In this document: piece by piece, positions 1-64,000 of the stretch
Layout of the letters: each line of letters opens with the position of its first letter
Numbering within the stretch: the first letter of the stretch is position 1
Source: Salinisphaera japonica YTM-1
Lineage (GTDB): Bacteria > Pseudomonadota > Gammaproteobacteria > Nevskiales > Salinisphaeraceae
Reading direction: 5' to 3'
Length of the DNA stretch: 64,000 nucleotides
NCBI RefSeq assembly: GCF_003788585.1
Contig: NZ_AYKG01000069.1
Span: 1-64,000, forward strand
The notes under the pieces: generated by a model
What the model was told of the DNA's origin: nothing
Databases searched by the model: none
Seen by the model: the letters and a program-made list of their open reading frames with translations, nothing else
Made by a program: the position numbers and the translations under genes

Positions 1-60
1 CTTGCCCGGCCAGATTTTGGGCACCAACGCGGCGCTCGTACGAAACGGCAACAGGCCCTA
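1..60. repeat. Dispersed TIR element, copy E (right end only)
   Basis: This is the right-hand end of the dispersed inverted-repeat element described at 4396-4666, cut by the window start. The last 20 bases before the terminal TA-containing end read as the reverse complement of the left terminus of copy A, apart from one C/T change. Its inner part (CAGATTTTGGGCACC) matches the inner arm of copy D at about 27460-27480, so E and D belong to one subfamily. The terminal CTA at 58-60 is the TAG stop codon of the ubiI-like gene on the minus strand. Confidence 0.8.
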
Positions 61-1260
61 GCGCAGCAGGCGCGCCTGACTGCCGGAAAGCCCCACGGCC
101 TGGCCCAGCATGAGCCGGCGCACCGGGGCCAGCGCCGTGGCGCCGGTGATCGCCCAGGCGCGTAGCTCACGGAGCATCGGGTTGGCGCTGCCATAGAGCC
201 GCTTCAACCCGTCGGTGGCGGCCAGCATGGCCATGTTGTCGGCCATGCGGGCCCGCTGATAACGCTTCAGATACGCCAGCGCGCCGGCATCCGCCTGGGC
301 GGCCCGGCCGGCCTCGAGCGCATGGACCAGCTCGGCCACGTCCAGCAGGCCCAGATTCACGCCCTGCCCGGCCATCGGGTGCAAAACGTGCGCGGCATCC
401 CCGATGAGGGCAACCCGCGGGTCGACGTAGCGCTCGGCGTGCATGAGCTTGAGCGGAAACGCGGCCCGTGTATCGATGGACACGATCTCGCCCAGCACAT
501 GCTCGCTGGCTGCCGACAGCCGGGCACAGAAAGCCGCATCATCGAGCGCGGCCAGCTCTGCGGCCAGCGCGTCATCGGCGTGCCAGGCCAGCGAGCAGCG
601 CCCGTCGGCCAGCGGCAGAAACGCCACCGGGCCGGTCTCGGTGAAACGCTGCCAGGCGATATGTCGATGATGGCGTTCCGGCGTGACCGCGCCGACCGTG
701 CAGCGCTGATGATAAGACCAGCCGGTGGTCTTGATGCCGGCCGCGTCGCGCACGGCGGAGTTCGCCCCCTCGGCACCCACGACGAGGCGGGCCGTCAGTT
801 CACTGTCGTCGTCGAGTGTCAGCCGTGCACAGTCGGGCTCGACTGTCAGATCCGCCAGCAGCGCCGGGCAGAAGACATCGACCTGATCGAGTGCCTGCCA
901 GGCCGTGGCCACCACGAGCCCGTTCTCGACGATATGGCCGAGCTCGGGCAGGCCCACGGCGGTGTTTTCCAGAAACAGCTCGGCGTGATGGCCGGCGTCC
1001 CACACTTTCATGCCGGTGAAGGCACAGATCCGCTCGGCGGCGATGGTCTGCCACAGCCCGAGATTATCCAGCAGCCGGCGCGGCCCCGGGGCGATCGCCG
1101 ACTGGCGCAGATCGAACTCGGCGCCGGCATCGAAAGCCGGCGGCGCCTTGGCCTCGACCAGCGCGACATCGAAACCGGCCTGGGACAGCGCGACCGCGGC
1201 CACGGCGCCGACCATGCCGCCGCCCACGATCGCCACGTCATATCGTGCGGCCTTGTTCAT
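58..1260 (-). CDS. ubiI: UbiI/VisC-type FAD-dependent ubiquinone-biosynthesis hydroxylase
   Basis: A 400-residue flavoprotein monooxygenase of the UbiH/UbiF/VisC/COQ6 family, which hydroxylates the aromatic ring during ubiquinone synthesis at the inner membrane. The N-terminal Rossmann motif GGGMVG is at residues 13-18, and the second FAD motif GDAAHVLHPMAGQG lies near residue 290. Full length matches the family. It overlaps the upstream ubiH by ATGA (1257-1260), so the two are translationally coupled. Assignment as UbiI rather than UbiF or UbiH rests on the ygfB-pepP-ubiH-ubiI order known from enterobacteria. The stop codon TAG is contributed by a dispersed repeat (copy E), so the original C-terminus may have been changed. 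Confidence 0.85.
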   Translation of the reverse strand: MNKAARYDVAIVGGGMVGAVAAVALSQAGFDVALVEAKAPPAFDAGAEFDLRQSAIAPGPRRLLDNLGLWQTIAAERICAFTGMKVWDAGHHAELFLENTAVGLPELGHIVENGLVVATAWQALDQVDVFCPALLADLTVEPDCARLTLDDDSELTARLVVGAEGANSAVRDAAGIKTTGWSYHQRCTVGAVTPERHHRHIAWQRFTETGPVAFLPLADGRCSLAWHADDALAAELAALDDAAFCARLSAASEHVLGEIVSIDTRAAFPLKLMHAERYVDPRVALIGDAAHVLHPMAGQGVNLGLLDVAELVHALEAGRAAQADAGALAYLKRYQRARMADNMAMLAATDGLKRLYGSANPMLRELRAWAITGATALAPVRRLMLGQAVGLSGSQARLLR

Positions 1261-2486
1261 CGCTTGATTCCTTTATCCACGCGCGGAAGATCATCCAGCA
1301 GCGCCAGCCCCATGCTGCGACGCGCCATGTCTGCGCGCAGGCCCGGCGCCAGCGACAGGCCGAACAGCCCGGCCCCGCGCGCATGGCCCAGGCCCGGCAG
1401 ATGATTAGAGAAGAGCCGGACAATGCCGTCGGTGAAGTTGGCCACGCGGTGCTGGTCGGGCCGGCGGGCCTCGGCCCACGCTGCCAGCATATCGGCGTCG
1501 CCCGGATCGAAGGCATCGCCTTTCAGGCCTTGATGCTCACGGATGATATCGGCCAGCCCCAACGCATCGCGGATCGACAGATTGAAGCCTTGGGCAGCCG
1601 CCGGATGCAGCGCGTGCCCGGCGTTGCCGATAAGTGCGGCCCGCGGCGCCACGGCCTGATCGGCCAGTACTCGGGCCAAGGGATAGGCCCCGCGCGGGCC
1701 GGCCAGCGTGAGCGCGCCAAGGCGGTGGCCAAACGCGGCGTTCAGCGCTTGGGTGAACGCTGTCTCGCTGGCGCTGCAAAGCTCGGTGGCCTCGTCCGTG
1801 GGCACCGCCCAGACCGCGGCGCAGGTATCGGGCGTACGTGGCAGCAATGCCAGCGGGCCGCCCGGCAGGAAACGCTCATAGGCACAGCCCTCGTGGGCAC
1901 GCTCGGGCGTGACCACGGTGATGATCGCGCTCTGGCCGTAATCATCGACCTGTGCGCCGATGCCAAGTGCGGCTCGCACCGCGGATTTCTGGCCGTCAGC
2001 GCCGATGACCAGGCGGGCATGCACGGCCCGGCCGTCATCAAGAGTAAGCACCGGGTGGCCCTGGCCGTTATAGTCCAACGACTCGAAGAGCGCCGGGGCG
2101 ATGATATCGACATGCGCCTGGGCTGCCAGCCGGTCACGCAGTGCCGCGATCATCGCCGTGTTGGGCACCACATAGCCCAGCGCCGGCAGATCGTATTCGT
2201 CTGCGGCAACCGTCACACGGCCGAAATAGCCGGCCTGGGAGACGTGCAAGCGCTCGATGGCGGCCGCGGAATCGGCCATCGCCCCCCACAGATCCAACGA
2301 CTCGAACATGGCCCGCGTGCCCCAGGCCAATGCGGTGGTGCGTGCCTTGAGGTTGTCATCGGCCGGCGCATCGAAGGCCACGGCCTCGATCAGGGCCACC
2401 GACAGACCAGTATCGGCCAGCGCACAGGCCAGGCTCGCCCCGGCCAGCCCGCCACCGACGACGGCGATATCGTATTCGCGACTCAC
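1257..2486 (-). CDS. ubiH: UbiH-type 2-octaprenyl-6-methoxyphenol hydroxylase
   Basis: A 409-residue FAD monooxygenase paralogous to its downstream neighbour. The dinucleotide motif GGGLAG is at residues 11-16. The C-terminal FAD motif reads GNAGHALHPAAAQGFNL, and the Asn-Ala replacing Asp-Ala is typical of UbiH rather than UbiI. The start is a GTG overlapping the pepP stop as GTGA (2483-2486). The product is expected to hydroxylate a ubiquinone intermediate in the membrane-associated Ubi complex. Paralog assignment is by synteny and this motif, not by experiment. Confidence 0.87.
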   Translation of the reverse strand: MSREYDIAVVGGGLAGASLACALADTGLSVALIEAVAFDAPADDNLKARTTALAWGTRAMFESLDLWGAMADSAAAIERLHVSQAGYFGRVTVAADEYDLPALGYVVPNTAMIAALRDRLAAQAHVDIIAPALFESLDYNGQGHPVLTLDDGRAVHARLVIGADGQKSAVRAALGIGAQVDDYGQSAIITVVTPERAHEGCAYERFLPGGPLALLPRTPDTCAAVWAVPTDEATELCSASETAFTQALNAAFGHRLGALTLAGPRGAYPLARVLADQAVAPRAALIGNAGHALHPAAAQGFNLSIRDALGLADIIREHQGLKGDAFDPGDADMLAAWAEARRPDQHRVANFTDGIVRLFSNHLPGLGHARGAGLFGLSLAPGLRADMARRSMGLALLDDLPRVDKGIKR

Positions 2487-3820
2487 GTGGGGCTTGCCTC
2501 GCTCATCAGGGTTTCGATGTCGTCAGGCTTTTTGACCACATCACCGGTGAGTACGTCCGGGCCGTCTCGGGTGATGAGCACATCGTCCTCGATGCGTATG
2601 CCCATGCCGCGATACGCCGCCGGTGCCTCGGCACAATCCGGGGCCACATACAGCCCCGGCTCGACCGTCAGCACCATGCCCGGCTCCAGCGCTCGCCATT
2701 CACCGGCCTGTTTGTAAGCGCCCACATCGTGCACGTCCATGCCCAGGAAATGGCTCGTGCCATGCATGAAAAAGACGCGATAAGCATCTGATTCGATGAC
2801 GCTTTCTCGGTCACCGCCAAGCAGGCCAAGCGCAATCAGACCGTCAACCAGCACCTCGCGTGCCGCCAGATGCGGGGCATTGGCCGGCGCGCCGGCCTGG
2901 CAGGCCGCGATGCCGGCCTCGTTGGCCGCCAGCACGATATCGTAGAGTGCACGCTGGGCGCTCGTAAACCGCCCGTTGGCGGGAAACGTGCGGGTGATAT
3001 CGCCGGCATAACCGGCGTTTTCGGCACCGGAATCGATGAGCACCAGATCACCGTGTTCGATCACGCTGGCGTTCTCGGTGTAGTGGAGAATACAGCCGTT
3101 CTCGCCGGCGCCGACGATCGTCGGGTAGGCCCAGTGCATGCCGGCCCAGCCATAGACGTGATGTAGGGTAGCCGCAAGCTGATATTCGGTCACACCCGGC
3201 TCGCAGGCATGCATGGCCGCCTCGTGGCCGGCCGCGGATACCTCGGCGGCACGCCGCATGAGCGCGATCTCGTCATCGCTCTTGACCAGACGCATCTCGT
3301 GTAGCGGCGTATTCAGCGATACCGTCGTCGCCGGCGGCGTGTGCCCGCGCCCTTGGCTCTCCAGGCCGGCCATGGCCTCGGCGATGCGCTGCTCGAAAGC
3401 CGGATGGATGCCGCGCGTGAGATACAGCGTGTCGCGTCCGGCCACCATCTCGGCAAGCGAGGCATCAAAGGCTTCAATGGGATAGGCCGCGTCCGCGCCG
3501 TAATTGTCGATCGCGCCGTCCGTACCGGCCCGCTTGCCGGTCCAGGTTTCGGCCGCAGGGTCACGCTCGCGCACAAACAGCGTGAACGCACCCTGGGGAT
3601 GGCCCGGGGCAATGACAGCGATCGCCTCGGGCTCGAGAAACCCGGTCAGATAACGAAAATCGCTGTTGGCACGATACGGATAATCGACGTCGTTATTGCG
3701 CTTGCGCTCGGGCGTGGCCGCGAGGATCGCCACCGCGTTCTCGCCGATCATCCGGGCCAGGCGCCGGCGATGCACGCCGGCCCGCTCGATCTCGGCCTGT
3801 CTGTTTTCGGTCTGGCTCAA
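2483..3820 (-). CDS. pepP: Xaa-Pro aminopeptidase PepP
   Basis: A cytoplasmic M24B metallopeptidase (about 445 residues) that removes N-terminal residues preceding proline. The dinuclear Mn ligands are visible in order: Asp in LIDSGAE, Asp in GYAGDITRT, His in HGTSHFLGMDVHD, and Glu in VEPGLY and GIRIEDD. The open frame extends further upstream, but the start is placed at TTG 3820. There a GGGAG lies about nine bases upstream, the TTG overlaps the ygfB stop (TTGA), and the length then matches PepP of E. coli. It is followed by ubiH with a 4-bp overlap, so ygfB-pepP-ubiH-ubiI is one operon. Confidence 0.9.
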   Translation of the reverse strand: MSQTENRQAEIERAGVHRRRLARMIGENAVAILAATPERKRNNDVDYPYRANSDFRYLTGFLEPEAIAVIAPGHPQGAFTLFVRERDPAAETWTGKRAGTDGAIDNYGADAAYPIEAFDASLAEMVAGRDTLYLTRGIHPAFEQRIAEAMAGLESQGRGHTPPATTVSLNTPLHEMRLVKSDDEIALMRRAAEVSAAGHEAAMHACEPGVTEYQLAATLHHVYGWAGMHWAYPTIVGAGENGCILHYTENASVIEHGDLVLIDSGAENAGYAGDITRTFPANGRFTSAQRALYDIVLAANEAGIAACQAGAPANAPHLAAREVLVDGLIALGLLGGDRESVIESDAYRVFFMHGTSHFLGMDVHDVGAYKQAGEWRALEPGMVLTVEPGLYVAPDCAEAPAAYRGMGIRIEDDVLITRDGPDVLTGDVVKKPDDIETLMSEASPT

Positions 3821-4362
3821 TGCAGTGTCTCCCGTGTCTGCGGGCCTTCGCGTTTGGGCTGGCATTCCAGAAAGATCATCTGAACCGCGACCCGCACATA
3901 TTCGACCAGCTCGGCATAGTCGCCTTCGGCCGAGTCGCCGTCTTCCTCGGCGGTGAGCTCGGCCTTGGACAGCTCGGTCAGATCGTTCAACACCTCGCGT
4001 ACCTCGGCCGACAGATGCGCCGGATTGAAGTCGCCGAAAAAACTCAGGCCATAGAGAAACCCACCGCACCAGCGCGCAAGCGCGGCCACGCGGGTATCCA
4101 GGTCGACCGTGTCGTCATCCGGCAGCAGCGGGCGAAACGATAGATCCGGGTCGAACAGGCCCTCCAGCGTCATCTCGCGCAGGGCATCCAGCGCCTGGCC
4201 GAGTTGCTCGCCGGCCACGTCGTCCACCGCGGCCGCGGGTGACACCTCGTTGTTGATACACAGCATACCGGTCAGCGTGCCGTGGGTTTCACCGGGGGTC
4301 TGGACCGAGCCGGCCTGGGTCAGCCCGGTCTGCAGGACAGAAAAGATATCGGTTTGGCTCAT
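3817..4362 (-). CDS. ygfB: UPF0149 (YgfB/YecA) family protein
   Basis: A 181-residue acidic helical protein starting MSQTDIFSVLQTGL. It fits the UPF0149 family by length, by the WCGGFLYGL motif near residue 92 and by its place directly upstream of pepP. Its biochemical function is not established from sequence. The frame stays open upstream into a dispersed repeat, so I chose ATG 4362, which gives the family length and lies 34 bp outside the repeat. It is the first gene of the ygfB-pepP-ubiH-ubiI operon. Confidence 0.85.
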   Translation of the reverse strand: MSQTDIFSVLQTGLTQAGSVQTPGETHGTLTGMLCINNEVSPAAAVDDVAGEQLGQALDALREMTLEGLFDPDLSFRPLLPDDDTVDLDTRVAALARWCGGFLYGLSFFGDFNPAHLSAEVREVLNDLTELSKAELTAEEDGDSAEGDYAELVEYVRVAVQMIFLECQPKREGPQTRETLH

Positions 4363-4395
4363 GAGACGACTGGGATTGTAATCACGGGGGCATGG

Positions 4396-4666
4396 TAGGG
4401 CCTGTTGCCGTTTCATACGAGTCCGCGCCAAGCGCTGTTTTACGGCAAGACGGGGCGTAGCCCGCGCCGCGCAGTCGTTCTGCGCCAGTGGGCTAGAACG
4501 CTGTATTGCCGTAAAACAGTGCTTGTCCCGAAGGGTTGGGCCGCAAATCGCGTCCTGCGGCGTTGCGAGTCTTGATCGTGGCACACCACGACGCGGCGAC
4601 TCGCGCCTTGCAGGACACGATTTGCGGTCTCCAACGCGGACTCGTATGAAACGGCAACAGGCCCTA
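4396..4666. repeat. Dispersed TIR element, copy A (271 bp)
   Basis: A non-coding palindromic element with perfect 32-bp terminal inverted repeats at 4396-4427 and 4635-4666, starting TAGGGCCTGTTGCCGTTTCA. Inside are further nested inverted repeats: 4435-4448 with 4506-4519 (CTGTTTTACGGCAA), an arm beginning CCGCAAATCG with its complement near 4610-4626, and GCGAGTC with GACTCGC. TA flanks both ends, compatible with a TA target duplication as in IS630-type MITEs, though no transposase is present. It lies between the ygfB and CPBP genes. Confidence 0.9.
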
Positions 4667-4701
4667 CGCCAGCATCCGGCGTGTGGCGATGGGCCCGGTT
4701 T

Positions 4702-5145
4702 TCATCCCGGGCACAGCAGCGTCAGCCAGGCCAGATTATAGACTGCGTGTACGCCCATCACGGGGCCCAGCCGGCCGGTGCGCTCATAGAGCCAGCCCAG
4801 CACGAGCGAGGGCAGAAACACCAGCCCGATAACTGCGCTGTCTTGCAGCACGACATGGCCGGCAGCGAACACCACGCTGGCCAGGGCATTGGCCGCGCTG
4901 ATCGGCCCGAGGCGTGCACGCCGCAGCGCTTGATTCCGGGCCAGCAGGCTTTGCAGCCCGCCACGGAAGACGATCTCTTCGATGACCGGCGCGGCCACCA
5001 CACCCATGGTCAGGATCGATCGCGCCGGCCAGTGGGGGTGCCAGCTGGCCCAGCCGGTCACGATCGCCACCAGCGGGCCAAGCGGCGTGAGTCCAAGGGC
5101 CACCCACAGGGGCCAGCCTGTCGTCCGGCGCGGGTCAGGCCGCAA
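4702..5145 (-). CDS. CPBP intramembrane protease, MrtJ-like (JDVT-CTERM sorting)
   Basis: A 147-residue hydrophobic protein with the CPBP (CAAX protease and bacteriocin-processing) glutamic protease motifs: EEIVFRGG, the FAAGH His motif and a later VHAVYN. It sits immediately downstream of, and co-oriented with, a secreted protein whose C-terminus resembles a JDVT-CTERM sorting signal. Small CPBP proteins next to such a target are the proposed dedicated sorting protease (MrtJ). The likely role is cleaving or anchoring the neighbour at the membrane. The start is a TTG at 5145 abutting the neighbour's stop, with a weak ribosome site, so the N-terminus is uncertain. Confidence 0.72.
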   Translation of the reverse strand: MRPDPRRTTGWPLWVALGLTPLGPLVAIVTGWASWHPHWPARSILTMGVVAAPVIEEIVFRGGLQSLLARNQALRRARLGPISAANALASVVFAAGHVVLQDSAVIGLVFLPSLVLGWLYERTGRLGPVMGVHAVYNLAWLTLLCPG

Positions 5146-6423
5146 CTAAACCCTGCCCTGCCCGTTACGCCGCACCATGAGCACTCCGGCAGCCAATACG
5201 CACAGCACGAGCCAAACCGGATCAAACGCCTGGCCCGGCGCCATGGTGCAACCGCCACTCGAGCCGCCGTCGTCGTCATCGTCGCTCTCCGTGGCCGGGC
5301 GCTCGGCAGCGCGCGGCGCCGGCGTGGCCGGCTCGGCAAACGCGCGGACGTACTGGCCGCGGGCCGTACCGACGATCGTGGCGGTCTGGGTATCCGGACA
5401 GTGCACGCCGTCGGCCAGCTGCCAGCCGATATCGCGCAGCGCACAGCTGGCAAGCCCCAGGCCGTTCAGGACACTGGTCTCGACCGACTCGAAGGGCTCC
5501 ATGATCTGGTCGGGCTCGACCGCCGGCGACCAGTGTGAAATAGAGCTGGCGGGCCGAACGACTTCGGGCGCGAAGAGCCGGATCCGGCCTTCTTGTCGGC
5601 CGGCCGTCAGAAAGTTGGTTGTCGCCGCGTTGGTTATCGCCGAGGACCAGACCACGAACGGCGCATGGTTCAACGCGTTCGCACGTCGGGCCACGGTTAG
5701 TTGTGGGAACCGCGGCTGGCCGGTCATCGAGAGATCCTGAGGGTATAGATCAAACACGCTTGGAAAACGCTGGCCGGGGCGAAACACGGGGTAGGCGCCC
5801 TGTCGTCTATCACCGGTGTCGGTCAACGAGACAATCGCCTGAAAGCCCATGCCGTGGATCAGTTCGTGCACGGCGGTATGCACGAAGTCGATCTGGTTGT
5901 TGCCGGGCGTGCCATTCAGCCCGTAGTACCAGGTGGCGCCGCGCAGGCAGTCACTGGCGCCAGCATCGAGCTTGCCGTTCATGAACAGGCGGGCATCGGC
6001 GCCTTGCGCCAGGCGCTGGCCGGCAAGCGCGTTGGCCAGCGCCAGCGGATAGAGCACATCACGCTGCGGCGCACCCGGGAAATTCGCGGTGTAGTTCGTC
6101 GCCCCGCCCAGGCCGAGCGTGGCGGCGTTGCGCCTGCAGGACAGCTCGGGATTATCGCTATCCACCCGTGCATCGATACGAATCGGCACCGGGCTCACCA
6201 GTCGCGAGGTCACGATACGCACGGCGTAACGCAACGCGATCCGGCGCTGCTCGCCCAGCGTGGTGCCGGTATTGCCATCGATAGGGGCCACACGGCGCGT
6301 ATCCGACAGACCCGCAGTACTGCCGGCATCGAGATTGCGTATCGTGAAATCCGCCGCCGACGCGTTTTGTACCATTGCCACCAGCAAGAGCGCGGTCGCG
6401 ATACGTCGTATCGTTGCGATCAT
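5146..6423 (-). CDS. Secreted zinc-metalloprotease-like protein with JDVT-CTERM-like tail
   Basis: A 425-residue exported protein. The start at 6423 gives a clean Sec signal peptide (MIATIRRIATALLLVAMVQN, cleavage after ASA). A zinc-protease motif HELIHGMGF lies mid-protein, compatible with a metzincin-like active site. The C-terminus has an acidic linker (ESDDDDDGGSSGG), then CTMAPGQAFDP, a short hydrophobic helix and a basic tail (RRNGQGR). This is the Cys plus FDP plus helix plus Arg pattern of JDVT-CTERM sorting domains. The adjacent CPBP gene is the probable processing partner. Substrate unknown; the protease call rests on the HExxHxxGF pattern only. Confidence 0.7.
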   Translation of the reverse strand: MIATIRRIATALLLVAMVQNASAADFTIRNLDAGSTAGLSDTRRVAPIDGNTGTTLGEQRRIALRYAVRIVTSRLVSPVPIRIDARVDSDNPELSCRRNAATLGLGGATNYTANFPGAPQRDVLYPLALANALAGQRLAQGADARLFMNGKLDAGASDCLRGATWYYGLNGTPGNNQIDFVHTAVHELIHGMGFQAIVSLTDTGDRRQGAYPVFRPGQRFPSVFDLYPQDLSMTGQPRFPQLTVARRANALNHAPFVVWSSAITNAATTNFLTAGRQEGRIRLFAPEVVRPASSISHWSPAVEPDQIMEPFESVETSVLNGLGLASCALRDIGWQLADGVHCPDTQTATIVGTARGQYVRAFAEPATPAPRAAERPATESDDDDDGGSSGGCTMAPGQAFDPVWLVLCVLAAGVLMVRRNGQGRV

Positions 6424-6455
6424 TGGCCTGTCCCTGTTTGTGATCAGGCGGTCGA

Positions 6456-6830
6456 TCAATGCTCGGTGCATGCGCCCGGGCCGCGCTCTGCCGCGACCAG
6501 ACGCCCGTCGTCGCAGCGTCTTACACTCAGATGCGGCGATGCGCTTGGTGCCACGCGCAGCATGTGAACGCCATCTGGGGTCGTCCATGGCTGATAGCGG
6601 TCGGCTTCGGTACGCCGAGCCGTCTCGCCGGTCGCGTTGCCAGCCGTCTGTTCGCCGCCCGGCGAGGCCTGGGATGTCGCTTGGGACGTGGCCGCGGCAG
6701 GCCCTGCACCGTTAGGCCAGGCCTGCTGCTGTGACTCGCTATCGGGCGAGGCGGCACACGCCGCGAGTGAAACCAGTACGCCGGCCAGAACCAGCCCTGC
6801 GGTGGATGCTCCGTGTCGCGCCATCGTCAT
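6456..6830 (-). CDS. Small hypothetical lipoprotein
   Basis: About 124 residues starting at ATG 6830 (an in-frame ATG at 6824 is also possible). A lipoprotein signal is visible, with a basic start, a hydrophobic core (AGLVLAGVLVSLA) and the lipobox LAAC. A low-complexity Ala/Gln/Ser/Thr linker follows, then a small C-terminal region with two cysteines (RRCDDGR, PGACTEH). I recognise no family. It lies 32 bp upstream of the metalloprotease-like gene on the same strand and may be co-transcribed with it. Confidence 0.6.
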   Translation of the reverse strand: MTMARHGASTAGLVLAGVLVSLAACAASPDSESQQQAWPNGAGPAAATSQATSQASPGGEQTAGNATGETARRTEADRYQPWTTPDGVHMLRVAPSASPHLSVRRCDDGRLVAAERGPGACTEH

Positions 6831-6948
6831 CGCCCCTGTGACCGTTCGGAAATTTTCATCAAGACCGTTGTTTGTAGCACTTCCGGGTGACGACTTGAAC
6901 ACGGCGCTTTGCGTATGATCAGGGCCATGGTCATAGCCGTATCCGCCC

Positions 6949-8100
6949 ATGTCTGATATCGCCTGGCGCCCGCTACTCGAAGAACTTGTTGCCACACGCA
7001 CGATCAGCAGTGACGATCCCGCGCTGGATTGCGGCAATCGCCCTGCCGTCGAGGCCCTGGCCGCGCGGCTCGAGCGTGTGGGTTTTGATTGTCGAATTCA
7101 GGCGTTACCAGATCGTGACGACAAGGCCAACCTGATCGCCACCAAGGGCGGCGGCGCGCCCGGTGACGGCCTGGCCCTGGCCGGGCATATCGATACCGTG
7201 CCCTTCGACGCCGAGGGCTGGGACAGTGATCCGTTCGTGCTCACCGAGCGCAACGACCGGCTCTACGGCCTGGGCAGCACCGATATGAAAGGCTTTCTGG
7301 CGCTGGCCGCCGAGGCGGCCAGCCGGGTGGATGCCAAGCAACTCGCCCGCCCGTTGACCCTGATCGTCTCCGCCGACGAGGAATGCGGCATGGACGGGGC
7401 GCGGGCGCTGGCCGATATGGCCGCACCGGCGCGCTTTTGTGTGATCGGCGAGCCAACGTCCCTGGTGCCGATCCGCCGCCACAAGGGTATTTTCATGGAG
7501 CGCATCGAAACCCGCGGGGCCTCGGGCCATTCGAGCAACCCGGCCCACGGCGCCAACGCCATCGAGGCCATGCACCGGGCGACGTCAGCGGTGCGCGCCC
7601 TGCGCGACGAGCTTATTGAGCGACAGCGTGTGGCCGGTTTTCCGGTGCCGCACGCCACGCTCAACCTCGGCGCGATCCGCGGCGGCGATGCGGCCAATCG
7701 CATCCCGGCCCGGTGTCGTCTGGATATCGACCTGCGGTTTCTGCCGGACATGACGATCGACGGGCTGCGCGCGGAGCTGCACGAGCGTGTGCGCGCGGCG
7801 TTGTCCGATAGCGATTGCACGGTGGCCTTCACCCCGCTGTTCGACGGCACGCCGGCCTTCGAGACGGCCGGCGACGCCGAGATCGTTGCCGCCTGCGAAC
7901 AACTGACCGGGCACAGCGCGCAGAGCGTGGATTTCGGCACCGAGGGCGCCTATTACAACGCCATGGGCATGCAGACGGTGGTCATGGGCCCGGGCGATAT
8001 CGCACTGGCCCATCAGCCCAACGAATATCTGGCACTCGATCAGATCGGGCCGGCCCAGCGGATACTCGCCGGGCTGATCCGGCGTTTCTGTATGAATTGA
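6949..8100 (+). CDS. argE: Acetylornithine deacetylase ArgE
   Basis: A 383-residue M20 zinc amidohydrolase that releases ornithine from N-acetylornithine. Visible motifs are AGHIDTVPFD (first metal ligand His and Asp), GSTDMKGF (bridging Asp), SADEECGMDGA (catalytic Glu pair), GEPT and a late His in IALAHQPNEY. Length and motif spacing fit ArgE rather than DapE. It is followed after 57 bp by argA in the same direction, as in several other gammaproteobacteria, so the pair covers acetylation and deacetylation in arginine synthesis. Confidence 0.9.
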   Translation: MSDIAWRPLLEELVATRTISSDDPALDCGNRPAVEALAARLERVGFDCRIQALPDRDDKANLIATKGGGAPGDGLALAGHIDTVPFDAEGWDSDPFVLTERNDRLYGLGSTDMKGFLALAAEAASRVDAKQLARPLTLIVSADEECGMDGARALADMAAPARFCVIGEPTSLVPIRRHKGIFMERIETRGASGHSSNPAHGANAIEAMHRATSAVRALRDELIERQRVAGFPVPHATLNLGAIRGGDAANRIPARCRLDIDLRFLPDMTIDGLRAELHERVRAALSDSDCTVAFTPLFDGTPAFETAGDAEIVAACEQLTGHSAQSVDFGTEGAYYNAMGMQTVVMGPGDIALAHQPNEYLALDQIGPAQRILAGLIRRFCMN

Positions 8101-8157
8101 CCCGGCTTCGTGCGCTTGACCATCGCCCCGGGCGAGCGCATTTGATCTAATACGCGG

Positions 8158-9501
8158 ATGCGCGATTCCTTCGATATGACCCACGACAACGGGCTGGTGG
8201 CTGCCCTGCGCGCCTCGGCACCCTATGTGCATGCCCATCGCGGGCGCACGTTTGTCATCCATCTGCCCGGCGAGGCCGCGGCCTCGGATCGCTTCGCCGA
8301 TCTGATCTATGACATCGCCCTGCTGCATTCGCTCGGTGTGAAGATCGTGCTGGTCTTCGGTGCGCGGCCTCAGATCGATGACGCCATGGCCGCCGCGGAT
8401 ATCGCCCCCAACTTCGTCACCGGCGTGCGCGTGACCGACGGCGCGGCACTGGCCTGTGTGCGCCAGGCCGTGGGCAGCCTGCAGATGTCGATCGAGGCGC
8501 ATCTGTCGACCAGTCTGGCCAGCACCCCGATGGGCGGGGCCCGGATCGCGACTGTCAGCGGCAACCTGGTCACCGCGCGCCCGGTCGGCGTGGCGGGGGG
8601 CGTCGATCACGGCCATACCGGCGAGGTGCGCCGTATCGATACGGCCAGCCTGGCCGCGCATCTGGGCCGTGGGCATATCGTGCTGCTTTCGTGTATCGGC
8701 TACTCGCCCTCGGGGGAGATCTTCAATCTCGTGGCCGAGGATGTGGCCGCGGCCACGGCCACCGCGCTGGCGGCCGACAAGTTCGTGTTGCTGCACCCGG
8801 GCAACGCCGTGCACGCGCGTCTGGCGCGCTCGGCGCCGGGCCTGTCGGTCGAGGGTGCACGTGCGCTGCTGGACACGCCCGATAGCGAGCTGTCAGTGCC
8901 CGACCGGGCACGGCTGGCGGCGGCGATCGCTGCCTGCCAGGCCGGCGTGGAGCGCGCGCATCTGGTCTCGTTCGAGGCCGACGGCGCGCTGCTGCGCGAG
9001 CTGTACTCCCGAGACGGTATCGGCACGATGGTGGCCGCGGATTCCTATGACGCGATCCGAACCGCGCGCCCGGAGGATCTGGGCGGCGTGCTGGCACTGA
9101 TCGAACCCCTGGCGGCCGCCGGGCTGCTGGTGGCGCGCTCGCGCGAGGCCATCGAGCTGGATATCGAGCGCTATATCGTCATGGCGCGCGACGGGCTGAT
9201 CACGGCCTGTTGTGCGCTCATGCCCTACGCCGAGGAAGCCATCGGCGAGCTGGCCTGCGTGGCCGTGCACCCGGATTATCGCGGCGGGCACCGGGCGGCG
9301 GATCTACTGGCCGAAGTCGAGCGTCGTGCCCAGGCTCAGGGCCTGGCTCGGCTGTTCGTGCTGACCACCAAGGCCCCGCACTGGTTCGTCGAGCACGGCT
9401 TTGTGGCCTCCTCGATCGAGGCGCTGCCCCTGGCCAAACGCGCGCTCTACAACTATCAGCGCAACTCGGCGGTGCTGATCAAGCCGCTGGCCCCGGCATG
9501 A
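8158..9501 (+). CDS. argA: N-acetylglutamate synthase ArgA
   Basis: A 447-residue protein with an N-terminal amino-acid-kinase fold (about residues 20-290; IVLVFGARPQID and related glycine-rich segments) and a C-terminal GNAT domain (about 300-440; ELACVAVHPDYRGGHRAADLL is the acetyl-CoA loop region). It catalyses the first step of arginine synthesis. An alternative start at 8176 (MTHDNG) would remove six residues. The end overlaps an ATG in the rsmE frame, though a downstream GTG is the better rsmE start. Confidence 0.92.
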   Translation: MRDSFDMTHDNGLVAALRASAPYVHAHRGRTFVIHLPGEAAASDRFADLIYDIALLHSLGVKIVLVFGARPQIDDAMAAADIAPNFVTGVRVTDGAALACVRQAVGSLQMSIEAHLSTSLASTPMGGARIATVSGNLVTARPVGVAGGVDHGHTGEVRRIDTASLAAHLGRGHIVLLSCIGYSPSGEIFNLVAEDVAAATATALAADKFVLLHPGNAVHARLARSAPGLSVEGARALLDTPDSELSVPDRARLAAAIAACQAGVERAHLVSFEADGALLRELYSRDGIGTMVAADSYDAIRTARPEDLGGVLALIEPLAAAGLLVARSREAIELDIERYIVMARDGLITACCALMPYAEEAIGELACVAVHPDYRGGHRAADLLAEVERRAQAQGLARLFVLTTKAPHWFVEHGFVASSIEALPLAKRALYNYQRNSAVLIKPLAPA

Positions 9502-9527
9502 GCCGGCCGACATCAAACAGGAGCCAC

Positions 9528-10256
9528 GTGCCGCGTGTGTTCATCCCCGGCCCGATTGCCGTGGGCACGCCGCTGGCCCTGCCCGACGACAAGCGCCATC
9601 ACTTGGCCACGGTGCTGCGCAAGCGGATCGGCGATGCGCTGGTGGTCTTCAACGGCGACGGTTTTGAATATACGGCCACCCTGTCACGCGTCGATCGCAA
9701 ACAGGCCGAGGCGGCCATACACGCCCAAGAGGCACCTCGGCGGGAATCACCGGTTGCGATCACGCTGATCCAGGCCATCGCCCGCGGCGATCGCATGGAT
9801 TTCGCGCTGGCCAAGGCCGTGGAGCTGGGCGTGACCCGCATCGAGCCGGTCTTTTCCGAGCGTGGCCAGGTCAAACTGGCCGGCGAACGGCTGGCCAAGA
9901 AAACCGAACACTGGCAACGCGTGGTCGAATCCGCGGCCGAACAGTCGGCCCGGCTGATCTGCCCGATGCTGGCCGAGCCGCGCGCCCTGGCCGAGCGGAT
10001 CACCCGGCCCATCGACGCCGACATCGGCCTGATGCTAGCCCCCACGGCACAAACCGGCCTGGCGGGTATACCGCGCCGCGCATCGGCGGCCCTGCTCATC
10101 GGCCCGGAATCCGGCCTGTCGGATCGCGAAATCGAGCAGGCGGCGGCTGCCGGCTGGCAAGGCGTGCGCCTTGGCCCGCGCGTGCTGCGTACCGAAACAG
10201 CCGGCATGGCTGCATTGGCCGCGTTGCAGAGCCTGTGGGGGGATCTGGCGGGGTGA
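9528..10256 (+). CDS. rsmE: 16S rRNA (uracil-1498-N3)-methyltransferase RsmE
   Basis: A 242-residue SPOUT-class methyltransferase. The C-terminal knot motifs are clear: LLIGPESGLSDREIEQA, then VRLGPRVLRTETA. It methylates U1498 of 16S rRNA. I place the start at GTG 9528 (VPRVFIPG), because AGGAG lies four bases upstream and the protein then begins like other RsmE proteins at their usual length. An upstream ATG at 9498 overlapping the argA stop would add ten residues. Translation is probably coupled to argA. Confidence 0.9.
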   Translation: MPRVFIPGPIAVGTPLALPDDKRHHLATVLRKRIGDALVVFNGDGFEYTATLSRVDRKQAEAAIHAQEAPRRESPVAITLIQAIARGDRMDFALAKAVELGVTRIEPVFSERGQVKLAGERLAKKTEHWQRVVESAAEQSARLICPMLAEPRALAERITRPIDADIGLMLAPTAQTGLAGIPRRASAALLIGPESGLSDREIEQAAAAGWQGVRLGPRVLRTETAGMAALAALQSLWGDLAG

Positions 10257-10507
10257 AGCTGGAACGCATCAAGGAAGAGATCGCCACGCTGCGGGCGGCA
10301 TTGATTCTGGATGCCGCCAGCGGCATATCGATCGCTGGCTGGCTTTTCTCGAATTACGACACGACCGATTCCGCGAGGCTCTGGACCGCCATCTACGCGC
10401 TGCTGATCGTCATCGTTGCTGGTAGTGTAGTAATCAGGTTCTTGTTTCGTGGTCTACAGAAGTTGGAGAACAGCGATGATCTGGATCCCGATCGCCGCAA
10501 TCACTAG
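10253..10507 (+). CDS. Small two-helix membrane protein of unknown function
   Basis: An 84-residue protein starting at a GTG (10253) that overlaps the rsmE stop codon. It has an amphipathic N-terminus (KLERIKEEIATLRAAL), a first hydrophobic segment (residues about 17-33), a short polar stretch with NYD, a second membrane segment (WTAIYALLIVIVAGSVVIRF) and a charged C-terminal tail (LQKLENSDD). The layout resembles a widespread but uncharacterised family of small two-pass proteins; I cannot name it with certainty. A second tiny membrane ORF overlaps its 3' end. Confidence 0.6.
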   Translation: MKLERIKEEIATLRAALILDAASGISIAGWLFSNYDTTDSARLWTAIYALLIVIVAGSVVIRFLFRGLQKLENSDDLDPDRRNH

Positions 10508-10559
10508 CCTAGCGGGCCTGTTCGGCTATGCCTGCTACGAGTGGTATCGCACACATTGA
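10476..10559 (+). CDS. 27-residue single-pass membrane miniprotein
   Basis: A tiny ORF overlapping the end of the preceding small membrane protein in another frame. It starts at ATG 10476 with a GGAG about eight bases upstream. The product is one hydrophobic helix (IWIPIAAITSLAGLFGYACY) followed by EWYRTH. The good ribosome site and the hydrophobic, helix-length sequence favour a real gene, but there is no homology evidence. The pair may be a membrane-associated module translated after rsmE. Confidence 0.45.
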   Translation: MIWIPIAAITSLAGLFGYACYEWYRTH

Positions 10560-10649
10560 GGGCATGCCGGCCGGCCACCGGTTGCGTGCGCTACCATGCA
10601 CGCATCAATCGACCGGCAACGACAAGAGTCGTTAAGGAACGCATAGGCC

Positions 10650-11600
10650 ATGGCTCATTCGCTTGGCGTTGTGATGGATCCCATCGAGGACATCACCCCC
10701 TATAAGGACACCACCCTGGCCCTGCTACTCGAGGCCCAGCGGCGCGGCTACACGATCCATTACTTCACCATGAGCGATCTGTTCGTGGCAGACGGCGTGG
10801 GTTACGGCAATGCGCGCACGATCTCGGTGGCCGACGATAACGATCACTGGTTCGACTACACCAGCGAGTCCCGGATCATGCGTCTGGCCGATCTGGACAC
10901 GATCCTCATGCGCAAGGATCCGCCGTTCGATACCGAATACATCTACGCCACCTATATCCTGGAGTTGGCCGAGAACGAAGGCACGCTCGTGGTCAATCGC
11001 TGTGACGCGCTGCGTGACGTCAACGAAAAGATGGCCATCAACCGCTTTGCCCATCTTTGCGGGCCCACACTGGTCGCGCGTCGCGCTGATGCCTTCAAGC
11101 GCTTCATCGCCGACCATCACGACGTGGTTCTGAAGCCGCTGGACGGCATGGGCGGTTCGCGCATCTTTCGTGTCACCGAGGGCAACGACAACACCAGCGT
11201 GATCCTGGAAGTGCTCACCGAGCACGGCACCCACTACGCGATGGCCCAGGCTTATCTGCCCGAGATCAAGGACGGCGACAAACGCGTGCTGCTGGTCGAC
11301 GGCGAGCCGGTCGGCTATGCCCTGGCGCGCGTGCCGGCCGAGGGCGAGCTGCGTGGCAACCTGGCCGCCGGCGGGCACGGCGTGGGCCGCGAGCTGACCG
11401 AGGGGGATCTGAAAATCGCCCGCGAGGTCGGCCCATACGTACGCGACAAGGGCCTGTTGTTCGTGGGCCTGGATGTCATCGGCGACAAGCTCACGGAAAT
11501 CAACGTCACCAGCCCCACGTGTGTGCGCGAACTCGAGGCGCAGTTCGATATCAATATCTGCGCCCGGCTCTTCGATGCCATCGAGAAACGCCTGCACTGA
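10650..11600 (+). CDS. gshB: Glutathione synthetase GshB
   Basis: A 316-residue ATP-grasp enzyme joining gamma-glutamylcysteine and glycine. The N-terminal MDPIEDITPYKDTT, the DPPFDTEY segment, the glycine-rich ATP loop LDGMGGSRIF and the C-terminal EINVTSPTC Mg/ATP site are all present. It is the first gene of a gshB-yqgE-yqgF-pyrR-pyrB cluster seen in pseudomonads and relatives. It has its own 90-bp upstream intergenic region, so a promoter before it is likely. Confidence 0.93.
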   Translation: MAHSLGVVMDPIEDITPYKDTTLALLLEAQRRGYTIHYFTMSDLFVADGVGYGNARTISVADDNDHWFDYTSESRIMRLADLDTILMRKDPPFDTEYIYATYILELAENEGTLVVNRCDALRDVNEKMAINRFAHLCGPTLVARRADAFKRFIADHHDVVLKPLDGMGGSRIFRVTEGNDNTSVILEVLTEHGTHYAMAQAYLPEIKDGDKRVLLVDGEPVGYALARVPAEGELRGNLAAGGHGVGRELTEGDLKIAREVGPYVRDKGLLFVGLDVIGDKLTEINVTSPTCVRELEAQFDINICARLFDAIEKRLH

Positions 11601-11659
11601 TCGCATCGATTTCTGCATGTCGGTTTGCCGAGCCGCCCGCGGCATCGGATAATCACGGC

Positions 11660-12214
11660 ATGCAGAACATGCAATTCAAGAATCAGTTCCTGATCGCCAT
11701 GCCGGGACAGGTCGGCGGCGATTTCTCTCGCAGCGTCACCCTGCTGGCCGACCACAACGACGATGGTGCGATGGGGCTCGTGATCAACAAGGCCAGTGAT
11801 CTGTCGCTTGTGGATATGCTCTCGCAGCTCGATATCGAGGCCCATGTGGATCGCAACATGCCGGTCTACTGGGGCGGCCCGGTACAGACCGAGCGCGGCT
11901 TCGTGCTGCATACCGACGAAGGCGAGTGGGAGTCGACCCTGCATATCGACGGCAACCTGGCGATCACCACCTCGCGCGATATTCTGGAAGCCATCGGCAA
12001 CGGCTTCGGGCCCAGCGCGTATCTGATCACGCTGGGCTATGCCGGCTGGGGCGCCGGCCAGCTGGAAAACGAGATTCTGGCCAACAGCTGGCTCACGACC
12101 CCGTCCAGGTCCGCGATCATCTTTCAGTCCCCGGCCGAGCGGCGCTGGGCCGATGCCACCGGCCTGCTGGGGCTTGAGGCTTATCAGCTTTCCGGGGCGG
12201 CCGGGCATGCCTGA
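11660..12214 (+). CDS. yqgE: UPF0301 family protein YqgE/AlgH
   Basis: A 184-residue protein of the YqgE/AlgH family, recognised by NQFLIAMPGQ at the start, AMGLVINK, and the later GYAGWGAGQLENEI. The molecular role is unclear; the gene travels with gshB and yqgF. The frame is open upstream, but ATG 11660 gives the family N-terminus and lies after the gshB stop. It overlaps ruvX by eight bases. Confidence 0.9.
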   Translation: MQNMQFKNQFLIAMPGQVGGDFSRSVTLLADHNDDGAMGLVINKASDLSLVDMLSQLDIEAHVDRNMPVYWGGPVQTERGFVLHTDEGEWESTLHIDGNLAITTSRDILEAIGNGFGPSAYLITLGYAGWGAGQLENEILANSWLTTPSRSAIIFQSPAERRWADATGLLGLEAYQLSGAAGHA

Positions 12215-12671
12215 GCCGGCCGATGATCTGGCCCAGGATCTGGCCCTGGGCTTCGACTACGGCAAACGCCGAATGGGTATCGCCGTCGGTAATGCCATCG
12301 TCGGCACCGCCAAGGCATTACAGGCGCTCGAGCATATCGCCGGCCAGCCGGACTGGGAGCGCCTCGATGCGCTGGTCGATCAATGGGGCGTGGGCATCTT
12401 CGTGGTGGGCCTGCCGCTGGACAAGGACGGCACCAACCAGAAGATGACCAACCGGGCCCGTAATTTTTCCGAAGAGCTTTGGGGCCGTTACAAGCGACCG
12501 GTGCATCTGATGGACGAGCGTTACTCGACCATCGAGGCCCGCGAGCGTCTGGCCGCGGCCCGGGCCTCGGGCAGCCGCGGCAAACGCCTGGCCAAGGGCG
12601 ATTCCGATGCCATGGCCGCACAGGTCATTCTCGAGCGCTGGCTGCAGAACGACATAAAGGACACCGTATGA
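12207..12671 (+). CDS. ruvX: Holliday junction resolvase-like protein RuvX/YqgF
   Basis: A 154-residue RNase H-fold protein starting at ATG 12207. The first catalytic Asp is in LGFDYGKRRMGIAVGN, and FVVGLPLDKDGT and LMDERYSTIEA supply the other family motifs. The family acts in processing the 16S rRNA 5' end or as a resolvase. It overlaps yqgE at its start and pyrR at its stop (ATGA), indicating a tightly coupled operon. Confidence 0.9.
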   Translation: MPEPADDLAQDLALGFDYGKRRMGIAVGNAIVGTAKALQALEHIAGQPDWERLDALVDQWGVGIFVVGLPLDKDGTNQKMTNRARNFSEELWGRYKRPVHLMDERYSTIEARERLAAARASGSRGKRLAKGDSDAMAAQVILERWLQNDIKDTV

Positions 12672-13171
12672 ACGACGTATCGCCCACCACCTTCGACGCC
12701 GATGCCGCGCTGGCCGCGCTCACGGCCCAGCTGGCACCGATCGTCGCCGACAACCCGGATGCCGTGATCGTCGGCGTGGAAACCGGCGGCGCATGGATCG
12801 CGGAACGCCTGCACGCACACTTCGGCCTGGACAGCCCGCTGTGTACGATCAACATCAGTTTCTATCGCGATGATTTTTCGATGGTCGGCCTGCACCCGAG
12901 CGTGGGGCCCAGCCATATTCCGGCCGATATCGACCACAAGACGGTCATTCTGATCGACGACGTGCTCTACACCGGGCGCACCGTACGGGCCGCGCTCAAC
13001 GAGCTGTTCGACTATGGCCGGCCGGCGATCGTGCGCCTGGGCGTGCTGGTCGATCGCGGCTGTCGCGAGCTGCCCTTCGCCGCGGACGCCACCGGTCTGA
13101 ATCTTGATCTGGCCAGTGATCGTCAGATCAAGCTTACCGGCCCCGAGCCCCTGCAGCTCGTGCTGCGCTGA
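12668..13171 (+). CDS. pyrR: PyrR bifunctional pyrimidine regulator / uracil phosphoribosyltransferase
   Basis: A 167-residue type I phosphoribosyltransferase with the PRPP motif VILIDDVLYTGRTVRA near residues 96-111. The ATG overlaps the ruvX stop. PyrR proteins bind uridine nucleotides and either attenuate pyr transcription or act as a uracil phosphoribosyltransferase. The gene lies 21 bp upstream of pyrB, as in Pseudomonas. I saw no convincing attenuator between pyrR and pyrB because the gap is too short. Confidence 0.88.
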   Translation: MNDVSPTTFDADAALAALTAQLAPIVADNPDAVIVGVETGGAWIAERLHAHFGLDSPLCTINISFYRDDFSMVGLHPSVGPSHIPADIDHKTVILIDDVLYTGRTVRAALNELFDYGRPAIVRLGVLVDRGCRELPFAADATGLNLDLASDRQIKLTGPEPLQLVLR

Positions 13172-13192
13172 TCCCGGCCGCACCCGTTACGC

Positions 13193-14170
13193 ATGAGCGA
13201 TATCCAACTCGACGACGCCGGCCGTCTGCGCCACCTGATCACCACCGAAGGCCTGTCCGCGGACCTGATCACCCAGATTCTCGACACGGCCGAATCCTTC
13301 GTGCCCGAGATCGGCGCGCCGGCCAAGAAAGTCCCGTTGCTGCGCGGGCGCACCGTATTCAACCTGTTCTTCGAGAACTCCACTCGCACGCGGACCACTT
13401 TCGAGCTCGCCGCCAAGCGGCTCTCGGCCGACGTGATCAACATGGATGTGGCCACCTCGTCGCGCACCAAGGGCGAGGACGATCTGGACACCCTGTTCAC
13501 CCTGCAGGCGATGGGCGCGGACGTTTTCGTCATTCGTCATCCGGAAAACGGCGCCGCGGCTCGTTTTGCCGCGCACGCCGGGCCCGGCGTGGCTATCATC
13601 AACGCCGGCGACGGCAGCCATGCGCACCCGACCCAGGCACTGCTGGATGTCTTCACGATTCGTCGTCACCGCCCGGATTTCGACAATCTCTCAGTGGCCA
13701 TTGTGGGTGATATCGCTCATTCCCGGGTCGCGCATTCCACGATCCATGCGCTCAAGACGCTGGGCACGACGGATATCCGTCTCGTCGGCCCCACGGCCTT
13801 CTTACCCGAGAACCCCGCCACGCTTGGCGTCACCGCCACCACCGATATCACGGCTGGCCTGGCCGATGCGGATATCGTGATGGGCCTGCGTATCCAGCGC
13901 GAGCGCATCGCCGGCGACGTGCTGGGCGATATCGCCGATTATCATCGCGACTTCGGCCTGACCGAGGCCAATCTCGCCCATGCCAAGCCCGACGCCTTGA
14001 TCATGCACCCCGGCCCGATCAATCGCGGCGTCGAAATCACGCCCGAAGTGGCTTATTCCAAGCAGTCACTGATACTCGAACAGGTCCGCAACGGCATCGG
14101 TATCCGCATGGCCGTCATGGCCCTGATCGCCGGCCAGCCCGCCGCCGCCGAGCACGCCCGCACGTCCTGA
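13193..14170 (+). CDS. pyrB: Aspartate carbamoyltransferase catalytic subunit
   Basis: A 325-residue enzyme condensing carbamoyl phosphate and aspartate. The carbamoyl-phosphate site [13 protein letters not shown], the loop [14 protein letters not shown] and the MGLRIQRER aspartate-site segment are intact. In Pseudomonas-type operons a pyrC-like gene follows and forms part of the holoenzyme. Here pyrB is the last gene and is followed by a 470-bp repeat-rich spacer. Confidence 0.93.
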
Positions 14171-14642
14171 GCCTTCGTTCCGCGATTGTTTATCCGCAAA
14201 TAGACGCGAATAAGCGCGAATGAATAAAGACAGCAATCCGCAGATGAACGCTGATGTACGCAGATTGAAAGACAGATTGTGCAGGGTCGTTTGAGATACC
14301 GGCGCGCTGATCAGCTAACGAGCAATACCTCGACAGTCTCCCTTCTTCATTCTGGGCGACGTGTTCTTTTCGAAGATTGTCCGCGAATGGACGCGAATAA
14401 GCGCGAATAAAAAAGATGATCCGCAGATATTGGTCGATACGGTGAGCTTCGAGCCGCCGCTTAGCGGCCCAATGATCAAAAAACGTAATCTGTGAAATCT
14501 GCGCAATCTGCGGATGACTATCTTGTCGAATCGATCGTTAATTTCAGTCGATCATCTTTTTCATCTGCGGCCATCGGTGTTCATCGGCGGATAACTGCCT
14601 GTATTCAGTCGCGTTTATTGGCGTTCATTCGCGGATTATTTT
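14171..14642. repeat. Non-coding spacer built of degenerate inverted repeats
   Basis: No gene is visible here. The left part (about 14189-14275) and the reverse complement of the right part (about 14555-14640) share blocks such as ATCCGC, GAATAA or AATAAACGCG, and CCGCAGATGAA, giving a long imperfect palindrome. A further unit (TCCGCGAATGGACGCG) starts near 14378. The block at 14487-14515 (AATCTGTGAAATCTGCGCAA and on) recurs at 55490-55518 with two changes. It is probably a decayed family of intergenic palindromic repeats; it may act as a terminator after pyrB. Confidence 0.65.
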
Positions 14643-15722
14643 TCAGACCAGGGGCGGCTCGTCGGCCAGGCCACGATCGTCCGGGTGGTCGGGTTCGTGC
14701 GCTTCCTGGAATTTTTCGACGCGGGCAGCGAGTTTTTCCGCGCCCTTCACGCGGGCGACGTGGTATATGGCATCGCCGGCGTGGGCGAGCGGCAGGTAGG
14801 TGCGACCAATGACAATACCGGCGTGCTCGGACTTGACCTCGACCTCGGTCTGGCCGAACGGGTCGGCCACGTAGGCCAGCACCTGTTCTTTATTTACGTA
14901 CTGGCCCAGCTCGACCAGCATGCGCAGGATGCCGGACTCGGGCGCGCGCTCCCACGACGAATCTTCGGCGACCACCGGGGCGGCGGTCTTCTTGGCGTTA
15001 CGTCGTTCGCTGAGCATGCCCAGATGCCGCATGACGCCCACCACGCCGCGTACGCCCGCGCGGATCGAGAACTCGTCGAAGCGTAGCGCTTCGCCGGCCT
15101 CGTAAAGCAGCAGCGGTACGCCCTTGCGATCGGCATATTCGCGCAGGCTGCCCTCTCGCAGCGGGGCATCGATCAGCAGCGGACAGCCGAAGGCATCGGC
15201 CATCGCACGTACCGTGTCCTGGGACAGATCCGCCCGAATCTGGGGCAGGTTCGAGCGATGCACGGCGCCGGTATGCAGATCGATGCCGTAGTCGGATTTC
15301 ATCACGATCTCGTCGATGAAGACCTTGGCCAGACGCCCTGCCACCGAACCGCTGCTGCTGCCCGGGAACGAGCGGTTCAGATCGCGCCGGTCGGGCAGAT
15401 AACGCGAGTTACGCAGAAAGCCATGAACGTTGACGATCGGCACCGCGATGACCGTACCCGTCAGGCGTTTCAACTGGCGCAGGCGCAGCACGCGCCGGAT
15501 GATTTCCACGCCGTTGAGCTCATCGCCGTGGACCGCGGCCGACAGAAACAGCACCGGGCCGGGCTTCTTGCTGCGGATGACGGTGACCGGCATCGTCAGC
15601 TTGGTATGGGTATATAGATCGGCGACCGGGATATCGATCGTCCTGGTCTGCCCGCGGGCGACTTCCTGCCCGGCGATCTCGATCGTCTGGGCGTCCCGGG
15701 TCTTGGGGGGCTCGTCACTCAT
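14643..15722 (-). CDS. Succinylglutamate desuccinylase/aspartoacylase family deacylase
   Basis: A 359-residue M14-like zinc deacylase. The first zinc motif is AVHGDELNG and the later His is in GIDLHTGAVH. The C-terminal third (about residues 265-335) looks like the barrel-sandwich domain of this family, including VELGQYVNKEQVLAYVADP. The substrate is not predictable from sequence. It lies downstream of rimK and a RimB-like gene on the same strand, beyond a strong hairpin. The link with amino-acid ligation to proteins is suggestive only. Confidence 0.8.
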   Translation of the reverse strand: MSDEPPKTRDAQTIEIAGQEVARGQTRTIDIPVADLYTHTKLTMPVTVIRSKKPGPVLFLSAAVHGDELNGVEIIRRVLRLRQLKRLTGTVIAVPIVNVHGFLRNSRYLPDRRDLNRSFPGSSSGSVAGRLAKVFIDEIVMKSDYGIDLHTGAVHRSNLPQIRADLSQDTVRAMADAFGCPLLIDAPLREGSLREYADRKGVPLLLYEAGEALRFDEFSIRAGVRGVVGVMRHLGMLSERRNAKKTAAPVVAEDSSWERAPESGILRMLVELGQYVNKEQVLAYVADPFGQTEVEVKSEHAGIVIGRTYLPLAHAGDAIYHVARVKGAEKLAARVEKFQEAHEPDHPDDRGLADEPPLV

Positions 15723-15754
15723 CGCGTGTCCTTCGTGGGCAGGCCCACATACGA

Positions 15755-15785
15755 AAACGGCGACACGAAACGCGTGTCGCCGTTT
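15755..15785 (-). terminator. Strong hairpin after rimK
   Basis: A perfect 13-bp stem (AAACGGCGACACG at 15755-15767 with its complement at 15773-15785) has a five-base loop. Read on the minus strand the stem runs into TTTTCG. It is therefore a good candidate intrinsic terminator for the rimB-rimK transcript, 33 bp past the rimK stop, and leaves the downstream deacylase dependent on read-through or its own promoter. Confidence 0.65.
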
Positions 15786-15818
15786 GTCATCATAAGTGCG
15801 GCTGGCTTAACAAACGGC

Positions 15819-16724
15819 TCAGCCCGCGCCGCGGGTTCGGGTCTTGCCGCGTTTGGAATGGTTCTCGATGAAGCTGATGATCTGGCCGGCCACATCCTTG
15901 CCGGTCGCCCCCTCGATGCCTTCCAGACCGGGCGAGGAGTTGACCTCCATGACCACCGGGCCGTGATTGGAGCGCAGCAGATCCACGCCGGCCACGTTCA
16001 GGCCCATGATCTTGGCCGCACGCACGGCCGTGGAGCGCTCTTCCGGGGTGATCTTGACCACGCTGGCACTTCCGCCGCGGTGCAGATTGGATCGGAACTC
16101 GCCATCCTTGCCCTGGCGCTTCATCGAGGCCACGACCTTGTCGCCGATCACGAAACACCGGATATCCGCGCCCTTGGCTTCCTTGACGTATTCCTGCACC
16201 AGAAAATGCGCGTCCAGCCCGCGGAAGGCATCGATCACCGACTCGGCGGCACCGCGCGTTTCGGTAAGCACCACGCCCTTGCCCTGGGTGCCCTCGGTCA
16301 GCTTGATGACATACGAATTGCCGCCGACCAGATCCAGCAGGTCGTCGGTATCGTCCGGGCTGTGGGCAAAGCCGGTCACCGGCAGGCCAATGCCCTTGCG
16401 TGAGAGCAGCTGCATGGAGCGCAGCTTGTCGCGGGATCGGGAGATGGCCACCGATTCGTTGACCGGATAGACGCCGATGATCTCGAACTGGCGCAGCACG
16501 GCCGTGGCATAGAACGTCACCGAGGCGCCGATACGCGGGATCACGGCATCGATGTTCTCGAGCTTCTTGCCCTTGTAATGGATCTCAGGCGCATGCGGCA
16601 CGATGTTCATATAGCAGCGCAGCGGATCGACCACGGACACCTCGTGGCCGCGCGCCTTGCCGGCTTCGATCAGCCGTCGCGTCGAGTAGAGCTGTCGGTT
16701 TCGCGACATGATGGCGATATGCAT
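15819..16724 (-). CDS. rimK: RimK-type alpha-L-glutamate ligase
   Basis: A 301-residue ATP-grasp ligase that adds glutamate to the C-terminus of ribosomal protein S6 in the RimK family. ATG 16724 gives MHIAIMSRN and the family length; the frame stays open much further upstream without support. Visible motifs include [31 protein letters not shown] (ATP loop), [10 protein letters not shown] and [14 protein letters not shown] (metal and ATP site). The upstream minus-strand neighbour encodes a RimB-like protease, matching pseudomonad rim clusters. Confidence 0.9.
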
Positions 16725-16792
16725 GATCGAACCCCCGGGTTCGTAGCCGGAGATGCACTCCGGCAAGTGTGAGTAGCGGGCCAGCAACAGCG

Positions 16793-17233
16793 CTATCGCG
16801 CGCCGCGGCGGCCCATCAGGAAAGACGCACTCGGATCGACCTGCAGGCCGGCCATGGCCGTGCGCCCGACAAGCATCCGAAACAGCATTGTATCGCGCGC
16901 CGTGAGCGTGATCTCGACCGTCCATCGGCGATCGGCCAGGCCCAGCTCGGTGGCAATGACAAAACGCCACTCCCGATGCCCGCCCGAGTCGCGTACGTTG
17001 CGCTCGTCGACCACCGGCGCCTGGCACCACACCACGGTGTCGGTATCGCCCTGCAGGGGATGCACCCCGAAGCGCGCAATACGCTGGCCGCCTTCATAGT
17101 CGGCGTCCAGGGAAAACGTATGCAGCGCCGAGGTTCGCGCGCCGGTATCGATCTTGGCCTTCACGGCATCAATACCCAGGCTCGGCAGGCTCACCCATTC
17201 ACGCCAGCCGATCAGCGGGATGTCGTTGGTCAT
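16793..17233 (-). CDS. rimB: RimB-like retropepsin-fold (ATP-dependent zinc protease family) protein
   Basis: A 146-residue protein of the family annotated as ATP-dependent zinc protease (retropepsin-like). The aspartic motif is [12 protein letters not shown] at residues 27-38. It lies 68 bp upstream of rimK on the same strand. In Pseudomonas the rimABK cluster encodes such a protease (RimB), which removes the glutamates that RimK adds. The symbol is assigned from that context and should be treated as probable. Confidence 0.75.
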
Positions 17234-17280
17234 GGTCTAATCATCGTCCAGTACGAGCGCCAGCTTACCCGCTTGATCGT

Positions 17281-18480
17281 TCAACGATGCGGTGAGCCGT
17301 CTGGCTGGTGCGAATATCGGGCGCCGGACGCATCGGAATCCGGCGTATCGGCCAGGTCCAGCGACAGCCCGTCGATCGCATCGGTCTGCTCACGGGCGGC
17401 GCGTTGGCTGGCCAGCTTGATGTTCAAACGCAGCTCGTTGGCCGAGTCCGCGTGGCGCAGCGCTTCGGTCAAATCGATCGCCCCTGCCTCGTAGAGCGCA
17501 AACAGATGCTGGTCGAAGGTCTGCATGCCCTGCTCGGCGCCGCGGGCCATCGCCTCGCGCAGCTCGACCAGGCGCCCGCGCAGAATCAGATCGCTGACCA
17601 GCGGCGTGGCCAGCAGGAGCTCCAGTGCGGGCACGCGCCCGCCGGCAGCCCGGCGCACCAAGCGCTGGCTGACCACGCCCCGCAGGTTCAGCGATAGATC
17701 CATCAACCGCTGGGCACGTTCGGCCTCGTCGAACAGATTGAGCACGCGATCGATCGCCTGGCTGGCGTTGTTGGCGTGCAGGCTAGCCAGCACCAAATGC
17801 CCGGTCTCGGCGAAATTCAGTGCATGTTCCATCGTCTCGCGCGAGCGCACCTCGCCGACCAGAATGACGTCCGGGGCCTGGCGCAGGGTGTTCTGGAGGG
17901 CGGCCGTCCAGCTCTGAGTATCCACGCCGATCTCGCGCTGGGTCACGATCGAGGCCGCGTGTTCGTGCACGAACTCGATCGGGTCTTCCAGCGTGATGAT
18001 GTGCCCGGCCGCATGACGGTTGCGATGGCCCAGCATGGCAGCCAGCGAGGTGGATTTTCCCGACCCCGTGGCGCCCACGAACAGCACCAGCCCGCGCTGG
18101 GCCATGACCAGCTCGGCCAGCGTGTCCGGCAAATCAAGATCGGCCAGCGTCGGGATCTCGGTGTTGATGACCCGTATCACCGCCCCGCTGTGCCCGCGCT
18201 GGACGAACGCTGACACCCGAAACCGCCCGGCGGCGCCGGCGATGGCGAATTGCGCTTCCTGCGTCTCGGCGAACATCGCGCACTGGGCATGGCTCATCGA
18301 TGCCGCAACCAGGCGCTCCGCCTGTTCGGGGCCCAGTGCACGCTCCATGAGCGCGACCAGCCGGCCATCCTTCTTGATCGCCGGGGCGAATCCTGCGGTG
18401 ATGAACAGATCCGAGCCGCCCTCGCTCACCAGGCGTTCGAGCAGCACCGTCAAGAGCTTATCGGCCTGTTCTACGTTCAT
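17281..18480 (-). CDS. pilU: Type IV pilus retraction ATPase PilU
   Basis: A 399-residue PilT/GspE-type hexameric ATPase. It has Walker A GATGSGKST, an Asp box in IITLEDPIEFVH, Walker B in VILVGEVRSRET and a His box in ETGHLVLASLHAN. It lacks the AIRNLIRE motif of PilT, which supports PilU. A polar C-terminal extension (DSDASGARYSHQ) follows the core. The ATG overlaps the pilT stop by four bases. PilU assists PilT in pilus retraction and twitching. Confidence 0.9.
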   Translation of the reverse strand: MNVEQADKLLTVLLERLVSEGGSDLFITAGFAPAIKKDGRLVALMERALGPEQAERLVAASMSHAQCAMFAETQEAQFAIAGAAGRFRVSAFVQRGHSGAVIRVINTEIPTLADLDLPDTLAELVMAQRGLVLFVGATGSGKSTSLAAMLGHRNRHAAGHIITLEDPIEFVHEHAASIVTQREIGVDTQSWTAALQNTLRQAPDVILVGEVRSRETMEHALNFAETGHLVLASLHANNASQAIDRVLNLFDEAERAQRLMDLSLNLRGVVSQRLVRRAAGGRVPALELLLATPLVSDLILRGRLVELREAMARGAEQGMQTFDQHLFALYEAGAIDLTEALRHADSANELRLNIKLASQRAAREQTDAIDGLSLDLADTPDSDASGARYSHQPDGSPHR

Positions 18481-19514
18481 GGGAGCGCGTCCTTCTGCAC
18501 GGCATAACGCCGGGCCTGATCACGGCCCACGATACCGCGACGCAGCAGATCGGCCAGACACTGGTCGAGGGTCTGCATGCCGTGGGCCTGCCCGGTCTGG
18601 ATGGCCGAATACATCTGGGCGGTCTTGCCCTCGCGGATCAGGTTTCGAATAGCCGGGGTGCCGCGCATGATCTCGTGGGCGGCCACACGCCCGCCCTCGG
18701 GTTTCTTCAACAGAGTCTGAGAGATCACCGCCGCCAGCGACTCCGAGAGCATCGCGCGCACCATGTCTTTCTCACCGCCGGGAAATACATCGATCACGCG
18801 GTCGATGGTCTTGGCCGCTGATACGGTATGCAGCGTGCCAAAGACCAAATGCCCGGTTTCGGCCGCTGTGAGCGCCAGGCGGATGGTTTCCAGATCGCGC
18901 AGCTCGCCCACCAGAATCGTGTCCGGATCCTCGCGCAGCGCGCTGCGCAGGGCTGCGGCGAACGAGTGCGTATCGCGGGCCACTTCGCGCTGGTTGATCA
19001 GGCAGCGATGCGAGGCATGCACGAACTCGATCGGGTCTTCGATGGTCAGAATATGGCCCAGCTCGTGCCGATTCTTGTGATCGATCATCGCGGCCAGCGT
19101 GGTCGATTTGCCCGACCCCGTGGGCCCCGTGACGAGCACCAGCCCGCGGGCCAGGCCGGCGATATCGGCAAAGCTGCCCGGTGCGCCCAATTCAGCCAAC
19201 GAAAGCACGTCGGCCGGGATGGCACGAAACACGGCCGCCGAGCCCCGGTTCTGTTGAAACGCGTTGACACGAAACCGCGCCAGACCCGGGATCTCGAAGG
19301 AAAAATCCGTTTCCCAGTGCTCGTCGAAATCCCGACGCTGGCGGTCATTCATGATCTCGGTGATCAGCTCGAAGACTTCTTTCTCGGGCATCGCCGGCAG
19401 ATTGATCCGCCGGATATCGCCATCGACGCGAATCATGGGCGCCAGGCCCGCCGACAAGTGCAGATCCGAGGCCGATTGCTTGACCGCAAAGGCCAGCAGC
19501 TGTGCGATATCCAT
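18477..19514 (-). CDS. pilT: Type IV pilus retraction ATPase PilT
   Basis: A 345-residue retraction motor with Walker A TGPTGSGKST, Asp box, Walker B in TILVGELRDLET, His box ETGHLVFGTLHT and the diagnostic PilT motif AIRNLIREGK near residue 290. It forms an operon with pilU and is divergent from yggS, a conserved gammaproteobacterial arrangement. A dispersed TIR element now occupies the divergent intergenic region (19559-19866), so the pilT promoter must lie in or close to that repeat. Confidence 0.95.
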   Translation of the reverse strand: MDIAQLLAFAVKQSASDLHLSAGLAPMIRVDGDIRRINLPAMPEKEVFELITEIMNDRQRRDFDEHWETDFSFEIPGLARFRVNAFQQNRGSAAVFRAIPADVLSLAELGAPGSFADIAGLARGLVLVTGPTGSGKSTTLAAMIDHKNRHELGHILTIEDPIEFVHASHRCLINQREVARDTHSFAAALRSALREDPDTILVGELRDLETIRLALTAAETGHLVFGTLHTVSAAKTIDRVIDVFPGGEKDMVRAMLSESLAAVISQTLLKKPEGGRVAAHEIMRGTPAIRNLIREGKTAQMYSAIQTGQAHGMQTLDQCLADLLRRGIVGRDQARRYAVQKDALP

Positions 19515-19558
19515 GTCTCCCCCTGTTGATGATGGCCGCCGGAGGGCGAACCTCGGTC

Positions 19559-19866
19559 TAGGGCGTGTTGAGGTTTCATACGAGCCCGCGCCAAGCGCTC
19601 CATATTGTGACTATGGGCGGCAAGACGAGGCGTAGCCCGCTTGGCGTGTCATTGTCGCGCAGTGGGCTAGAACGCTGGGTTGGCGACGTCGTTAATTTTA
19701 GGGCGCTTGTCCCGAGAGGTTGGGCCGCCCATAAAAATTGAAGATGGGCGCCGTGGCGCTAGCGAGTCTTGATCGTGGCACAGCCAGAGCCGCGACTCGC
19801 GCCTTGCAGGACACACTGCGGACTCTCGACGAAAGCGGCGCTCGTATAAAACCTCAACACGCCCTA
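19559..19866. repeat. Dispersed TIR element, copy B (308 bp)
   Basis: Non-coding element with terminal inverted repeats TAGGGCGTGTTGAGGTTTCA at the left and the complementary end at the right. Compared with copy A, the outer arm has changed at several bases (CCTGTTGCCG to CGTGTTGAGG), and the right arm carries the matching changes (CCTCAACACG), so pairing is kept. Shared internal blocks include CCGCGCCAAGCGCT, GTGGGCTAGAACGCTG, GAGTCTTGATCGTGGCAC and CTCGCGCCTTGCAGGACAC. It fills the pilT-yggS divergent region. Confidence 0.88.
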
Positions 19867-19910
19867 GCATGCGTTATCCTAGCGGCTCGCCTTCTTCTGC
19901 GTGCAAAGCG

Positions 19911-20624
19911 ATGGCCGAAACCCCCGATACCGATATCGACGTGGCCGCCCGGCTGGCCACGGTACGCGATCAGATCGCCGCGGCCGCGCAGGCCCACGCG
20001 CGCGCACCGAATACGATCACGCTGGTAGCCATCAGCAAGAAAAAGCCGGCCACGATGATCGAGACCGCACTGGCCGCCGGCCAGCGCGATTTCGGCGAGA
20101 ACTATCTCCAGGATGCGCTCGACAAGATTGACGCCCTGGCCGATGCCGAGCCGGCACCGATATGGCACTTCGTGGGCGATATCCAGTCCAACAAGACCCG
20201 CGATATCGCCGCCCACTTCGCCTGGGCCCATGCCGTGGATCGCTTCAAGATCGCGCGGCGCCTGTCCGAGCAGCGCCCGGATGACATGGCGCCGCTCAAT
20301 ATCTGTATTCAGGTCAATATCGACGACGAAGACAGCAAATCCGGTGTCGCACCGCCAGACGTGCCCGAACTGGCGGCCCGGATCGCCGAATTGCCCGGCG
20401 TATGCCTGCGCGGCCTGATGACCATTCCGGCCTACAGCGACGATTTCGAGGCCCAGCGCAAGCCATTTGCCCGCCTGCGGGATATCCAGGCCGATCTGGT
20501 AGCCCGCGGCTTCGCGCTGGACACCCTCTCGATGGGCATGACCGCCGATATCGACGCGGCCATCGCCGAAGGCGCGACCCATGTGCGTGTCGGCACCGCG
20601 ATCTTCGGCGCGCGCGACACTTGA
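19911..20624 (+). CDS. yggS: YggS family pyridoxal-phosphate homeostasis protein
   Basis: A 237-residue PLP-binding TIM-barrel protein without known enzymatic activity, involved in vitamin B6 balance. The PLP lysine is in LVAISKKKP, followed by [27 protein letters not shown] and [13 protein letters not shown] are further signatures. ATG 19911 gives the family length; an in-frame ATG at 19869, three bases past the dispersed repeat, is less likely. It is divergent from pilT and followed by rpiA. Confidence 0.92.
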
Positions 20625-20652
20625 GCCATTTTCTTCCGCCCGTGACAGAGCT

Positions 20653-21315
20653 ATGAGCAACAACGAACAACAAAAGCGCGCCGCCGCCGAGGCCGCCTAT
20701 GAATACGTCGTCGAAGGCGAGTATCTGGGCGTGGGTACCGGCTCTACCGTCAATCATTTCATTGACGTGCTGGCCGAGCGCCGCCCGGCCATCAAGGGCT
20801 GTGTCTCCAGCTCCGAGGCCACCACCGCGCGCTTGAAACGAGCCGGCTTCGATGTCGAGACCCTCAACTTTGCCGGTGATCTGTCGGTCTATGTCGACGG
20901 CGCCGATGAAGTCAGCCCCCAGCTGGCGCTGATCAAGGGCGGCGGCGGTGCCATGACGCGCGAAAAGATCATCGCCCAGGTCTCGGACACCTTCGTGTGC
21001 ATGGTTGATACCTCCAAGCAGGTCGATGTGCTTGGTGCGTTTCCCCTGCCCATCGAGGTGATCGAGATGGGCCGCAGTGCCGTGGCCCGGGCGCTGGTGA
21101 AGATGGGCGGCCTGCCCGAGCTGCGCGAGGATTTTCGCAGCGACAACGGCCACCCGATCATCGATGTCTATAACCTGGACCTGACGGATCCGAAAGCCGT
21201 GGAAGCCCGTATCAACGCCATCCCAGGCGTGGTCACCGTAGGCCTGTTCGCCCAGCGGCCGGCCGATGTTCTGATCGTCGCCGGCGCAGACGGCGTCACG
21301 ACGAAAAAACGCTAA
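20653..21315 (+). CDS. rpiA: Ribose-5-phosphate isomerase A
   Basis: A 220-residue isomerase interconverting ribose-5-phosphate and ribulose-5-phosphate. The phosphate loop [12 protein letters not shown], the catalytic DGADEV and [12 protein letters not shown] are all present. ATG 20653 is chosen because it gives the family N-terminus. It lies 28 bp downstream of yggS and 19 bp upstream of moaD, so it may share a transcript with the molybdopterin genes. Confidence 0.94.
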
Positions 21316-21334
21316 TCCTGACCTGCGAGATGCC

Positions 21335-21592
21335 ATGAACGACGATCTAGCCAACATCACGCTCGAAGCCAACGGCGCGCTGATCGATCATCTCGGCGAA
21401 ACGGCCGAGATCGCCATGGGCCCGCCCTACACCGTCGAGCGCGTACGCGGCGTCGCCGCCGAGCGCTGGCCGGCCGCAGTGGGCCTGATCTCCCAGTCCG
21501 CCTGTGCCCGTGGTGATGCGTTACTGGCCGACGACGACGAGGTCACCGACGGCGAAACCATCGTGCTGGTCCCGCCCGTCTCCGGCGGCTGA
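21335..21592 (+). CDS. moaD: Molybdopterin synthase sulfur-carrier subunit MoaD
   Basis: An 85-residue ubiquitin-like sulfur carrier ending in the required double glycine (PPVSGG). The C-terminal glycine is thiocarboxylated and donates sulfur to precursor Z in complex with MoaE. The family's late motif DGETIVLVPPVSGG is intact. The next gene, moaE, starts two bases after the stop, so the two subunits are co-translated. Confidence 0.9.
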   Translation: MNDDLANITLEANGALIDHLGETAEIAMGPPYTVERVRGVAAERWPAAVGLISQSACARGDALLADDDEVTDGETIVLVPPVSGG

Positions 21593-21594
21593 CT

Positions 21595-22032
21595 ATGCAC
21601 CTGACCGCCGAACCGCTTGATCTGGAGGCCCTGCTGGCCGAGACCGAGGACGAGACCTGCGGCGCGCTCGTGGCCTTTGGCGGCACGGTGCGCCTGGCCA
21701 ACGCCGGCAAAACCGTGGCTTCGATGGACTACTCGGCCTACGGGCCGCTGGCAGCACGCACCATGGCCGATATCGAGACCGAGACCCTCGATGCGTTTGA
21801 TATCGGCCACTGCCGCATGATTCATCGCACGGGCCGGCTGGTTCTCGGCGAGGTCAGCGTGTATATCGTGGTGCGCGGCGTGCACCGCGCGCCGGCGTTC
21901 GCGGCGGCCGAGCACGCGCTCGAGGAATTGAAGGCCCGGGTCGCGGTCTGGAAGAACGAAACCTACAGCGACGGCAGCCAGGCCTATCTCGAAGGCACCG
22001 AGCTGGCGCGTCCCGAACGCTCTCGCAACTGA
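21595..22032 (+). CDS. moaE: Molybdopterin synthase catalytic subunit MoaE
   Basis: A 145-residue catalytic partner of MoaD, converting cyclic pyranopterin monophosphate to molybdopterin. Family features include GALVAFGGTVR near the N-terminus, MDYSAYGPLA, the basic HRTGRLVLGEV and VHRAPAFAAAEHALEELK segments, and the active-site lysine in VWKNETYSDG. It is flanked by moaD and the moaC-moaB fusion in one transcription unit. Confidence 0.92.
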   Translation: MHLTAEPLDLEALLAETEDETCGALVAFGGTVRLANAGKTVASMDYSAYGPLAARTMADIETETLDAFDIGHCRMIHRTGRLVLGEVSVYIVVRGVHRAPAFAAAEHALEELKARVAVWKNETYSDGSQAYLEGTELARPERSRN

Positions 22033-22053
22033 TCTTTTGGACAAGGCGGCTCG

Positions 22054-22971
22054 ATGAAAAACGTCGGCATGAAGCCCGATACCCTGCGCTCGGCCACCGC
22101 CGGCGCCAAGTTCTACGCGCCGGCGCACTGCCTGGCGCGGATCGCCGCGCGCGATACCGAAAAAGGCGACCCGCAGGCCAGCGCGCGTATCGCCGGCATC
22201 CTGGCCGCCAAACGCACGGATGAGCTGTTGCCGTTGTGTCATCCGTTGCCGATCCATGCCGCGGAAGTGCGCTTCACGATCCACGACGACCACGTCGCCA
22301 TCGCCGCCGACGTGCATACCATCGGGCCCACCGGCGTCGAGATGGAAGCGCTCACCGCCGCCAGCATGGCCGCGCTCACGCTCTATGACATGCTCAAGCC
22401 CTACGCCGAACCCGACGAGCTGGCCATCGGTGATACGCATCTCATCGACAAGACCGGCGGCAAGTCCGACCACGTACGCAAACTTGACGCACCGATCAAG
22501 GCCGCGGTGTTCGTCGTCTCGAACCCGGTCGTCGACGGCAACAAGCCGGATACCGCAGGCCAGCAGGTCAAGGCCGATCTGGAAGCGGCCGGCTTCACCC
22601 CGATCGATTATCAGCTGTCGGCCGAAGCGCCGGAACAGCTCCAGGCCGCCATCGACCACGCGCTGGCCACGGATTGCGGGCTTATCGTCACGGTGGGCGG
22701 TACAGGCATCGGCCCGAACGACAAGGTGGTGGAAACGGTCGAACCGTTATTGACCACGCCCATGCCGGGCCTGATGGAAACCGCGAGAGCCTTCGGCCAG
22801 CGGCGTAGCCCCCAGGCCGTGATGTCGCGCGGCGTGGCCGGTTTCATTGGCAACACGCTTGCACTGACCTTTCCCGGCTCGCGCGGCGGCGCCGAGGAAA
22901 CGATGACCGCGCTGCTCCCCAGCCTGGTGCATATCCTGAAGATCCAGGCGCGCTTCGCCAGCGGGCAGTAA
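22054..22971 (+). CDS. Bifunctional MoaC-MoaB fusion (MoaCB)
   Basis: A 305-residue two-domain protein. Residues about 1-155 are MoaC, the cyclic pyranopterin monophosphate synthase, with KRTDELLPLCHPLPIH, GVEMEALTAAS and DKTGGKSDH. Residues about 158-305 are a MoaB/MogA-type domain, with VVSNPVVDG, the molybdopterin-binding loop TVGGTGIGPND and SRGVAGFIGNTL. MoaC acts before MoaDE, while MoaB/MogA-type domains adenylate molybdopterin, so the fusion joins steps on either side of MoaDE. No stop or frameshift separates the domains. Confidence 0.9.
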   Translation: MKNVGMKPDTLRSATAGAKFYAPAHCLARIAARDTEKGDPQASARIAGILAAKRTDELLPLCHPLPIHAAEVRFTIHDDHVAIAADVHTIGPTGVEMEALTAASMAALTLYDMLKPYAEPDELAIGDTHLIDKTGGKSDHVRKLDAPIKAAVFVVSNPVVDGNKPDTAGQQVKADLEAAGFTPIDYQLSAEAPEQLQAAIDHALATDCGLIVTVGGTGIGPNDKVVETVEPLLTTPMPGLMETARAFGQRRSPQAVMSRGVAGFIGNTLALTFPGSRGGAEETMTALLPSLVHILKIQARFASGQ

Positions 22972-22987
22972 CACGACATCGAAAACA

Positions 22988-23008
22988 GCCGGCGCGAGAC
23001 GCGCCGGC
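22988..23008. terminator. Perfect hairpin between convergent genes
   Basis: A perfect nine-base-pair stem (GCCGGCGCG with CGCGCCGGC) and a three-base loop lie between the moaCB stop and the end of the convergent DUF1496-like gene. There is no T-tract, so intrinsic termination is plausible but not certain. Confidence 0.5.
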
Positions 23009-23019
23009 CGGCCTTGTGG

Positions 23020-23469
23020 TTACTCGTCTTCTTTCACGGCCACCCAGTGCAGCGTGCCCGACGTATCGTCGGCCATGGCCTGGCAGGCATAAGGCTTCTG
23101 GTTCATCGTCACGACCGCGCCCGGGCTGTACGCCTGGTCCTTGCTCAAGCACACATGACGTAGCGGGTTACCCGCGGCCATCGGCCCGTCGGGCGGCGGC
23201 GGTGCATGACGGCCAGGGCCGTGATGCGGGCCCATTGACTTTTTATGGTCCATCGGCTTGTCGTTGCCATTGGCCGCCTGCTGCGGCATCGACGAACGCG
23301 GCTGCTGCTGTTGTTGCTGCTGGCCGGCTTGTTGCTTCGACTGCGTCGGCGATTGATTCATCGACGACTCGTTATCGCCGCTGCCGCCCGACTGGGCCCA
23401 GACCGGTACGGCTACCAGAGCGGCCACGGCCACAACGCCGGCAGCCACAAAACCTTGAGATCGACGCAT
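23020..23469 (-). CDS. Exported Gln-rich protein with DUF1496-like C-terminus
   Basis: A 149-residue exported protein. The start at 23469 has GGAGG upstream and gives a Sec signal peptide (MRRSQGFVAAGVVAVAALVA, cleavage after WAQ or VWA). The middle is low complexity (polyglutamine, Met/His/Pro-rich). The C-terminal region (HVCLSKDQAYSPGAVV, CQAM, LHWVAV) matches the pattern of DUF1496/YnjH-type small periplasmic proteins with two cysteines. Function unknown. It is convergent with the molybdopterin operon and co-oriented with modABC. Confidence 0.65.
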   Translation of the reverse strand: MRRSQGFVAAGVVAVAALVAVPVWAQSGGSGDNESSMNQSPTQSKQQAGQQQQQQQPRSSMPQQAANGNDKPMDHKKSMGPHHGPGRHAPPPPDGPMAAGNPLRHVCLSKDQAYSPGAVVTMNQKPYACQAMADDTSGTLHWVAVKEDE

Positions 23470-23548
23470 ACATCCTCCAGATGTGGTTGAATCATCTCTA
23501 GATGGCGCGTTTTCCAACCCGCCGTCAACTACCGCTCGTCGCCTGATC

Positions 23549-24658
23549 TTATAACCCGCCCAAGCGTTGCCACGCCTGCTCAGCCAGGGCGAGAGATTTG
23601 ATGATCGCGGTCACGGTATCGCCCGGGGCCAGCCGCATGGCCGGTGCCGAAAAACGCGTGATGCGCGCATCCAGGCGTTGGCCGGCCACATCCAGGCGCA
23701 CCTCGACGCCCTGCCCATCGGCGGTCTCAGTCATGCCCGTGATGCGCGCCGCCAGCCGGTTGAGCGCGCTCATGTCGGCCGGCACCTCGCGCGCCAGGAT
23801 CACGTCCAAGGCACGCACATGCACCGTGATCTCGTCGCCGGTGTTGTTCGCATCCAGCTGCGGCACGTACAGGCGCTGATCGCCGAGCGCCAACACACTC
23901 AACCCGTCGACGGCCTGATGCGCGATCGGGCGGGCCCGCAAGAGCGTGCCGGCCTCGTGGTAGCCGGTATCGCCCAGCAATTCCGGCCGGGCCAAAAAAT
24001 CGGCCGTCGGCCCGGCAAAGACGACGCGCCCGTCATCCACGGCCGCCACATAACGATTGGCCAGACGCAGCAGCTCATCCAGCTGATGCGTGACGAACAC
24101 GATCGGCAGCTCCGTCTCGGCGCCGAGGCGCTCGATATAGGGCAGCACTTCGGCGCGGCGAGCCACGTCGAGCGCGGCCAGTGGCTCATCGAGCAGCAGC
24201 ATATCGGGTTCGGACAGCAGCGCCCGGCCGATCGCCACGCGTTGGGCCTCGCCGCCAGAGAGTGCCGCCGTGCGGCGAGTGAGCAACGCACCGATATCCA
24301 GCATCTCGACCACGTGATCGAAGCGCGCCCGGCTTGCCCGTTTTCGAGCAAACCAGCGCCCATAGGTCAGGTTGTGGGTGACGTTCAGATGCGCGAACAG
24401 CCGCGGCTGCTGGAACACCACGCCCAGTCGGCGACGATGCGTGGGCGTATTGACGGCGTGCCTGCTATCGAAGACGTCCCGCCCGTTGATTCGCACATGC
24501 CCCGCGTCGGGCCGCGCCAGCCCGGCGATTACGCGCAGCAGCGAGCTCTTGCCGGCCCCGGATGGCCCGAACAGCCCGATCACTCGCTCATCGCTGGCCA
24601 GTGTGGCCTGCAGTTTGAACGCGCCCTGGCGCAGGGAGATATCCAGATCGAGGCTCAT
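23549..24658 (-). CDS. modC: Molybdate ABC transporter ATP-binding protein ModC
   Basis: A 369-residue ATPase of the molybdate importer. Walker A is GPSGAGKSS near residue 32, the signature LSGGEAQRVAIGRALL and Walker B MLLLDEP follow, and the C-terminal third (about 300-365) is a MOP-like domain (SALNRLAARITGM, APAMRLAPGDTVTAIIKS). ATG 24658 overlaps the modB stop as ATGA. It is the last gene of modABC. Confidence 0.93.
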   Translation of the reverse strand: MSLDLDISLRQGAFKLQATLASDERVIGLFGPSGAGKSSLLRVIAGLARPDAGHVRINGRDVFDSRHAVNTPTHRRRLGVVFQQPRLFAHLNVTHNLTYGRWFARKRASRARFDHVVEMLDIGALLTRRTAALSGGEAQRVAIGRALLSEPDMLLLDEPLAALDVARRAEVLPYIERLGAETELPIVFVTHQLDELLRLANRYVAAVDDGRVVFAGPTADFLARPELLGDTGYHEAGTLLRARPIAHQAVDGLSVLALGDQRLYVPQLDANNTGDEITVHVRALDVILAREVPADMSALNRLAARITGMTETADGQGVEVRLDVAGQRLDARITRFSAPAMRLAPGDTVTAIIKSLALAEQAWQRLGGL

Positions 24659-25338
24659 GTCTGGCGCCTGCGGATACGTCGGGCGACCCATTCGGCCAGC
24701 ACCAGCGCAGAAAGCGAGACCGCGATCGAGACCACGATCAGCTGGGCGGCCTGTGACTCGCCGCCCGGCACCTGGATGAAGCTGTAGATTGCCAGCGGCA
24801 GTGTGCGTGTCTCGCCCGGGATATTGGCGGCGAAAGTGATCGTGGCCCCGAACTCGCCCAGGGCCCGCGCGAATGCCAGCACCAGCCCGGCCAGCACGCC
24901 CGGCAGCGCCAGTGGCAGCGTCACGGTCAGCCAGACCATGACGGGCGCAGCCCCCAGCGTGGCCGCGGCGGCCTCGCTGCCGGCGTCGATAGCCTCCAGC
25001 GACAGTCGAATGGGGCGCACCATGAGCGGAAACCCCATGATCGCGCCGGCCAGCGCGGCCCCGGTCCAGTGAAAAGCGAACACGATCCCCAGATGCTCGG
25101 CCAGCCAGCCGCCGATCAGCCCGCGTCGGCCAAGCACCACGAGCAGCAGATAACCGGTGACCACCGGCGGCAAGACCAGCGGCAAATGCACGAGCGCGTC
25201 GACGATCATCCGCCAACGGCTGGTCGAGCGGGCGAGAAACCAGGCCACCGCCAGGGCAAGCGGCAGGCTGAACGCCACCGCCGTGCCCGCGACCTTCAGG
25301 CTGAGTTGAACGACCTCGAGCTGTGTCGCATCCAGCAT
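24655..25338 (-). CDS. modB: Molybdate ABC transporter permease ModB
   Basis: A 227-residue permease with about five hydrophobic segments and the EAA loop (EAAAATLGAAPVMVWLTV, then LPLALPGV) that contacts ModC. It lies between modA (six bases away) and modC (four-base overlap). It forms the membrane channel of the molybdate importer. Confidence 0.93.
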   Translation of the reverse strand: MLDATQLEVVQLSLKVAGTAVAFSLPLALAVAWFLARSTSRWRMIVDALVHLPLVLPPVVTGYLLLVVLGRRGLIGGWLAEHLGIVFAFHWTGAALAGAIMGFPLMVRPIRLSLEAIDAGSEAAAATLGAAPVMVWLTVTLPLALPGVLAGLVLAFARALGEFGATITFAANIPGETRTLPLAIYSFIQVPGGESQAAQLIVVSIAVSLSALVLAEWVARRIRRRQT

Positions 25339-25344
25339 GTGCGT

Positions 25345-26154
25345 CTAGTCGGCCTCATCCACGACTTGAAAACCCCACCGCTGAAAACGCTTGGCCGCTT
25401 CCGGCGCACTCAAAAACATTAAAAAACCGGCCGCCGCGGACGAATCCGCCTGGCGCGTCAACGCGGCCGGATAAATGATCGGGTCGTGCGTATCAGCGGG
25501 AAAACGCGCCACGACCTTCACGTCGTCTTCGGCCAGCGCGTCCGAGGCATAGACAATGCCCAGCGGTGCCTCGCCCCGGGCCACAAGTGCCAGGGCCGCG
25601 CGCACGTCCTCGGCCTGGGCGATCCGCTGCGACATGTCGTCCCAGGCGCCCAGATGTTGCAACGCCTGGCGGCCATAAATGCCGGCCGGCACGCTCTGGG
25701 TATCGGCCATGGCCAGATACCGGCCCTGTGGCAGGGCCGCGGCCAGATCCAACGGATTCGTCATCGCAATCTGCGTGCTCGAATCTGTTGGCGCCACGAG
25801 TACAAGCGCATTTCGCAGCAGATCACGCCGGGAATCGGCCCGGATCAGCCCATCCTTTTCCAGCTGATCCATCCAGCGCTCGTTGGCCGAGACATAGACA
25901 TCGGCCGGGGCGCCCGCCTCGATCTGGCGGGCCAGCGTCGAGCTGCCGGCATAGCTGATCTTCAGATCGGTTTGCGGGTGATGTTTTTCATAGGCCGTGG
26001 CCACGTCGTCCATGGCGTTTTTCAGACTGGCCGCGGCAAAGACCGTGACCGACGTATCGTCGGCGGCCATGCCCGGCGTGGCCAGTAACGAGCAGAACAA
26101 GAACAGGCATAGGCTCTGTTGCCATTTCACACGAGTCCGCGCCAAGCGTTTCAT
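25345..26154 (-). CDS. modA: Molybdate-binding periplasmic protein ModA
   Basis: A periplasmic binding protein of about 269 residues. The mature part (ADDTSVTVFAAASLKNAMDD, then SYAGSSTLARQIEAGAPADV) is typical ModA. The putative signal peptide MKRLARTRVKWQQSLCLFLF is unusual: its ATG (26154) and first 14 or so codons lie inside dispersed repeat copy C, which begins at 26110. A GTG at 26130, also inside the repeat, is an alternative start. Ribosome sites are weak for both. The frame is open to 26373, but only through repeat sequence. Confidence 0.85.
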   Translation of the reverse strand: MKRLARTRVKWQQSLCLFLFCSLLATPGMAADDTSVTVFAAASLKNAMDDVATAYEKHHPQTDLKISYAGSSTLARQIEAGAPADVYVSANERWMDQLEKDGLIRADSRRDLLRNALVLVAPTDSSTQIAMTNPLDLAAALPQGRYLAMADTQSVPAGIYGRQALQHLGAWDDMSQRIAQAEDVRAALALVARGEAPLGIVYASDALAEDDVKVVARFPADTHDPIIYPAALTRQADSSAAAGFLMFLSAPEAAKRFQRWGFQVVDEAD

Positions 26155-26426
26155 AAAATTGACCAAGGGCGGCAAGACAGGACGCCGCCCGCCTGGCGTG
26201 TCATTCGGCGCAAGTGGGCTAGAACGCCGGACTGGCGACGTGTCGTTAATTGGGGGCGCTTGTTTCGAACAGAAGGGTCGGTCCGCCCATGAATAATGAA
26301 GATGGGCGCCCTGCCACTGGCGAATCTTGCTCGTGGCACGCCACGACGCTTCAACTCGCGCCTTGCACGACACACTGTGGACTCTCGACGAAAGTGGCGC
26401 TCGCGTGAAACGGCAACAGGCCCTGA
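26110..26426. repeat. Dispersed TIR element, copy C (about 317 bp)
   Basis: Element of the family described at 4396, with terminal repeats TAGGCTCTGTTGCCATTTCA at the left and the complement of AGGGCCTGTTGCCGTTTCA at the right, less perfect than in copies A and B. Internal blocks GTGGGCTAGAACG, CTCGTGGCACGCCACGACG and CTCGCGCCTTGCACGACAC are shared. It lies between modA and the ModE-like palindrome at 26467-26490 and overlaps the modA start region. Confidence 0.85.
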
Positions 26427-26466
26427 CGCATCAACACGCTGCATGAAAAACTCCCGGGGACGATGT

Positions 26467-26490
26467 CGTTATGTAGCTTAATACATAACG
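26467..26490. promoter_or_regulatory. ModE-like molybdate operator
   Basis: A perfect palindrome: CGTTATGTA, six bases (GCTTAA), then TACATAACG. It differs from the E. coli ModE consensus half-sites (CGNTATATA, N6-7, TATATANCG) only by one compensating base per arm. It lies upstream of modABC (minus) and of the acidic-protein gene (plus). ModE with bound molybdate represses mod operons in other bacteria, so it is the probable regulator site. No modE gene is in this window. Confidence 0.7.
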
Positions 26491-26562
26491 AGATGTGTTA
26501 TCAGCCGAAAAACAAAGACGTTAGGCTCTAAACGCAAACCCGTGTCACAGGCTGTTTCACTC

Positions 26563-27225
26563 ATGACGCAACGACTGCTTATTCCCTTGGTGGCTGCACT
26601 CGCCACCGTCGCCAGCCCCGGCGCGCTGGCGCAAAGCGACGAAACCTTTGATTCGTCCAGTGTCGCCAGCCCCGCCTCGGTCGGCGCCAACGGCGTTGTT
26701 GACGATACGCCCGAGGCGGGCCAAACCGAGGCGCCGCGCGCGCAGACAACGGTCGATCCCGAACGCAAGGCTGATCTCGATGCAGCCATGGCCGACGAGC
26801 AGGCCACGATGGACGACGACACGACATCAGCCGCATCCTCAGGTGAAAAAGCTCTGCCCGAAGCCGACGGCAGCGATTACGGCGCCAACGATTTCCGCGC
26901 GCCCGACGACTCGGAAATCGCCGCAGCGCAGGACAAGACGCGCCGTGACAAAGCCGCCGAGAGCGATACGCAAACGCCGGACGACGACACCGTGGGCGAG
27001 CAAAATGTTCCTGCCGGCAAGGACGTGGGCGACAACCTCGAAGAATCCGCCGAGAACAACGCGTATCGCCCGTTGGCCGAGGACAGTGACGCAAATGATC
27101 AAACCGATGACCCGGCCGATGATCCGAGCGACGACTCGGCCGAGCGCGAGTCCGATCGCAAGGCTCGCGCCGCGGAAATGACCGCGCCGCCCAGCCCGGA
27201 CGAGATCGACACCGGCGATCATTAG
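26563..27225 (+). CDS. Exported, highly acidic low-complexity protein
   Basis: A 220-residue protein; ATG 26563 gives a signal peptide (MTQRLLIPLVAALATVASPG, then ALAQ). An upstream in-frame start at 26542 would add seven residues. The mature protein is rich in Asp, Glu, Ala and Ser, and the C-terminal part contains runs such as DQTDDPADDPSDDSAERES. It is probably disordered. No family recognised. Strong acidity fits a halophile's exported protein. Its TAG stop is the first codon of dispersed repeat copy D. The ModE-like palindrome lies about 75 bp upstream. Confidence 0.6.
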   Translation: MTQRLLIPLVAALATVASPGALAQSDETFDSSSVASPASVGANGVVDDTPEAGQTEAPRAQTTVDPERKADLDAAMADEQATMDDDTTSAASSGEKALPEADGSDYGANDFRAPDDSEIAAAQDKTRRDKAAESDTQTPDDDTVGEQNVPAGKDVGDNLEESAENNAYRPLAEDSDANDQTDDPADDPSDDSAERESDRKARAAEMTAPPSPDEIDTGDH

Positions 27226-27513
27226 CGGCTGTTGCCGTTTCGTACGAGTCCGCGCCAAGCGCTCCATGAATTGACCATGGGCGGGAAGACGGGCGTAGCC
27301 CGCTTGGCGTGACACTCTGCGCAAGCAGGCTAGAACTCGCGACTGCCGACGCTCCGGTATCTGCGGGCGCCTGTCCCGTTTGGTTGGACCCAAAATCTGG
27401 CCACGCGGCATTGCTCATCTTGATCGTGGCGCACCCAGCGACGCAGCTCTCGCCTTGCCTGGCCAGATATTGGGCACCAACGCGGCGCTCGTACGAGACG
27501 GCGATAGCCGCGA
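27223..27513. repeat. Dispersed TIR element, copy D (about 290 bp)
   Basis: Left terminus TAGCGGCTGTTGCCGTTTCG, right terminus CGAGACGGCGATAGCCGC. The GCGGCT/AGCCGC ends replace the GGGCCT/AGGCCC ends of copy A on both sides, so pairing is kept. The inner arms (CCCAAAATCTGGCCA near 27390 and TGGCCAGATATTGGGC near 27460) pair with each other and match copy E. The first three bases are the stop codon of the acidic-protein gene. Confidence 0.85.
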
Positions 27514-27589
27514 AGCGGTGATCCGCAATCCCGTGCAGTCCGCCTTCGGTTGAGTACAATCGAAGTCGTGGCCTTTCATCGTGCTTGTC

Positions 27590-28441
27590 ATGTCCGACAC
27601 CCCGTCTCAATCCAAGCCATCAAGCCAGGTGGTCAAACGTCATGGTTTGACCACGCGGCTGTGGCACTGGATCAACGCCGTGTGCCTGCTCGTTCTGCTC
27701 ATGAGCGGGCTCCAGATCTTCAACGCGCACCCGTCGCTCTACTGGGGCAACGGCTCCGACTTCGATAACCCGATCATGACCATCGGTGCCCAGCTGGGCG
27801 ACGACGGCGATCCGATGGGCTATATGGCGATCGCCGGCTGGCAGATCCCGACCACCGGCGTGCTTGGTTATTCCGGGCCCGAGGGCGCCAAACAGGCCCG
27901 TGCTTTTCCGGCCTGGGCCACCCTGCCCGATTCGCAGTGGCTCTCGCTGGGCCGACAATGGCATTTCACCGCGGCCTGGGTGTTCGGGTTGTTGCTGGTG
28001 GGCTATCTCGTCTATTCGATCATCAGCCGCCACCGACGACGCCTGATCGGCGTGCATCGCGGTGAGATGAGCCAGTTCGGCCATGCCGTGGCGGAGCACG
28101 CCAAACTGCGGTTTTCCCGGGTGCGTGACTACAACATCATCCAGAAGCTGACCTATCTGCTGGTGCTGGCGGTTCTGCTGCCGCTGATGGTGCTCACCGG
28201 GCTGACGATGGCGCCGGGTATTGACGCGGCCTGGCCGTGGTTGACCTATGTCTTTGGCGGCCGCCAGAGCGCGCGCACGATCCATTTCATATCGGCATTC
28301 TCGCTAATCGGCTTTTTCGTCGTGCACGTACTGCTGGTGCTCGTCTCGGGGCTGTTCAACAACATGCGGGCGATGACCACCGGCGGCTATCGTGTCGATA
28401 CCCCGTCCACGAGCACCGACAAGGAGCGCGATCATGGCTGA
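27590..28441 (+). CDS. Membrane cytochrome b561-type electron-transfer subunit
   Basis: A 283-residue membrane protein with about four helices and candidate haem-ligand histidines in LTTRLWHWIN, RQWHFTAAW, RTIHFISAF and VVHVLLV. It is of the prokaryotic cytochrome b561/Ni-Fe-hydrogenase b-subunit type. ATG 27590 is preferred over a GTG nine bases upstream. A possible -10 box, TACAAT, is at 27555-27560. It overlaps the next gene, a molybdoprotein, by eight bases, and so probably passes quinol electrons to that periplasmic enzyme. Confidence 0.85.
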   Translation: MSDTPSQSKPSSQVVKRHGLTTRLWHWINAVCLLVLLMSGLQIFNAHPSLYWGNGSDFDNPIMTIGAQLGDDGDPMGYMAIAGWQIPTTGVLGYSGPEGAKQARAFPAWATLPDSQWLSLGRQWHFTAAWVFGLLLVGYLVYSIISRHRRRLIGVHRGEMSQFGHAVAEHAKLRFSRVRDYNIIQKLTYLLVLAVLLPLMVLTGLTMAPGIDAAWPWLTYVFGGRQSARTIHFISAFSLIGFFVVHVLLVLVSGLFNNMRAMTTGGYRVDTPSTSTDKERDHG

Positions 28442-29216
28442 TCTGCCGATTCGACCCACCGATCGCCGCCGGCGCCGGCTGTTGGCCAGTCTTGGCGCGC
28501 TGGGCGCGGGCACACTGCTTTCCGGCTGCGACTGGACCAAAAGCCAGGGCGTACAGGATTTTCTGGGCCGCACCGAAGACCTGACGCAGGCCGCCATGCG
28601 CCTCGTTTCCTCACGCGAGGCACTGGCGCGGGAATACCCGACGAGTGCCATCGCCGACACCTTTCGGCCCAACGGCTCGATCCAGCCACAGACGGATGCC
28701 TACCAGGCGCTGGTCGACAACGATTTCGCCGATTACAAGCTGGCCATTCACGGCGAGGTCGCCAACCCGCAGGCGTTGTCGCTGGCCCAGCTCAAGGCAG
28801 CGCCCGCGCGCACGCAGATCACCCGGCATGACTGTGTCGAGGGCTGGTCGTGTATCGGCCAGTGGACCGGGGCCCGGCTTTCGGATCTGCTGGATCGGGC
28901 CCAGCCGACAGAAAACGCCAAATACGTGGTGTTTCACTGTGCCGATCATCTGCTGGGCGCCCCCGAGCCGTATTATGAAAGCCTCGACATGATCGAGGCC
29001 TATCATCCACAGACCATTCTGGCCTACGGGCTGAACGGAGCTGACCTGCCGGTGGCCAACGGCGCGCCCATTCGGCTGCGCGCCGAGCGCCAGCTGGGCT
29101 ACAAGATGGCCAAGTACGTCATGGATATCGAGCTGGTGAACTCGTTCGCCGATATCCAGGGCGGCAAGGGCGGCTTCTGGGAAGACCGGGGCTACAACTG
29201 GTGGGCCGGTATATGA
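28434..29216 (+). CDS. SUOX-fold molybdopterin oxidoreductase, MsrP-like, exported
   Basis: A 260-residue protein with a twin-arginine-type leader (DRRRRRLLASLGALGAGTLL) ending in a possible lipobox (LLSGC). The molybdenum-ligating cysteine motif is HDCVEGWSCIGQWTG, comparable to the CVEAWS of MsrP/YedY and other sulfite-oxidase-fold enzymes. AAGGAG precedes ATG 28434. It is encoded between a cytochrome b and an exported MsrB. The substrate is unknown; methionine sulfoxide or another S- or N-oxide are the obvious candidates. Confidence 0.82.
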   Translation: MADLPIRPTDRRRRRLLASLGALGAGTLLSGCDWTKSQGVQDFLGRTEDLTQAAMRLVSSREALAREYPTSAIADTFRPNGSIQPQTDAYQALVDNDFADYKLAIHGEVANPQALSLAQLKAAPARTQITRHDCVEGWSCIGQWTGARLSDLLDRAQPTENAKYVVFHCADHLLGAPEPYYESLDMIEAYHPQTILAYGLNGADLPVANGAPIRLRAERQLGYKMAKYVMDIELVNSFADIQGGKGGFWEDRGYNWWAGI

Positions 29217-29830
29217 GCCAATTCACGATCACCCCATCCGCGCGGGCGGGCCGTCGTCGTCTGTTGAAAGGCGGTCTTGCCCTGTCGGTCCTGTCGCTCG
29301 GCGGTATCACCGGCTGTGCCCGGGCCGAGCCCAGCGGGCGCACCGCGGCCAATGCCAACACGCCCAGCGCGGCCGGCCCGGTCACGATCGCCGTCTACAA
29401 CGATCAAGGCGCGCGGGTCGGGCTCAAAGATGTGGCACGCATCACCAAAAGCCCGGCGGCCTGGCAAGACCAGCTCTCAGAGCAGGCGTATCACATCACC
29501 CGCGAGTCCGGCACCGAGCGCCCTTACACCGGCCAGTATTACGACGCCCCGCCGAGCCACGGGTTGTATGCCTGTGTCTGCTGCGACACCGCGCTCTACG
29601 ACAGCGATACGCAGTTCCACTCGGGCACCGGCTGGCCGAGCTTCTTCCAGCCCATCGACGATCACAACGTGACCGAGCACAGCGATCACAGCTTTGGCAC
29701 GACCCGCACCGAGATCGCCTGTACCCGGTGCGCGGCCCATATCGGGCATGTGTTCGCCGACGGGCCCGAGCCCACGGGCCTGCGCTACTGCATGAACGCT
29801 GCTGCGATGGTGTTCCACCCTATCGGCTGA
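29213..29830 (+). CDS. msrB: Exported peptide-methionine (R)-S-oxide reductase MsrB
   Basis: A 205-residue protein: an N-terminal export signal (RRRLLKGGLALSVLSLGGIT) with a possible lipobox GC, a linker, then a full MsrB domain. The two zinc CxxC pairs (CVCC and CTRC), FHSGTGWPSFF, and the catalytic LRYCMNAAAM (equivalent to RYCxNS) are present. The ATG overlaps the molybdoprotein stop. Together the operon suggests periplasmic methionine sulfoxide repair. Confidence 0.9.
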   Translation: MSQFTITPSARAGRRRLLKGGLALSVLSLGGITGCARAEPSGRTAANANTPSAAGPVTIAVYNDQGARVGLKDVARITKSPAAWQDQLSEQAYHITRESGTERPYTGQYYDAPPSHGLYACVCCDTALYDSDTQFHSGTGWPSFFQPIDDHNVTEHSDHSFGTTRTEIACTRCAAHIGHVFADGPEPTGLRYCMNAAAMVFHPIG

Positions 29831-29976
29831 GCCATCGTCTGAGACGGCGCCTCGCCCGCCGGCCGGGCATCGACCGGCCCGGCCGATCACTGCGGCATAC
29901 ACCGGTCAAGCACCTCGCGTAGACTCGCGCGCATCCTGTCAGCCCATACCCGTGGCCAACGCCGCGGGTGCTCGTC

Positions 29977-31815
29977 ATGTTTCGTTATTTCGAACGTCTG
30001 GTCGATCCCTTTCCCGATGACGACCGCACCCCGCCGGATACCAGCATGCCGCGTTTTGTGGCGTTCTATGCGCGCTCGGTCTGGAAACTGCTGCTGCTGA
30101 CCGCGCTTCTGACCGCGGCCGCCTCGATCATCGAGGTCTCGCTCTACGGGTTTCTCGGCCATATCGTCGATTGGTTCTCCACCAGCGACCGCGAGCATTT
30201 CCTGGCCGACAACGCCTGGCAGCTGGCCGGCATGGCGGTGGTGGTGCTGGCCCTGTTGCCCGCCCTGGTTTTCGGCCAGGGCTTGACCACTTTTCAGGCC
30301 ATGGCGCCCAACGTACCCATGCGGTTTCGCTGGCAGGTTCATCGCTGGCTGCTCGGCCAGTCCCTGTCTTATTTTCAGGACGACTTCGCCGGGCGCATCG
30401 CTTCCAAGATGATGCAGACCGCGCTGGCCATCCGCGAAGTGATGATGAAATTCGTGGACGTGCTGCTCTATGTCGCGGTCTATTTCGGCGGCGTGGTCAT
30501 CATGGTGGCCGGCGCGGATCTGCGCCTGGCCCTGCCGTTTCTGGCCTGGCTGGTCGGCTATATCCTGCTGCTGAAGTATTTTCTGCCACGGCTGCAGTCC
30601 ATCGCCGAGGCCCAGGCCAACGCCCGCGCCGAGATGACCGGGCGCGTGGTCGATGCCTATACCAATATCGGCACGGTCAAACTGTTTGCCCACACCGAGC
30701 GCGAGTCCGACTACGCGCGCGACTCGATGCAGGGCTTTCTGAGCACCGTCTACACCCAGATGCGGCGTATCAACGGCTTTTACGCCAGCCTGTATCTGTT
30801 GAATGCCGGTCTGCTGTTTTCGGTCACGGGCCTGGGCATCGTGTTCTGGAGCGATCGCGCCATCACCGCCGGGGCCGTGGCCACCGCCGTGGGCCTGGTG
30901 CTTCAGCTCAACGGCATGAGCCAGTGGATCATGTGGGAAGTCTCGAACCTGTTCGAGCATATCGGCACCATCCGCGACGGCATGGGCAGTTTCACCGCCA
31001 ACCGCGCGATCACCGATGCCCCCGATACCCGCCCGCTGGCGGTTACCGACGGGGCGATCGATATCGAGAATATCGCCTTCCACTACGGCCGCGATGATGC
31101 CAGCGTCATCAGCGATTTCTCGCTGGCGATCCGGCCGGGCGAGAAGATCGGCCTGGTCGGGCGCTCCGGGGCCGGCAAGTCCACCCTGCTATCGCTGCTG
31201 CTGCGTTTCCACGAGCTGGAGGCCGGGCGTATCAGCATCGACGGGCAAGATGTGACCGCCGTCACCCAGTCGTCCCTGCGCGCCTCCATCGGCATGGTCA
31301 CGCAGGATACCGCCCTGCTGCATCGTTCCATCGCCGACAACATCCGCTATGGCCGCCCCGATGCCAGCGAGGCCGATCTGTGGGCCGCCATCGAGGCCGC
31401 CCATGCCGGCTTCATCCGCGATCTGGTCGATAACAAGGGCCGGCGCGGGCTGGCGGCCCACGTGGGCGAGCGCGGCGTGAAGCTTTCCGGCGGCCAGCGC
31501 CAGCGCGTGGCTCTGGCCCGCGTGATGCTCAAGAACGCTCCGATCCTGTTGCTCGACGAGGCCACCGCCGCGCTGGATTCAGAAATCGAGGCCGCGATCA
31601 CCGATAACCTGCACGCCGTCATGGCCGGCAAGACCGTGATCGCCGTGGCTCATCGGCTATCGACCATCGCTGCGCTCGACCGGCTCGTGGTCATCGACGA
31701 AGGCGCGATTGTCGAAACCGGCACCCACGACGAGCTGATCGCCGCCGACGGGCTTTATGCCAGGCTCTGGTCCATGCAGTCCGGCGGCTTCATCGGCGCT
31801 GACGTGACCGGCTAG
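29977..31815 (+). CDS. ABC exporter half-transporter (fused permease-ATPase)
   Basis: A 612-residue type IV ABC half-transporter. The N-terminal membrane domain (about residues 30-320) has six predicted helices. The ATPase domain has Walker A GRSGAGKST, Q-loop in VTQDTALL, signature LSGGQRQRVALARVML and Walker B ILLLDEATAALDSE. It resembles lipid or drug exporters of the MsbA/LmrA group; substrate unknown. ATG 29977 is chosen over a GTG nine bases upstream. Confidence 0.85.
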   Translation: MFRYFERLVDPFPDDDRTPPDTSMPRFVAFYARSVWKLLLLTALLTAAASIIEVSLYGFLGHIVDWFSTSDREHFLADNAWQLAGMAVVVLALLPALVFGQGLTTFQAMAPNVPMRFRWQVHRWLLGQSLSYFQDDFAGRIASKMMQTALAIREVMMKFVDVLLYVAVYFGGVVIMVAGADLRLALPFLAWLVGYILLLKYFLPRLQSIAEAQANARAEMTGRVVDAYTNIGTVKLFAHTERESDYARDSMQGFLSTVYTQMRRINGFYASLYLLNAGLLFSVTGLGIVFWSDRAITAGAVATAVGLVLQLNGMSQWIMWEVSNLFEHIGTIRDGMGSFTANRAITDAPDTRPLAVTDGAIDIENIAFHYGRDDASVISDFSLAIRPGEKIGLVGRSGAGKSTLLSLLLRFHELEAGRISIDGQDVTAVTQSSLRASIGMVTQDTALLHRSIADNIRYGRPDASEADLWAAIEAAHAGFIRDLVDNKGRRGLAAHVGERGVKLSGGQRQRVALARVMLKNAPILLLDEATAALDSEIEAAITDNLHAVMAGKTVIAVAHRLSTIAALDRLVVIDEGAIVETGTHDELIAADGLYARLWSMQSGGFIGADVTG

Positions 31816-31820
31816 CCGGC

Positions 31821-32747
31821 ATGCCCGGCACAGCACGCGGGAACACTCGGCTGGCGTATACGTGGCTCTTGATCGCGACGCTCGCGTGGGGCCTGAACGC
31901 GGTCGTCGGCAAACTGGGCGTGGGTCATATCAGCCCCATGATCATGACCAGCCTGCGCTGGGCGATCGCGGCCGGCGTGGCTGTGCCGTTCGCCTGGCCC
32001 TATCTCGTGCGCGACTGGCCGGTGATCCGGCGCTATCCCGGGCGCCTGGCGGCCTACGGCGTGGTGGGCTTTGCCTGTTTCAACGCGGCCATGTACAGCG
32101 CGCTCAACCACACGGCGGCCGTCAATGTCGTCATCGAACAAGCCGGCGTGCCGGGCGTGATATTCGCGCTGAATTTTCTCGTGCTGCGCCAACGGGTACG
32201 CGCTGCCCAACTGGCCGGCTTCGCGCTGACACTGGCCGGCGTGGTGCTCATCGTCACCCACGGCGCGCCCGCGCGTATGCTGTCGCTCGATCTCAATCGC
32301 GGCGACGCGCTGATGCTGGTGGCCATCCTGTGCTACGGCGGCTTCACCGTGGCCCTGCGCGCCAAGCCAGACCTGCATCATGCCAGCTTCATCACCGTCA
32401 TCTGTGCGGCTGCCGCCCTCGGCGCGCTGCCGTTTGTCGGCCTGGAATATGCCCAAGACGCGATCATCTGGCCCGATGCCACCGGCTGGGCGGTCGTGGT
32501 CTTTGCCGCCCTCGGCCCCGGGCTGATCGCCCAGGCGCTGTTCATCCACAGCAACGCGCTGATCGGCGCCAACCGCGCGGGCGTGTTCTTCAATCTCGTG
32601 CCGATCTTCGGCACGCTATTCGCTGTCCTGCTGCTCGGCGAACAGCTGGCCTGGTTTCATATCGCCGCGCTCGTCCTCGTGCTGGGCGGTATCGCCCTGG
32701 CCGAGCGCACCCAGCCCGCCGCGTCCTCACCCAAGGCTCGTCCGTGA
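31821..32747 (+). CDS. EamA/DMT superfamily transporter 1
   Basis: A 308-residue ten-helix permease with two EamA repeats (about 15-145 and 160-295). Typical features are the NAMYSALNHTAAV segment and VFFNLVPIFGTLFAVLLLGE near the end. It starts five bases after the ABC exporter stop and ends one base into the next EamA gene (TGATG), so the three genes are coupled. Substrate unknown; such proteins often export amino acids or metabolites. Confidence 0.82.
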   Translation: MPGTARGNTRLAYTWLLIATLAWGLNAVVGKLGVGHISPMIMTSLRWAIAAGVAVPFAWPYLVRDWPVIRRYPGRLAAYGVVGFACFNAAMYSALNHTAAVNVVIEQAGVPGVIFALNFLVLRQRVRAAQLAGFALTLAGVVLIVTHGAPARMLSLDLNRGDALMLVAILCYGGFTVALRAKPDLHHASFITVICAAAALGALPFVGLEYAQDAIIWPDATGWAVVVFAALGPGLIAQALFIHSNALIGANRAGVFFNLVPIFGTLFAVLLLGEQLAWFHIAALVLVLGGIALAERTQPAASSPKARP

Positions 32748-33616
32748 TGCTCGAACGCCTCATGCCCATCGCCTTCGTCGGCATCTGGTCCACCGGCTTC
32801 ATCGTCGCCCGGCTCATCGCGCCTTACGCCGAGCCGTTGACGTTTCTGACCTGTCGTTACGTGCTGAGCGGCCTGGCCTTCGCCCTCATCGCCCGGGCTG
32901 TCGGTGCCCCCTGGCCCCGAACCGGCCGCGCCTGGGCCAATGCGCTCGTCGCCGGCGTGCTGCTGCAGGGCATCTATCTGGGCGGCGTGTTCTGGGCCGT
33001 GCGCCACGGCATGCCCGCGGGCATCGCCGCACTAATTGTCGGCCTGCAGCCCCTGGCCACCGCCATCCTGGCCTACCCGCTGCTCGGCGAGCGCGTCACG
33101 CGCGGCCAATGGCTCGGCACCGCACTGGGTCTCGCCGGCGCCGTGCTCGTATTGCTCCCCGGCATCACCGCCGGCCTGCACGCCGGCGTCGCACTCTGGC
33201 CGCTCGCCGTCGTCATCGCCGCCATGGCCGGCATCACACTCGGCACCCTCTGGCAAAAACACACCGCCACCGCGGCCGACATCCGCACCAACGCCGCCAT
33301 CCAGTTCATCGGCGCAGCACTCGTCACCGCCCCCGTCGCCGCCATGCTGGAAACCGGCCACATCGCCCTCGTCTGGCAAACCGTCATCGGCCTGGCCTGG
33401 TCCGTGCTGGGCCTGTCCGTCGGCGCCATCTCCCTACTGCTCATCATGATCCACCGCGGCGCCGTTACCCGCGTGGCCAACCTGTTCTACCTCGTGCCCC
33501 CCGTCGTCGCCGTACTCGCCTGGCTGCTGTTCAACGAGGCGCTAAGCGCGATACAAATCACCGGCATGGCCATCGCCGCGGCCGGCGTGGCGCTCGCCAG
33601 CCGAGCCGGACGCTGA
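32747..33616 (+). CDS. EamA/DMT superfamily transporter 2
   Basis: A 289-residue ten-helix permease with the same two-repeat architecture as its upstream neighbour, but diverged (MPIAFVGIWSTGFIVAR, later FYLVPPVVAVLAWLLFNE). ATG 32747 shares one base with the preceding stop. Its own stop is followed by the leader of CRISPR array 1, so this gene marks the left boundary of the CRISPR-Cas locus. Confidence 0.82.
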   Translation: MLERLMPIAFVGIWSTGFIVARLIAPYAEPLTFLTCRYVLSGLAFALIARAVGAPWPRTGRAWANALVAGVLLQGIYLGGVFWAVRHGMPAGIAALIVGLQPLATAILAYPLLGERVTRGQWLGTALGLAGAVLVLLPGITAGLHAGVALWPLAVVIAAMAGITLGTLWQKHTATAADIRTNAAIQFIGAALVTAPVAAMLETGHIALVWQTVIGLAWSVLGLSVGAISLLLIMIHRGAVTRVANLFYLVPPVVAVLAWLLFNEALSAIQITGMAIAAAGVALASRAGR

Positions 33617-33772
33617 AACCCCGCCAAACGGATTACCGCCCGCGACCCTTTTTTCAACCGGCCGCCTATATCTTTGATAATCAATAAGTTAGCGAACGCG
33701 CTCAAAAAGGGTTATTCTGAGAAGAATAGCGATAGCTCTTTCAAAACATGGATTTATCGTTTTAATCTTCTA
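33617..33772 (+). promoter_or_regulatory. CRISPR array 1 leader
   Basis: An AT-rich 156-bp stretch directly before the first repeat. It shares blocks with the array 2 leader: GACCCTTTTTT, an AATCAA-NNNN-TTA site and AAAAAGGGTTA. Position and composition fit the promoter and integration leader of a type I-F array transcribed rightward. The decayed repeats lie at the far end of the array, as expected when new spacers enter here. Confidence 0.8.
33679..33691 (+). promoter_or_regulatory. IHF-consensus site in array 1 leader
   Basis: AATCAATAAGTTA matches the IHF consensus WATCAANNNNTTR exactly and ends 81 bp before the first repeat. Array 2 has the same kind of site at 83 bp. IHF bends leaders for type I-F spacer integration by Cas1-Cas2/3. 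Confidence 0.65.
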
Positions 33773-36700
33773 GTTCGCTGCCGCGTAGGCAGCTTAGAAA
33801 ACGACAAAATATTTCGCGACGGGTCACTGCTCGTTCGCTGCCGCGTAGGCAGCTTAGAAAGAACCGGTATTTGCGCGCAGATGAGGTGGAGAGTTCGCTG
33901 CCGCGTAGGCAGCTTAGAAACTAGAGAGCATCGTCAGCAACTTTAGAGGTGAGTTCGCTGCCGCGTAGGCAGCTTAGAAATGATCGCCGTCTCGGTAATC
34001 GTGATGCTCACGGTTCGCTGCCGCGTAGGCAGCTTAGAAAAAGAACGCTTGCGGCTTTCTCGTCGCCCATCGGTTCGCTGCCGCGTAGGCAGCTTAGAAA
34101 GCTGGCAGGAATGTCGCTAATTGAATCCAGGCGTTCGCTGCCGCGTAGGCAGCTTAGAAAGCTGTATCTCGACACGTCAACGTATTCGCTGTGTTCGCTG
34201 CCGCGTAGGCAGCTTAGAAATGGACTGGGCGGGCGTGCTGACGCAGATGATCGTTCGCTGCCGCGTAGGCAGCTTAGAAAAACGTGATGGCGTATGCCGA
34301 GCTGGTGAGCGAGTTCGCTGCCGCGTAGGCAGCTTAGAAAAATCGCGGGTGGTGTATTTGTTACCGAGAGTAGTTCGCTGCCGCGTAGGCAGCTTAGAAA
34401 AAACCAAAGAGGCGGCCTGAGATGCAGTGCTCGTTCGCTGCCGCGTAGGCAGCTTAGAAAGCGCGCGCATGACGACAACGTCCACGACAAAAGTTCGCTG
34501 CCGCGTAGGCAGCTTAGAAAACTACGCAAATCTGTGCAGACCATGTGGTAGTGTTCGCTGCCGCGTAGGCAGCTTAGAAAACGATCAATGCCAAGCATGT
34601 CGGCGATGAACGGTTCGCTGCCGCGTAGGCAGCTTAGAAAGCGTCTCAGTCATCGCCCGCTGGGCGTAATGCGTTCGCTGCCGCGTAGGCAGCTTAGAAA
34701 TCCGTGATCTGCACGACCAGCATGTCGCCGGGGTTCGCTGCCGCGTAGGCAGCTTAGAAATGATTATAGGTTCGGATCGCCTTACCGTTGGCGTTCGCTG
34801 CCGCGTAGGCAGCTTAGAAAAAAGAGATGGCCGAATCCCTCGAGCGCGAGCCGTTCGCTGCCGCGTAGGCAGCTTAGAAAGAGATCGGCGCGCTATCGAT
34901 CGTGACCGTGCGGTTCGCTGCCGCGTAGGCAGCTTAGAAAACGCGCAAGTGGGCGGTCGTTACCCCGGCCGGGTTCGCTGCCGCGTAGGCAGCTTAGAAA
35001 ACATTATCGCAAACCAACCGACGTGGCATAAGGTTCGCTGCCGCGTAGGCAGCTTAGAAATTTGTACAGCGGGGCATCGTCGAGCTTTGTTTCGTTCGCT
35101 GCCGCGTAGGCAGCTTAGAAAAACACGACCTGGGCTGATCTAGTCCAGCCTGCGTTCGCTGCCGCGTAGGCAGCTTAGAAAAATCGTTACCGGAGCGAGC
35201 ACGGATACTCGTATGTTCGCTGCCGCGTAGGCAGCTTAGAAACGAAAGCGCTGATCGATCGGGTCATCGAGCAGGTTCGCTGCCGCGTAGGCAGCTTAGA
35301 AAAGCGTGCCGATGCGCGTCGCCAGGATATTGGCGTTCGCTGCCGCGTAGGCAGCTTAGAAACGTGGGCTGGCGATACGTGATGCTGTGCATGCGTTCGC
35401 TGCCGCGTAGGCAGCTTAGAAAGAAGCCCGCGATCACGCGGAATCGGCAGTCAAGTTCGCTGCCGCGTAGGCAGCTTAGAAAACGGGTTGCACGTTCGAC
35501 GCATCAAACGCCTAGTTCGCTGCCGCGTAGGCAGCTTAGAAATGGGCGTGCGGGTCCATCTGGCCCGTGGTCAAGTTCGCTGCCGCGTAGGCAGCTTAGA
35601 AAAGCGCAATCTGACGCGAAGCCTCGTATCGCAAGTTCGCTGCCGCGTAGGCAGCTTAGAAAATGTAGCTATCGGCTGCGCGCTGCATCGTGTTGTTCGC
35701 TGCCGCGTAGGCAGCTTAGAAAAGCGCGCGGACGCCCGCCGGGCCATGTCCATCGTTCGCTGCCGCGTAGGCAGCTTAGAAAGCTGGCCTGAACCGCCCG
35801 GGCGTCAACGCCGAGTTCGCTGCCGCGTAGGCAGCTTAGAAATGAAACGCGTTGACCCAGCCGATGCCCGAATCGTTCGCTGCCGCGTAGGCAGCTTAGA
35901 AATGCATAACCTCCGCAAGTTAATCGAGCGAGAGGTTCGCTGCCGCGTAGGCAGCTTAGAAAATGTCATAGCTGAGATAGATCGAGTCAAACCGGTTCGC
36001 TGCCGCGTAGGCAGCTTAGAAAGCTTGGATTCTGTCATCGGAGCACTAGGCGGGGTTCGCTGCCGCGTAGGCAGCTTAGAAAAACTGGGCGCGCCACCAC
36101 GAGCAGATGGCCGAGTTCGCTGCCGCGTAGGCAGCTTAGAAAGATCTCATCGATGAGATCAATGCGCTCAAGCAGTTCGCTGCCGCGTAGGCAGCTTAGA
36201 AATGCTTGAGCCGGTGTATGCCATCCAGATCGGCGTTCGCTGCCGCGTAGGCAGCTTAGAAATGCGCGGCACGCGATTGGACAAGGGCACCTACGTTCGC
36301 TGTCGCGTAGGCAGCTTAGAAAGTTGACGCGTTTCGCGAGATGTTGGTGCGCGGGTTCGCTGCCGCGTAGGCAGCTTAGAAAAGCGCCTCACTCTCGATG
36401 TGTAGGACTGCATGGTTCGCTGCCGCGTAAGCAGCTTAGAAAATCACAAAACACGAGATCGTGTCGTGCTCGAGGTTCGCTGCCGCGTAGGCAGCTTAGA
36501 AAGAGACGTGGGCCCGCTGGGCCCGTGACGCGATGTTCGCTGCCGCGTAGGCAGCTTAGAAATTCGCCGTACGACGCCGGCGGCCAGGGCCGGCGTTCGC
36601 TGCCGCGTAGGCAGCTTAGAAATCGATTGCCTGTGCAACAGCATCTCGCTCGGCGTTCGCTGCCGCGTAGGCAGCTTAGAAAATCGAAAAACTCGACGTT

Positions 36701-37163
36701 TGCGGACGAACTCCGTTCGCTGCCGCGTAGGCAGCTTAGAAAGACATGGCCGACTTCTGTACCTGCATTGTTGATGTTCGCTGCCGCGTAGGCAGCTTAG
36801 AAACAGACGCAGGACAAACTGGTCAACCCGCCAATGTTCGCTGCCGCGTAGGCAGCTTAGAAATGGTTGACGCGTGGCAGTGCTACTGCCGTACGGTTCG
36901 CTGCCGCGTAGGCAGCTTAGAAACGGCGAAACCGTCCACGAGCTGCTGGAGCGGGGTTCGCTGCCGCGTAGGCAGCTTAGAAAATCAGTGACGACCCAAA
37001 CCGGAAAGCCGCAACGTTCGCTGCCGCGTAGGCAGCTTAGAAAGGCGATTCGTCGGCGCTGGCTTCGCCGGACGGGTTCGCTGCCGCGCAGGCAGCTTAG
37101 AAAAGACGAGGGCACGTAATTGACGGCTTCCTGAGGTTCGCTGCCGCGTAGGCAGCTCAAAAA
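33773..37163 (+). CRISPR. Type I-F CRISPR array 1: 57 repeats, 56 spacers
   Basis: Repeats of 28 bp (GTTCG, stem CTGCC, loop GCGTA, stem GGCAG, tail CTTAGAAA) with spacers of 32 bp and three of 33 bp. The five-base-pair stem and eight-base tail fit Csy4/Cas6f processing. Most repeats are identical. Variants are near 36296 (CTGTC stem), near 36416 (GCGTAAGCAG), near 37076 (GCGCA loop) and the terminal copy at 37136 (tail CTCAAAAA). The variants cluster at the right end, so the leader is on the left. Confidence 0.98.
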
Positions 37164-37281
37164 CCGCCGTGCCCCTCAATCTCGTCCTAGCTGAAGTTAG
37201 CTGCTTCAGCCTGGCGATTTGCGCAATGTTTTCCGGATATTTACGTTATTTATTTCGGGGGACACAAGTCGGGGGTTTGGC

Positions 37282-38265
37282 GTGGATGATCTGGCACCAG
37301 GCGATCTGAAAACGATACTGCATTCCAAGCGGGCCAATCTTTACTACTTGCAGTATTGCCGGGTGCTTGTGAAGGGCGGCCGTGTGTCCTATGTCACCGA
37401 CGAAGGACGCGAATCGAAATACTGGAATATTCCGATCGCCAATACGACTTCGATGCTGTTGGGCACGGGCACGTCCATCACCCAGGCCGCCATGCGCGAG
37501 TTGGCCAAAGCCGGTGTGCTGGTCGGGTTTTGTGGTGGCGGCGGCACGCCGTTGTTTGCGGCCAATGAAGTAGATGTCGACGTGGCGTGGTTGTCGCCAC
37601 AAAGCGAATATCGGCCAACGGCCTATTTACAGCAATGGGTGAGCTTCTGGTTCGACGACACACTCCGTTTAGCAGCGGCCAAAGCGTTTCAGACGCAGCG
37701 TTTGCAACAGATATCGACCCTATGGGCTGATGATCGCGGCCTGCGCCAGGCCGGCTTCAAGTGCGATTTGAAGACATTACAGGACGCGCTGGCTCGCAAC
37801 GGCGACGACATCGAACACGCTGACAACACCACCGAGCTGTTAACGCTTGAAGCGCGCTTGACCAAGACCTTGTTCAAACTGGCCGTGGAAGCCACTGACT
37901 ACGGCGAATTCACGCGGGCCAAGCGCGGCAGTGGCCTCGATCCGGCGAATCGGTTTCTCGATCACGGCAATTATCTGGCCTATGGCTTGGCCGCGACCTG
38001 TTGCTGGGTGCTGGGGTTGCCGCACGGCCTGGCCGTCCTGCATGGCAAGACACGCCGCGGCGGGCTGGTTTTTGATGTCGCCGATCTGATCAAGGATGCC
38101 GTGATTCTGCCGCAGGCGTTCATTTCCGCGGTCAACGGCGATGAGGAGCAGGCGTTTCGCCAGGCCTGTATCGAACGCCTGGCACAGGTCGAGGCGCTCG
38201 ACGGCATGATCGAGACGGTACAAAACGTCGCCGACGATCTGGCAAGACGAGCCGCCAGCGCATGA
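37282..38265 (+). CDS. cas1: Type I-F Cas1 integrase
   Basis: A 327-residue Cas1f. The start is placed at GTG 37282 (VDDLAPGDLKTILHSKRAN), because this matches family N-termini and length and GGGGG lies six bases upstream. The open frame extends 21 codons further to a TTG. Family signatures include YWNIPIANTTSMLLGTGTSI, FCGGGGTPLF, the late metal ligands in FLDHGNYLAYGLAA and LHGKTRRGGLVFDVADLIKD. It forms the adaptation complex with Cas2/3 and overlaps cas2-3 by four bases. Confidence 0.96.
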   Translation: MDDLAPGDLKTILHSKRANLYYLQYCRVLVKGGRVSYVTDEGRESKYWNIPIANTTSMLLGTGTSITQAAMRELAKAGVLVGFCGGGGTPLFAANEVDVDVAWLSPQSEYRPTAYLQQWVSFWFDDTLRLAAAKAFQTQRLQQISTLWADDRGLRQAGFKCDLKTLQDALARNGDDIEHADNTTELLTLEARLTKTLFKLAVEATDYGEFTRAKRGSGLDPANRFLDHGNYLAYGLAATCCWVLGLPHGLAVLHGKTRRGGLVFDVADLIKDAVILPQAFISAVNGDEEQAFRQACIERLAQVEALDGMIETVQNVADDLARRAASA

Positions 38266-41200
38266 ACGTGCTGCTGGTATCGCAGTGCAACAAGAACGCA
38301 CTGCGAGAGACGCGCCGCATACTCGACCAGTTCGCCGAGCGTCGCGGCGATCGCACATGGCAAACACCGATCACCAAGGCGGGGCTGGATACGCTACGCA
38401 AGATGCTGCGCAAAACAGCACGCAAGAACACGGCGGTGGCCTGCCACTGGATACGCGGGACGAATCACAGCGAGCTGCTCTGGGTAGTGGGCAACGCGGC
38501 GCGTTTCAATTCGCGGGGCGCGACACCGACGCACACAACGAAACGCAACGTCCTGCGCGCCCAGGACGAGAACAACTGGCACACCGGCGAAGACATCACC
38601 CTGCTCGCGATGATGAGCGGGCTAATGCATGACTTGGGTAAGGCGACTCTTGCGTTCAAGCAACGCTTGGACGGCCGTCTTACCGAGCGCAACCGCTTTC
38701 GCCATGAATGGGTTTCGCTACGTCTGTTTCTGGCGTTCGTCGGCAATGACGACGACGAGGCCTGGCTGACGCGACTACTCGATGCCGATAGTTACGACCT
38801 GATGGCTTGGACACGTACACCGGCGTTTCAACGCGACGGCCTGGATGCGAGCGATCCTTACCCGTTCCGCGGCTTGCCGCCTTTGGCGAAGGCAATCGCC
38901 TGGCTGATCGTATCCCACCACCGGCTACCGGTCGCGCCGGCTATGCAGGACGATGGGCAACAGGCGCGCTTGGGCAGCCGGGCAAAATCGTTTAACCCAG
39001 ACTGGCTAGATGCGCCACTCGACGCTTTATCTCATACGTGGAACGAGCGACTGTCGCCGGGCGACGAAAGCGAGATCGCCCCCTACTGGGCGCTGGCCGG
39101 CGAGTTACCGGTCGCCAGTCAAGACTGGCGCAAGAAAGCCGCCCGGCTGGCCCGTCGCCTGCTCGAGCTTAAAAGCAAACACCGCGACGACTGGCACGAA
39201 AACCCTTACGTGCTACATCTGGCCCGACTGAGCCTGATGCTGGCAGACCACTATTATTCCAGCCTCGGTCTGGACGATAACGACCGGCCGGTACCCGCGC
39301 GGCGGGCTTTCGTGCATCCCAACTCTCCGCTGAAAGCGAATACGACCCGCAATCGCGCCGGGCGAGTCGTGGTCAACCAGAGCCTGGACGAGCACCTGTT
39401 GGGCGTGACGCACCACGCCGGCCAAATTGCCCATGCCCTACCGACACTCGAGCGCGATCTGGCGCGTATCGGCCGGCATCGGGGCCTGCGAAAACGTAGT
39501 GGCAAAGGCAAGTTTCAATGGCAGGATACGGCGTTCGATCAGGCAGTGGGGCTGCGCGAACGCGCGGCCCGCAACGGCGCTTTCATCATCAACATGGCGT
39601 CAACCGGCTGCGGCAAGACCCTGGCCAACGCCCGCCTGCTTTATGCTCTGGCTGATCCGCAACAAGGCATGCGGGCAACGTTCGCGCTCGGGTTACGCGC
39701 GCTGACCCAGCAAACCGGGCGCAGCTATCGTAAAGATCTGCACCTGAGCGATGACGAGCTGGCGATACGCGTGGGCGGCAGTGCGAGCCGCGCGCTATTT
39801 GCCTACTACGAGCGACTGGCCGAAGAAACGGGTTCGGCGTCTGTTCAACACCTGATCGACGAGGATGATCACGTGTTGTTCGGAGCATCCAACAACCAAC
39901 ACTCGCTGCTGACCTGGACCCACCACAACCCGAAAACCAAAAGCCTGATCGCCGCGCCGATGCTGGTCTGTACCGTGGATCATCTCGTGCCGGCCACCGA
40001 ATCCCTGCGCGGCGGGCGCCAGATCGCGCCCATGCTGCGCCTGATGAGTAGCGATCTCGTGCTCGATGAGCTGGATGACTATGGCCTCGACGACCTGCCC
40101 GCCCTGACTCGGCTAGTGCAGTGGGCCGGCATGCTGGGCACGCGGGTCGTGCTGTCGTCAGCCACTTTGCCGCCCGATATGGTCGAGGGCATGTTTCTGG
40201 CCTATCAGGCCGGTCGACGTGACTACCAGCGCAATCGCGGCGCCGATGGACCGCATGCTGCGGCCGCCGATGTGCCCTGTCTTTGGGTCGACGAATTCGG
40301 CGTACAACAAAACGACTGCGGCCAAGCGTCAGCGTTCGCCAGCGCGCACGACGACTTCGTGCAACGCCGCGCCGACAAACTTCGGCAGAAGCCCACGCTG
40401 CGTCTCGGCGCGCTCTGGCCGCTCGATATCGCCGGCGCCCAGAAACGAGAACAAACACGCGCGGCCTTTGCGCAGCATGTGCGTGATGCCGCACTCGATC
40501 TCCACCACGACCATGCCACGCCGGTTCCGGCTAGCCACAAGCACGTCAGCTTCGGTCTGTTGCGCATGGCCAATATCGATCCGCTGTTCGATGTTGCCAA
40601 AACACTGTTTGAAATGGGCGCCCCCGAGGACACCCAGTTCCATCTGTGTGTCTATCACGCGCGTTTTCCGCTCGCACAACGCGCGGCCATCGAACAGCAG
40701 CTCGATACGGCCTTGAACCGCCGCGATGAAACCGCGGTTTTTAAGGATCCGGACATTCGCCGCGCGCTCGAACAGAGCACGGCCACCCATCATCTATTCA
40801 TCGTGCTGGCCTCGCCGGTCTGTGAGGTGGGGCGTGACTGGGATGCCGACTGGGCCATCGCAGAGCCGTCTTCGATGCGCGCGCTGATTCAGCTCGCCGG
40901 CCGCGTACAACGCCACCGCCAGCAGCCAAACGGCCGCGCGAATCTAGTGATCTTCGACACTAATCTTCGGCATTTCGATAACAACCGTGGCCCTGACGGC
41001 AAGCCGGCAGCTATCTTCGTGCGACCGGGCTTCGAGCAAGAGCGCGTTGCAGCCAACCACCCCTTTCGATTGGTGGCGCATCGGCTCGGCAAGCTGATGC
41101 GCGCCGACGAATACCAGACGATCGATGCCTTACCACGCGTCGCACCGCGCCCGGCCGCTGAACGTCAACCCAAGACCCATCTGGTCGATCTAGAACATGT

Positions 41201-41663
41201 GCGCATGGCCGATACCATGCAGCCGATATCGGCCGACGCGACACGACGGCTGAACGCCGCCAGCGCTTGGCAATATCCCCAGTCCATGCTGACCGGCGTG
41301 CTCGCTCAGCAACAACCGTTTCGCGACAATACGATGCGGACCGTACAGCTGGTGCTGCTACCCGACGACGATGAGGCGGGTACACTTAGCCTGTATCGAG
41401 TCGAGGCGGATCCGGCTCGACGCGGCCAGAGCCTATATGTACCGGTTGAGAACAGCCAACGTGACAACATCGCCCTGTCATGCGGCCCACGCGTCGCGCC
41501 GTGGGGCGAGTTCGATCTCTACGGCCTGGTCGACGCCCAAGCCCGCGTGCACGACCTGACGCTGCATGTCGCCGCCTGTCGCTTCAGCCAGCTGGAAGCG
41601 CCAGACAGCGCGCAAGGCTGGCGCTACCACCCGTGGCTTGGGTTTTCGATATGGCGCGGGTAA
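38262..41663 (+). CDS. cas3: Cas2-Cas3 fusion nuclease-helicase (Cas3f)
   Basis: An 1133-residue fusion diagnostic of type I-F. Residues about 1-95 are the Cas2-like domain. The HD nuclease follows (GLMHDLGKATLAFK, about 121-134). The SF2 helicase has Walker A STGCGKT (447-453), a DEAD-box variant in LVLDELDDYG (about 600), SSATLP (about 633) and a late helicase motif including QLAGRVQRHRQ. It degrades targets marked by the Csy complex and takes part in spacer acquisition. No disruption is seen. The 3' end is overlapped antisense by a toxin remnant. Confidence 0.96.
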   Translation: MNVLLVSQCNKNALRETRRILDQFAERRGDRTWQTPITKAGLDTLRKMLRKTARKNTAVACHWIRGTNHSELLWVVGNAARFNSRGATPTHTTKRNVLRAQDENNWHTGEDITLLAMMSGLMHDLGKATLAFKQRLDGRLTERNRFRHEWVSLRLFLAFVGNDDDEAWLTRLLDADSYDLMAWTRTPAFQRDGLDASDPYPFRGLPPLAKAIAWLIVSHHRLPVAPAMQDDGQQARLGSRAKSFNPDWLDAPLDALSHTWNERLSPGDESEIAPYWALAGELPVASQDWRKKAARLARRLLELKSKHRDDWHENPYVLHLARLSLMLADHYYSSLGLDDNDRPVPARRAFVHPNSPLKANTTRNRAGRVVVNQSLDEHLLGVTHHAGQIAHALPTLERDLARIGRHRGLRKRSGKGKFQWQDTAFDQAVGLRERAARNGAFIINMASTGCGKTLANARLLYALADPQQGMRATFALGLRALTQQTGRSYRKDLHLSDDELAIRVGGSASRALFAYYERLAEETGSASVQHLIDEDDHVLFGASNNQHSLLTWTHHNPKTKSLIAAPMLVCTVDHLVPATESLRGGRQIAPMLRLMSSDLVLDELDDYGLDDLPALTRLVQWAGMLGTRVVLSSATLPPDMVEGMFLAYQAGRRDYQRNRGADGPHAAAADVPCLWVDEFGVQQNDCGQASAFASAHDDFVQRRADKLRQKPTLRLGALWPLDIAGAQKREQTRAAFAQHVRDAALDLHHDHATPVPASHKHVSFGLLRMANIDPLFDVAKTLFEMGAPEDTQFHLCVYHARFPLAQRAAIEQQLDTALNRRDETAVFKDPDIRRALEQSTATHHLFIVLASPVCEVGRDWDADWAIAEPSSMRALIQLAGRVQRHRQQPNGRANLVIFDTNLRHFDNNRGPDGKPAAIFVRPGFEQERVAANHPFRLVAHRLGKLMRADEYQTIDALPRVAPRPAAERQPKTHLVDLEHVRMADTMQPISADATRRLNAASAWQYPQSMLTGVLAQQQPFRDNTMRTVQLVLLPDDDEAGTLSLYRVEADPARRGQSLYVPVENSQRDNIALSCGPRVAPWGEFDLYGLVDAQARVHDLTLHVAACRFSQLEAPDSAQGWRYHPWLGFSIWRG

Positions 41664-41980
41664 AAGTCGCCGACGGCCCGGCCTGCGAGACAGGCGTGAC
41701 CTTGTCCGGGATATTTCCGACAGGCGTGCACCACGGCGATGATGTCGACGCGCTCCGCCCCGACTTTGTAAACGATCAGGTAATTGGGATGCGCGACCAA
41801 TTCACGCGTACCCACCACGCGGCCGCGCGGGTAGAGATCGGGGTACTGGGCCAGCGCAACGACAACGGCCTTAATGCGCTTCGTGAACTAACGCGCAGCC
41901 GGCGGGTTGTCTTCGGCGATGAACGCAACGATCTCGACGAGTTGCCTTCGAGCGGCTTCTCGCCAAACAACAGGCCGCAT
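41624..41980 (-). pseudogene. RelE/ParE-superfamily toxin with in-frame amber stop
   Basis: A single frame of 119 codons carries a recognisable RelE/ParE toxin (MRPVVWREAARRQLVEIVAF, later GTRELVAHPNYLIVYKV and VDIIAVVHACRKYP) but is interrupted by TAG at codon 31 (41888-41890), between NPPAAR and FTKRIKAVV. Restoring one base (for example CAG) would give an intact toxin. The ATG shares one base with the antitoxin stop (TGATG). The last 40 bp overlap cas2-3 antisense. The single nonsense change suggests recent inactivation. Confidence 0.8.
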
Positions 41981-42174
41981 CAGCAGTTTTGGGGGCCTCG
42001 CTGCTCGGCGCGATCGACGATGGTCGCCATCTCCGCCATCACCTCGTCGTGCGCCACCGCCGGCCGGTCGTCCGCAAGCCCCAACCGAACCTGTTCACTC
42101 AGCCAGCAATCATGGCTTTCGGCCTCGGCTTCCGTGTCGAACTCGCTGACGCGAGGGTCCTGGGATTTCGGCAT
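41980..42174 (-). CDS. RelB/ParD-type antitoxin
   Basis: A 64-residue small acidic protein (starting MPKSQDPRVSEFDTEAEAES, with WLSEQVRLGLADDRPAVAHDEVMAEM). The DDPRP-like and HDEVM motifs are common in antitoxins partnered with RelE/ParE toxins. It is intact and precedes the interrupted toxin frame, giving the usual antitoxin-toxin order. The module is antisense inside the cas locus, directly downstream of the crRNA-like element on the same strand. Confidence 0.75.
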   Translation of the reverse strand: MPKSQDPRVSEFDTEAEAESHDCWLSEQVRLGLADDRPAVAHDEVMAEMATIVDRAEQRGPQNC

Positions 42175-42244
42175 GGCGGCGCGTCTGTTGCTACTGAACA
42201 GTCTAAGCCAAAAAGTCTCTATATCAGGCTTGTCATTTCGAGCT

Positions 42245-42272
42245 GCGAAGCCTCTCACCCACCGAGGCTCGC
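42245..42272 (-). terminator. Hairpin following the crRNA-like element
   Basis: On the minus strand the second degenerate repeat runs into GCGAGCCTC, a seven-base loop and GAGGCTTCGC, a nine-base-pair stem with one bulged base. It could stop or stabilise the short transcript. There is no T-run, so termination is not assured. Confidence 0.4.
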
Positions 42273-42342
42273 AATATATCTGCCTACTCGGCAGCGAATC
42301 GTTTTACAAACAGTCTTCTGAGCTACCTGCGCGGTAGTGAGT
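42272..42342 (-). ncRNA. crRNA-like RNA: degenerate repeat, 15-nt guide, degenerate repeat (CreA/CreR-like)
   Basis: On the minus strand, degenerate repeat 1 (42342-42315) matches the array 2 repeat at 22 of 28 bases. Its hairpin stem has changed on both sides (CTACC with GGTAG), so pairing is kept, and it ends in the handle CTCAGAAG. A 15-base guide (ACTGTTTGTAAAACG, 42314-42300) follows. Degenerate repeat 2 (42299-42272) matches the array 1 repeat at 18 of the first 20 bases, including the full stem, but at only one of the last eight, the part beyond the Csy4 cleavage site. Csy4 cleavage would yield an 8-nt handle, 15-nt guide and 20-nt 3' hairpin. Confidence 0.85.
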
Positions 42343-42347
42343 GAGGA

Positions 42348-42376
42348 ATCTTACAGCAGCCGATACGGTGCGAAAA
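42348..42376 (-). promoter_or_regulatory. Weak candidate promoter for the crRNA-like RNA
   Basis: On the minus strand TAAGAT (42353-42348) lies 17 bp after TTTTCG (42376-42371). Transcription would start near 42341, at the first degenerate repeat. The -35 is poor, so this is only a candidate. Confidence 0.35.
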
Positions 42377-42398
42377 AATCTGAATACTTACAGCAACC

Positions 42399-42415
42399 TG
42401 TATTACATACAGTGG
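42399..42415 (-). promoter_or_regulatory. Protospacer and CC PAM for the 15-nt guide
   Basis: On the minus strand CC (42415-42414) is followed by ACTGTATGTAATACA (42413-42399). Aligned to the guide, positions 1-5, 7-11 and 13-14 match; 6, 12 and 15 differ. CC is the type I-F PAM, and every sixth base is flipped out and unpaired in type I complexes, so the two internal mismatches are silent. The site ends one base before a -35 box, so a bound Csy complex would occlude the promoter. Confidence 0.85.
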
Positions 42416-42416
42416 A

Positions 42417-42445
42417 TTGACATACGAATAGACGGAGCCTAGATT
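42417..42445 (+). promoter_or_regulatory. Sigma-70-type promoter of the CreT-like leader and csy operon
   Basis: A perfect -35 box TTGACA (42417-42422), a 17-bp spacer and a -10 box TAGATT (42440-42445) point toward csy1, with an expected start near 42452. It is the only strong promoter I see in the 500 bp before csy1. Confidence 0.75.
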
Positions 42446-42451
42446 GTTAGG

Positions 42452-42624
42452 TGCCGCAGCTCGGGCCAACGAGCTACGGCAAATGCAACCGCCGATGAGC
42501 ACCGGCTCCACAACATAAATCGCAGGAGGACAAGGACGTGAAAGACCGTCGCAGAAGAGCCTGATCAAACGAGACTCAGCTACTGACCATCAACCACGCC
42601 CCACGGCGGCGAGTTGCCGTGGGG
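42452..42624 (+). ncRNA. CreT-like structured leader RNA with mini-ORF
   Basis: From the predicted start near 42452, the RNA begins with a stem-loop (GCCGCAGCTCG 42453-42463 with CGAGCTACGGC 42470-42480, one mismatch). It continues to AGGAGG at 42524-42529, an eight-codon ORF at 42538-42564, and ends with a nine-base-pair hairpin (CCCCACGGC 42599-42607 with GCCGTGGGG 42616-42624). The 5' stem-loop, strong ribosome site, mini-ORF with tandem rare Arg codons and 3' stem-loop are features I associate with CreT toxin RNAs. It may alternatively be only the csy leader. Confidence 0.7.
42538..42564 (+). CDS. Eight-codon mini-ORF with tandem AGA codons
   Basis: GTG AAA GAC CGT CGC AGA AGA GCC TGA, encoding MKDRRRRA, starts eight bases after a near-perfect Shine-Dalgarno (AGGAGG). 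AGA is expected to be rare in a GC-rich genome. In haloarchaeal CreT, a mini-ORF with tandem AGA codons sequesters the rare tRNA-Arg(UCU). The same logic is inferred here. Confidence 0.65.
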   Translation: MKDRRRRA

Positions 42625-42669
42625 ATTCTATAGCCCGGGCCCACCAGGGTCCACCGGTTTGGGATTTCT

Positions 42670-44031
42670 ATGTCCGAGACAACCGATCATCCGACCGGGA
42701 CGGCCGCTCGACGTGATCGCTTTCGCCAAGCGATTGCCGATTTCATCGACGCGCGCCGTACCGCCAAGCTCAAAGGCCGCGAGGACGATACTGCGGCCGC
42801 TGCCAAATACGAATACGAAACCTGGCTGGCCAGCGCCGCCCGCCGCGTGGGCCAGATTCAGGCCGTTACCCACGTGCTCAAGGCCAGCCACCCCGACGCC
42901 CGCGGGTCCAGCCTCTATATACCGCCCACCGACCTGCCAACGCGTGACGAGATCGGCAGTCATTCCTTGGGGAGTGACTTCACCGACGACGTGGTCGGCA
43001 ACGCCGCCGCTCTCGATGTCTTCAAGTTCCTGAAAGTCGAAGTTGACGGCCGGGCGCTATTGGACTGGGTCAAACAAGATGACCCTGATCTCAAGCATGC
43101 CCTGCACGCAGACGCTAACACCGCCGATGAGCGCATGCAGGCCTTCGGCAATCTCGTGCGCAGCGGAGCGCCCAGCTCGCACGCGCTGGCCAAACAGGTG
43201 TACTGGCTCATCGATGGCCGCCCCGACGACAACCGCAACTTCCACCTGCTACAGCCGCTGTTTTCCAGCGCCCTCGCCCATCGCGTGCATGCCGATATTC
43301 AGGCTGCCCGGTTTGGGGAAGAAAACAAGGCACTTCGGCAAGCCAAAAAGTCTGACAAGCCGCACGACGGAATATATCGGGACTATCGCCAGCTGGCCGT
43401 GAGAAAGCTCGGTGGCTCGAACACTCAAAACGTGTCCCAGCTAAACGCTGAACGCCGCGGCACCAATTATCTCTTCGCCTCACTGCCGCCAACGTGGTCG
43501 CGAATGCGCGCCATCACTTTGCTCGAGCTGGAATCTTCCACCCGCCAGTTCTTCTCTTTTGAAGGCGTTCGCGATCTGTTGCGCAGGCTCGTCCAGCTGC
43601 TCCAGTCAGATCCGAAACGGACAATGGAAACTCGCCAGAAGCGTGAAGCCATCGAACAGGCGTTGGGCGCGCGGTTGCCACTTTTCGCGGCCACGATTCG
43701 CGACCAACTCTCAGCGGGTTGGACGCGCGACCCAACCTGCGAGTTGCCGCTATGTGAACAGCTCTGGCTCGATCCGGATCGCCTCACTTTGAATAAGCGG
43801 CCAGCTGGCGAAGGCGGCGAGGCAGACCATGCCTTCGAACAGGCCTACCACTGGGGTGACTGGCCGGACGATGTCGCCGGCATTTTCGCGAACTGGCTCA
43901 ACGAACAGCTGCGGCGTGTCGGCGTTACCTCGGTCGGCGATATGGAATACCGCCACTGGGCGCGACAGGCGATCGTCGATGCGGCCTGGCCGATTCCCAT
44001 GCAACGACGCGCCCCAGAGGATCGATCATGA
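42670..44031 (+). CDS. csy1: Csy1 (Cas8f), large subunit of the type I-F surveillance complex
   Basis: A 453-residue Cas8f starting MSETTDHPTGTAARRDRFRQ. The N-terminal helical part carries a FIDARRTAKLKG-like segment, and later GGSNTQNVSQLNAERRGTNYLF matches family members. Csy1 binds the crRNA 5' handle and, with Csy2, the PAM. It overlaps csy2 by four bases. It lies about 218 bp downstream of the predicted promoter start and 45 bp after the CreT-like 3' hairpin. Confidence 0.93.
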   Translation: MSETTDHPTGTAARRDRFRQAIADFIDARRTAKLKGREDDTAAAAKYEYETWLASAARRVGQIQAVTHVLKASHPDARGSSLYIPPTDLPTRDEIGSHSLGSDFTDDVVGNAAALDVFKFLKVEVDGRALLDWVKQDDPDLKHALHADANTADERMQAFGNLVRSGAPSSHALAKQVYWLIDGRPDDNRNFHLLQPLFSSALAHRVHADIQAARFGEENKALRQAKKSDKPHDGIYRDYRQLAVRKLGGSNTQNVSQLNAERRGTNYLFASLPPTWSRMRAITLLELESSTRQFFSFEGVRDLLRRLVQLLQSDPKRTMETRQKREAIEQALGARLPLFAATIRDQLSAGWTRDPTCELPLCEQLWLDPDRLTLNKRPAGEGGEADHAFEQAYHWGDWPDDVAGIFANWLNEQLRRVGVTSVGDMEYRHWARQAIVDAAWPIPMQRRAPEDRS

Positions 44032-45014
44032 GCGACGCTCCGAACTTCACGCACCTGCTGGTACTGCCACGGCTGAACGTACAAAACGCCAACGCGATTT
44101 CGAGCCCGCTGACCCACGGCTTTCCTTCGATAACAGCTTTCATCGGGCTGATGTGGGCATTGGAACGCAAAACCCGGGCCGCCGGTCTGGATGTTGCTTT
44201 TCAGGGCATCGGCGTGGTTTGCCATCGGCATCAAGAACAAACCACGGAGGGCGGCTACACCAAGGCTTTTCATCTGACACGCAACCCGGCCGCCAAGGAC
44301 GGCAGTACGGCAGCGATCGTCGAGGAAGGCCGGATTCATATCGAGGTCAGCCTGATCCTGGCCGTCACGAGCGACCGCTGGCAGCGCGACGCCAAGGCAC
44401 AGCAAGACGATACCGAGACCATCCAGCAATTCATCGCGGCCATGCGCATTGCTGGCGGCTCTGTCATGCCGCCGGACAGTCCGTGGTTACCGCGGTACCA
44501 GCCACAAGTGGTCGACCTCACCGGCAACGAAGCCGATCGTCTCGATGCGTTTCGCAAACTCCGGCTGCGCCTGGTGCCCGGTTTCACCCTGGTCTCCCGC
44601 GACGATCTGATCACACAGCGTCACGACGCTTTGGCCGCCGAAGATGCCAACGCCACGCGCCTCGATGCCTGGCTTTCACTGTCCCGCATCAACTGGCGCT
44701 ACAACGACGACGAACATAAGTGGCAACACGACCGGCGCGGTCTGGGCTGGGTCGTACCGATCCCCGTGGGCTACGGCGCACTCGGTGATGTCCACCCCGG
44801 CGGCGACGTCGTCAATGCACGCGACCCCGATACCCCGTTCCGATTCGCCGAAAGCCTGTACTCGATGGGGCAGTGGATCAGCCCACACCGCCTGGAACAG
44901 GCCGAACAACTGATCTGGTACGCACAAACACGCCCCGACGACGGCCTGTATCGCTGCTGCAACGACTACCGCCCCATCGACGACCCGTTCGAAGCGCTTT
45001 ACGACTTCGACTGA
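44028..45014 (+). CDS. csy2: Csy2 (Cas5f)
   Basis: A 328-residue Cas5-type RAMP protein that caps the 5' end of crRNA with Csy1. Family features are [20 protein letters not shown] and [18 protein letters not shown] at the N-terminus and [20 protein letters not shown] near the C-terminus. It is coupled to csy1 by a four-base overlap; a 29-bp gap with an excellent ribosome site precedes csy3. Confidence 0.93.
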
Positions 45015-45043
45015 CGATCAACCGTATTCAAGGAGATATCAAA

Positions 45044-46078
45044 ATGGCTAAAAACGACGCTCTCAAAACCGCTTCCGTCCTTGCTTTCGAACGCAAGCTC
45101 GACCCGTCAGATGCCGTGCTGCGGGCCGGTCGCTGGGCCGACCGTGAACAACACGCGCAATGGCTGGCCGTGCCGGTACGAGAAAAGTCCGTGCGCGGCA
45201 CGATTTCGAATCGCCTCAAGACCAAGGACCAAGACCCGGCGAAACTCGACGCGGCCATCGAAAATCCCAATCTCCAAACCGTCGACGTCGCGGCCCTGCC
45301 GCACGATGCCGATACGCTGGCCGTGCATTTCACTCTGCGCGTACTCGCCGGTGCCGGTATTCCTTCGGCCTGCAACAACGCTGACTACCAAGACAAGCTC
45401 AAACAGACCGTCGCCGGCTATGTCAGTGAACACGGCTTTGGCGAGCTGGCACACCGCTATGCCTGCAATCTCGCCAACGGGCGTTTTCTATGGCGCAACC
45501 GTCTCAAGGCCGACGAGATCGAAATCGTCGTCTCGCAAACCAAAGCGGGCAAGGTCGAACAACAATGGACCTTCAACGCCCTGGCGCATTCGCTGCGCGA
45601 TTTTCAGGGTAATGAGGAAACGCGTGAACTCGGCCAAGTGATCGACGCTGCCCTGGCAGGCGACGATTATCTCCTGCTCGACGTCGTTGCCTTTGCGCGT
45701 ATCGGCGGCGGCCAGGAAGTCTTTCCATCTCAGGAATTGATTCTGGAACGAACCCGCGGCGATAAGAGCAAAACACTCTATTACATCGGCAATAAAGACA
45801 ACGCCGCAATCCACTCACAGAAGCTCGGCAACGCCTTGCGCACCATCGATACCTGGTACCCCGCAGCGGACGACGGTGCCGATCTCGGTCCAATCGCGGT
45901 CGAACCCTATGGCTCGGTGACCACGCAAGGCGCCGCTTATCGCCAGCCAAAGGAGAAGAAGGATTTCTACAACCTGCTGGATCGCTGGCTTTTGAAAGAC
46001 GAAACGCCGTCCGCAGCAAATCAGCATTTCGTCATGGCCACCCTCATCCGTGGCGGCGTATTCGGCGATGCGGGGTAA
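45044..46078 (+). CDS. csy3: Csy3 (Cas7f) backbone subunit
   Basis: A 344-residue Cas7-family protein that polymerises along the crRNA guide. AAGGAGATATCAAA immediately precedes ATG 45044, a very strong ribosome site fitting the need for several copies per complex. Family segments include [40 protein letters not shown] and [14 protein letters not shown]. It is followed after three bases by csy4. Confidence 0.95.
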
Positions 46079-46081
46079 GCA

Positions 46082-46651
46082 ATGGACCACTACATTGACA
46101 TCCATATACGCCCGGACCCCGACTTTCCCGCGCCCATGCTCATGGGCGCGCTTTACGCCAAGCTGCATCGGGCGCTACACGATCTAGACGCCCAGGACAT
46201 CGGCATCAGCCTGCCCGACCACAAAACCGGCGCACGGGCTCGCACGCCAGGGCAACGGCTTCGGCTGCACAGCACGCAGGATAGGCTGAACACGCTGATG
46301 GCCATGTCCTGGCTGAACGGCATGCGCGATCATTTGACGGTGGAGGCGGTAAAACCTGTGCCGCCAGACGCCCGGCATCGTACGGTCAGGCGCCGACAGT
46401 TCAATACCGGCGGGCCCAGCCGCATACGTCGCTACGCCAAACGTCATGGCGTATCCGAACACCATGCACGAAGCCTTATGGCTGGCCCAGCGGATCGGAA
46501 AATCACCCTGCCCTTCATCCAGATCGCGAGTCGCTCAACCGGTGAACGCTTTGCCCTGTTCATAGAGCACGGCAACCTGCAGCGCGAACCAGTCGATGGC
46601 ACATTCAATCACTACGGCCTCAGCCAGCAGGCCACCATCCCATGGTTCTGA
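46082..46651 (+). CDS. csy4: Csy4 (Cas6f) crRNA endoribonuclease
   Basis: A 189-residue RNase that cuts repeat RNA at the 3' base of the hairpin. The catalytic histidine is at position 29 (YAKLHRAL), exactly as in the Pseudomonas enzyme, and the arginine-rich RNA-binding helix region (VRRRQFNTGGPSRIRRYAKR) is present. The C-terminus HYGLSQQATIPWF is typical. It should process both arrays and the crRNA-like element at 42272-42342, whose hairpins keep the required closing pairs. The array 2 leader begins directly after its stop. Confidence 0.96.
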   Translation: MDHYIDIHIRPDPDFPAPMLMGALYAKLHRALHDLDAQDIGISLPDHKTGARARTPGQRLRLHSTQDRLNTLMAMSWLNGMRDHLTVEAVKPVPPDARHRTVRRRQFNTGGPSRIRRYAKRHGVSEHHARSLMAGPADRKITLPFIQIASRSTGERFALFIEHGNLQREPVDGTFNHYGLSQQATIPWF

Positions 46652-46780
46652 CCCTTTTTTCCGACGGCTATTTACCCGTCGGAAAATCAACAACTTATAT
46701 AGGCACCATAAAAAAGGGTAACTCACCGTGATTCAATCGATTCTCCCTTGGAAACAGGGCGTTAAGAGGATATAGCGCTA
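46652..46780 (+). promoter_or_regulatory. CRISPR array 2 leader
   Basis: An AT-rich 129-bp stretch between csy4 and array 2. It shares with leader 1 the GACCCTTTTTT block (46650-46660), the AATCAA-NNNN-TTA site and AAAAAGGGTAA. A seven-base-pair hairpin (CCGACGG with CCGTCGG, 46661-46682) may help separate csy transcription from the array, though no T-run follows it. Confidence 0.78.
46685..46697 (+). promoter_or_regulatory. IHF-consensus site in array 2 leader
   Basis: AATCAACAACTTA matches WATCAANNNNTTR exactly and ends 83 bp before the first repeat, nearly the same distance as in leader 1. Confidence 0.65.
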
Positions 46781-48910
46781 GTTCGCTGCCGCGCAGGCAG
46801 CTCAGAAAGACAGCGTCACGATCAACGTCGGCGACACCAGGTTCGCTGCCGCGCAGGCAGCTCAGAAAATACATCGCACCATAGGAACTGTCAATGCCAA
46901 GTTCGCTGCCGCGCAGGCAGCTCAGAAAGTGCGTTGTTCGAGATCAAAGGACGGCACAGCGTTCGCTGCCGCGCAGGCAGCTCAGAAAGTACAGATCCTG
47001 ATCATTCGCGTATGCCGTGAGTTCGCTGCCGCGCAGGCAGCTCAGAAAAACAACACGCGACGCAGCAGCGAGGCATCGGAGTTCGCTGCCGCGCAGGCAG
47101 CTCAGAAATCGATCGCCGTGATCTTGGTGTCGCAGATGATGTTCGCTGCCGCGCAGGCAGCTCAGAAAAACGTGGATATCGAGTCATGAGCAGCATCAAC
47201 GTTCGCTGCCGCGCAGGCAGCTCAGAAAACTGATCGTACGGCCGGTGTTTCGGTCCATGCGTTCGCTGCCGCGCAGGCAGCTCAGAAAGAGATCCAGGCA
47301 ACACACCGGACGCGCCTGGAGGTTCGCTGCCGCGCAGGCAGCTCAGAAATGGCATACCGTCCACTGCCCACTGCCGCCAGAGTTCGCTGCCGCGCAGGCA
47401 GCTCAGAAAATAGCGCTACAACGCACGCTCTTGCCCTGCGTGTTCGCTGCCGCGCAGGCAGCTCAGAAAGATCGGGACAGCTTCGTCACCGTCGTGTAAA
47501 TGTTCGCTGCCGCGCAGGCAGCTCAGAAAGTCTGGCCGGCTGTTGGGCTCGAAATACTGCGTGTTCGCTGCCGCGCAGGCAGCTCAGAAAGTCCGGCAGC
47601 TCGGTGCTCACGTAGCCGAGGAGTTCGCTGCCGCGCAGGCAGCTCAGAAATTCGTGGCCGACCTTCGCGCCGCTGCGCCGCCGTTCGCTGCCGCGCAGGC
47701 AGCTCAGAAACTTGTGATCGAGCGCTCGGGATCCACGGCCGTGTTCGCTGCCGCGCAGGCAGCTCAGAAAATCCTCGGGCCTCCGGGGCTGGATCAAGGA
47801 AAGTTCGCTGCCGCGCAGGCAGCTCAGAAAAGCTGGGTGAGCAGTTCTGGCCGACGCGCGATGTTCGCTGCCGCGCAGGCAGCTCAGAAAACCACCGCTG
47901 CCACCAGCCGCTGGTTTGCAACGTTCGCTGCCGCGCAGGCAGCTCAGAAAATCGACGAGCCGGGTTTCTTCCCGCCGTCGAAGTTCGCTGCCGCGCAGGC
48001 AGCTCAGAAAAGAACAAGCGCGACGGCCCCATCGGCCCGGCGGTTCGCTGCCGCGCAGGCAGCTCAGAAAGTGGGTGGCTTGCATGGTGGAAGCGCGACA
48101 GCGTTCGCTGCCGCGCAGGCAGCTCAGAAAAGGGCCACGACCTCGCGCGCCAGCCGGTCGATGTTCGCTGCCGCGCAGGCAGCTCAGAAAGGTACGGATT
48201 CGCCTGTATCGCGGTGCCATACGTTCGCTGCCGCGCAGGCAGCTCAGAAAATCCAGCCGGGCCGGGTGCTGGATATGGATCGGTTCGCTGCCGCGCAGGC
48301 AGCTCAGAAAGCTGACAGCCCAAGCGGTGGCTGATCGTGCCCGTTCGCTGCCGCGCAGGCAGCTCAGAAATGTACGAGCTGCAAGGCCGCGACGTAGAGC
48401 TAGTTCGCTGCCGCGCAGGCAGCTCAGAAAATAGCTCGGGCGGAACACATCAACCTTGCAAGGTTCGCTGCCGCGCAGGCAGCTCAGAAAAACACGCACC
48501 GGCATAAAACGCCTGGCGCCTGGTTCGCTGCCGCGCAGGCAGCTCAGAAAACGAGTCATCCATGTAGCGCTTGTCGCGCTCGGTTCGCTGCCGCGCAGGC
48601 AGCTCAGAAACAGCCGTCTCGTTCGGCGATGTTGGTCATGGCGTTCGCTGCCGCGCAGGCAGCTCAGAAAAGCGGGCGATCGCTCGGATGCTACGCCCGG
48701 TCGTTCGCTGCCGCGCAGGCAGCTCAGAAAGCTTTACGGCTCGCTCGTCGCGGCTCATGGCGGTTCGCTGCCGCGCAGGCAGCTCAGAAATCGATACGGC
48801 TCATCGTGACATCGGCGCCGAGGTTCGCTGCCGCGCAGGCAGCTCAGAAAGGAAAGCTGAAAGCCGAGGGCGTGCGCGCCAGGTTCGCTGCGGCGTAGGT
48901 AGTTCGTAAA
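46781..48910 (+). CRISPR. Type I-F CRISPR array 2: 36 repeats, 35 spacers
   Basis: Repeats of 28 bp (GTTCG, stem CTGCC, loop GCGCA, stem GGCAG, tail CTCAGAAA) with 32-bp spacers and two of 33 bp. It differs from the array 1 repeat at two fixed positions (loop T/C and tail T/C). The terminal repeat at 48883-48910 is degenerate (CTGCG, GGTAG, tail TTCGTAAA). A further decayed copy, 19 of 28 matches, lies exactly 60 bp on at 48943-48970. The leader is on the left. Confidence 0.98.
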
Positions 48911-49153
48911 CCGATGATGTATCGGATGTCGGCCGGCCAGCTATTTACAGTTGCGTACACAGCTTGGAAATGGAAGGCAGTTACGATAGGCCTAACCGAT
49001 TTGGGTGCTGTGCCGCATAAAGCGCGAGGGCGCACTACGCCCTCTCAGGAGAGTCGGCGGTCGCACGGGCAGGTAGAAAATCGTTGCCGTTTATTTCGAC
49101 CGGGGTGCGGGCCGCTTGTTGAGGGCCCAAAGATTTTAAAGCGGCTGAGTCGC

Positions 49154-50011
49154 TCAGCCGTTGTCCGATTCCGCATCGCCGCGTCCGAGGGCCAGGCCGA
49201 CGGAGACGGTCAGGGCTTGGGCGAGGCACATAGAGGCGGTCAGGGAGCGGAAGTTATGGAGTTCGGCGTCGTGTATTTCCAGGCATACGGTGGCGTGGGC
49301 GGCTACGGGGCTCAGGGGGCTGTCGGTGAGCACGACGATCGGGACGTTGTGCTCATCGGCGCGACGGATGACGTCGGCGGTTTCTTCGGCGTAGGGATGG
49401 AAGGACACGGCGAACAGGACGTCGGCGGCGTTCATGCGCACGGCCTGTTGGCCGAGCATGCCGCCCAGGCCGTCGAGCAGAACGGCATCGGCATCGATCT
49501 GGCCGAGTGCGTAGGCCATGTAGGCCACGACGGGAAACGAGCGACGCTGACCGCAGAGGTAGATGCGCTGTGCGCCGGCCAGGCACTGGGCGGCACGCTC
49601 GAGTGTGGCGGGCGCAATGTCTGCAGCCAGGTGTTCGAGTGAGATGCGATTGGCCTGGCAGAACTGGCGCAAGACGCCTTGCGGCGTAACGGACTCGGTG
49701 GCGTTTTCTTCATCGCGGCGCAGGCGGCGCAGGCGCTCGCTGTAGCTGGATGCGCTTTCGGCCAGGCGGGTCTGATACACGCGCTGGAGCTCGGAGAAGC
49801 CGGAGTAGCCGAAGGCTTTGGCGAAACGGATGATGGCCGAGGGCTGTACGCCGGCGCGCTCGGCGATGGTGGCGGTGGTTTCCAGGGCCATGTCGTTGGG
49901 GTGGTCGACGGCGAACTGTGCGATCTGTTGCAGGCGCTTACTGAGATTCTTGTAGTCGGCCAGGATCCGGCGTTGCAGCTCGCCGGGGGTTTCGGGCGCT
50001 TGGGTCTCCAT
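49154..50011 (-). CDS. RpiR-family transcriptional regulator, probable inositol-catabolism repressor
   Basis: A 285-residue regulator with an N-terminal helix-turn-helix (about residues 15-90; TATIAERAGVQPSAIIRFAKAFGYSGFSE) and a C-terminal SIS sugar-binding domain (about 125-265; RIYLCGQRRSFPVVAYMAYAL, VLFAVSFHPYAEET). RpiR-type IolR repressors bind inositol-pathway intermediates. Its position beside a sugar transporter and iol genes supports that role, but the ligand is inferred. Confidence 0.85.
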   Translation of the reverse strand: METQAPETPGELQRRILADYKNLSKRLQQIAQFAVDHPNDMALETTATIAERAGVQPSAIIRFAKAFGYSGFSELQRVYQTRLAESASSYSERLRRLRRDEENATESVTPQGVLRQFCQANRISLEHLAADIAPATLERAAQCLAGAQRIYLCGQRRSFPVVAYMAYALGQIDADAVLLDGLGGMLGQQAVRMNAADVLFAVSFHPYAEETADVIRRADEHNVPIVVLTDSPLSPVAAHATVCLEIHDAELHNFRSLTASMCLAQALTVSVGLALGRGDAESDNG

Positions 50012-50152
50012 CGCGGACGGTACTCATGCGGTTGTCGTCAGCTGCGCGCCGATCATGTCGCCGCGCAGCTCCTGAAATAAGTATAGGGCGAATAAAATTT
50101 CTATTCCAACCAGGGCCGAGCGCCGCGTTGGTGCGGCGCAATTCGGCACGGT

Positions 50153-51568
50153 TCAGGCATAGCGCTTTCGGGCATGGGCTTCGAATTCTTCGAGCGATTG
50201 GCCGCGCGTTTCGGGCACGGTTGTGATCGTGAAGATCAGGCCCACCACGGCAATGCCGGCGAAGATGAAGAACGTGGGCGCGATGCCGATGGTGGCAACA
50301 ACCGGCGGGAAGCCGAACGCGACGATCGCGTTCGCCGTCCACAGCACGAACACACAAATGCCCATGGCGAAACTACGAATCTTGAGCGGGAAGATTTCGG
50401 AAAGCATCAGCCAGACCAGCGGCCCGAGTGTGCCCTGCATGGAGAACACGAAGGCCACCACGAACACCAGCACCACGTAGGGCTTGAACGCGGTATCGGG
50501 CATGTAGGCCGACGACAGGCCGACGAGCACGTGAAACAGCGCGATCAGGAAAAAGCCGCCAATCAGCATGGTACGGCGGTTCAGCTTGTTGATCAGCAGA
50601 ATGCCCACGGTGATGCCCAGCACGCTGAACACGCCGTTCAAGGTGTTGGCGATCACCGCGCCGTTGCTTGAGAAACCGGAGTTTTCGAGAAGTTGCGTGC
50701 CGTAATACATGATGGCGTTAATGCCGGTGAACTGTTGGAACACGCCCAGCGTGGCGCCGATCAGGATCAACCGGCGCACCCAACGCTCGGACAAATCCGA
50801 TACGCCGCCGGTTTTTGACTTGCGTTCTTTTTCGAGCAGGGCATCGACCTCGGCCATTTCAGCCTCGGCCCGGTTGGGGGAGCGAATCTGCTTGAGCACG
50901 TGCAGGGCGTCCCCTCGCCGGTTCTGATCTGAGAGCCAGCGCGGGCTTTCTGGTACGCGCAGCATGCCGACCAATAAGGCGAACGCCGGGATCACACCCA
51001 TGATCAGCATGTAGCGCCAGACGTCGGGGTCACTTCCCCAGATATTGAGAATCACGGCGTTGATGATGAACGCGCCCAGCTGCCCGGACACGATCATGAT
51101 CTCGTTACGGGTGACGATACTGCCGCGTTGCTCGGTGGGCGACATTTCAGCCAGATAGACCGGCACCGTCGTCGAAGCGCCGCCCACGGCCAAGCCAAGT
51201 ATAAAGCGAAAAACCGAGAGAATCTGCCAGTTGGACGCCAGCGCCTGGCCGAATGTGCCGACGATGAATATGCCCGAGAGCAGCAGGATCGTCTTGCGCC
51301 GGCCGTGCCGATCCGCCATGCGGCCGATCACTGCGGCACCGATGGCCGCGCCGAACACGAGGATGCTGACGGCAAATCCCTGGGTGAACGGTGTCAAGCC
51401 CAGATCCTGTTTCATGGGGTCCACGGCGCCGTTGATCACGCCGGTGTCGTAGCCGAACAACAGGCCGCCGAAGGTCGCGATGAAGGCGATCATGCCCAGT
51501 TTTCGGGTATGCACGCCGGCGGCGTTGGGCGGCAGTGTGCTCGATAGTGATGGTTCTGGAGTGCTCAC
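50153..51568 (-). CDS. MFS sugar-porter, probable myo-inositol transporter
   Basis: A 471-residue twelve-helix sugar porter. GTG 51568 is chosen because GGAGGAGA lies just upstream. Sugar-porter motifs are FGYDTGVINGA, RMADRHGRRK, PVYLAEMSP, VPESPRWL, QQFTGINAIMYYGT and VPETRGQSLEE. It is between the RpiR regulator and a divergent dehydrogenase gene. Inositol specificity is inferred from context; it resembles IolT-type symporters. Confidence 0.87.
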   Translation of the reverse strand: MSTPEPSLSSTLPPNAAGVHTRKLGMIAFIATFGGLLFGYDTGVINGAVDPMKQDLGLTPFTQGFAVSILVFGAAIGAAVIGRMADRHGRRKTILLLSGIFIVGTFGQALASNWQILSVFRFILGLAVGGASTTVPVYLAEMSPTEQRGSIVTRNEIMIVSGQLGAFIINAVILNIWGSDPDVWRYMLIMGVIPAFALLVGMLRVPESPRWLSDQNRRGDALHVLKQIRSPNRAEAEMAEVDALLEKERKSKTGGVSDLSERWVRRLILIGATLGVFQQFTGINAIMYYGTQLLENSGFSSNGAVIANTLNGVFSVLGITVGILLINKLNRRTMLIGGFFLIALFHVLVGLSSAYMPDTAFKPYVVLVFVVAFVFSMQGTLGPLVWLMLSEIFPLKIRSFAMGICVFVLWTANAIVAFGFPPVVATIGIAPTFFIFAGIAVVGLIFTITTVPETRGQSLEEFEAHARKRYA

Positions 51569-51763
51569 GGATCTCTCCTCCGGAAGGCAACGCACCACCG
51601 GCACAGGCCGGGGCACGATATACCCGGTGACATGCGACGGTGGCTGTGTCTGTTCGTTGAACGGGCCGAGCGCGCGACGTGCGTCCGATACGTTTCTAAT
51701 CTGAGCTCGACACTACGATCCGCTTACCAGTCGGTCAATTTTTATATTTCATCCATTAGTATT

Positions 51764-51781
51764 ATAGAATTAATATTCTAT
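51764..51781. promoter_or_regulatory. Candidate operator between transporter and dehydrogenase genes
   Basis: ATAGAATTAATATTCTAT is an 18-bp near-perfect palindrome with a GAA-N6-TTC core in an unusually AT-rich stretch of the divergent promoter region (51569-51836). RpiR-family IolR proteins bind GGAA-N6-TTCC-like sites, so the neighbouring regulator is the natural candidate. Confidence 0.45.
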
Positions 51782-51836
51782 TATTTTACTATGACTGTTC
51801 CTCTTTTCTTTGACCCCAAAATCCCGGGAGCACGCC

Positions 51837-52847
51837 ATGAAAAAGCCTCGTATCGGTATTCTGGGCGCTGGCTTCATTGCTGGTGTCCATGCCAACATCC
51901 TGGCGGACGATGACCGCGTTGAACTTGTCGGCGTGGCCGATCTCGTCGAAGACAACGCTGCGCGTCTAGCGACACGAATCGGCCACGCGCAAACCGGTTC
52001 ATCGCTAGAAGATTTGTTCCGGATGGATGTAGATACAATCTATGTCACGACGCCGAACACACGGCATGTGGATCCAGTCGTCGCCGCGCTTGAACAAGGT
52101 TTCAACGTTTTCTGTGAAAAACCCATGGCCACCGATCTTGTCGGCGGCGACCGTGTTCTGGCTGCCGCACGCGATTCGGCCGGCGTCTATAACCTCGGCA
52201 TGAACCGGCGTTACGCGTGGACACACGACAAGCTCAAGCAGCTCATCGACGACCGCCAGCTAGCACCAACAAGTGCCCAGTTCAAGCTCAACCGCGGCGA
52301 ACTGCTGCGCCCGGCCTGGACGGCCGACCCAGCTCAAACCGGAGGCTTTCTCTACGAAACGACGATCCACCAAATCGATCTGTTGCGGTATCTGCTTGGC
52401 CCGATTGCCACCCTGCGCTGTGCGGCTCGACAGACAATTTCAAGCACCGAGTTCGATGATTTCTCGATGCTGTTCACGTTTGTTTCTGGCGCAACGGCCA
52501 CGCTGAGTTCTTGCGCGCATTCGGGCTGGAGTTTTCCCTTCGAACGGGTCGAGATCTATGGACGCTACGCTACGGCCATGACCGAGGAGCTGGAGCGTGT
52601 GCGCTATGCACTGAATCTCGACGACACGGTGCACACCGAGGACTACACCCATATCGGCTTTGCCGATAAAGGCGGCTACGCAAAAGAAAACCGTCTGTTT
52701 GTCGATGCTTTGGTCAACGGTAGCGCGCCGCCGGTCGATGCCGAGGACGCGGCCGCACTCAACCTGTTGCTGGCCTGTATCTACGAAAGCGCGAACAACA
52801 ACCAGGAGATCGACTTCGCGGCACGTCGCCGTGAACACATCGGCTGA
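51837..52847 (+). CDS. Gfo/Idh/MocA-family dehydrogenase, divergent from the transporter
   Basis: A 336-residue NAD(P)-dependent sugar or inositol dehydrogenase. ATG 51837 follows GGGAG at a good distance. The Rossmann motif is GILGAGFIAGVH, the catalytic lysine is in CEKPMATD, and the catalytic-domain histidine is in TTIHQIDLLRYLLG. It is probably an inositol or inosose dehydrogenase (IolG/IolX/IolW-like); substrate not determinable. It is the only plus-strand gene of the iol cluster. Confidence 0.82.
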   Translation: MKKPRIGILGAGFIAGVHANILADDDRVELVGVADLVEDNAARLATRIGHAQTGSSLEDLFRMDVDTIYVTTPNTRHVDPVVAALEQGFNVFCEKPMATDLVGGDRVLAAARDSAGVYNLGMNRRYAWTHDKLKQLIDDRQLAPTSAQFKLNRGELLRPAWTADPAQTGGFLYETTIHQIDLLRYLLGPIATLRCAARQTISSTEFDDFSMLFTFVSGATATLSSCAHSGWSFPFERVEIYGRYATAMTEELERVRYALNLDDTVHTEDYTHIGFADKGGYAKENRLFVDALVNGSAPPVDAEDAAALNLLLACIYESANNNQEIDFAARRREHIG

Positions 52848-53015
52848 TGGACAAATAGCGCGAGACTTACCCGTGGAATAGACCGCGCCGCGCTATCTGC
52901 CTTGCTTTTATGGCCCGGCCGAATAGATCAGCAACGATGGACCCGATCGTAGTGCGACATGCGGGTATCGCGGGATATAACGGCACGCCGCGCCCAGCCG
53001 ACTCTCGTGTGCCGA

Positions 53016-54149
53016 TCAATCCTCGGCCACGTTCACCCAATGCCCGGCCCGGGCTGAATCGAGCGCCGCATCGATCACGCGGTGTACGGCGAGCGCATCG
53101 CTGAAGTTGGGCCACGCCTTCGGGCAGTGGCCGGTGCTCGCGGCGATGAAATCGCGCATTTGTATCGTAACCATGTCGTTGTAACCGGTGCCATGGCCAG
53201 GTGCCGGACAGAAGTCCCCGTAGTCCCGGTGGCTCGGCCCGATCGGGATACGTCGAAAGCCGGTCACACGGGCATCGTCGGTATGCGCATAGAGCTGTAA
53301 CTCGCTCAAGCGCTCCTGGTCGAAAATGATCGTGCCCTTGGTGCCGACGATCTCATAAGACAGGCCCATCTTGTGCCCGGTGGCCACGCGCGAGACGTGC
53401 AGCGACGCGCTCACGCCGCGGACGAACCGGAGCAACAGATCGGCCTGGTCATCGTTTTCGACCGGCACGCGCTGGCCGGTATTGTCGTCGGGCCGCTCGC
53501 GATGAATGACCCGTGTCTCGGCCATGACCTCCGCAATCGGGCCGAGCAGCCAGTGCGCCATGCCGATGGCGTGCGAGCCCAGATCACCGAGCGCTCCGGC
53601 CTTGCCGGCCTCGGCGGCCCGCATGCGCCAGTCCACCGGCAAACCCGGATCCGCCAAAAAATCCTCCACGTGGACAATGCGTGCCGAGACGATCTCTCCA
53701 AGCGTGCCGTCGGCAATCAAATCCCGAGCGAGCTGGGAGGCCGGATTCTTGGGATAGTTGAGCCCGACCATGCAGGCTAAACCGGTTTGTTCCGCAGCGT
53801 CGCGCATTTCGATGGCTTCTGCCGTATGGCTGGCCAACGGCTTTTCGCACAAGACGTGCTTACCGTGTTCAAGTGCCGCCAACACCATTTCACGGTGCGG
53901 CAACGGGGCTGCAACGATCACGGCATCGATGGCCGAGTCAGAGACAAGCTCGCGCCAATCGCCGGTATATCGAGCAAAGCCCAGCCGTGCCGCGGCCCGC
54001 TCGGCTGATTCGACCGAACTGGTGGCTATCATATCGGCGACGGGCCGGGTATCGAGCCCGAAAACAGCCCCCACAGCATGCAATGCAAGGGTATGCGTCT
54101 TTCCCATAAATCCGGCGCCGATGACACCGACGCGCCATGTCTTGTCCAT
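53016..54149 (-). CDS. Gfo/Idh/MocA-family dehydrogenase (second)
   Basis: A 377-residue oxidoreductase starting MDKTWRVGVIGAGFMGKTHT at ATG 54149, with GGGAG upstream. CEKPLASHTAEA holds the catalytic lysine and GDLGSHAIGMAHWLLG the conserved His. It is the last gene of the minus-strand iol operon, 26 bp after its upstream neighbour, and converges with the dehydrogenase at 51837. The 168-bp convergent gap (52848-53015) contains nothing I recognise. Confidence 0.82.
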   Translation of the reverse strand: MDKTWRVGVIGAGFMGKTHTLALHAVGAVFGLDTRPVADMIATSSVESAERAAARLGFARYTGDWRELVSDSAIDAVIVAAPLPHREMVLAALEHGKHVLCEKPLASHTAEAIEMRDAAEQTGLACMVGLNYPKNPASQLARDLIADGTLGEIVSARIVHVEDFLADPGLPVDWRMRAAEAGKAGALGDLGSHAIGMAHWLLGPIAEVMAETRVIHRERPDDNTGQRVPVENDDQADLLLRFVRGVSASLHVSRVATGHKMGLSYEIVGTKGTIIFDQERLSELQLYAHTDDARVTGFRRIPIGPSHRDYGDFCPAPGHGTGYNDMVTIQMRDFIAASTGHCPKAWPNFSDALAVHRVIDAALDSARAGHWVNVAED

Positions 54150-54175
54150 CGATAATCTCCCGGTCGTTCGTCGGG

Positions 54176-55357
54176 TTAGCAGCCCAACGTCGTGATCGTT
54201 TCGATATCCATCCACTGGCCGTCAGCGGCCGCAGACTTGCGTACGGCCTCGACGAACTGCAAGCCCAATACGCCGTCTGCCGTGTTTGGGTAATCCAGCG
54301 GGCCGCGTTCGGGCCGCACACCATCGCGACAGGCGGCGATCGCCGTGGCGGCATCGGAATAGATATTGGCAAAAGATTCCAGGAAGCCCTCGGGATGGCC
54401 GAGGCCGATCCGGGTCAGCGCTGCCGCCGCGTCGGACTGGGCAGCCCCGCCCTGTAGGATTGTTTCGCGACGCCCGTCCGGCCAGGCAATGGTCAGGTGG
54501 TGTGGGTCTTCGTGGCACCAGGTCAGTGAGGCCTTGGACCCGATCACGCGCAGACTCAGGCCATGCTCGGCGCCGGTTGCGGCCATGGTGATCCAGAACG
54601 CGCCGCGCGCCCCGCCCGCGAACCGCAGCATCACATTGGCGTTATCGTAAACCCGGCGGCCCGGCACCACGGTCGAGACATCGGCCGCAAGCGCTTCAAG
54701 CGACAGTCCAGACACATAACGCGCCAGATGATGGATATGCGTGCCCAGATCATAGATCACACTGGCTTCCCCGGCCTGGACCGGATCGGTACGCCAAGCG
54801 GCCTGCTTGTTGTCGGTGTCTTTTTCCACTTGGCCGGCGGCCCAGCCCGAGGCGAACTCGCCCTGCACCATCCGGACCTCGCCGAGATCACCTCGTCTTA
54901 CACGCACGGCGGCCTCGCGCACCATGGCATGGGCGCTGTAGTTGTGGGTCAAAACAAAAACGAGTCCCTTCTTCTCGGCCAGTTCGTGTAACGCCAGCGC
55001 ATCCTCGAGATCGTCGGTGATGGGCTTGTCACAGATGACGTGGATGCCATGTTCGAGAAACGCCTTAGATACGCCGTAGTGGCTGGCGTTGGGCGTGACC
55101 ACGGCCACGGCCTCGATACCGTCGTCTCGTGCGGCCTCGGCAGCGGCCATGTCTTCATAACTGGCATAGACCCGGGACTCATTGACGCCCAGCTCGCGAG
55201 CAGCGGCGCGGGATTTCTCAGCATCGCGCGAAAAGGCACCGGCCACCAACGCATAACGCCCGTCGAGCCGCATGCCGGCCCGATGCGCCGTTGCGATCCC
55301 GGCTCCGGGTCCGCCGCCCACCATGCCGATACGAATAGGTTTCTCGAATGCTTTCAT
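54176..55357 (-). CDS. Gfo/Idh/MocA-family dehydrogenase (third)
   Basis: A 393-residue oxidoreductase with the Rossmann motif GMVGGGPGAGIATAHR, the lysine in CDKPITDDLEDA and LGTHIHHLARYVSGL. Its EKKGLVFVLTHNYSAH and MVQGEFASGW segments set it apart from the other three. It lies after a 200-bp non-coding gap containing intergenic repeats and 26 bp before the next dehydrogenase. Substrate probably an inositol isomer or derived sugar. Confidence 0.82.
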   Translation of the reverse strand: MKAFEKPIRIGMVGGGPGAGIATAHRAGMRLDGRYALVAGAFSRDAEKSRAAARELGVNESRVYASYEDMAAAEAARDDGIEAVAVVTPNASHYGVSKAFLEHGIHVICDKPITDDLEDALALHELAEKKGLVFVLTHNYSAHAMVREAAVRVRRGDLGEVRMVQGEFASGWAAGQVEKDTDNKQAAWRTDPVQAGEASVIYDLGTHIHHLARYVSGLSLEALAADVSTVVPGRRVYDNANVMLRFAGGARGAFWITMAATGAEHGLSLRVIGSKASLTWCHEDPHHLTIAWPDGRRETILQGGAAQSDAAAALTRIGLGHPEGFLESFANIYSDAATAIAACRDGVRPERGPLDYPNTADGVLGLQFVEAVRKSAAADGQWMDIETITTLGC

Positions 55358-55558
55358 GAGGTTTGCCTCTTTGGGGGCTTTGTTCTTTCCTATCGCGGCT
55401 TACACAGATGACGCAGATTTGAAGACAAGTCATTCATTGACAGCCATCAGATCACGGCGTCGTCATGAGCTTCACATCCACTTATCTTCAATCTGTGAAA
55501 TCCGCGCAATCCGCGGATAGTCTTTCTGTCTTACGATCTTTCAGCCCGAGCAGCCCGC
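55358..55558. repeat. Intergenic palindromic repeat block
   Basis: A 201-bp gap inside the iol operon. CAGATTTGAAGACAAG (about 55417-55432) is nearly the reverse complement of CTTATCTTCAATCTG (about 55481-55495). The block at 55490-55518 (AATCTGTGAAATCCGCGCAA and on) is shared with 14487-14515. It is probably a member of the same decayed repeat family as the spacer after pyrB. Confidence 0.55.
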
Positions 55559-56722
55559 TCAGACCGTGACCCAGGCCTCGGACTGGCAAGACTGGTCAAT
55601 CGCTTCTAGGATGCGCTGGTTGTGGGCACCGAAGGCGAAGCTGGGAAAGCAGCCTTCATCGCCTGCGATGCCAGTCACCAGATCACAGACGTCGATCACC
55701 TTGGCGTCGTAGAAACCCAGGCTGCCGCCGCCGAAATCGAACGGGAAGAAGCCGGCGTATTGCGGCACCTGGGAGCCGGCCAGCAGCGTTTTGAAGCCGC
55801 GGTCGCGTTTGGGTTCGTCCATGCGAAAGACCTGCAGCTCGTTGAAGCGTTCGCCGTTCATGATGATCGTGCCCTCGGTGCCCGAGATCTCCCATTCCAC
55901 GCCCATGATCTTGCCGGCGGCGATACGCGAGGACTCGACCACGCCGGCCGCACCGGAGGCGAACTTGACCAGACACTGCGTTTGGTCATCGTTTTCCACC
56001 GCCCGCCATTCGGCATCCGCCCCGGCCTTCGACGAATAGCCGGCGCCGGGATCGGCCATGGGGCGCTCGTCGAACACGATCTGCGACTGGCCGCAGACCC
56101 GATCGAAGTCACCCATCAGATACTGAGCCACGCCGATGACGTGGGCCCCCAGATCACCCAGCGAGCCGGTGCCGGCCGCGCCGCGCGAGCAGCGCCAGGA
56201 CCACGGCAAATCGGGATCGTTGAAAAACCCTTGATCGAAGGTGCCGCGAAACCGCGTGAGGGTGCCGATCTCACCGCGCTCGATGATCTGTTTGGCCAGG
56301 ATCGCGGCCGGTGTCTTGATGTTGTTGAACGACACCATGGTCTTCACGCCCGCGGCCTCGGCCGCGTCGCGCATCTCGTCGGCCTCGGCCGTTGACATGG
56401 CTAGCGGCTTTTCACAATAGACATGCTTGCCGGCCGCGATCGCTTCCAGCGCCATTTCGTGATGGAACTGGTTGGGCGAAGTGATATCCACGACGTCTAC
56501 CGCCGGATCGGCGATCAGCGCGTGCCAGTCGTCGTAGGCCTTGTCGAACGCAAAGCGTGTCTTGGCCGCCTCGGCTAGCTCTTGGCTGACGTCGGCCACG
56601 GCATAAAGATGCGGGCGGCGCGGCAGGTCAGTATAGAGTGCGGCACAGCGCCAGAACGCCTCGGCGTGGGCCCGGCCCATGAAGCCGGTGCCGATGATGC
56701 CGATATTGAGTGGGTCGGCCAT
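55559..56722 (-). CDS. Gfo/Idh/MocA-family dehydrogenase (fourth)
   Basis: A 387-residue oxidoreductase starting MADPLNIGIIGTGFMGRAHA at ATG 56722, with GGAGA upstream. It has CEKPLAMSTAEA (catalytic lysine) and GDLGAHVIGVAQYLMG. Closely similar motifs in the gene at 53016 (GDLGSHAIGMAHWLLG, VENDDQ) suggest the two are paralogs. Probable inositol-pathway dehydrogenase; the paralog that is the true IolG cannot be told from sequence alone. Confidence 0.82.
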   Translation of the reverse strand: MADPLNIGIIGTGFMGRAHAEAFWRCAALYTDLPRRPHLYAVADVSQELAEAAKTRFAFDKAYDDWHALIADPAVDVVDITSPNQFHHEMALEAIAAGKHVYCEKPLAMSTAEADEMRDAAEAAGVKTMVSFNNIKTPAAILAKQIIERGEIGTLTRFRGTFDQGFFNDPDLPWSWRCSRGAAGTGSLGDLGAHVIGVAQYLMGDFDRVCGQSQIVFDERPMADPGAGYSSKAGADAEWRAVENDDQTQCLVKFASGAAGVVESSRIAAGKIMGVEWEISGTEGTIIMNGERFNELQVFRMDEPKRDRGFKTLLAGSQVPQYAGFFPFDFGGGSLGFYDAKVIDVCDLVTGIAGDEGCFPSFAFGAHNQRILEAIDQSCQSEAWVTV

Positions 56723-56887
56723 GAGAGATCTCCTTGTTTTTGATTGTCGACGCGCAGATGGGCGCCGGTCGCCGTATATAGAAAAAGCTGAGGCCAATAC
56801 GGCGGTCGAAATCGCGCCGGGTTTTTTGGTCAGCGATCAATCGGTCTTGCAATCGGCGTGCATCGGCGTATCAGCGTCTGTAGTGCA

Positions 56888-57859
56888 TTACTCGCCAAAC
56901 AGAGACCGCACGGTGTGCATGGCCTTGTCGGCGTATTCGGCTGATGGGGCCTGGCCGGGATCTTGTTCGGCCTCGACCACAAGCCAGCCGGTATAGGCAT
57001 CGCTCCTGGCGAATTCGATAACCGGCGAATAGTCGATATACCCGTCGCCCGGCACCGTGAACATGCCGACACGCACGCCGGTGTTGAACGATGCGTCGCG
57101 TTGGCGAACGTCGGCAAAGACATCGCGACGGATGTCCTTGAGATGAATATGGTTGATGCGACGGCCGTGATGAGCCAGCACACGGCCCAGATCACCGCCG
57201 CCGGCCACGATGTGCCCGGTATCGAACAACAACCCCACCGCGTCACCCGTCTCGGCCATGAGCCGATCGATTTCGGCCTCGGATTCGGCGACCATCATCA
57301 AGTGCGCGTGATAAGCCAGCTGTATGCCGTATTCGCGCGCCAGCGCTTCAGCGAACGCGGTTAAACGCTGGCCATAGGCGGCCCAGTCAGCATCAGCCAT
57401 GACCGGGGAGGCGGAGAGCGGCTCATTGAGCGGATCATCGCCAGGCATGGCGCCAGTTTCGCCGTAGACCATCACACGCGCGCCGTTGAGCGACAGCACG
57501 GCGGCGTGCTGGGCCACGTTGGCCAGCTCGTCCTCGACGCTGATCTCCGCCAGCCGGCCGGAATACCAGCCGGAGACGAGATCGGCGTTGCCCGCAGCCA
57601 GAAGCTTTGCGACCGCCCCCGGATCAGTTGGAAACTTACGGCCCATTTCCACGCCTTCGTAGCCGGCGGCCGCGGCCTCGGCGATGAAGGTGTCCACCGG
57701 CGTGTCATTGCCGAACTCGGCGATCACATCGTTCGTCCAGCCCAGCGGATTGATGCCCAGCCGCAGGCCGTGCGGGGCCAGCAAATCACGTGTTTTTTGC
57801 TGGCTGGTCTGCCAGTTACGCACAGGCTGTTCCTGCACGTCGGATGCCGTCGTGCTCAT
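56888..57859 (-). CDS. IolE-like sugar-phosphate isomerase/epimerase-fold protein (paralog)
   Basis: A 323-residue TIM-barrel protein of the xylose-isomerase-like family. It carries an N-terminal extension of about 30 residues before LRLGINPLGWTND, then YEGVEMGRKFP, LAYHAHLMMV, LLFDTGHIVAGGGDL and IHLKDIRRDVF. The metal-site residues typical of inosose dehydratases are present. It resembles the IolE at 59458 closely and may act on another inosose isomer or as an IolI-type epimerase. CAGGAGAG precedes ATG 57859. Confidence 0.8.
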   Translation of the reverse strand: MSTTASDVQEQPVRNWQTSQQKTRDLLAPHGLRLGINPLGWTNDVIAEFGNDTPVDTFIAEAAAAGYEGVEMGRKFPTDPGAVAKLLAAGNADLVSGWYSGRLAEISVEDELANVAQHAAVLSLNGARVMVYGETGAMPGDDPLNEPLSASPVMADADWAAYGQRLTAFAEALAREYGIQLAYHAHLMMVAESEAEIDRLMAETGDAVGLLFDTGHIVAGGGDLGRVLAHHGRRINHIHLKDIRRDVFADVRQRDASFNTGVRVGMFTVPGDGYIDYSPVIEFARSDAYTGWLVVEAEQDPGQAPSAEYADKAMHTVRSLFGE

Positions 57860-57908
57860 GATGCTCTCCTGAGAAAAGACGCCGGACGCTTGGCGCCCGG
57901 CGAGCCGG

Positions 57909-59408
57909 TCAGTGGGTCGGCATGGTGAAGGCGTTGTCCTGGGAGACGTTGTCTTCGGGCCAGCGCGCGGTGATGGTCTTCAATCGGGTATAGAAACGCA
58001 CGCCGTCGGCGCCGTGCACATGCAGCGGGCCGAACAGGCTGCGCTTCCAGCCGCCAAACGAATGGAAGGCCATGGGCACCGGGATCGGCACGTTGATGCC
58101 GACCATGCCCACCTCGATGCGTTCGGCGAAGCTACGCCCGGCATGGCCGGATTCGGTGAAGATCGAGGTGCCGTTGGCAAACTGGTTGGCATTGATCAGC
58201 TGGATCGCCTCGTCCAGGGATTCGGTGCGGGAAATACACAGTACCGGGCCGAAGATCTCCTCATCATAGACACGCATGCCGGGCTTGGTGTGATCGACGA
58301 GGCTGCCGCCGATGAAATACCCGTTCGGGTGCTCGCTGAAATCGGCCTCGCGGCCATCGATCACCAGCTCGGCCTCGTCGGCGGCGATACCGATATAGCC
58401 GGCCACTTTCTCGCGGTGCTCGGCGGTCACCAGTGGGCCCATGTCGTTGTCGTCGCCGTCGACCAGCGACGGGCCGACGCGCAGGTTTTCCAGTCGCTTG
58501 ACCAGTGCCTCGCGCAGCTTTTCGGCGGTTTCCGCGCCCACGGGCACAGCCACCGAGATCGCCATACAGCGCTCGCCGGCGCTGCCGTAGGCCGCGCCCA
58601 TCAGCGCATCGGCCGCGCCGTCGATATCGGCATCGGGCATGACCACGAGATGGTTTTTGGCCCCGCCCAGGGCCTGAACCCGCTTTTCGGCCTTGGAGGC
58701 CGTTTCATAGATATGCTTGGCGATCGGCGTAGAGCCGACGAAGCTCACCGCGGAGACGTCTTTATGCGTGATCAGGTGATTCACGGCATCGGCCTGGCCG
58801 TGTACGACGTTGAACACGCCGTCCGGCAGGCCGGCCTCCGTGAGCAACTCGGCCATGCGTACGGCGGCCGACGGGTCCTTGTCGGCGGGCTTCAATACGA
58901 ACGTGTTACCCGTGGCAAGCGCGATCGGGTACATCCACATGGGCACCATCGCCGGGAAGTTGAACGGCGTGATACCGGCGCAGACACCCACCGGCTGGTA
59001 CATGGAATAGCTGTCCACGCCGGTGCCCACATTCATGGAGTGCTCGCCTTTTTGCAGGTGCGGCATGCCACAGGCGAACTCGACCACCTCGATGCCGCGG
59101 GTCACTTCGCCCTGGGCATCGGAGAACACCTTGCCGTGCTCGGAGGCGATCATCCGGGCCAGTTCATCGCGGTGCTCGTCGAGCAGTGCCTTGTAGCGAA
59201 ACAGCACCCGCGCCCGGCGTAGCGGCGTGGTGGCGGCCCAGCCGGGCAGCGCGGCCTTGGCTGCGGCCACGGCCGTATCCACGTCGCCGGCGTTGCCGAT
59301 AGCGACTTCAGCCTGTTGCTCTCCGGTCGTGGGGTTGAACACGGCACCGCGCTCGCCGCTCTGGCCGGCAGTGGCCGCGCCGTTGATGAAATGTTGAATC
59401 TCGCGCAT
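57909..59408 (-). CDS. iolA: Methylmalonate/malonate-semialdehyde dehydrogenase (CoA-acylating)
   Basis: A 499-residue aldehyde dehydrogenase of the MmsA/IolA type. The catalytic cysteine is in GSAGERCMAISVAVPVG, and PFNFPAMVPMWMYPIALATG and ALGGAKNHLVVMPDAD are family signatures. In inositol breakdown it converts malonate semialdehyde to acetyl-CoA and CO2. It lies between the two IolE-like genes. The same enzyme also serves valine degradation, so both roles are possible. Confidence 0.92.
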   Translation of the reverse strand: MREIQHFINGAATAGQSGERGAVFNPTTGEQQAEVAIGNAGDVDTAVAAAKAALPGWAATTPLRRARVLFRYKALLDEHRDELARMIASEHGKVFSDAQGEVTRGIEVVEFACGMPHLQKGEHSMNVGTGVDSYSMYQPVGVCAGITPFNFPAMVPMWMYPIALATGNTFVLKPADKDPSAAVRMAELLTEAGLPDGVFNVVHGQADAVNHLITHKDVSAVSFVGSTPIAKHIYETASKAEKRVQALGGAKNHLVVMPDADIDGAADALMGAAYGSAGERCMAISVAVPVGAETAEKLREALVKRLENLRVGPSLVDGDDNDMGPLVTAEHREKVAGYIGIAADEAELVIDGREADFSEHPNGYFIGGSLVDHTKPGMRVYDEEIFGPVLCISRTESLDEAIQLINANQFANGTSIFTESGHAGRSFAERIEVGMVGINVPIPVPMAFHSFGGWKRSLFGPLHVHGADGVRFYTRLKTITARWPEDNVSQDNAFTMPTH

Positions 59409-59457
59409 GGGTAGGTTCCTTTCTATGATTCGGTTCTATGTCGTCGAGCGTAGCGCG

Positions 59458-60363
59458 TCAGGCTGTGTTTGCCAGCGACAACCCGGCGCGCTGTGCCGTA
59501 TCGCGAAGAAAACGATGGCTGCGCTCGGCCAGCGGCCACGAGGGCGCCACGCTCGGGTCCTGCTCGGCCTCGGCGACCAGCCAGCCGTCGTAGCCTAGCG
59601 CGGCCAGCCGTGCAAAGACGGCGTCAAAATCCAGATCGCCGTCGCCGGGGATCGTGAACACGCCGTCGACAACGGCATCCAGAAAGCTGGCGTTACGATT
59701 GTGCGAGCGCGCGATCACCGTCTCGCGCACGTCCTTGCAATGGACATGCACCACGCGCTCGCCCCAGCGGGCCAGCCAGTCCAGCGGGTCGCCGCCGGCG
59801 AAACGACAATGCCCGGTATCCAGCAACAGGCCAACGTGGTCGCCGGTGGCATCCATCAGCCGGGCCACGTCGTCGGTGGCTTGCACGGGCGTGCCCATAT
59901 GATGATGAAACGCCATGCGCACGCCCTCCGCGGCGAGATAATCGGCCACGGCGTCAAGCCGCGGGGCCAGCCGCGCCCAGTCGGCCTGGGTCAGGCGCGG
60001 ACGACGAGATACCGCCATGCCACGATCCAGATGCACACAGCGCGCGGTTTCGCAAAAGACCATCGTGGTCACGCCCGTGGCTTTCATGAGCGCCAGATGG
60101 CCCTGGAGCGCGGCGATCTCGGCGTCGGCGTCACGCGCCAGCAGATTCGAGGAATACCAGCCCGAGGCCAGCGCCACGCCGGCCTCGGCCAACAACGGAT
60201 TCAAGGCCTCGGACGTGGTCGGAAACTTGCGGCCCATCTCCACCCCGACATAGCCGGCGGCTCGAGCCTCGGCCAGACACTGGACGAGCGGCGTCTCGTC
60301 GCCCAACAGCGGCAGGTCATCGTTGGTCCAGAGCAACGGGTTCACACCCAATCGAACAGACAT
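59458..60363 (-). CDS. iolE: Inosose dehydratase IolE
   Basis: A 301-residue TIM-barrel dehydratase. ATG 60363 has AGGAGA upstream; a GTG one codon earlier is also possible. It has RLGVNPLLWTNDDLPLLGDE (the IolE hallmark), VGVEMGRKFP, AFHHHMGTPV, LLLDTGHCRFAGGDPL and VHCKDVR. It dehydrates 2-keto-myo-inositol. It follows iolD by 12 bp, in the order iolC-iolD-iolE. Confidence 0.9.
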   Translation of the reverse strand: MSVRLGVNPLLWTNDDLPLLGDETPLVQCLAEARAAGYVGVEMGRKFPTTSEALNPLLAEAGVALASGWYSSNLLARDADAEIAALQGHLALMKATGVTTMVFCETARCVHLDRGMAVSRRPRLTQADWARLAPRLDAVADYLAAEGVRMAFHHHMGTPVQATDDVARLMDATGDHVGLLLDTGHCRFAGGDPLDWLARWGERVVHVHCKDVRETVIARSHNRNASFLDAVVDGVFTIPGDGDLDFDAVFARLAALGYDGWLVAEAEQDPSVAPSWPLAERSHRFLRDTAQRAGLSLANTA

Positions 60364-60375
60364 CACGGGTCTCCT

Positions 60376-62232
60376 TCAGCGCTGGCGCTGCTTGTTGTTG
60401 TCGTAGTTCACGCGTCGCTGGCTCACGGCCTCGCGCGACGAAACCTCGGCCACCGGTACGTCCCACCAGGTGCCGCCCTCGGCAGTCGCCTTGTCGGCGT
60501 CGGTCTTGAGCGCGATTACCGTGGTGCGCTCGGCGGCCCGGGCGCGGGTCAGCGCATCCTCCAGTCCGGCGATGCCCTCGACCCATTCAGCGTGGCAGCC
60601 CAGCGATCGGGCGTGGGCAGCGAAGTCGATCTCAGGCGCGCCGTCGGGGGCCGTATTGCAGCCCTCGAAGAGGTTGTTGAACTCCACGCCGACCGTGGCC
60701 TCCTGCAGACGATGGATACAGCCATAGCCGCGGTTATCCAGGAGCACCACGATGAGCTTGTGGCCCAGCATGACCGAGGTGGCCAGCTCGGAATTGAGCA
60801 TGAGATAGCTGCCGTCACCCACGGTGACGTAGACCTCGCGCTCGGGCGCGGCCATTTTCACGCCCAGCCCGCCGGCGATCTCATAGCCCATGCAGGAAAA
60901 CCCGTACTCGACGTGATAACTGCCCGGCCCGCTGGCCTGGTAGAGCTTGTGCAGCTCGCCCGGCAGGCCGCCGGCGGCACAGACCACGGTGCCCGTTGAT
61001 CCGGCCGCGCGATTGACAGCACCCAGCACCTGGCTGTCGGCCGGACGCATCGCCCCGTCATCGGCGGTCACTCGGGCGACCACGCGCTGCCAGTCGCTGC
61101 GCTCGCGGGCGGCCTGTTGTTGCCACGGCGTAGACGCCTGCCAATCGCCAAGGCGCTGGCTGAGTGCCTCGAGCGCGACCGTGGCATCGCTGATCAAGGC
61201 CTGCGCGCCGTGCTTGGCGGCGTCGAAACGCGCCACGTTGATACCGAGCAGCCTGGGGCCGTGATCCATATACAGCGCACGCGAGCCGGTGGTGAAATCC
61301 TGTAGCCGGGTGCCCAGCGCCACGATCACATCGGCCGTCTCGGCCAGCGTATTGGCCGCCTGCGTGCCGGTCACCCCGATCGCGCCGACGTTCTGGGCAT
61401 GATCAGCAGCCAGCGTGCCCTTGCCGGCCTGGGTTTCGGCCACGGGCACGCCGTGGGTTTCGGCAAAACGCGCCAGTGCCTCGGGCCCGCCTTCGGCATA
61501 GAGCACGCCGCCGCCGGCGATGATCAACGGTTTTTCTGCGCCGCGCAGGACATCGATGGCCGCAGCCAGCTCGCGCGCATCCGGGCCGGGTTGGCGAACG
61601 CGATGCACGCAGGGTGCAAAGAATGTGGCCGGAAAATCGAAGGCCTCGGCCTGAACATCCTGGGGCAGCGCCAGCGTCGCCGGGCCGCAATCCACCGGAT
61701 CCAGCAACGTGGCCAGTGCGTTCGGCAGGCTGGCCAACAGCTGTTCGGGCCGGGTGATGCGATCGAAATAGCGCGAGACCGGCACGAACGCATCGTTGAC
61801 GGTGACCGACGGCGCGCCGTAGTGCTCGACCTGTTGCAATACCGGGTCCGGGGCACGCGAGACGAAGGTATCGCCTGGCAACAACAACACCGGCAGCCGG
61901 TTGGCATGGGCCAGCCCCGCGGCGGTGACCATGTTGAGCGCGCCCGGCCCGATCGATGACGTACAGGCCATCATCCGGCGCCGACGATGCTGCTTGGCAA
62001 ACGCCACCGCGGCATGGGTCATGCCCTGCTCGTTATGCGCGCGATAGGTCGGAAACGTTTCGCGCTCGGCGTAGAGCGCCTCGCCCATGCCGGCAACGTT
62101 GCCATGGCCGAAGATGGCGAAGCAGCCGGCGAACAGCGGCACTTCGGCGCCGTCGATCTCGATGGCCTGCGCGGACAGATAGCGCACGAGCGCCTGGGCC
62201 GCGGTCAGGCGAATGGTGTCTTGGTCTTTCAT
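60376..62232 (-). CDS. iolD: 3D-(3,5/4)-trihydroxycyclohexane-1,2-dione hydrolase IolD
   Basis: A 618-residue thiamine-diphosphate enzyme that opens the inositol ring. The N-terminal domain holds HNEQGMTHAAVAFAKQ with its catalytic-type glutamate. The C-terminal ThDP motif is GDGSYLMLNSELATSVMLGH, ending with NRGYGCIHRLQ. ATG 62232 overlaps the iolC stop (ATGA). Length and motifs match IolD well. Confidence 0.94.
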   Translation of the reverse strand: MKDQDTIRLTAAQALVRYLSAQAIEIDGAEVPLFAGCFAIFGHGNVAGMGEALYAERETFPTYRAHNEQGMTHAAVAFAKQHRRRRMMACTSSIGPGALNMVTAAGLAHANRLPVLLLPGDTFVSRAPDPVLQQVEHYGAPSVTVNDAFVPVSRYFDRITRPEQLLASLPNALATLLDPVDCGPATLALPQDVQAEAFDFPATFFAPCVHRVRQPGPDARELAAAIDVLRGAEKPLIIAGGGVLYAEGGPEALARFAETHGVPVAETQAGKGTLAADHAQNVGAIGVTGTQAANTLAETADVIVALGTRLQDFTTGSRALYMDHGPRLLGINVARFDAAKHGAQALISDATVALEALSQRLGDWQASTPWQQQAARERSDWQRVVARVTADDGAMRPADSQVLGAVNRAAGSTGTVVCAAGGLPGELHKLYQASGPGSYHVEYGFSCMGYEIAGGLGVKMAAPEREVYVTVGDGSYLMLNSELATSVMLGHKLIVVLLDNRGYGCIHRLQEATVGVEFNNLFEGCNTAPDGAPEIDFAAHARSLGCHAEWVEGIAGLEDALTRARAAERTTVIALKTDADKATAEGGTWWDVPVAEVSSREAVSQRRVNYDNNKQRQR

Positions 62233-64000
62233 GGCTGGCCTCCGACGGCCTGGCGCTCGCTCGTCTGGTCGGTCGCGGCGTGCCAGGTGGTGATCAGTTC
62301 GGCGTAGTTGTCGGCCACGGTTTCGATGAAGGCTTCATCATCCAGGCGCCCGGACAACCAGTCGCGTGCCGCCTCGGCAAACAGGGTGCGCCCGATGGTG
62401 AAGCCACGACAGATAGCCGAGGCGCCGGCAGCACGAAAGCCGGCCTTGACGTCGGCCATCGGCGCATCCAGGCCCAGCAATACCACGCCGCGACAGTGGT
62501 CATCGTAGCGCTCGATCACGCCGCGCACGGCCTGCCAGGCCTGCGCGTCCATGGGCGGCAGTTTCCACCAGTCGGGCCGGATACCCAGGTGATAAAGACG
62601 CTGCAGGCTGCGTGCGAGTGTGGCCTCGTCGGTGGCCATGTCTTTCGGCGGGATGATCTCGATGAGCAGCTCGTGGCCGCTGACGCGACGCGCCGCATCG
62701 AGCTGGCGCAGCCGGTCTTCCTGATCCAGCCGCAGCGTGATCTCGTCGTCCGGGTGATAGAAGACCAGGCACTTGATGATGTGCTCGGCCGGCCAGCCGA
62801 CGAGCTGGCTGCCGATATCGTCGCCGTGCTGGAAACGCAGCGGGCGCGAGCCGGGCTGCTCCACCGGGCGGCCGATCCACCAGCCACGCCCGGTCATCGC
62901 GTTGAGCGCGTCCTGGCCGATCACGTCGTCGCAAAGCACGGCCGGCGTACCGGTCACGCCGGCTCGGGCCTTGCCCTGCTCGGCAGCGGTCACCAGTAGC
63001 GTCTTGAGCGGCGACAGACGGGCCGCGTCCACGCCAAGCTCAGCCGCCATATCGAACAGCTGGCTGCGGTGATCGAAGGCCAGGCCATGAATCGGGCCCC
63101 AGTCGGCCGGGTGACGCGTGGTCTTGGCATGCAGATCGTTCAGGCGCGCATCACGATCCGGACGGGGAACGTCATCACGGCGTTCCAGGTAATCGAACAG
63201 CTCGGCCTCGGTGGGCATGGCCGGGGCGCAGCCGTGGCGCGAAACCACCAGCGCGCCACAGGCGTTGGCATAGGTCGCGCAGGTCTCCCACGGCTCACCG
63301 CGCAAATAGCCGCGCAGAAAACCGGATATGAAGGCATCGCCGGCGCCCAATACGTTGAGCACCTCGACCTTCACGCCCTCGACCAGCACGCCGTCGTGCA
63401 CGCTTGCCCCGATCGCGCCCTCGAAGATCGTGCAGCCCAGCGCGCCCAGTTTGCAGACCAACACGGCGTCGGACAGCTCACGCACCTTCTGGAGCGCGGC
63501 GATGGTGTCGGTGGTGCCACCGGCGATATGGAATTCTTCCTCGGTGCCCACGATGAGATCGAAATCCTTGACCCAGCGCTGTAGATGGGCCGTGGTTTCG
63601 GCGTCGTCGACGTAGCGGGTCTCGCCGTCGCCGGGCGCGGCCAGGCCCCACAGTACGGGCCGGTAATCGATATCCAGAATACGCTTCAAGCCGTGCGTGG
63701 CTGCAACATCGAGTGCCGCACGACAGGCGCCCTGGGTGGTCTCGGTCGACAGATGGGTGCCGGTGATGGCCAGCGCGCTCGCGGTGGCGATCCAGTCCGG
63801 ATCGATGTCTTCGGCGGCGATCGCCATATCCGCACAGTCGCGGCGATAGAACAGCAGCGGGAACGTGTCGCGGTCTTTCAGGGCCAGGATAGCCAATGCG
63901 GTGAAACGCTCGGGGTCCACCGGCATGTGTGACGTATCCACGCCGGCGCGCTGAAATTCCTCAACCACAAAGTTGCCGAACTGTTCGTTACCCACGCGGG
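62229..64000 (-). CDS. iolC: IolC-DUF2090 fusion: 5-dehydro-2-deoxygluconokinase plus aldolase-like domain (5' partial)
   Basis: The gene runs off the window's right end; the visible part is about 590 codons and begins inside the kinase (RVGNEQFGNFVVEEF), lacking roughly the first 50 residues. The PfkB kinase part (to about residue 280) ends with the GAGDAFISGFLRGYL motif. The remainder is a DUF2090 domain (GVTGTPAVLCDDVIGQDAL, GLDAPMADVKAGFRAAG, RGFTIGRTLF), a TIM-barrel found fused to IolC in many proteobacteria and proposed to serve the aldolase step (IolJ role). It overlaps iolD by four bases. Confidence 0.9.
   Translation of the reverse strand, partial: RVGNEQFGNFVVEEFQRAGVDTSHMPVDPERFTALAILALKDRDTFPLLFYRRDCADMAIAAEDIDPDWIATASALAITGTHLSTETTQGACRAALDVAATHGLKRILDIDYRPVLWGLAAPGDGETRYVDDAETTAHLQRWVKDFDLIVGTEEEFHIAGGTTDTIAALQKVRELSDAVLVCKLGALGCTIFEGAIGASVHDGVLVEGVKVEVLNVLGAGDAFISGFLRGYLRGEPWETCATYANACGALVVSRHGCAPAMPTEAELFDYLERRDDVPRPDRDARLNDLHAKTTRHPADWGPIHGLAFDHRSQLFDMAAELGVDAARLSPLKTLLVTAAEQGKARAGVTGTPAVLCDDVIGQDALNAMTGRGWWIGRPVEQPGSRPLRFQHGDDIGSQLVGWPAEHIIKCLVFYHPDDEITLRLDQEDRLRQLDAARRVSGHELLIEIIPPKDMATDEATLARSLQRLYHLGIRPDWWKLPPMDAQAWQAVRGVIERYDDHCRGVVLLGLDAPMADVKAGFRAAGASAICRGFTIGRTLFAEAARDWLSGRLDDEAFIETVADNYAELITTWHAATDQTSERQAVGGQP

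What the first reader, a model, noticed from the sequence alone, without database searches (positions are those of the whole stretch)
42399..42422. The 15-nt guide targets the csy-side promoter with its internal mismatches only at flipped-out positions 6 and 12
The guide ACTGTTTGTAAAACG aligns to ACTGTATGTAATACA at 42413-42399 (minus strand), directly preceded by CC, the type I-F PAM. Positions 1-5, 7-11 and 13-14 match. The internal mismatches fall at 6 and 12, the bases known to be flipped out and unread in type I crRNA complexes; the last base, 15, also differs. The PAM lies one base from a perfect TTGACA -35 box. By a rough hand estimate, 14 specified bases (12 matches plus PAM) in about 1 kb of two-strand sequence have a chance probability of a few in a million. 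This links the crRNA-like RNA to repression of its neighbouring promoter.
Basis: partly seen in the sequence, partly recalled or inferred. Interest (0 to 1): 0.95.

Follow-up and report, generated by a model that had tools for sequence, protein, structure and literature searches.

The report
CRISPR-guided switch over a toxin RNA
Inside a bacterial CRISPR-Cas locus, a two-repeat mini-CRISPR encodes a short guide that fits the promoter next door, and that promoter leads into a tiny toxin-like RNA placed just before the CRISPR effector genes, so losing the CRISPR system would probably release a poison.

Summary
The 15-nt guide (42314-42300, minus) matches 42413-42399 at positions 1-5, 7-11 and 13-14, behind a CC PAM, 1 bp from TTGACA. 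It is the only exact hit in the 3.26-Mb genome, and 1 of 20,000 shuffled guides does as well. It is one of a family: 35 of 87 csy1 loci that I examined carry such a guide. In a symmetric, unmasked count over 34 of them, positions 6 and 12 match in 8 and 6 loci (chance level), positions 1-5, 7-11 and 13 in 29-34.
The interpretation needs changing. Between promoter and csy1 lies a CreT-like element: AGGAGG, then GTG AAA GAC CGT CGC AGA AGA GCC TGA, then a strong hairpin. It is well conserved in Salinisphaera hydrothermalis, while guide and target have both changed together. The module is best read as a CreTA RNA toxin-antitoxin pair, as in Acinetobacter I-F, rather than plain autorepression of csy. 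Because no other plus-strand promoter-like site was found before csy1, the same promoter may also feed csy1-4. Tandem rare codons (AGA-AGA, ATA-ATA) in related modules suggest tRNA sequestration. Nothing here was tested in cells.

The parts
42315..42342 (-). creA psi-repeat 1 (28 nt): stem CTACC/GGTAG, 8-nt 5' handle CTCAGAAG
   Evidence: 23 of 28 match the I-F consensus used in the scan; one stem pair differs from the array repeat (CTGCC/GGCAG) by a change on both sides
42300..42314 (-). 15-nt guide ACTGTTTGTAAAACG (the arrays here have 60-nt spacing, so about 32-nt spacers)
42272..42299 (-). creA psi-repeat 2; first 20 nt ATTCGCTGCCGAGTAGGCAG keep the Cas6f-type hairpin, last 8 nt degenerate
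42399..42413 (-). target of the guide; 12 of 15 bases match, mismatches at 6, 12, 15
42414..42415 (-). CC PAM of type I-F
   Evidence: in the survey CC precedes 28 of 29 sites scoring at least 13/15 when no PAM was demanded
42417..42445 (+). promoter-like TTGACA, 17 nt, TAGATT; the only plus-strand sigma-70-like site reported in 41650-42720
   Evidence: in the survey a TTGACA-like box (at least 4 of 6) lies within 0-4 nt of the PAM in 22 of 30 loci against 0.20 at random positions; the sister L009 is among the 8 that fail
42524..42529 (+). strong Shine-Dalgarno AGGAGG of the CreT-like element
42538..42564 (+). CreT-like mini-ORF GTG AAA GAC CGT CGC AGA AGA GCC TGA (8 sense codons) with tandem AGA
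   Evidence: AGA is the rarest codon of 11 window genes, 3 of 4,833 codons
42599..42624 (+). 10-bp hairpin followed by ATTCTA; similar hairpin in S. hydrothermalis and, by eye with paired changes, in L023
   Evidence: -21.1 kcal/mol, 0 of 200 shuffles as stable
42670..44031 (+). csy1 (cas8f)
44028..45014 (+). csy2 (cas5f)
45044..46078 (+). csy3 (cas7f)
46082..46651 (+). csy4 (cas6f)
37219..38265 (+). cas1
38262..41663 (+). cas2-3 (cas3f)
41980..42258 (-). PaaA2-like antitoxin ORF between cas3 and creA (context, probably not part of the guide circuit)
41660..41980 (-). ParE-like toxin gene, broken by an in-frame stop (context)
   Evidence: an uninterrupted homologue of 91 residues is in L007

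Best explanation
This is a type I-F CreTA module, a CRISPR-repressed RNA toxin-antitoxin pair, in the cas3-csy1 gap. (1) A two-repeat mini-CRISPR (creA, minus strand) is transcribed and cut by Csy4 (Cas6f) into a crRNA-like guide with an 8-nt handle and a 15-nt spacer [anatomy shown; transcription and processing inferred]. (2) The guide loads Csy1-4 into a short complex that binds the CC-flanked site beside the -35 box, reading positions 1-5, 7-11 and 13-14 and ignoring 6 and 12 [pairing pattern shown in 34 loci; binding inferred]. The pairing is too short and imperfect for cleavage, so the complex only blocks RNA polymerase [inferred]. (3) The blocked transcript begins with a CreT-like RNA: strong SD, GTG start, tandem AGA codons, stable hairpin. 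If Csy is lost or inhibited, this RNA is made and hampers translation by tying up initiating ribosomes and/or tRNA-Arg(UCU), for which one gene was found [inferred]. (4) Because no other plus-strand promoter-like site was found before csy1, the same promoter probably also contributes to csy1-4 expression, so that repression doubles as CreR-like feedback [inferred, less certain].
For: Guide/target: one exact site in the genome; 1 of 20,000 shuffles. Family: 34 of 84 csy1 loci plus L095 of three further loci, i.e. 35 of 87; one more (L048) only under looser rules. In one search, 33 of 34 were reached by 0 of 300 shuffled guides and L054 by 1 of 300. Masking 6+12 gives 28 loci at >=13/15 matches, against 12-15 for five other masks and 0-1 for shuffled guides. 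Per-position matches for positions 1-13: 34,34,34,34,34,8,33,33,30,29,32,6,33 of 34. Covariation: L015 and L016 differ at guide positions 11, 15, 16, 20 and their targets differ in the same way. S. hydrothermalis has an unrelated 26-nt guide that fits its own target with mismatches at 6, 12, 14, 18, 22, 24 and 25. L023, from another family, has an unrelated 15-nt guide with the same mismatches 6, 12, 15. The published Acinetobacter LoGeW2-3 module was recovered as a control (L085). CreT: the SD-mini-ORF block reaches 97% identity to S. hydrothermalis (best 30-column window), against 63% at csy1 third codon positions and 33-47% over the promoter windows. Of 18 SD+start elements chosen without regard to pairing (three of them, L040, L068 and L069, are csy1's own start), 11 can form all four start-codon stem pairs 1-15, 2-14, 3-13, 4-12, against 1, 3, 0, 0, 1, 0 for six slid registers. 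In the 12-member CreT set (which was chosen for at least 3 such pairs), codon 9 falls among the rarest 15% of codons in 10 of 11 and codon 8 in 8 of 12; in the window and its sister the AGA pair is at codons 6-7. A tRNA-Arg(UCU) gene is present (30 of 47 tRNA matches had a locus to scan).
Against: No transcript, binding or toxicity data. In the window the predicted fold of the mini-ORF alone prefers a shifted stem (GACG/CGUC) over the Acinetobacter-type start-codon stem. In A. baumannii the synonymous changes that abolished toxicity were at codons 2, 3 and 5, not at the AGA/AGG codons (PMC10097628 section 10), and loop bases that could pair with 23S rRNA mattered (section 12); the window's loop letters differ and that pairing was not tested. 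So tRNA sequestration is not established for this family. 18 of the 34 creA loci have no clear CreT mini-ORF, so the guide circuit does not require it; one of them, L090, is the nearest row to the published Acinetobacter type. The TTGACA-like box next to the PAM is not found in the sister L009.
Confidence: 0.77

Rival explanations
1. CreR-type autorepression: the promoter exists to express csy1-4, and the guide lets the Csy complex limit its own synthesis; the SD/mini-ORF is an incidental or merely regulatory leader.
For: In several I-F loci with the same creA layout csy1 follows the target with no CreT seen: L092 (54 bp to the csy1 match), L086, L071, L054, L095. The promoter is the only plus-strand sigma-70-like site reported before csy1 here. 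CreR is reported for I-B, I-E and V-A (PMC13131331, one passage read).
Against: In the window a conserved SD + mini-ORF + hairpin of CreT type lies in between and holds the best conserved stretch of the leader. Eight other loci carry a CreT-like mini-ORF with AGA-AGA or AGA-AGG, which an incidental leader would not explain.
Confidence: 0.14
2. Leader-peptide attenuator: the mini-ORF with tandem rare Arg codons, followed by a hairpin, senses charged tRNA-Arg(UCU) or translation state and controls read-through into csy1; the guide is a second layer of control.
For: mini-ORF, then 34 nt, then a strong hairpin, then 45 nt to csy1; no other plus-strand promoter-like site reported.
Against: The hairpin has no U-run; alternative anti-terminator pairings were not examined. 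The start-codon stem pattern recurs in the register of the published toxin RNA across loci. The distance from target to csy1 varies (L033 571 bp).
Confidence: 0.06
3. Chance similarity, or a decayed array remnant without function.
For: The repeats are degenerate and the guide is short; this locus alone gives only about 5e-5.
Against: 34-35 guide/target pairs with the same PAM, register and unread positions; co-variation between L015 and L016.
Confidence: 0.03

Closest known systems
CreTA of Acinetobacter sp. WCHA45 / LoGeW2-3, type I-F (Wang et al. 2023, PMC10097628; sections 6, 10, 11, 12 and passages of others read)
   Same: Same place (cas3-csy1 gap), creA divergent from creT, two degenerate repeats, CC-flanked partial target near the creT promoter (unpaired at 6, 11, 18 in WCHA45), SD + mini-ORF whose start codon can pair with codon 5.
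   Different: Here a 15-nt guide (20 nt in WCHA45), target upstream of the -35 box (downstream of PcreT in WCHA45), an 8-codon mini-ORF with tandem AGA at codons 6-7, and a strong hairpin before csy1.
CreTA of Haloarcula hispanica and Halobacterium hubeiense (PMC8501985, abstract and passages read)
   Same: Start codon, two consecutive rare codons (AGA or AUA) in a mini-ORF, downstream stem-loop, strong SD in H. hispanica; Cascade-guided repression.
   Different: Archaeal; no evidence of homology; sequestration is shown there and only suggested here.
CreR, cas-regulating RNA of types I-B, I-E, V-A (reviews PMC12737573, PMC13131331, PMC12948488, passages read; primary paper not held)
   Same: mini-CRISPR with limited complementarity to a promoter of the cas genes.
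   Different: An RNA-toxin-like element separates promoter and csy1 here; subtype I-F.
CrePA, CRISPR-repressed protein toxin (PMC12737573, passages read)
   Same: A creA guide represses a toxin gene.
   Different: The toxin there is a protein, typically with a KilA-N domain; here the product is an RNA element with an 8-codon ORF. Some related loci without CreT have small protein genes in this place.

Membership tests
CreTA (type VIII toxin-antitoxin) | creA: two degenerate repeats with Cas6-type hairpins and an 8-nt 5' handle | tested here: met
   (sequence only; processing not shown)
CreTA (type VIII toxin-antitoxin) | guide partly complementary to a PAM-flanked site at the creT promoter | tested here: met
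   family-wide
CreTA (type VIII toxin-antitoxin) | creT: small RNA with strong SD and mini-ORF downstream of the target | tested here: met
   (sequence only)
CreTA (type VIII toxin-antitoxin) | I-F CreT start-codon stem (1-15, 2-14, 3-13, 4-12) | tested here: inconclusive
   4 of 4 pairs possible in the window, but the isolated fold prefers a shifted stem
CreTA (type VIII toxin-antitoxin) | tandem rare codons plus downstream stem-loop (as in haloarchaeal CreT) | tested here: met
CreTA (type VIII toxin-antitoxin) | creT is toxic unless repressed by the Cas effector with CreA | not testable with these tools
   needs expression in cells
CreR (cas autorepression RNA) | mini-CRISPR guide aimed at the promoter of the cas effector genes | tested here: inconclusive
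   only plus-strand sigma-70-like site reported before csy1, but a hairpin lies between; transcription start of csy1 unknown
CreR (cas autorepression RNA) | generally not coupled with toxin genes (PMC12737573, passage) | tested here: not met
   CreT-like element at 42524-42624; toxicity itself not tested
ordinary type I-F CRISPR array | 28-nt near-identical repeats at about 60-nt spacing | tested here: not met
   arrays in this window have mostly 60-nt spacing; creA has a 15-nt spacer and degenerate repeats

The most novel reading that the evidence does not exclude
The toxin RNA is the 5' leader of the csy1-4 messenger: a single Csy-repressed promoter makes poison and effector together, so losing Csy activity both punishes the cell and drives resynthesis of Csy, and the tandem AGA codons make it a bacterial tRNA-Arg(UCU)-sequestering CreT that combines the Acinetobacter start-codon stem with the haloarchaeal rare-codon trick. 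In other I-F lineages the same guide slot has been switched between CreT, no CreT (CreR-like) and small protein genes.
Probability: 0.4. Interest if true: 0.76.

Novelty: new variant of a known kind. Interest (0 to 1): 0.62.

Why it matters
It suggests from sequence alone that guide-directed control in the cas3-csy1 gap is common in type I-F systems: by a rough gap measure, 30 of 37 examined loci with a gap of at least 250 bp carry such a guide, against 5 of 49 with a smaller gap. It gives a natural, evolution-scale readout of how a Csy complex reads DNA: positions 1-5, 7-11 and 13 are mostly held, while 6 and 12 drift freely. It also links two CreT types described as distinct, through a tandem of rare codons at a nearly fixed place, which is directly testable.

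Tried and rejected
Chance match: rejected by shuffles and by the comparative survey. Plain CreR: kept as a rival; rejected as the main reading because of the CreT-like element. Folding the creA transcript alone was uninformative (z -0.09). The first alignment with L007 was useless because that locus is stored in the opposite orientation. The first two survey scripts used loci not all turned the right way and were replaced from then on. A relaxed search of 12 loci without creA, with L008 as control, gave one case that I accept as a degenerate creA, L048 (14 of 15); L047 reached 12 of 15 behind a poor repeat and three others 11, which I take as chance; L017 has a good repeat but its best target, 11 of 15, lacks the 5' matches. 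A strict motif for the AGA-type CreT occurs once in 369 genomes, upstream of csy1 in L033's genome; a motif fitted to the window's spacing occurs once in the window's own genome with one mismatch allowed. A Csy1 tree (83 rows; 4 rows too short were left out) puts all 16 CreT loci in one group of 45 rows (SH-aLRT 94, not starred) and none in the other 38; within it they are patchy, and the four labels together need 28 changes against 32.1 in shuffles (6 of 200 as low), so clustering is weak and gain or loss seems frequent. In the survey L024, L025, L064 and L096 were left out as the second half of a split gene or as duplicates; six Csy1 hits came without a locus, and 10 of 17 plasmid hits were fetched. 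One search chose loci with 6, 12, 18, 24 and 30 masked; one search repeats the choice with other masks and none. The -35 test used the 30 loci whose target is on the strand opposite csy1; four were dropped. The gap count is rough, leaves out L027 for its short flank, and miscounts loci with inserted genes (L041 reads 0). Codon usage for the other loci counts all long open frames and is crude; one search uses csy1 plus cas3 only.

Full report
What is there. The window holds a complete type I-F gene set: cas1, cas2-3, csy1-4 and CRISPR arrays on both sides with mostly 60-nt spacing. Between cas3 and csy1, on the minus strand, lies a mini-CRISPR: psi-repeat 1 (42342-42315), a 15-nt guide (42314-42300) and psi-repeat 2 (from 42299). 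Psi-repeat 1 keeps the Csy4-type stem by a change on both sides of one pair (CTACC/GGTAG for CTGCC/GGCAG) and has the handle CTCAGAAG.

Is it more than chance? The 14-base pattern has one exact hit in the 3.26-Mb genome, 84 bp from the guide. In the 1-kb interval, 1 of 20,000 shuffled guides did as well at the read positions and 14 of 20,000 did as well with mismatches anywhere.

The comparative test. I collected csy1 loci from the order (16 of 85 genomes), the class (29 of 369), another order (36 of 293), a third (5 of 54), three named genome contigs and ten plasmids; these overlap in part. In 84 distinct loci, 34 have a repeat-like element followed by a guide with a CC-flanked match; three more loci gave one more, L095. 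The positive control, Acinetobacter LoGeW2-3, one of three published I-F CreTA loci, was among them (L085). With no masking, matches per position over the 34 loci are 34 at each of 1-5, 8 at 6, then 33, 33, 30, 29, 32 at 7-11, 6 at 12, 33 at 13, then 23, 25, 26, 28 at 14-17. Because one search had masked 6, 12, 18, 24 and 30 when choosing, I repeated the choice from all 90 repeat-like candidates with other masks: (6,12) gives 28 loci with >=13 of 15, the five other masks 12 to 15, shuffled guides 0 to 1; unmasked selection at >=12 of 17 still gives only 9 and 8 of 35 at positions 6 and 12. With no PAM demanded, 28 of 29 sites scoring >=13/15 are preceded by CC. A TTGACA-like box lies within 0-4 nt of the PAM in 22 of 30 loci, against 0.20 at random positions; S. 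hydrothermalis is among the eight without. In WCHA45 the published guide is unpaired at 6, 11 and 18, and mutating 10, 12, 19 or 20 did no harm (PMC10097628, passages of section 9).

Guide and target change together. S. hydrothermalis (L025, which contains L009 whole) has a quite different 26-nt guide and target that fit each other, with mismatches at 6, 12, 14, 18, 22, 24 and 25. L015 and L016 differ at guide positions 11, 15, 16 and 20, and their targets carry the same four differences. L023, from another family, has an unrelated 15-nt guide with the same mismatches 6, 12, 15.

What the promoter drives. Downstream of TTGACA-17-TAGATT come AGGAGG, GTG AAA GAC CGT CGC AGA AGA GCC TGA, and a 10-bp hairpin (-21.1 kcal/mol, 0 of 200 shuffles as stable), then csy1. 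Against S. hydrothermalis the SD-mini-ORF block reaches 97% identity while csy1 third codon positions are at 63% and the promoter windows at 33-47%. Similar elements occur in L009, L015, L016, L021, L022, L023, L026 (Gilvimarinus algae), L029, L033, L034, L036, L058, L060, L063 and L085, so in 16 of the 34 loci; 18 lack a clear one. Choosing elements only by GGAGG and a start codon, 11 of 18 can pair nucleotides 1-4 with 15-12, against 1, 3, 0, 0, 1, 0 for slid registers. That is the stem that Wang et al. showed to be needed for toxicity (PMC10097628, section 11). In the window all four pairs can form, but the isolated fold prefers another stem that also takes in the first base of the start codon.

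A shared feature that the Acinetobacter paper's main text does not seem to discuss (the whole word 'aga' has no occurrence there; its supplements were not available to me): codons 8-9 are a tandem of mostly rare codons. AGA-AGA in L015, L016, L026, L033, L058, L060; AGA-AGG in Acinetobacter; ATA-ATA in L063; TTA-ATA in L022; TTA-TTA in L034; AGA-AGA at codons 6-7 in the window and S. hydrothermalis. L021, L023 and L029 have a single such codon at position 9, and L036 has none. In the 12-member strict set codon 9 is among the rarest 15% of codons in 10 of 11 and codon 8 in 8 of 12, while codons 2-5 and 10 are in 0-2. AGA is the rarest codon of 11 window genes, 3 of 4,833, and the genome has a tRNA-Arg(UCU) gene (30 of 47 tRNA matches had loci). 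Two haloarchaeal CreT toxins work by such pairs (PMC8501985, passages). Against this, in A. baumannii the synonymous changes that abolished toxicity were at codons 2, 3 and 5 (section 10), and loop bases mattered (section 12).

Which known system? The module meets the sequence criteria of CreTA that could be tested, except that the start-codon stem is undecided, and it departs from CreR's usual lack of a toxin gene. But CreR-like loci exist in I-F: in L092, L086, L071, L054 and L095 csy1 follows the target with no CreT seen. On the Csy1 tree all 16 CreT loci lie in one 45-row group (SH-aLRT 94), patchily, and none among the other 38 rows. Guides sit mostly in loci with a real cas3-csy1 gap: 30 of 37 with at least 250 bp, 5 of 49 with less, by a rough measure. 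So the gap looks like a slot where a Csy-guided switch controls different outputs.

What is shown and what is inferred. Shown by sequence: guide, target, PAM, register, co-variation, CreT-like element and its conservation. Inferred: transcription, Csy4 processing, binding without cleavage, repression, toxicity, and whether csy1-4 share the promoter. The genus Salinisphaera for the window is inferred: L009's genome is listed as same genus and its contig is the named S. hydrothermalis contig L025.

Literature searched for novelty: in the open-licence PMC library only; the primary papers on CreR and on the first CreTA are not held, so earlier description of I-F CreR, or of tandem rare codons in I-F CreT, cannot be excluded.

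Noticed in passing
L068, L069, L074, L040, L053; L067, L073 (by eye); between target and csy1: Several creA-bearing I-F loci without CreT have a small protein gene (58-78 aa, about 47 aa in L067 by eye) behind the target: a similar pair in L068/L069, another in L073/L074, another in L040/L053. They could be CRISPR-repressed protein toxins or csy leader genes.
   Followed up: partly
window 41660-42258 minus; L007 1988-2457; L087 737-1135; L094 1105-1867: Type II toxin-antitoxin-like genes recur between cas3 and csy1: PaaA2-ParE in the window (ParE broken by an in-frame stop) and in S. hydrothermalis (uninterrupted), VapC in Vitreoscilla, GNAT/DUF1778 in Methylomonas.
   Followed up: partly
L019-L022 against L008: The genus holds two distant I-F lineages (Csy1 about 45% identical). 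In the second, two of four loci (L021, L022) have a CreT of another type in the same place and two (L019, L020) have no creA found.
   Followed up: partly
window 42599-42630; L009, L015, L016, L023, L026, L033, L034: The hairpin behind CreT is followed by ATTCTA in these loci, not in L021, L022 or L029; it has no U-run, so it may be a processing or stability element, not a terminator.
   Followed up: no
window 42350-42400 minus: A near-duplicate GTTGCTGTAAG / GCTGCTGTAAG, seen by eye, sits between target and psi-repeat 1; it might be part of the creA promoter or a regulator site.
   Followed up: no
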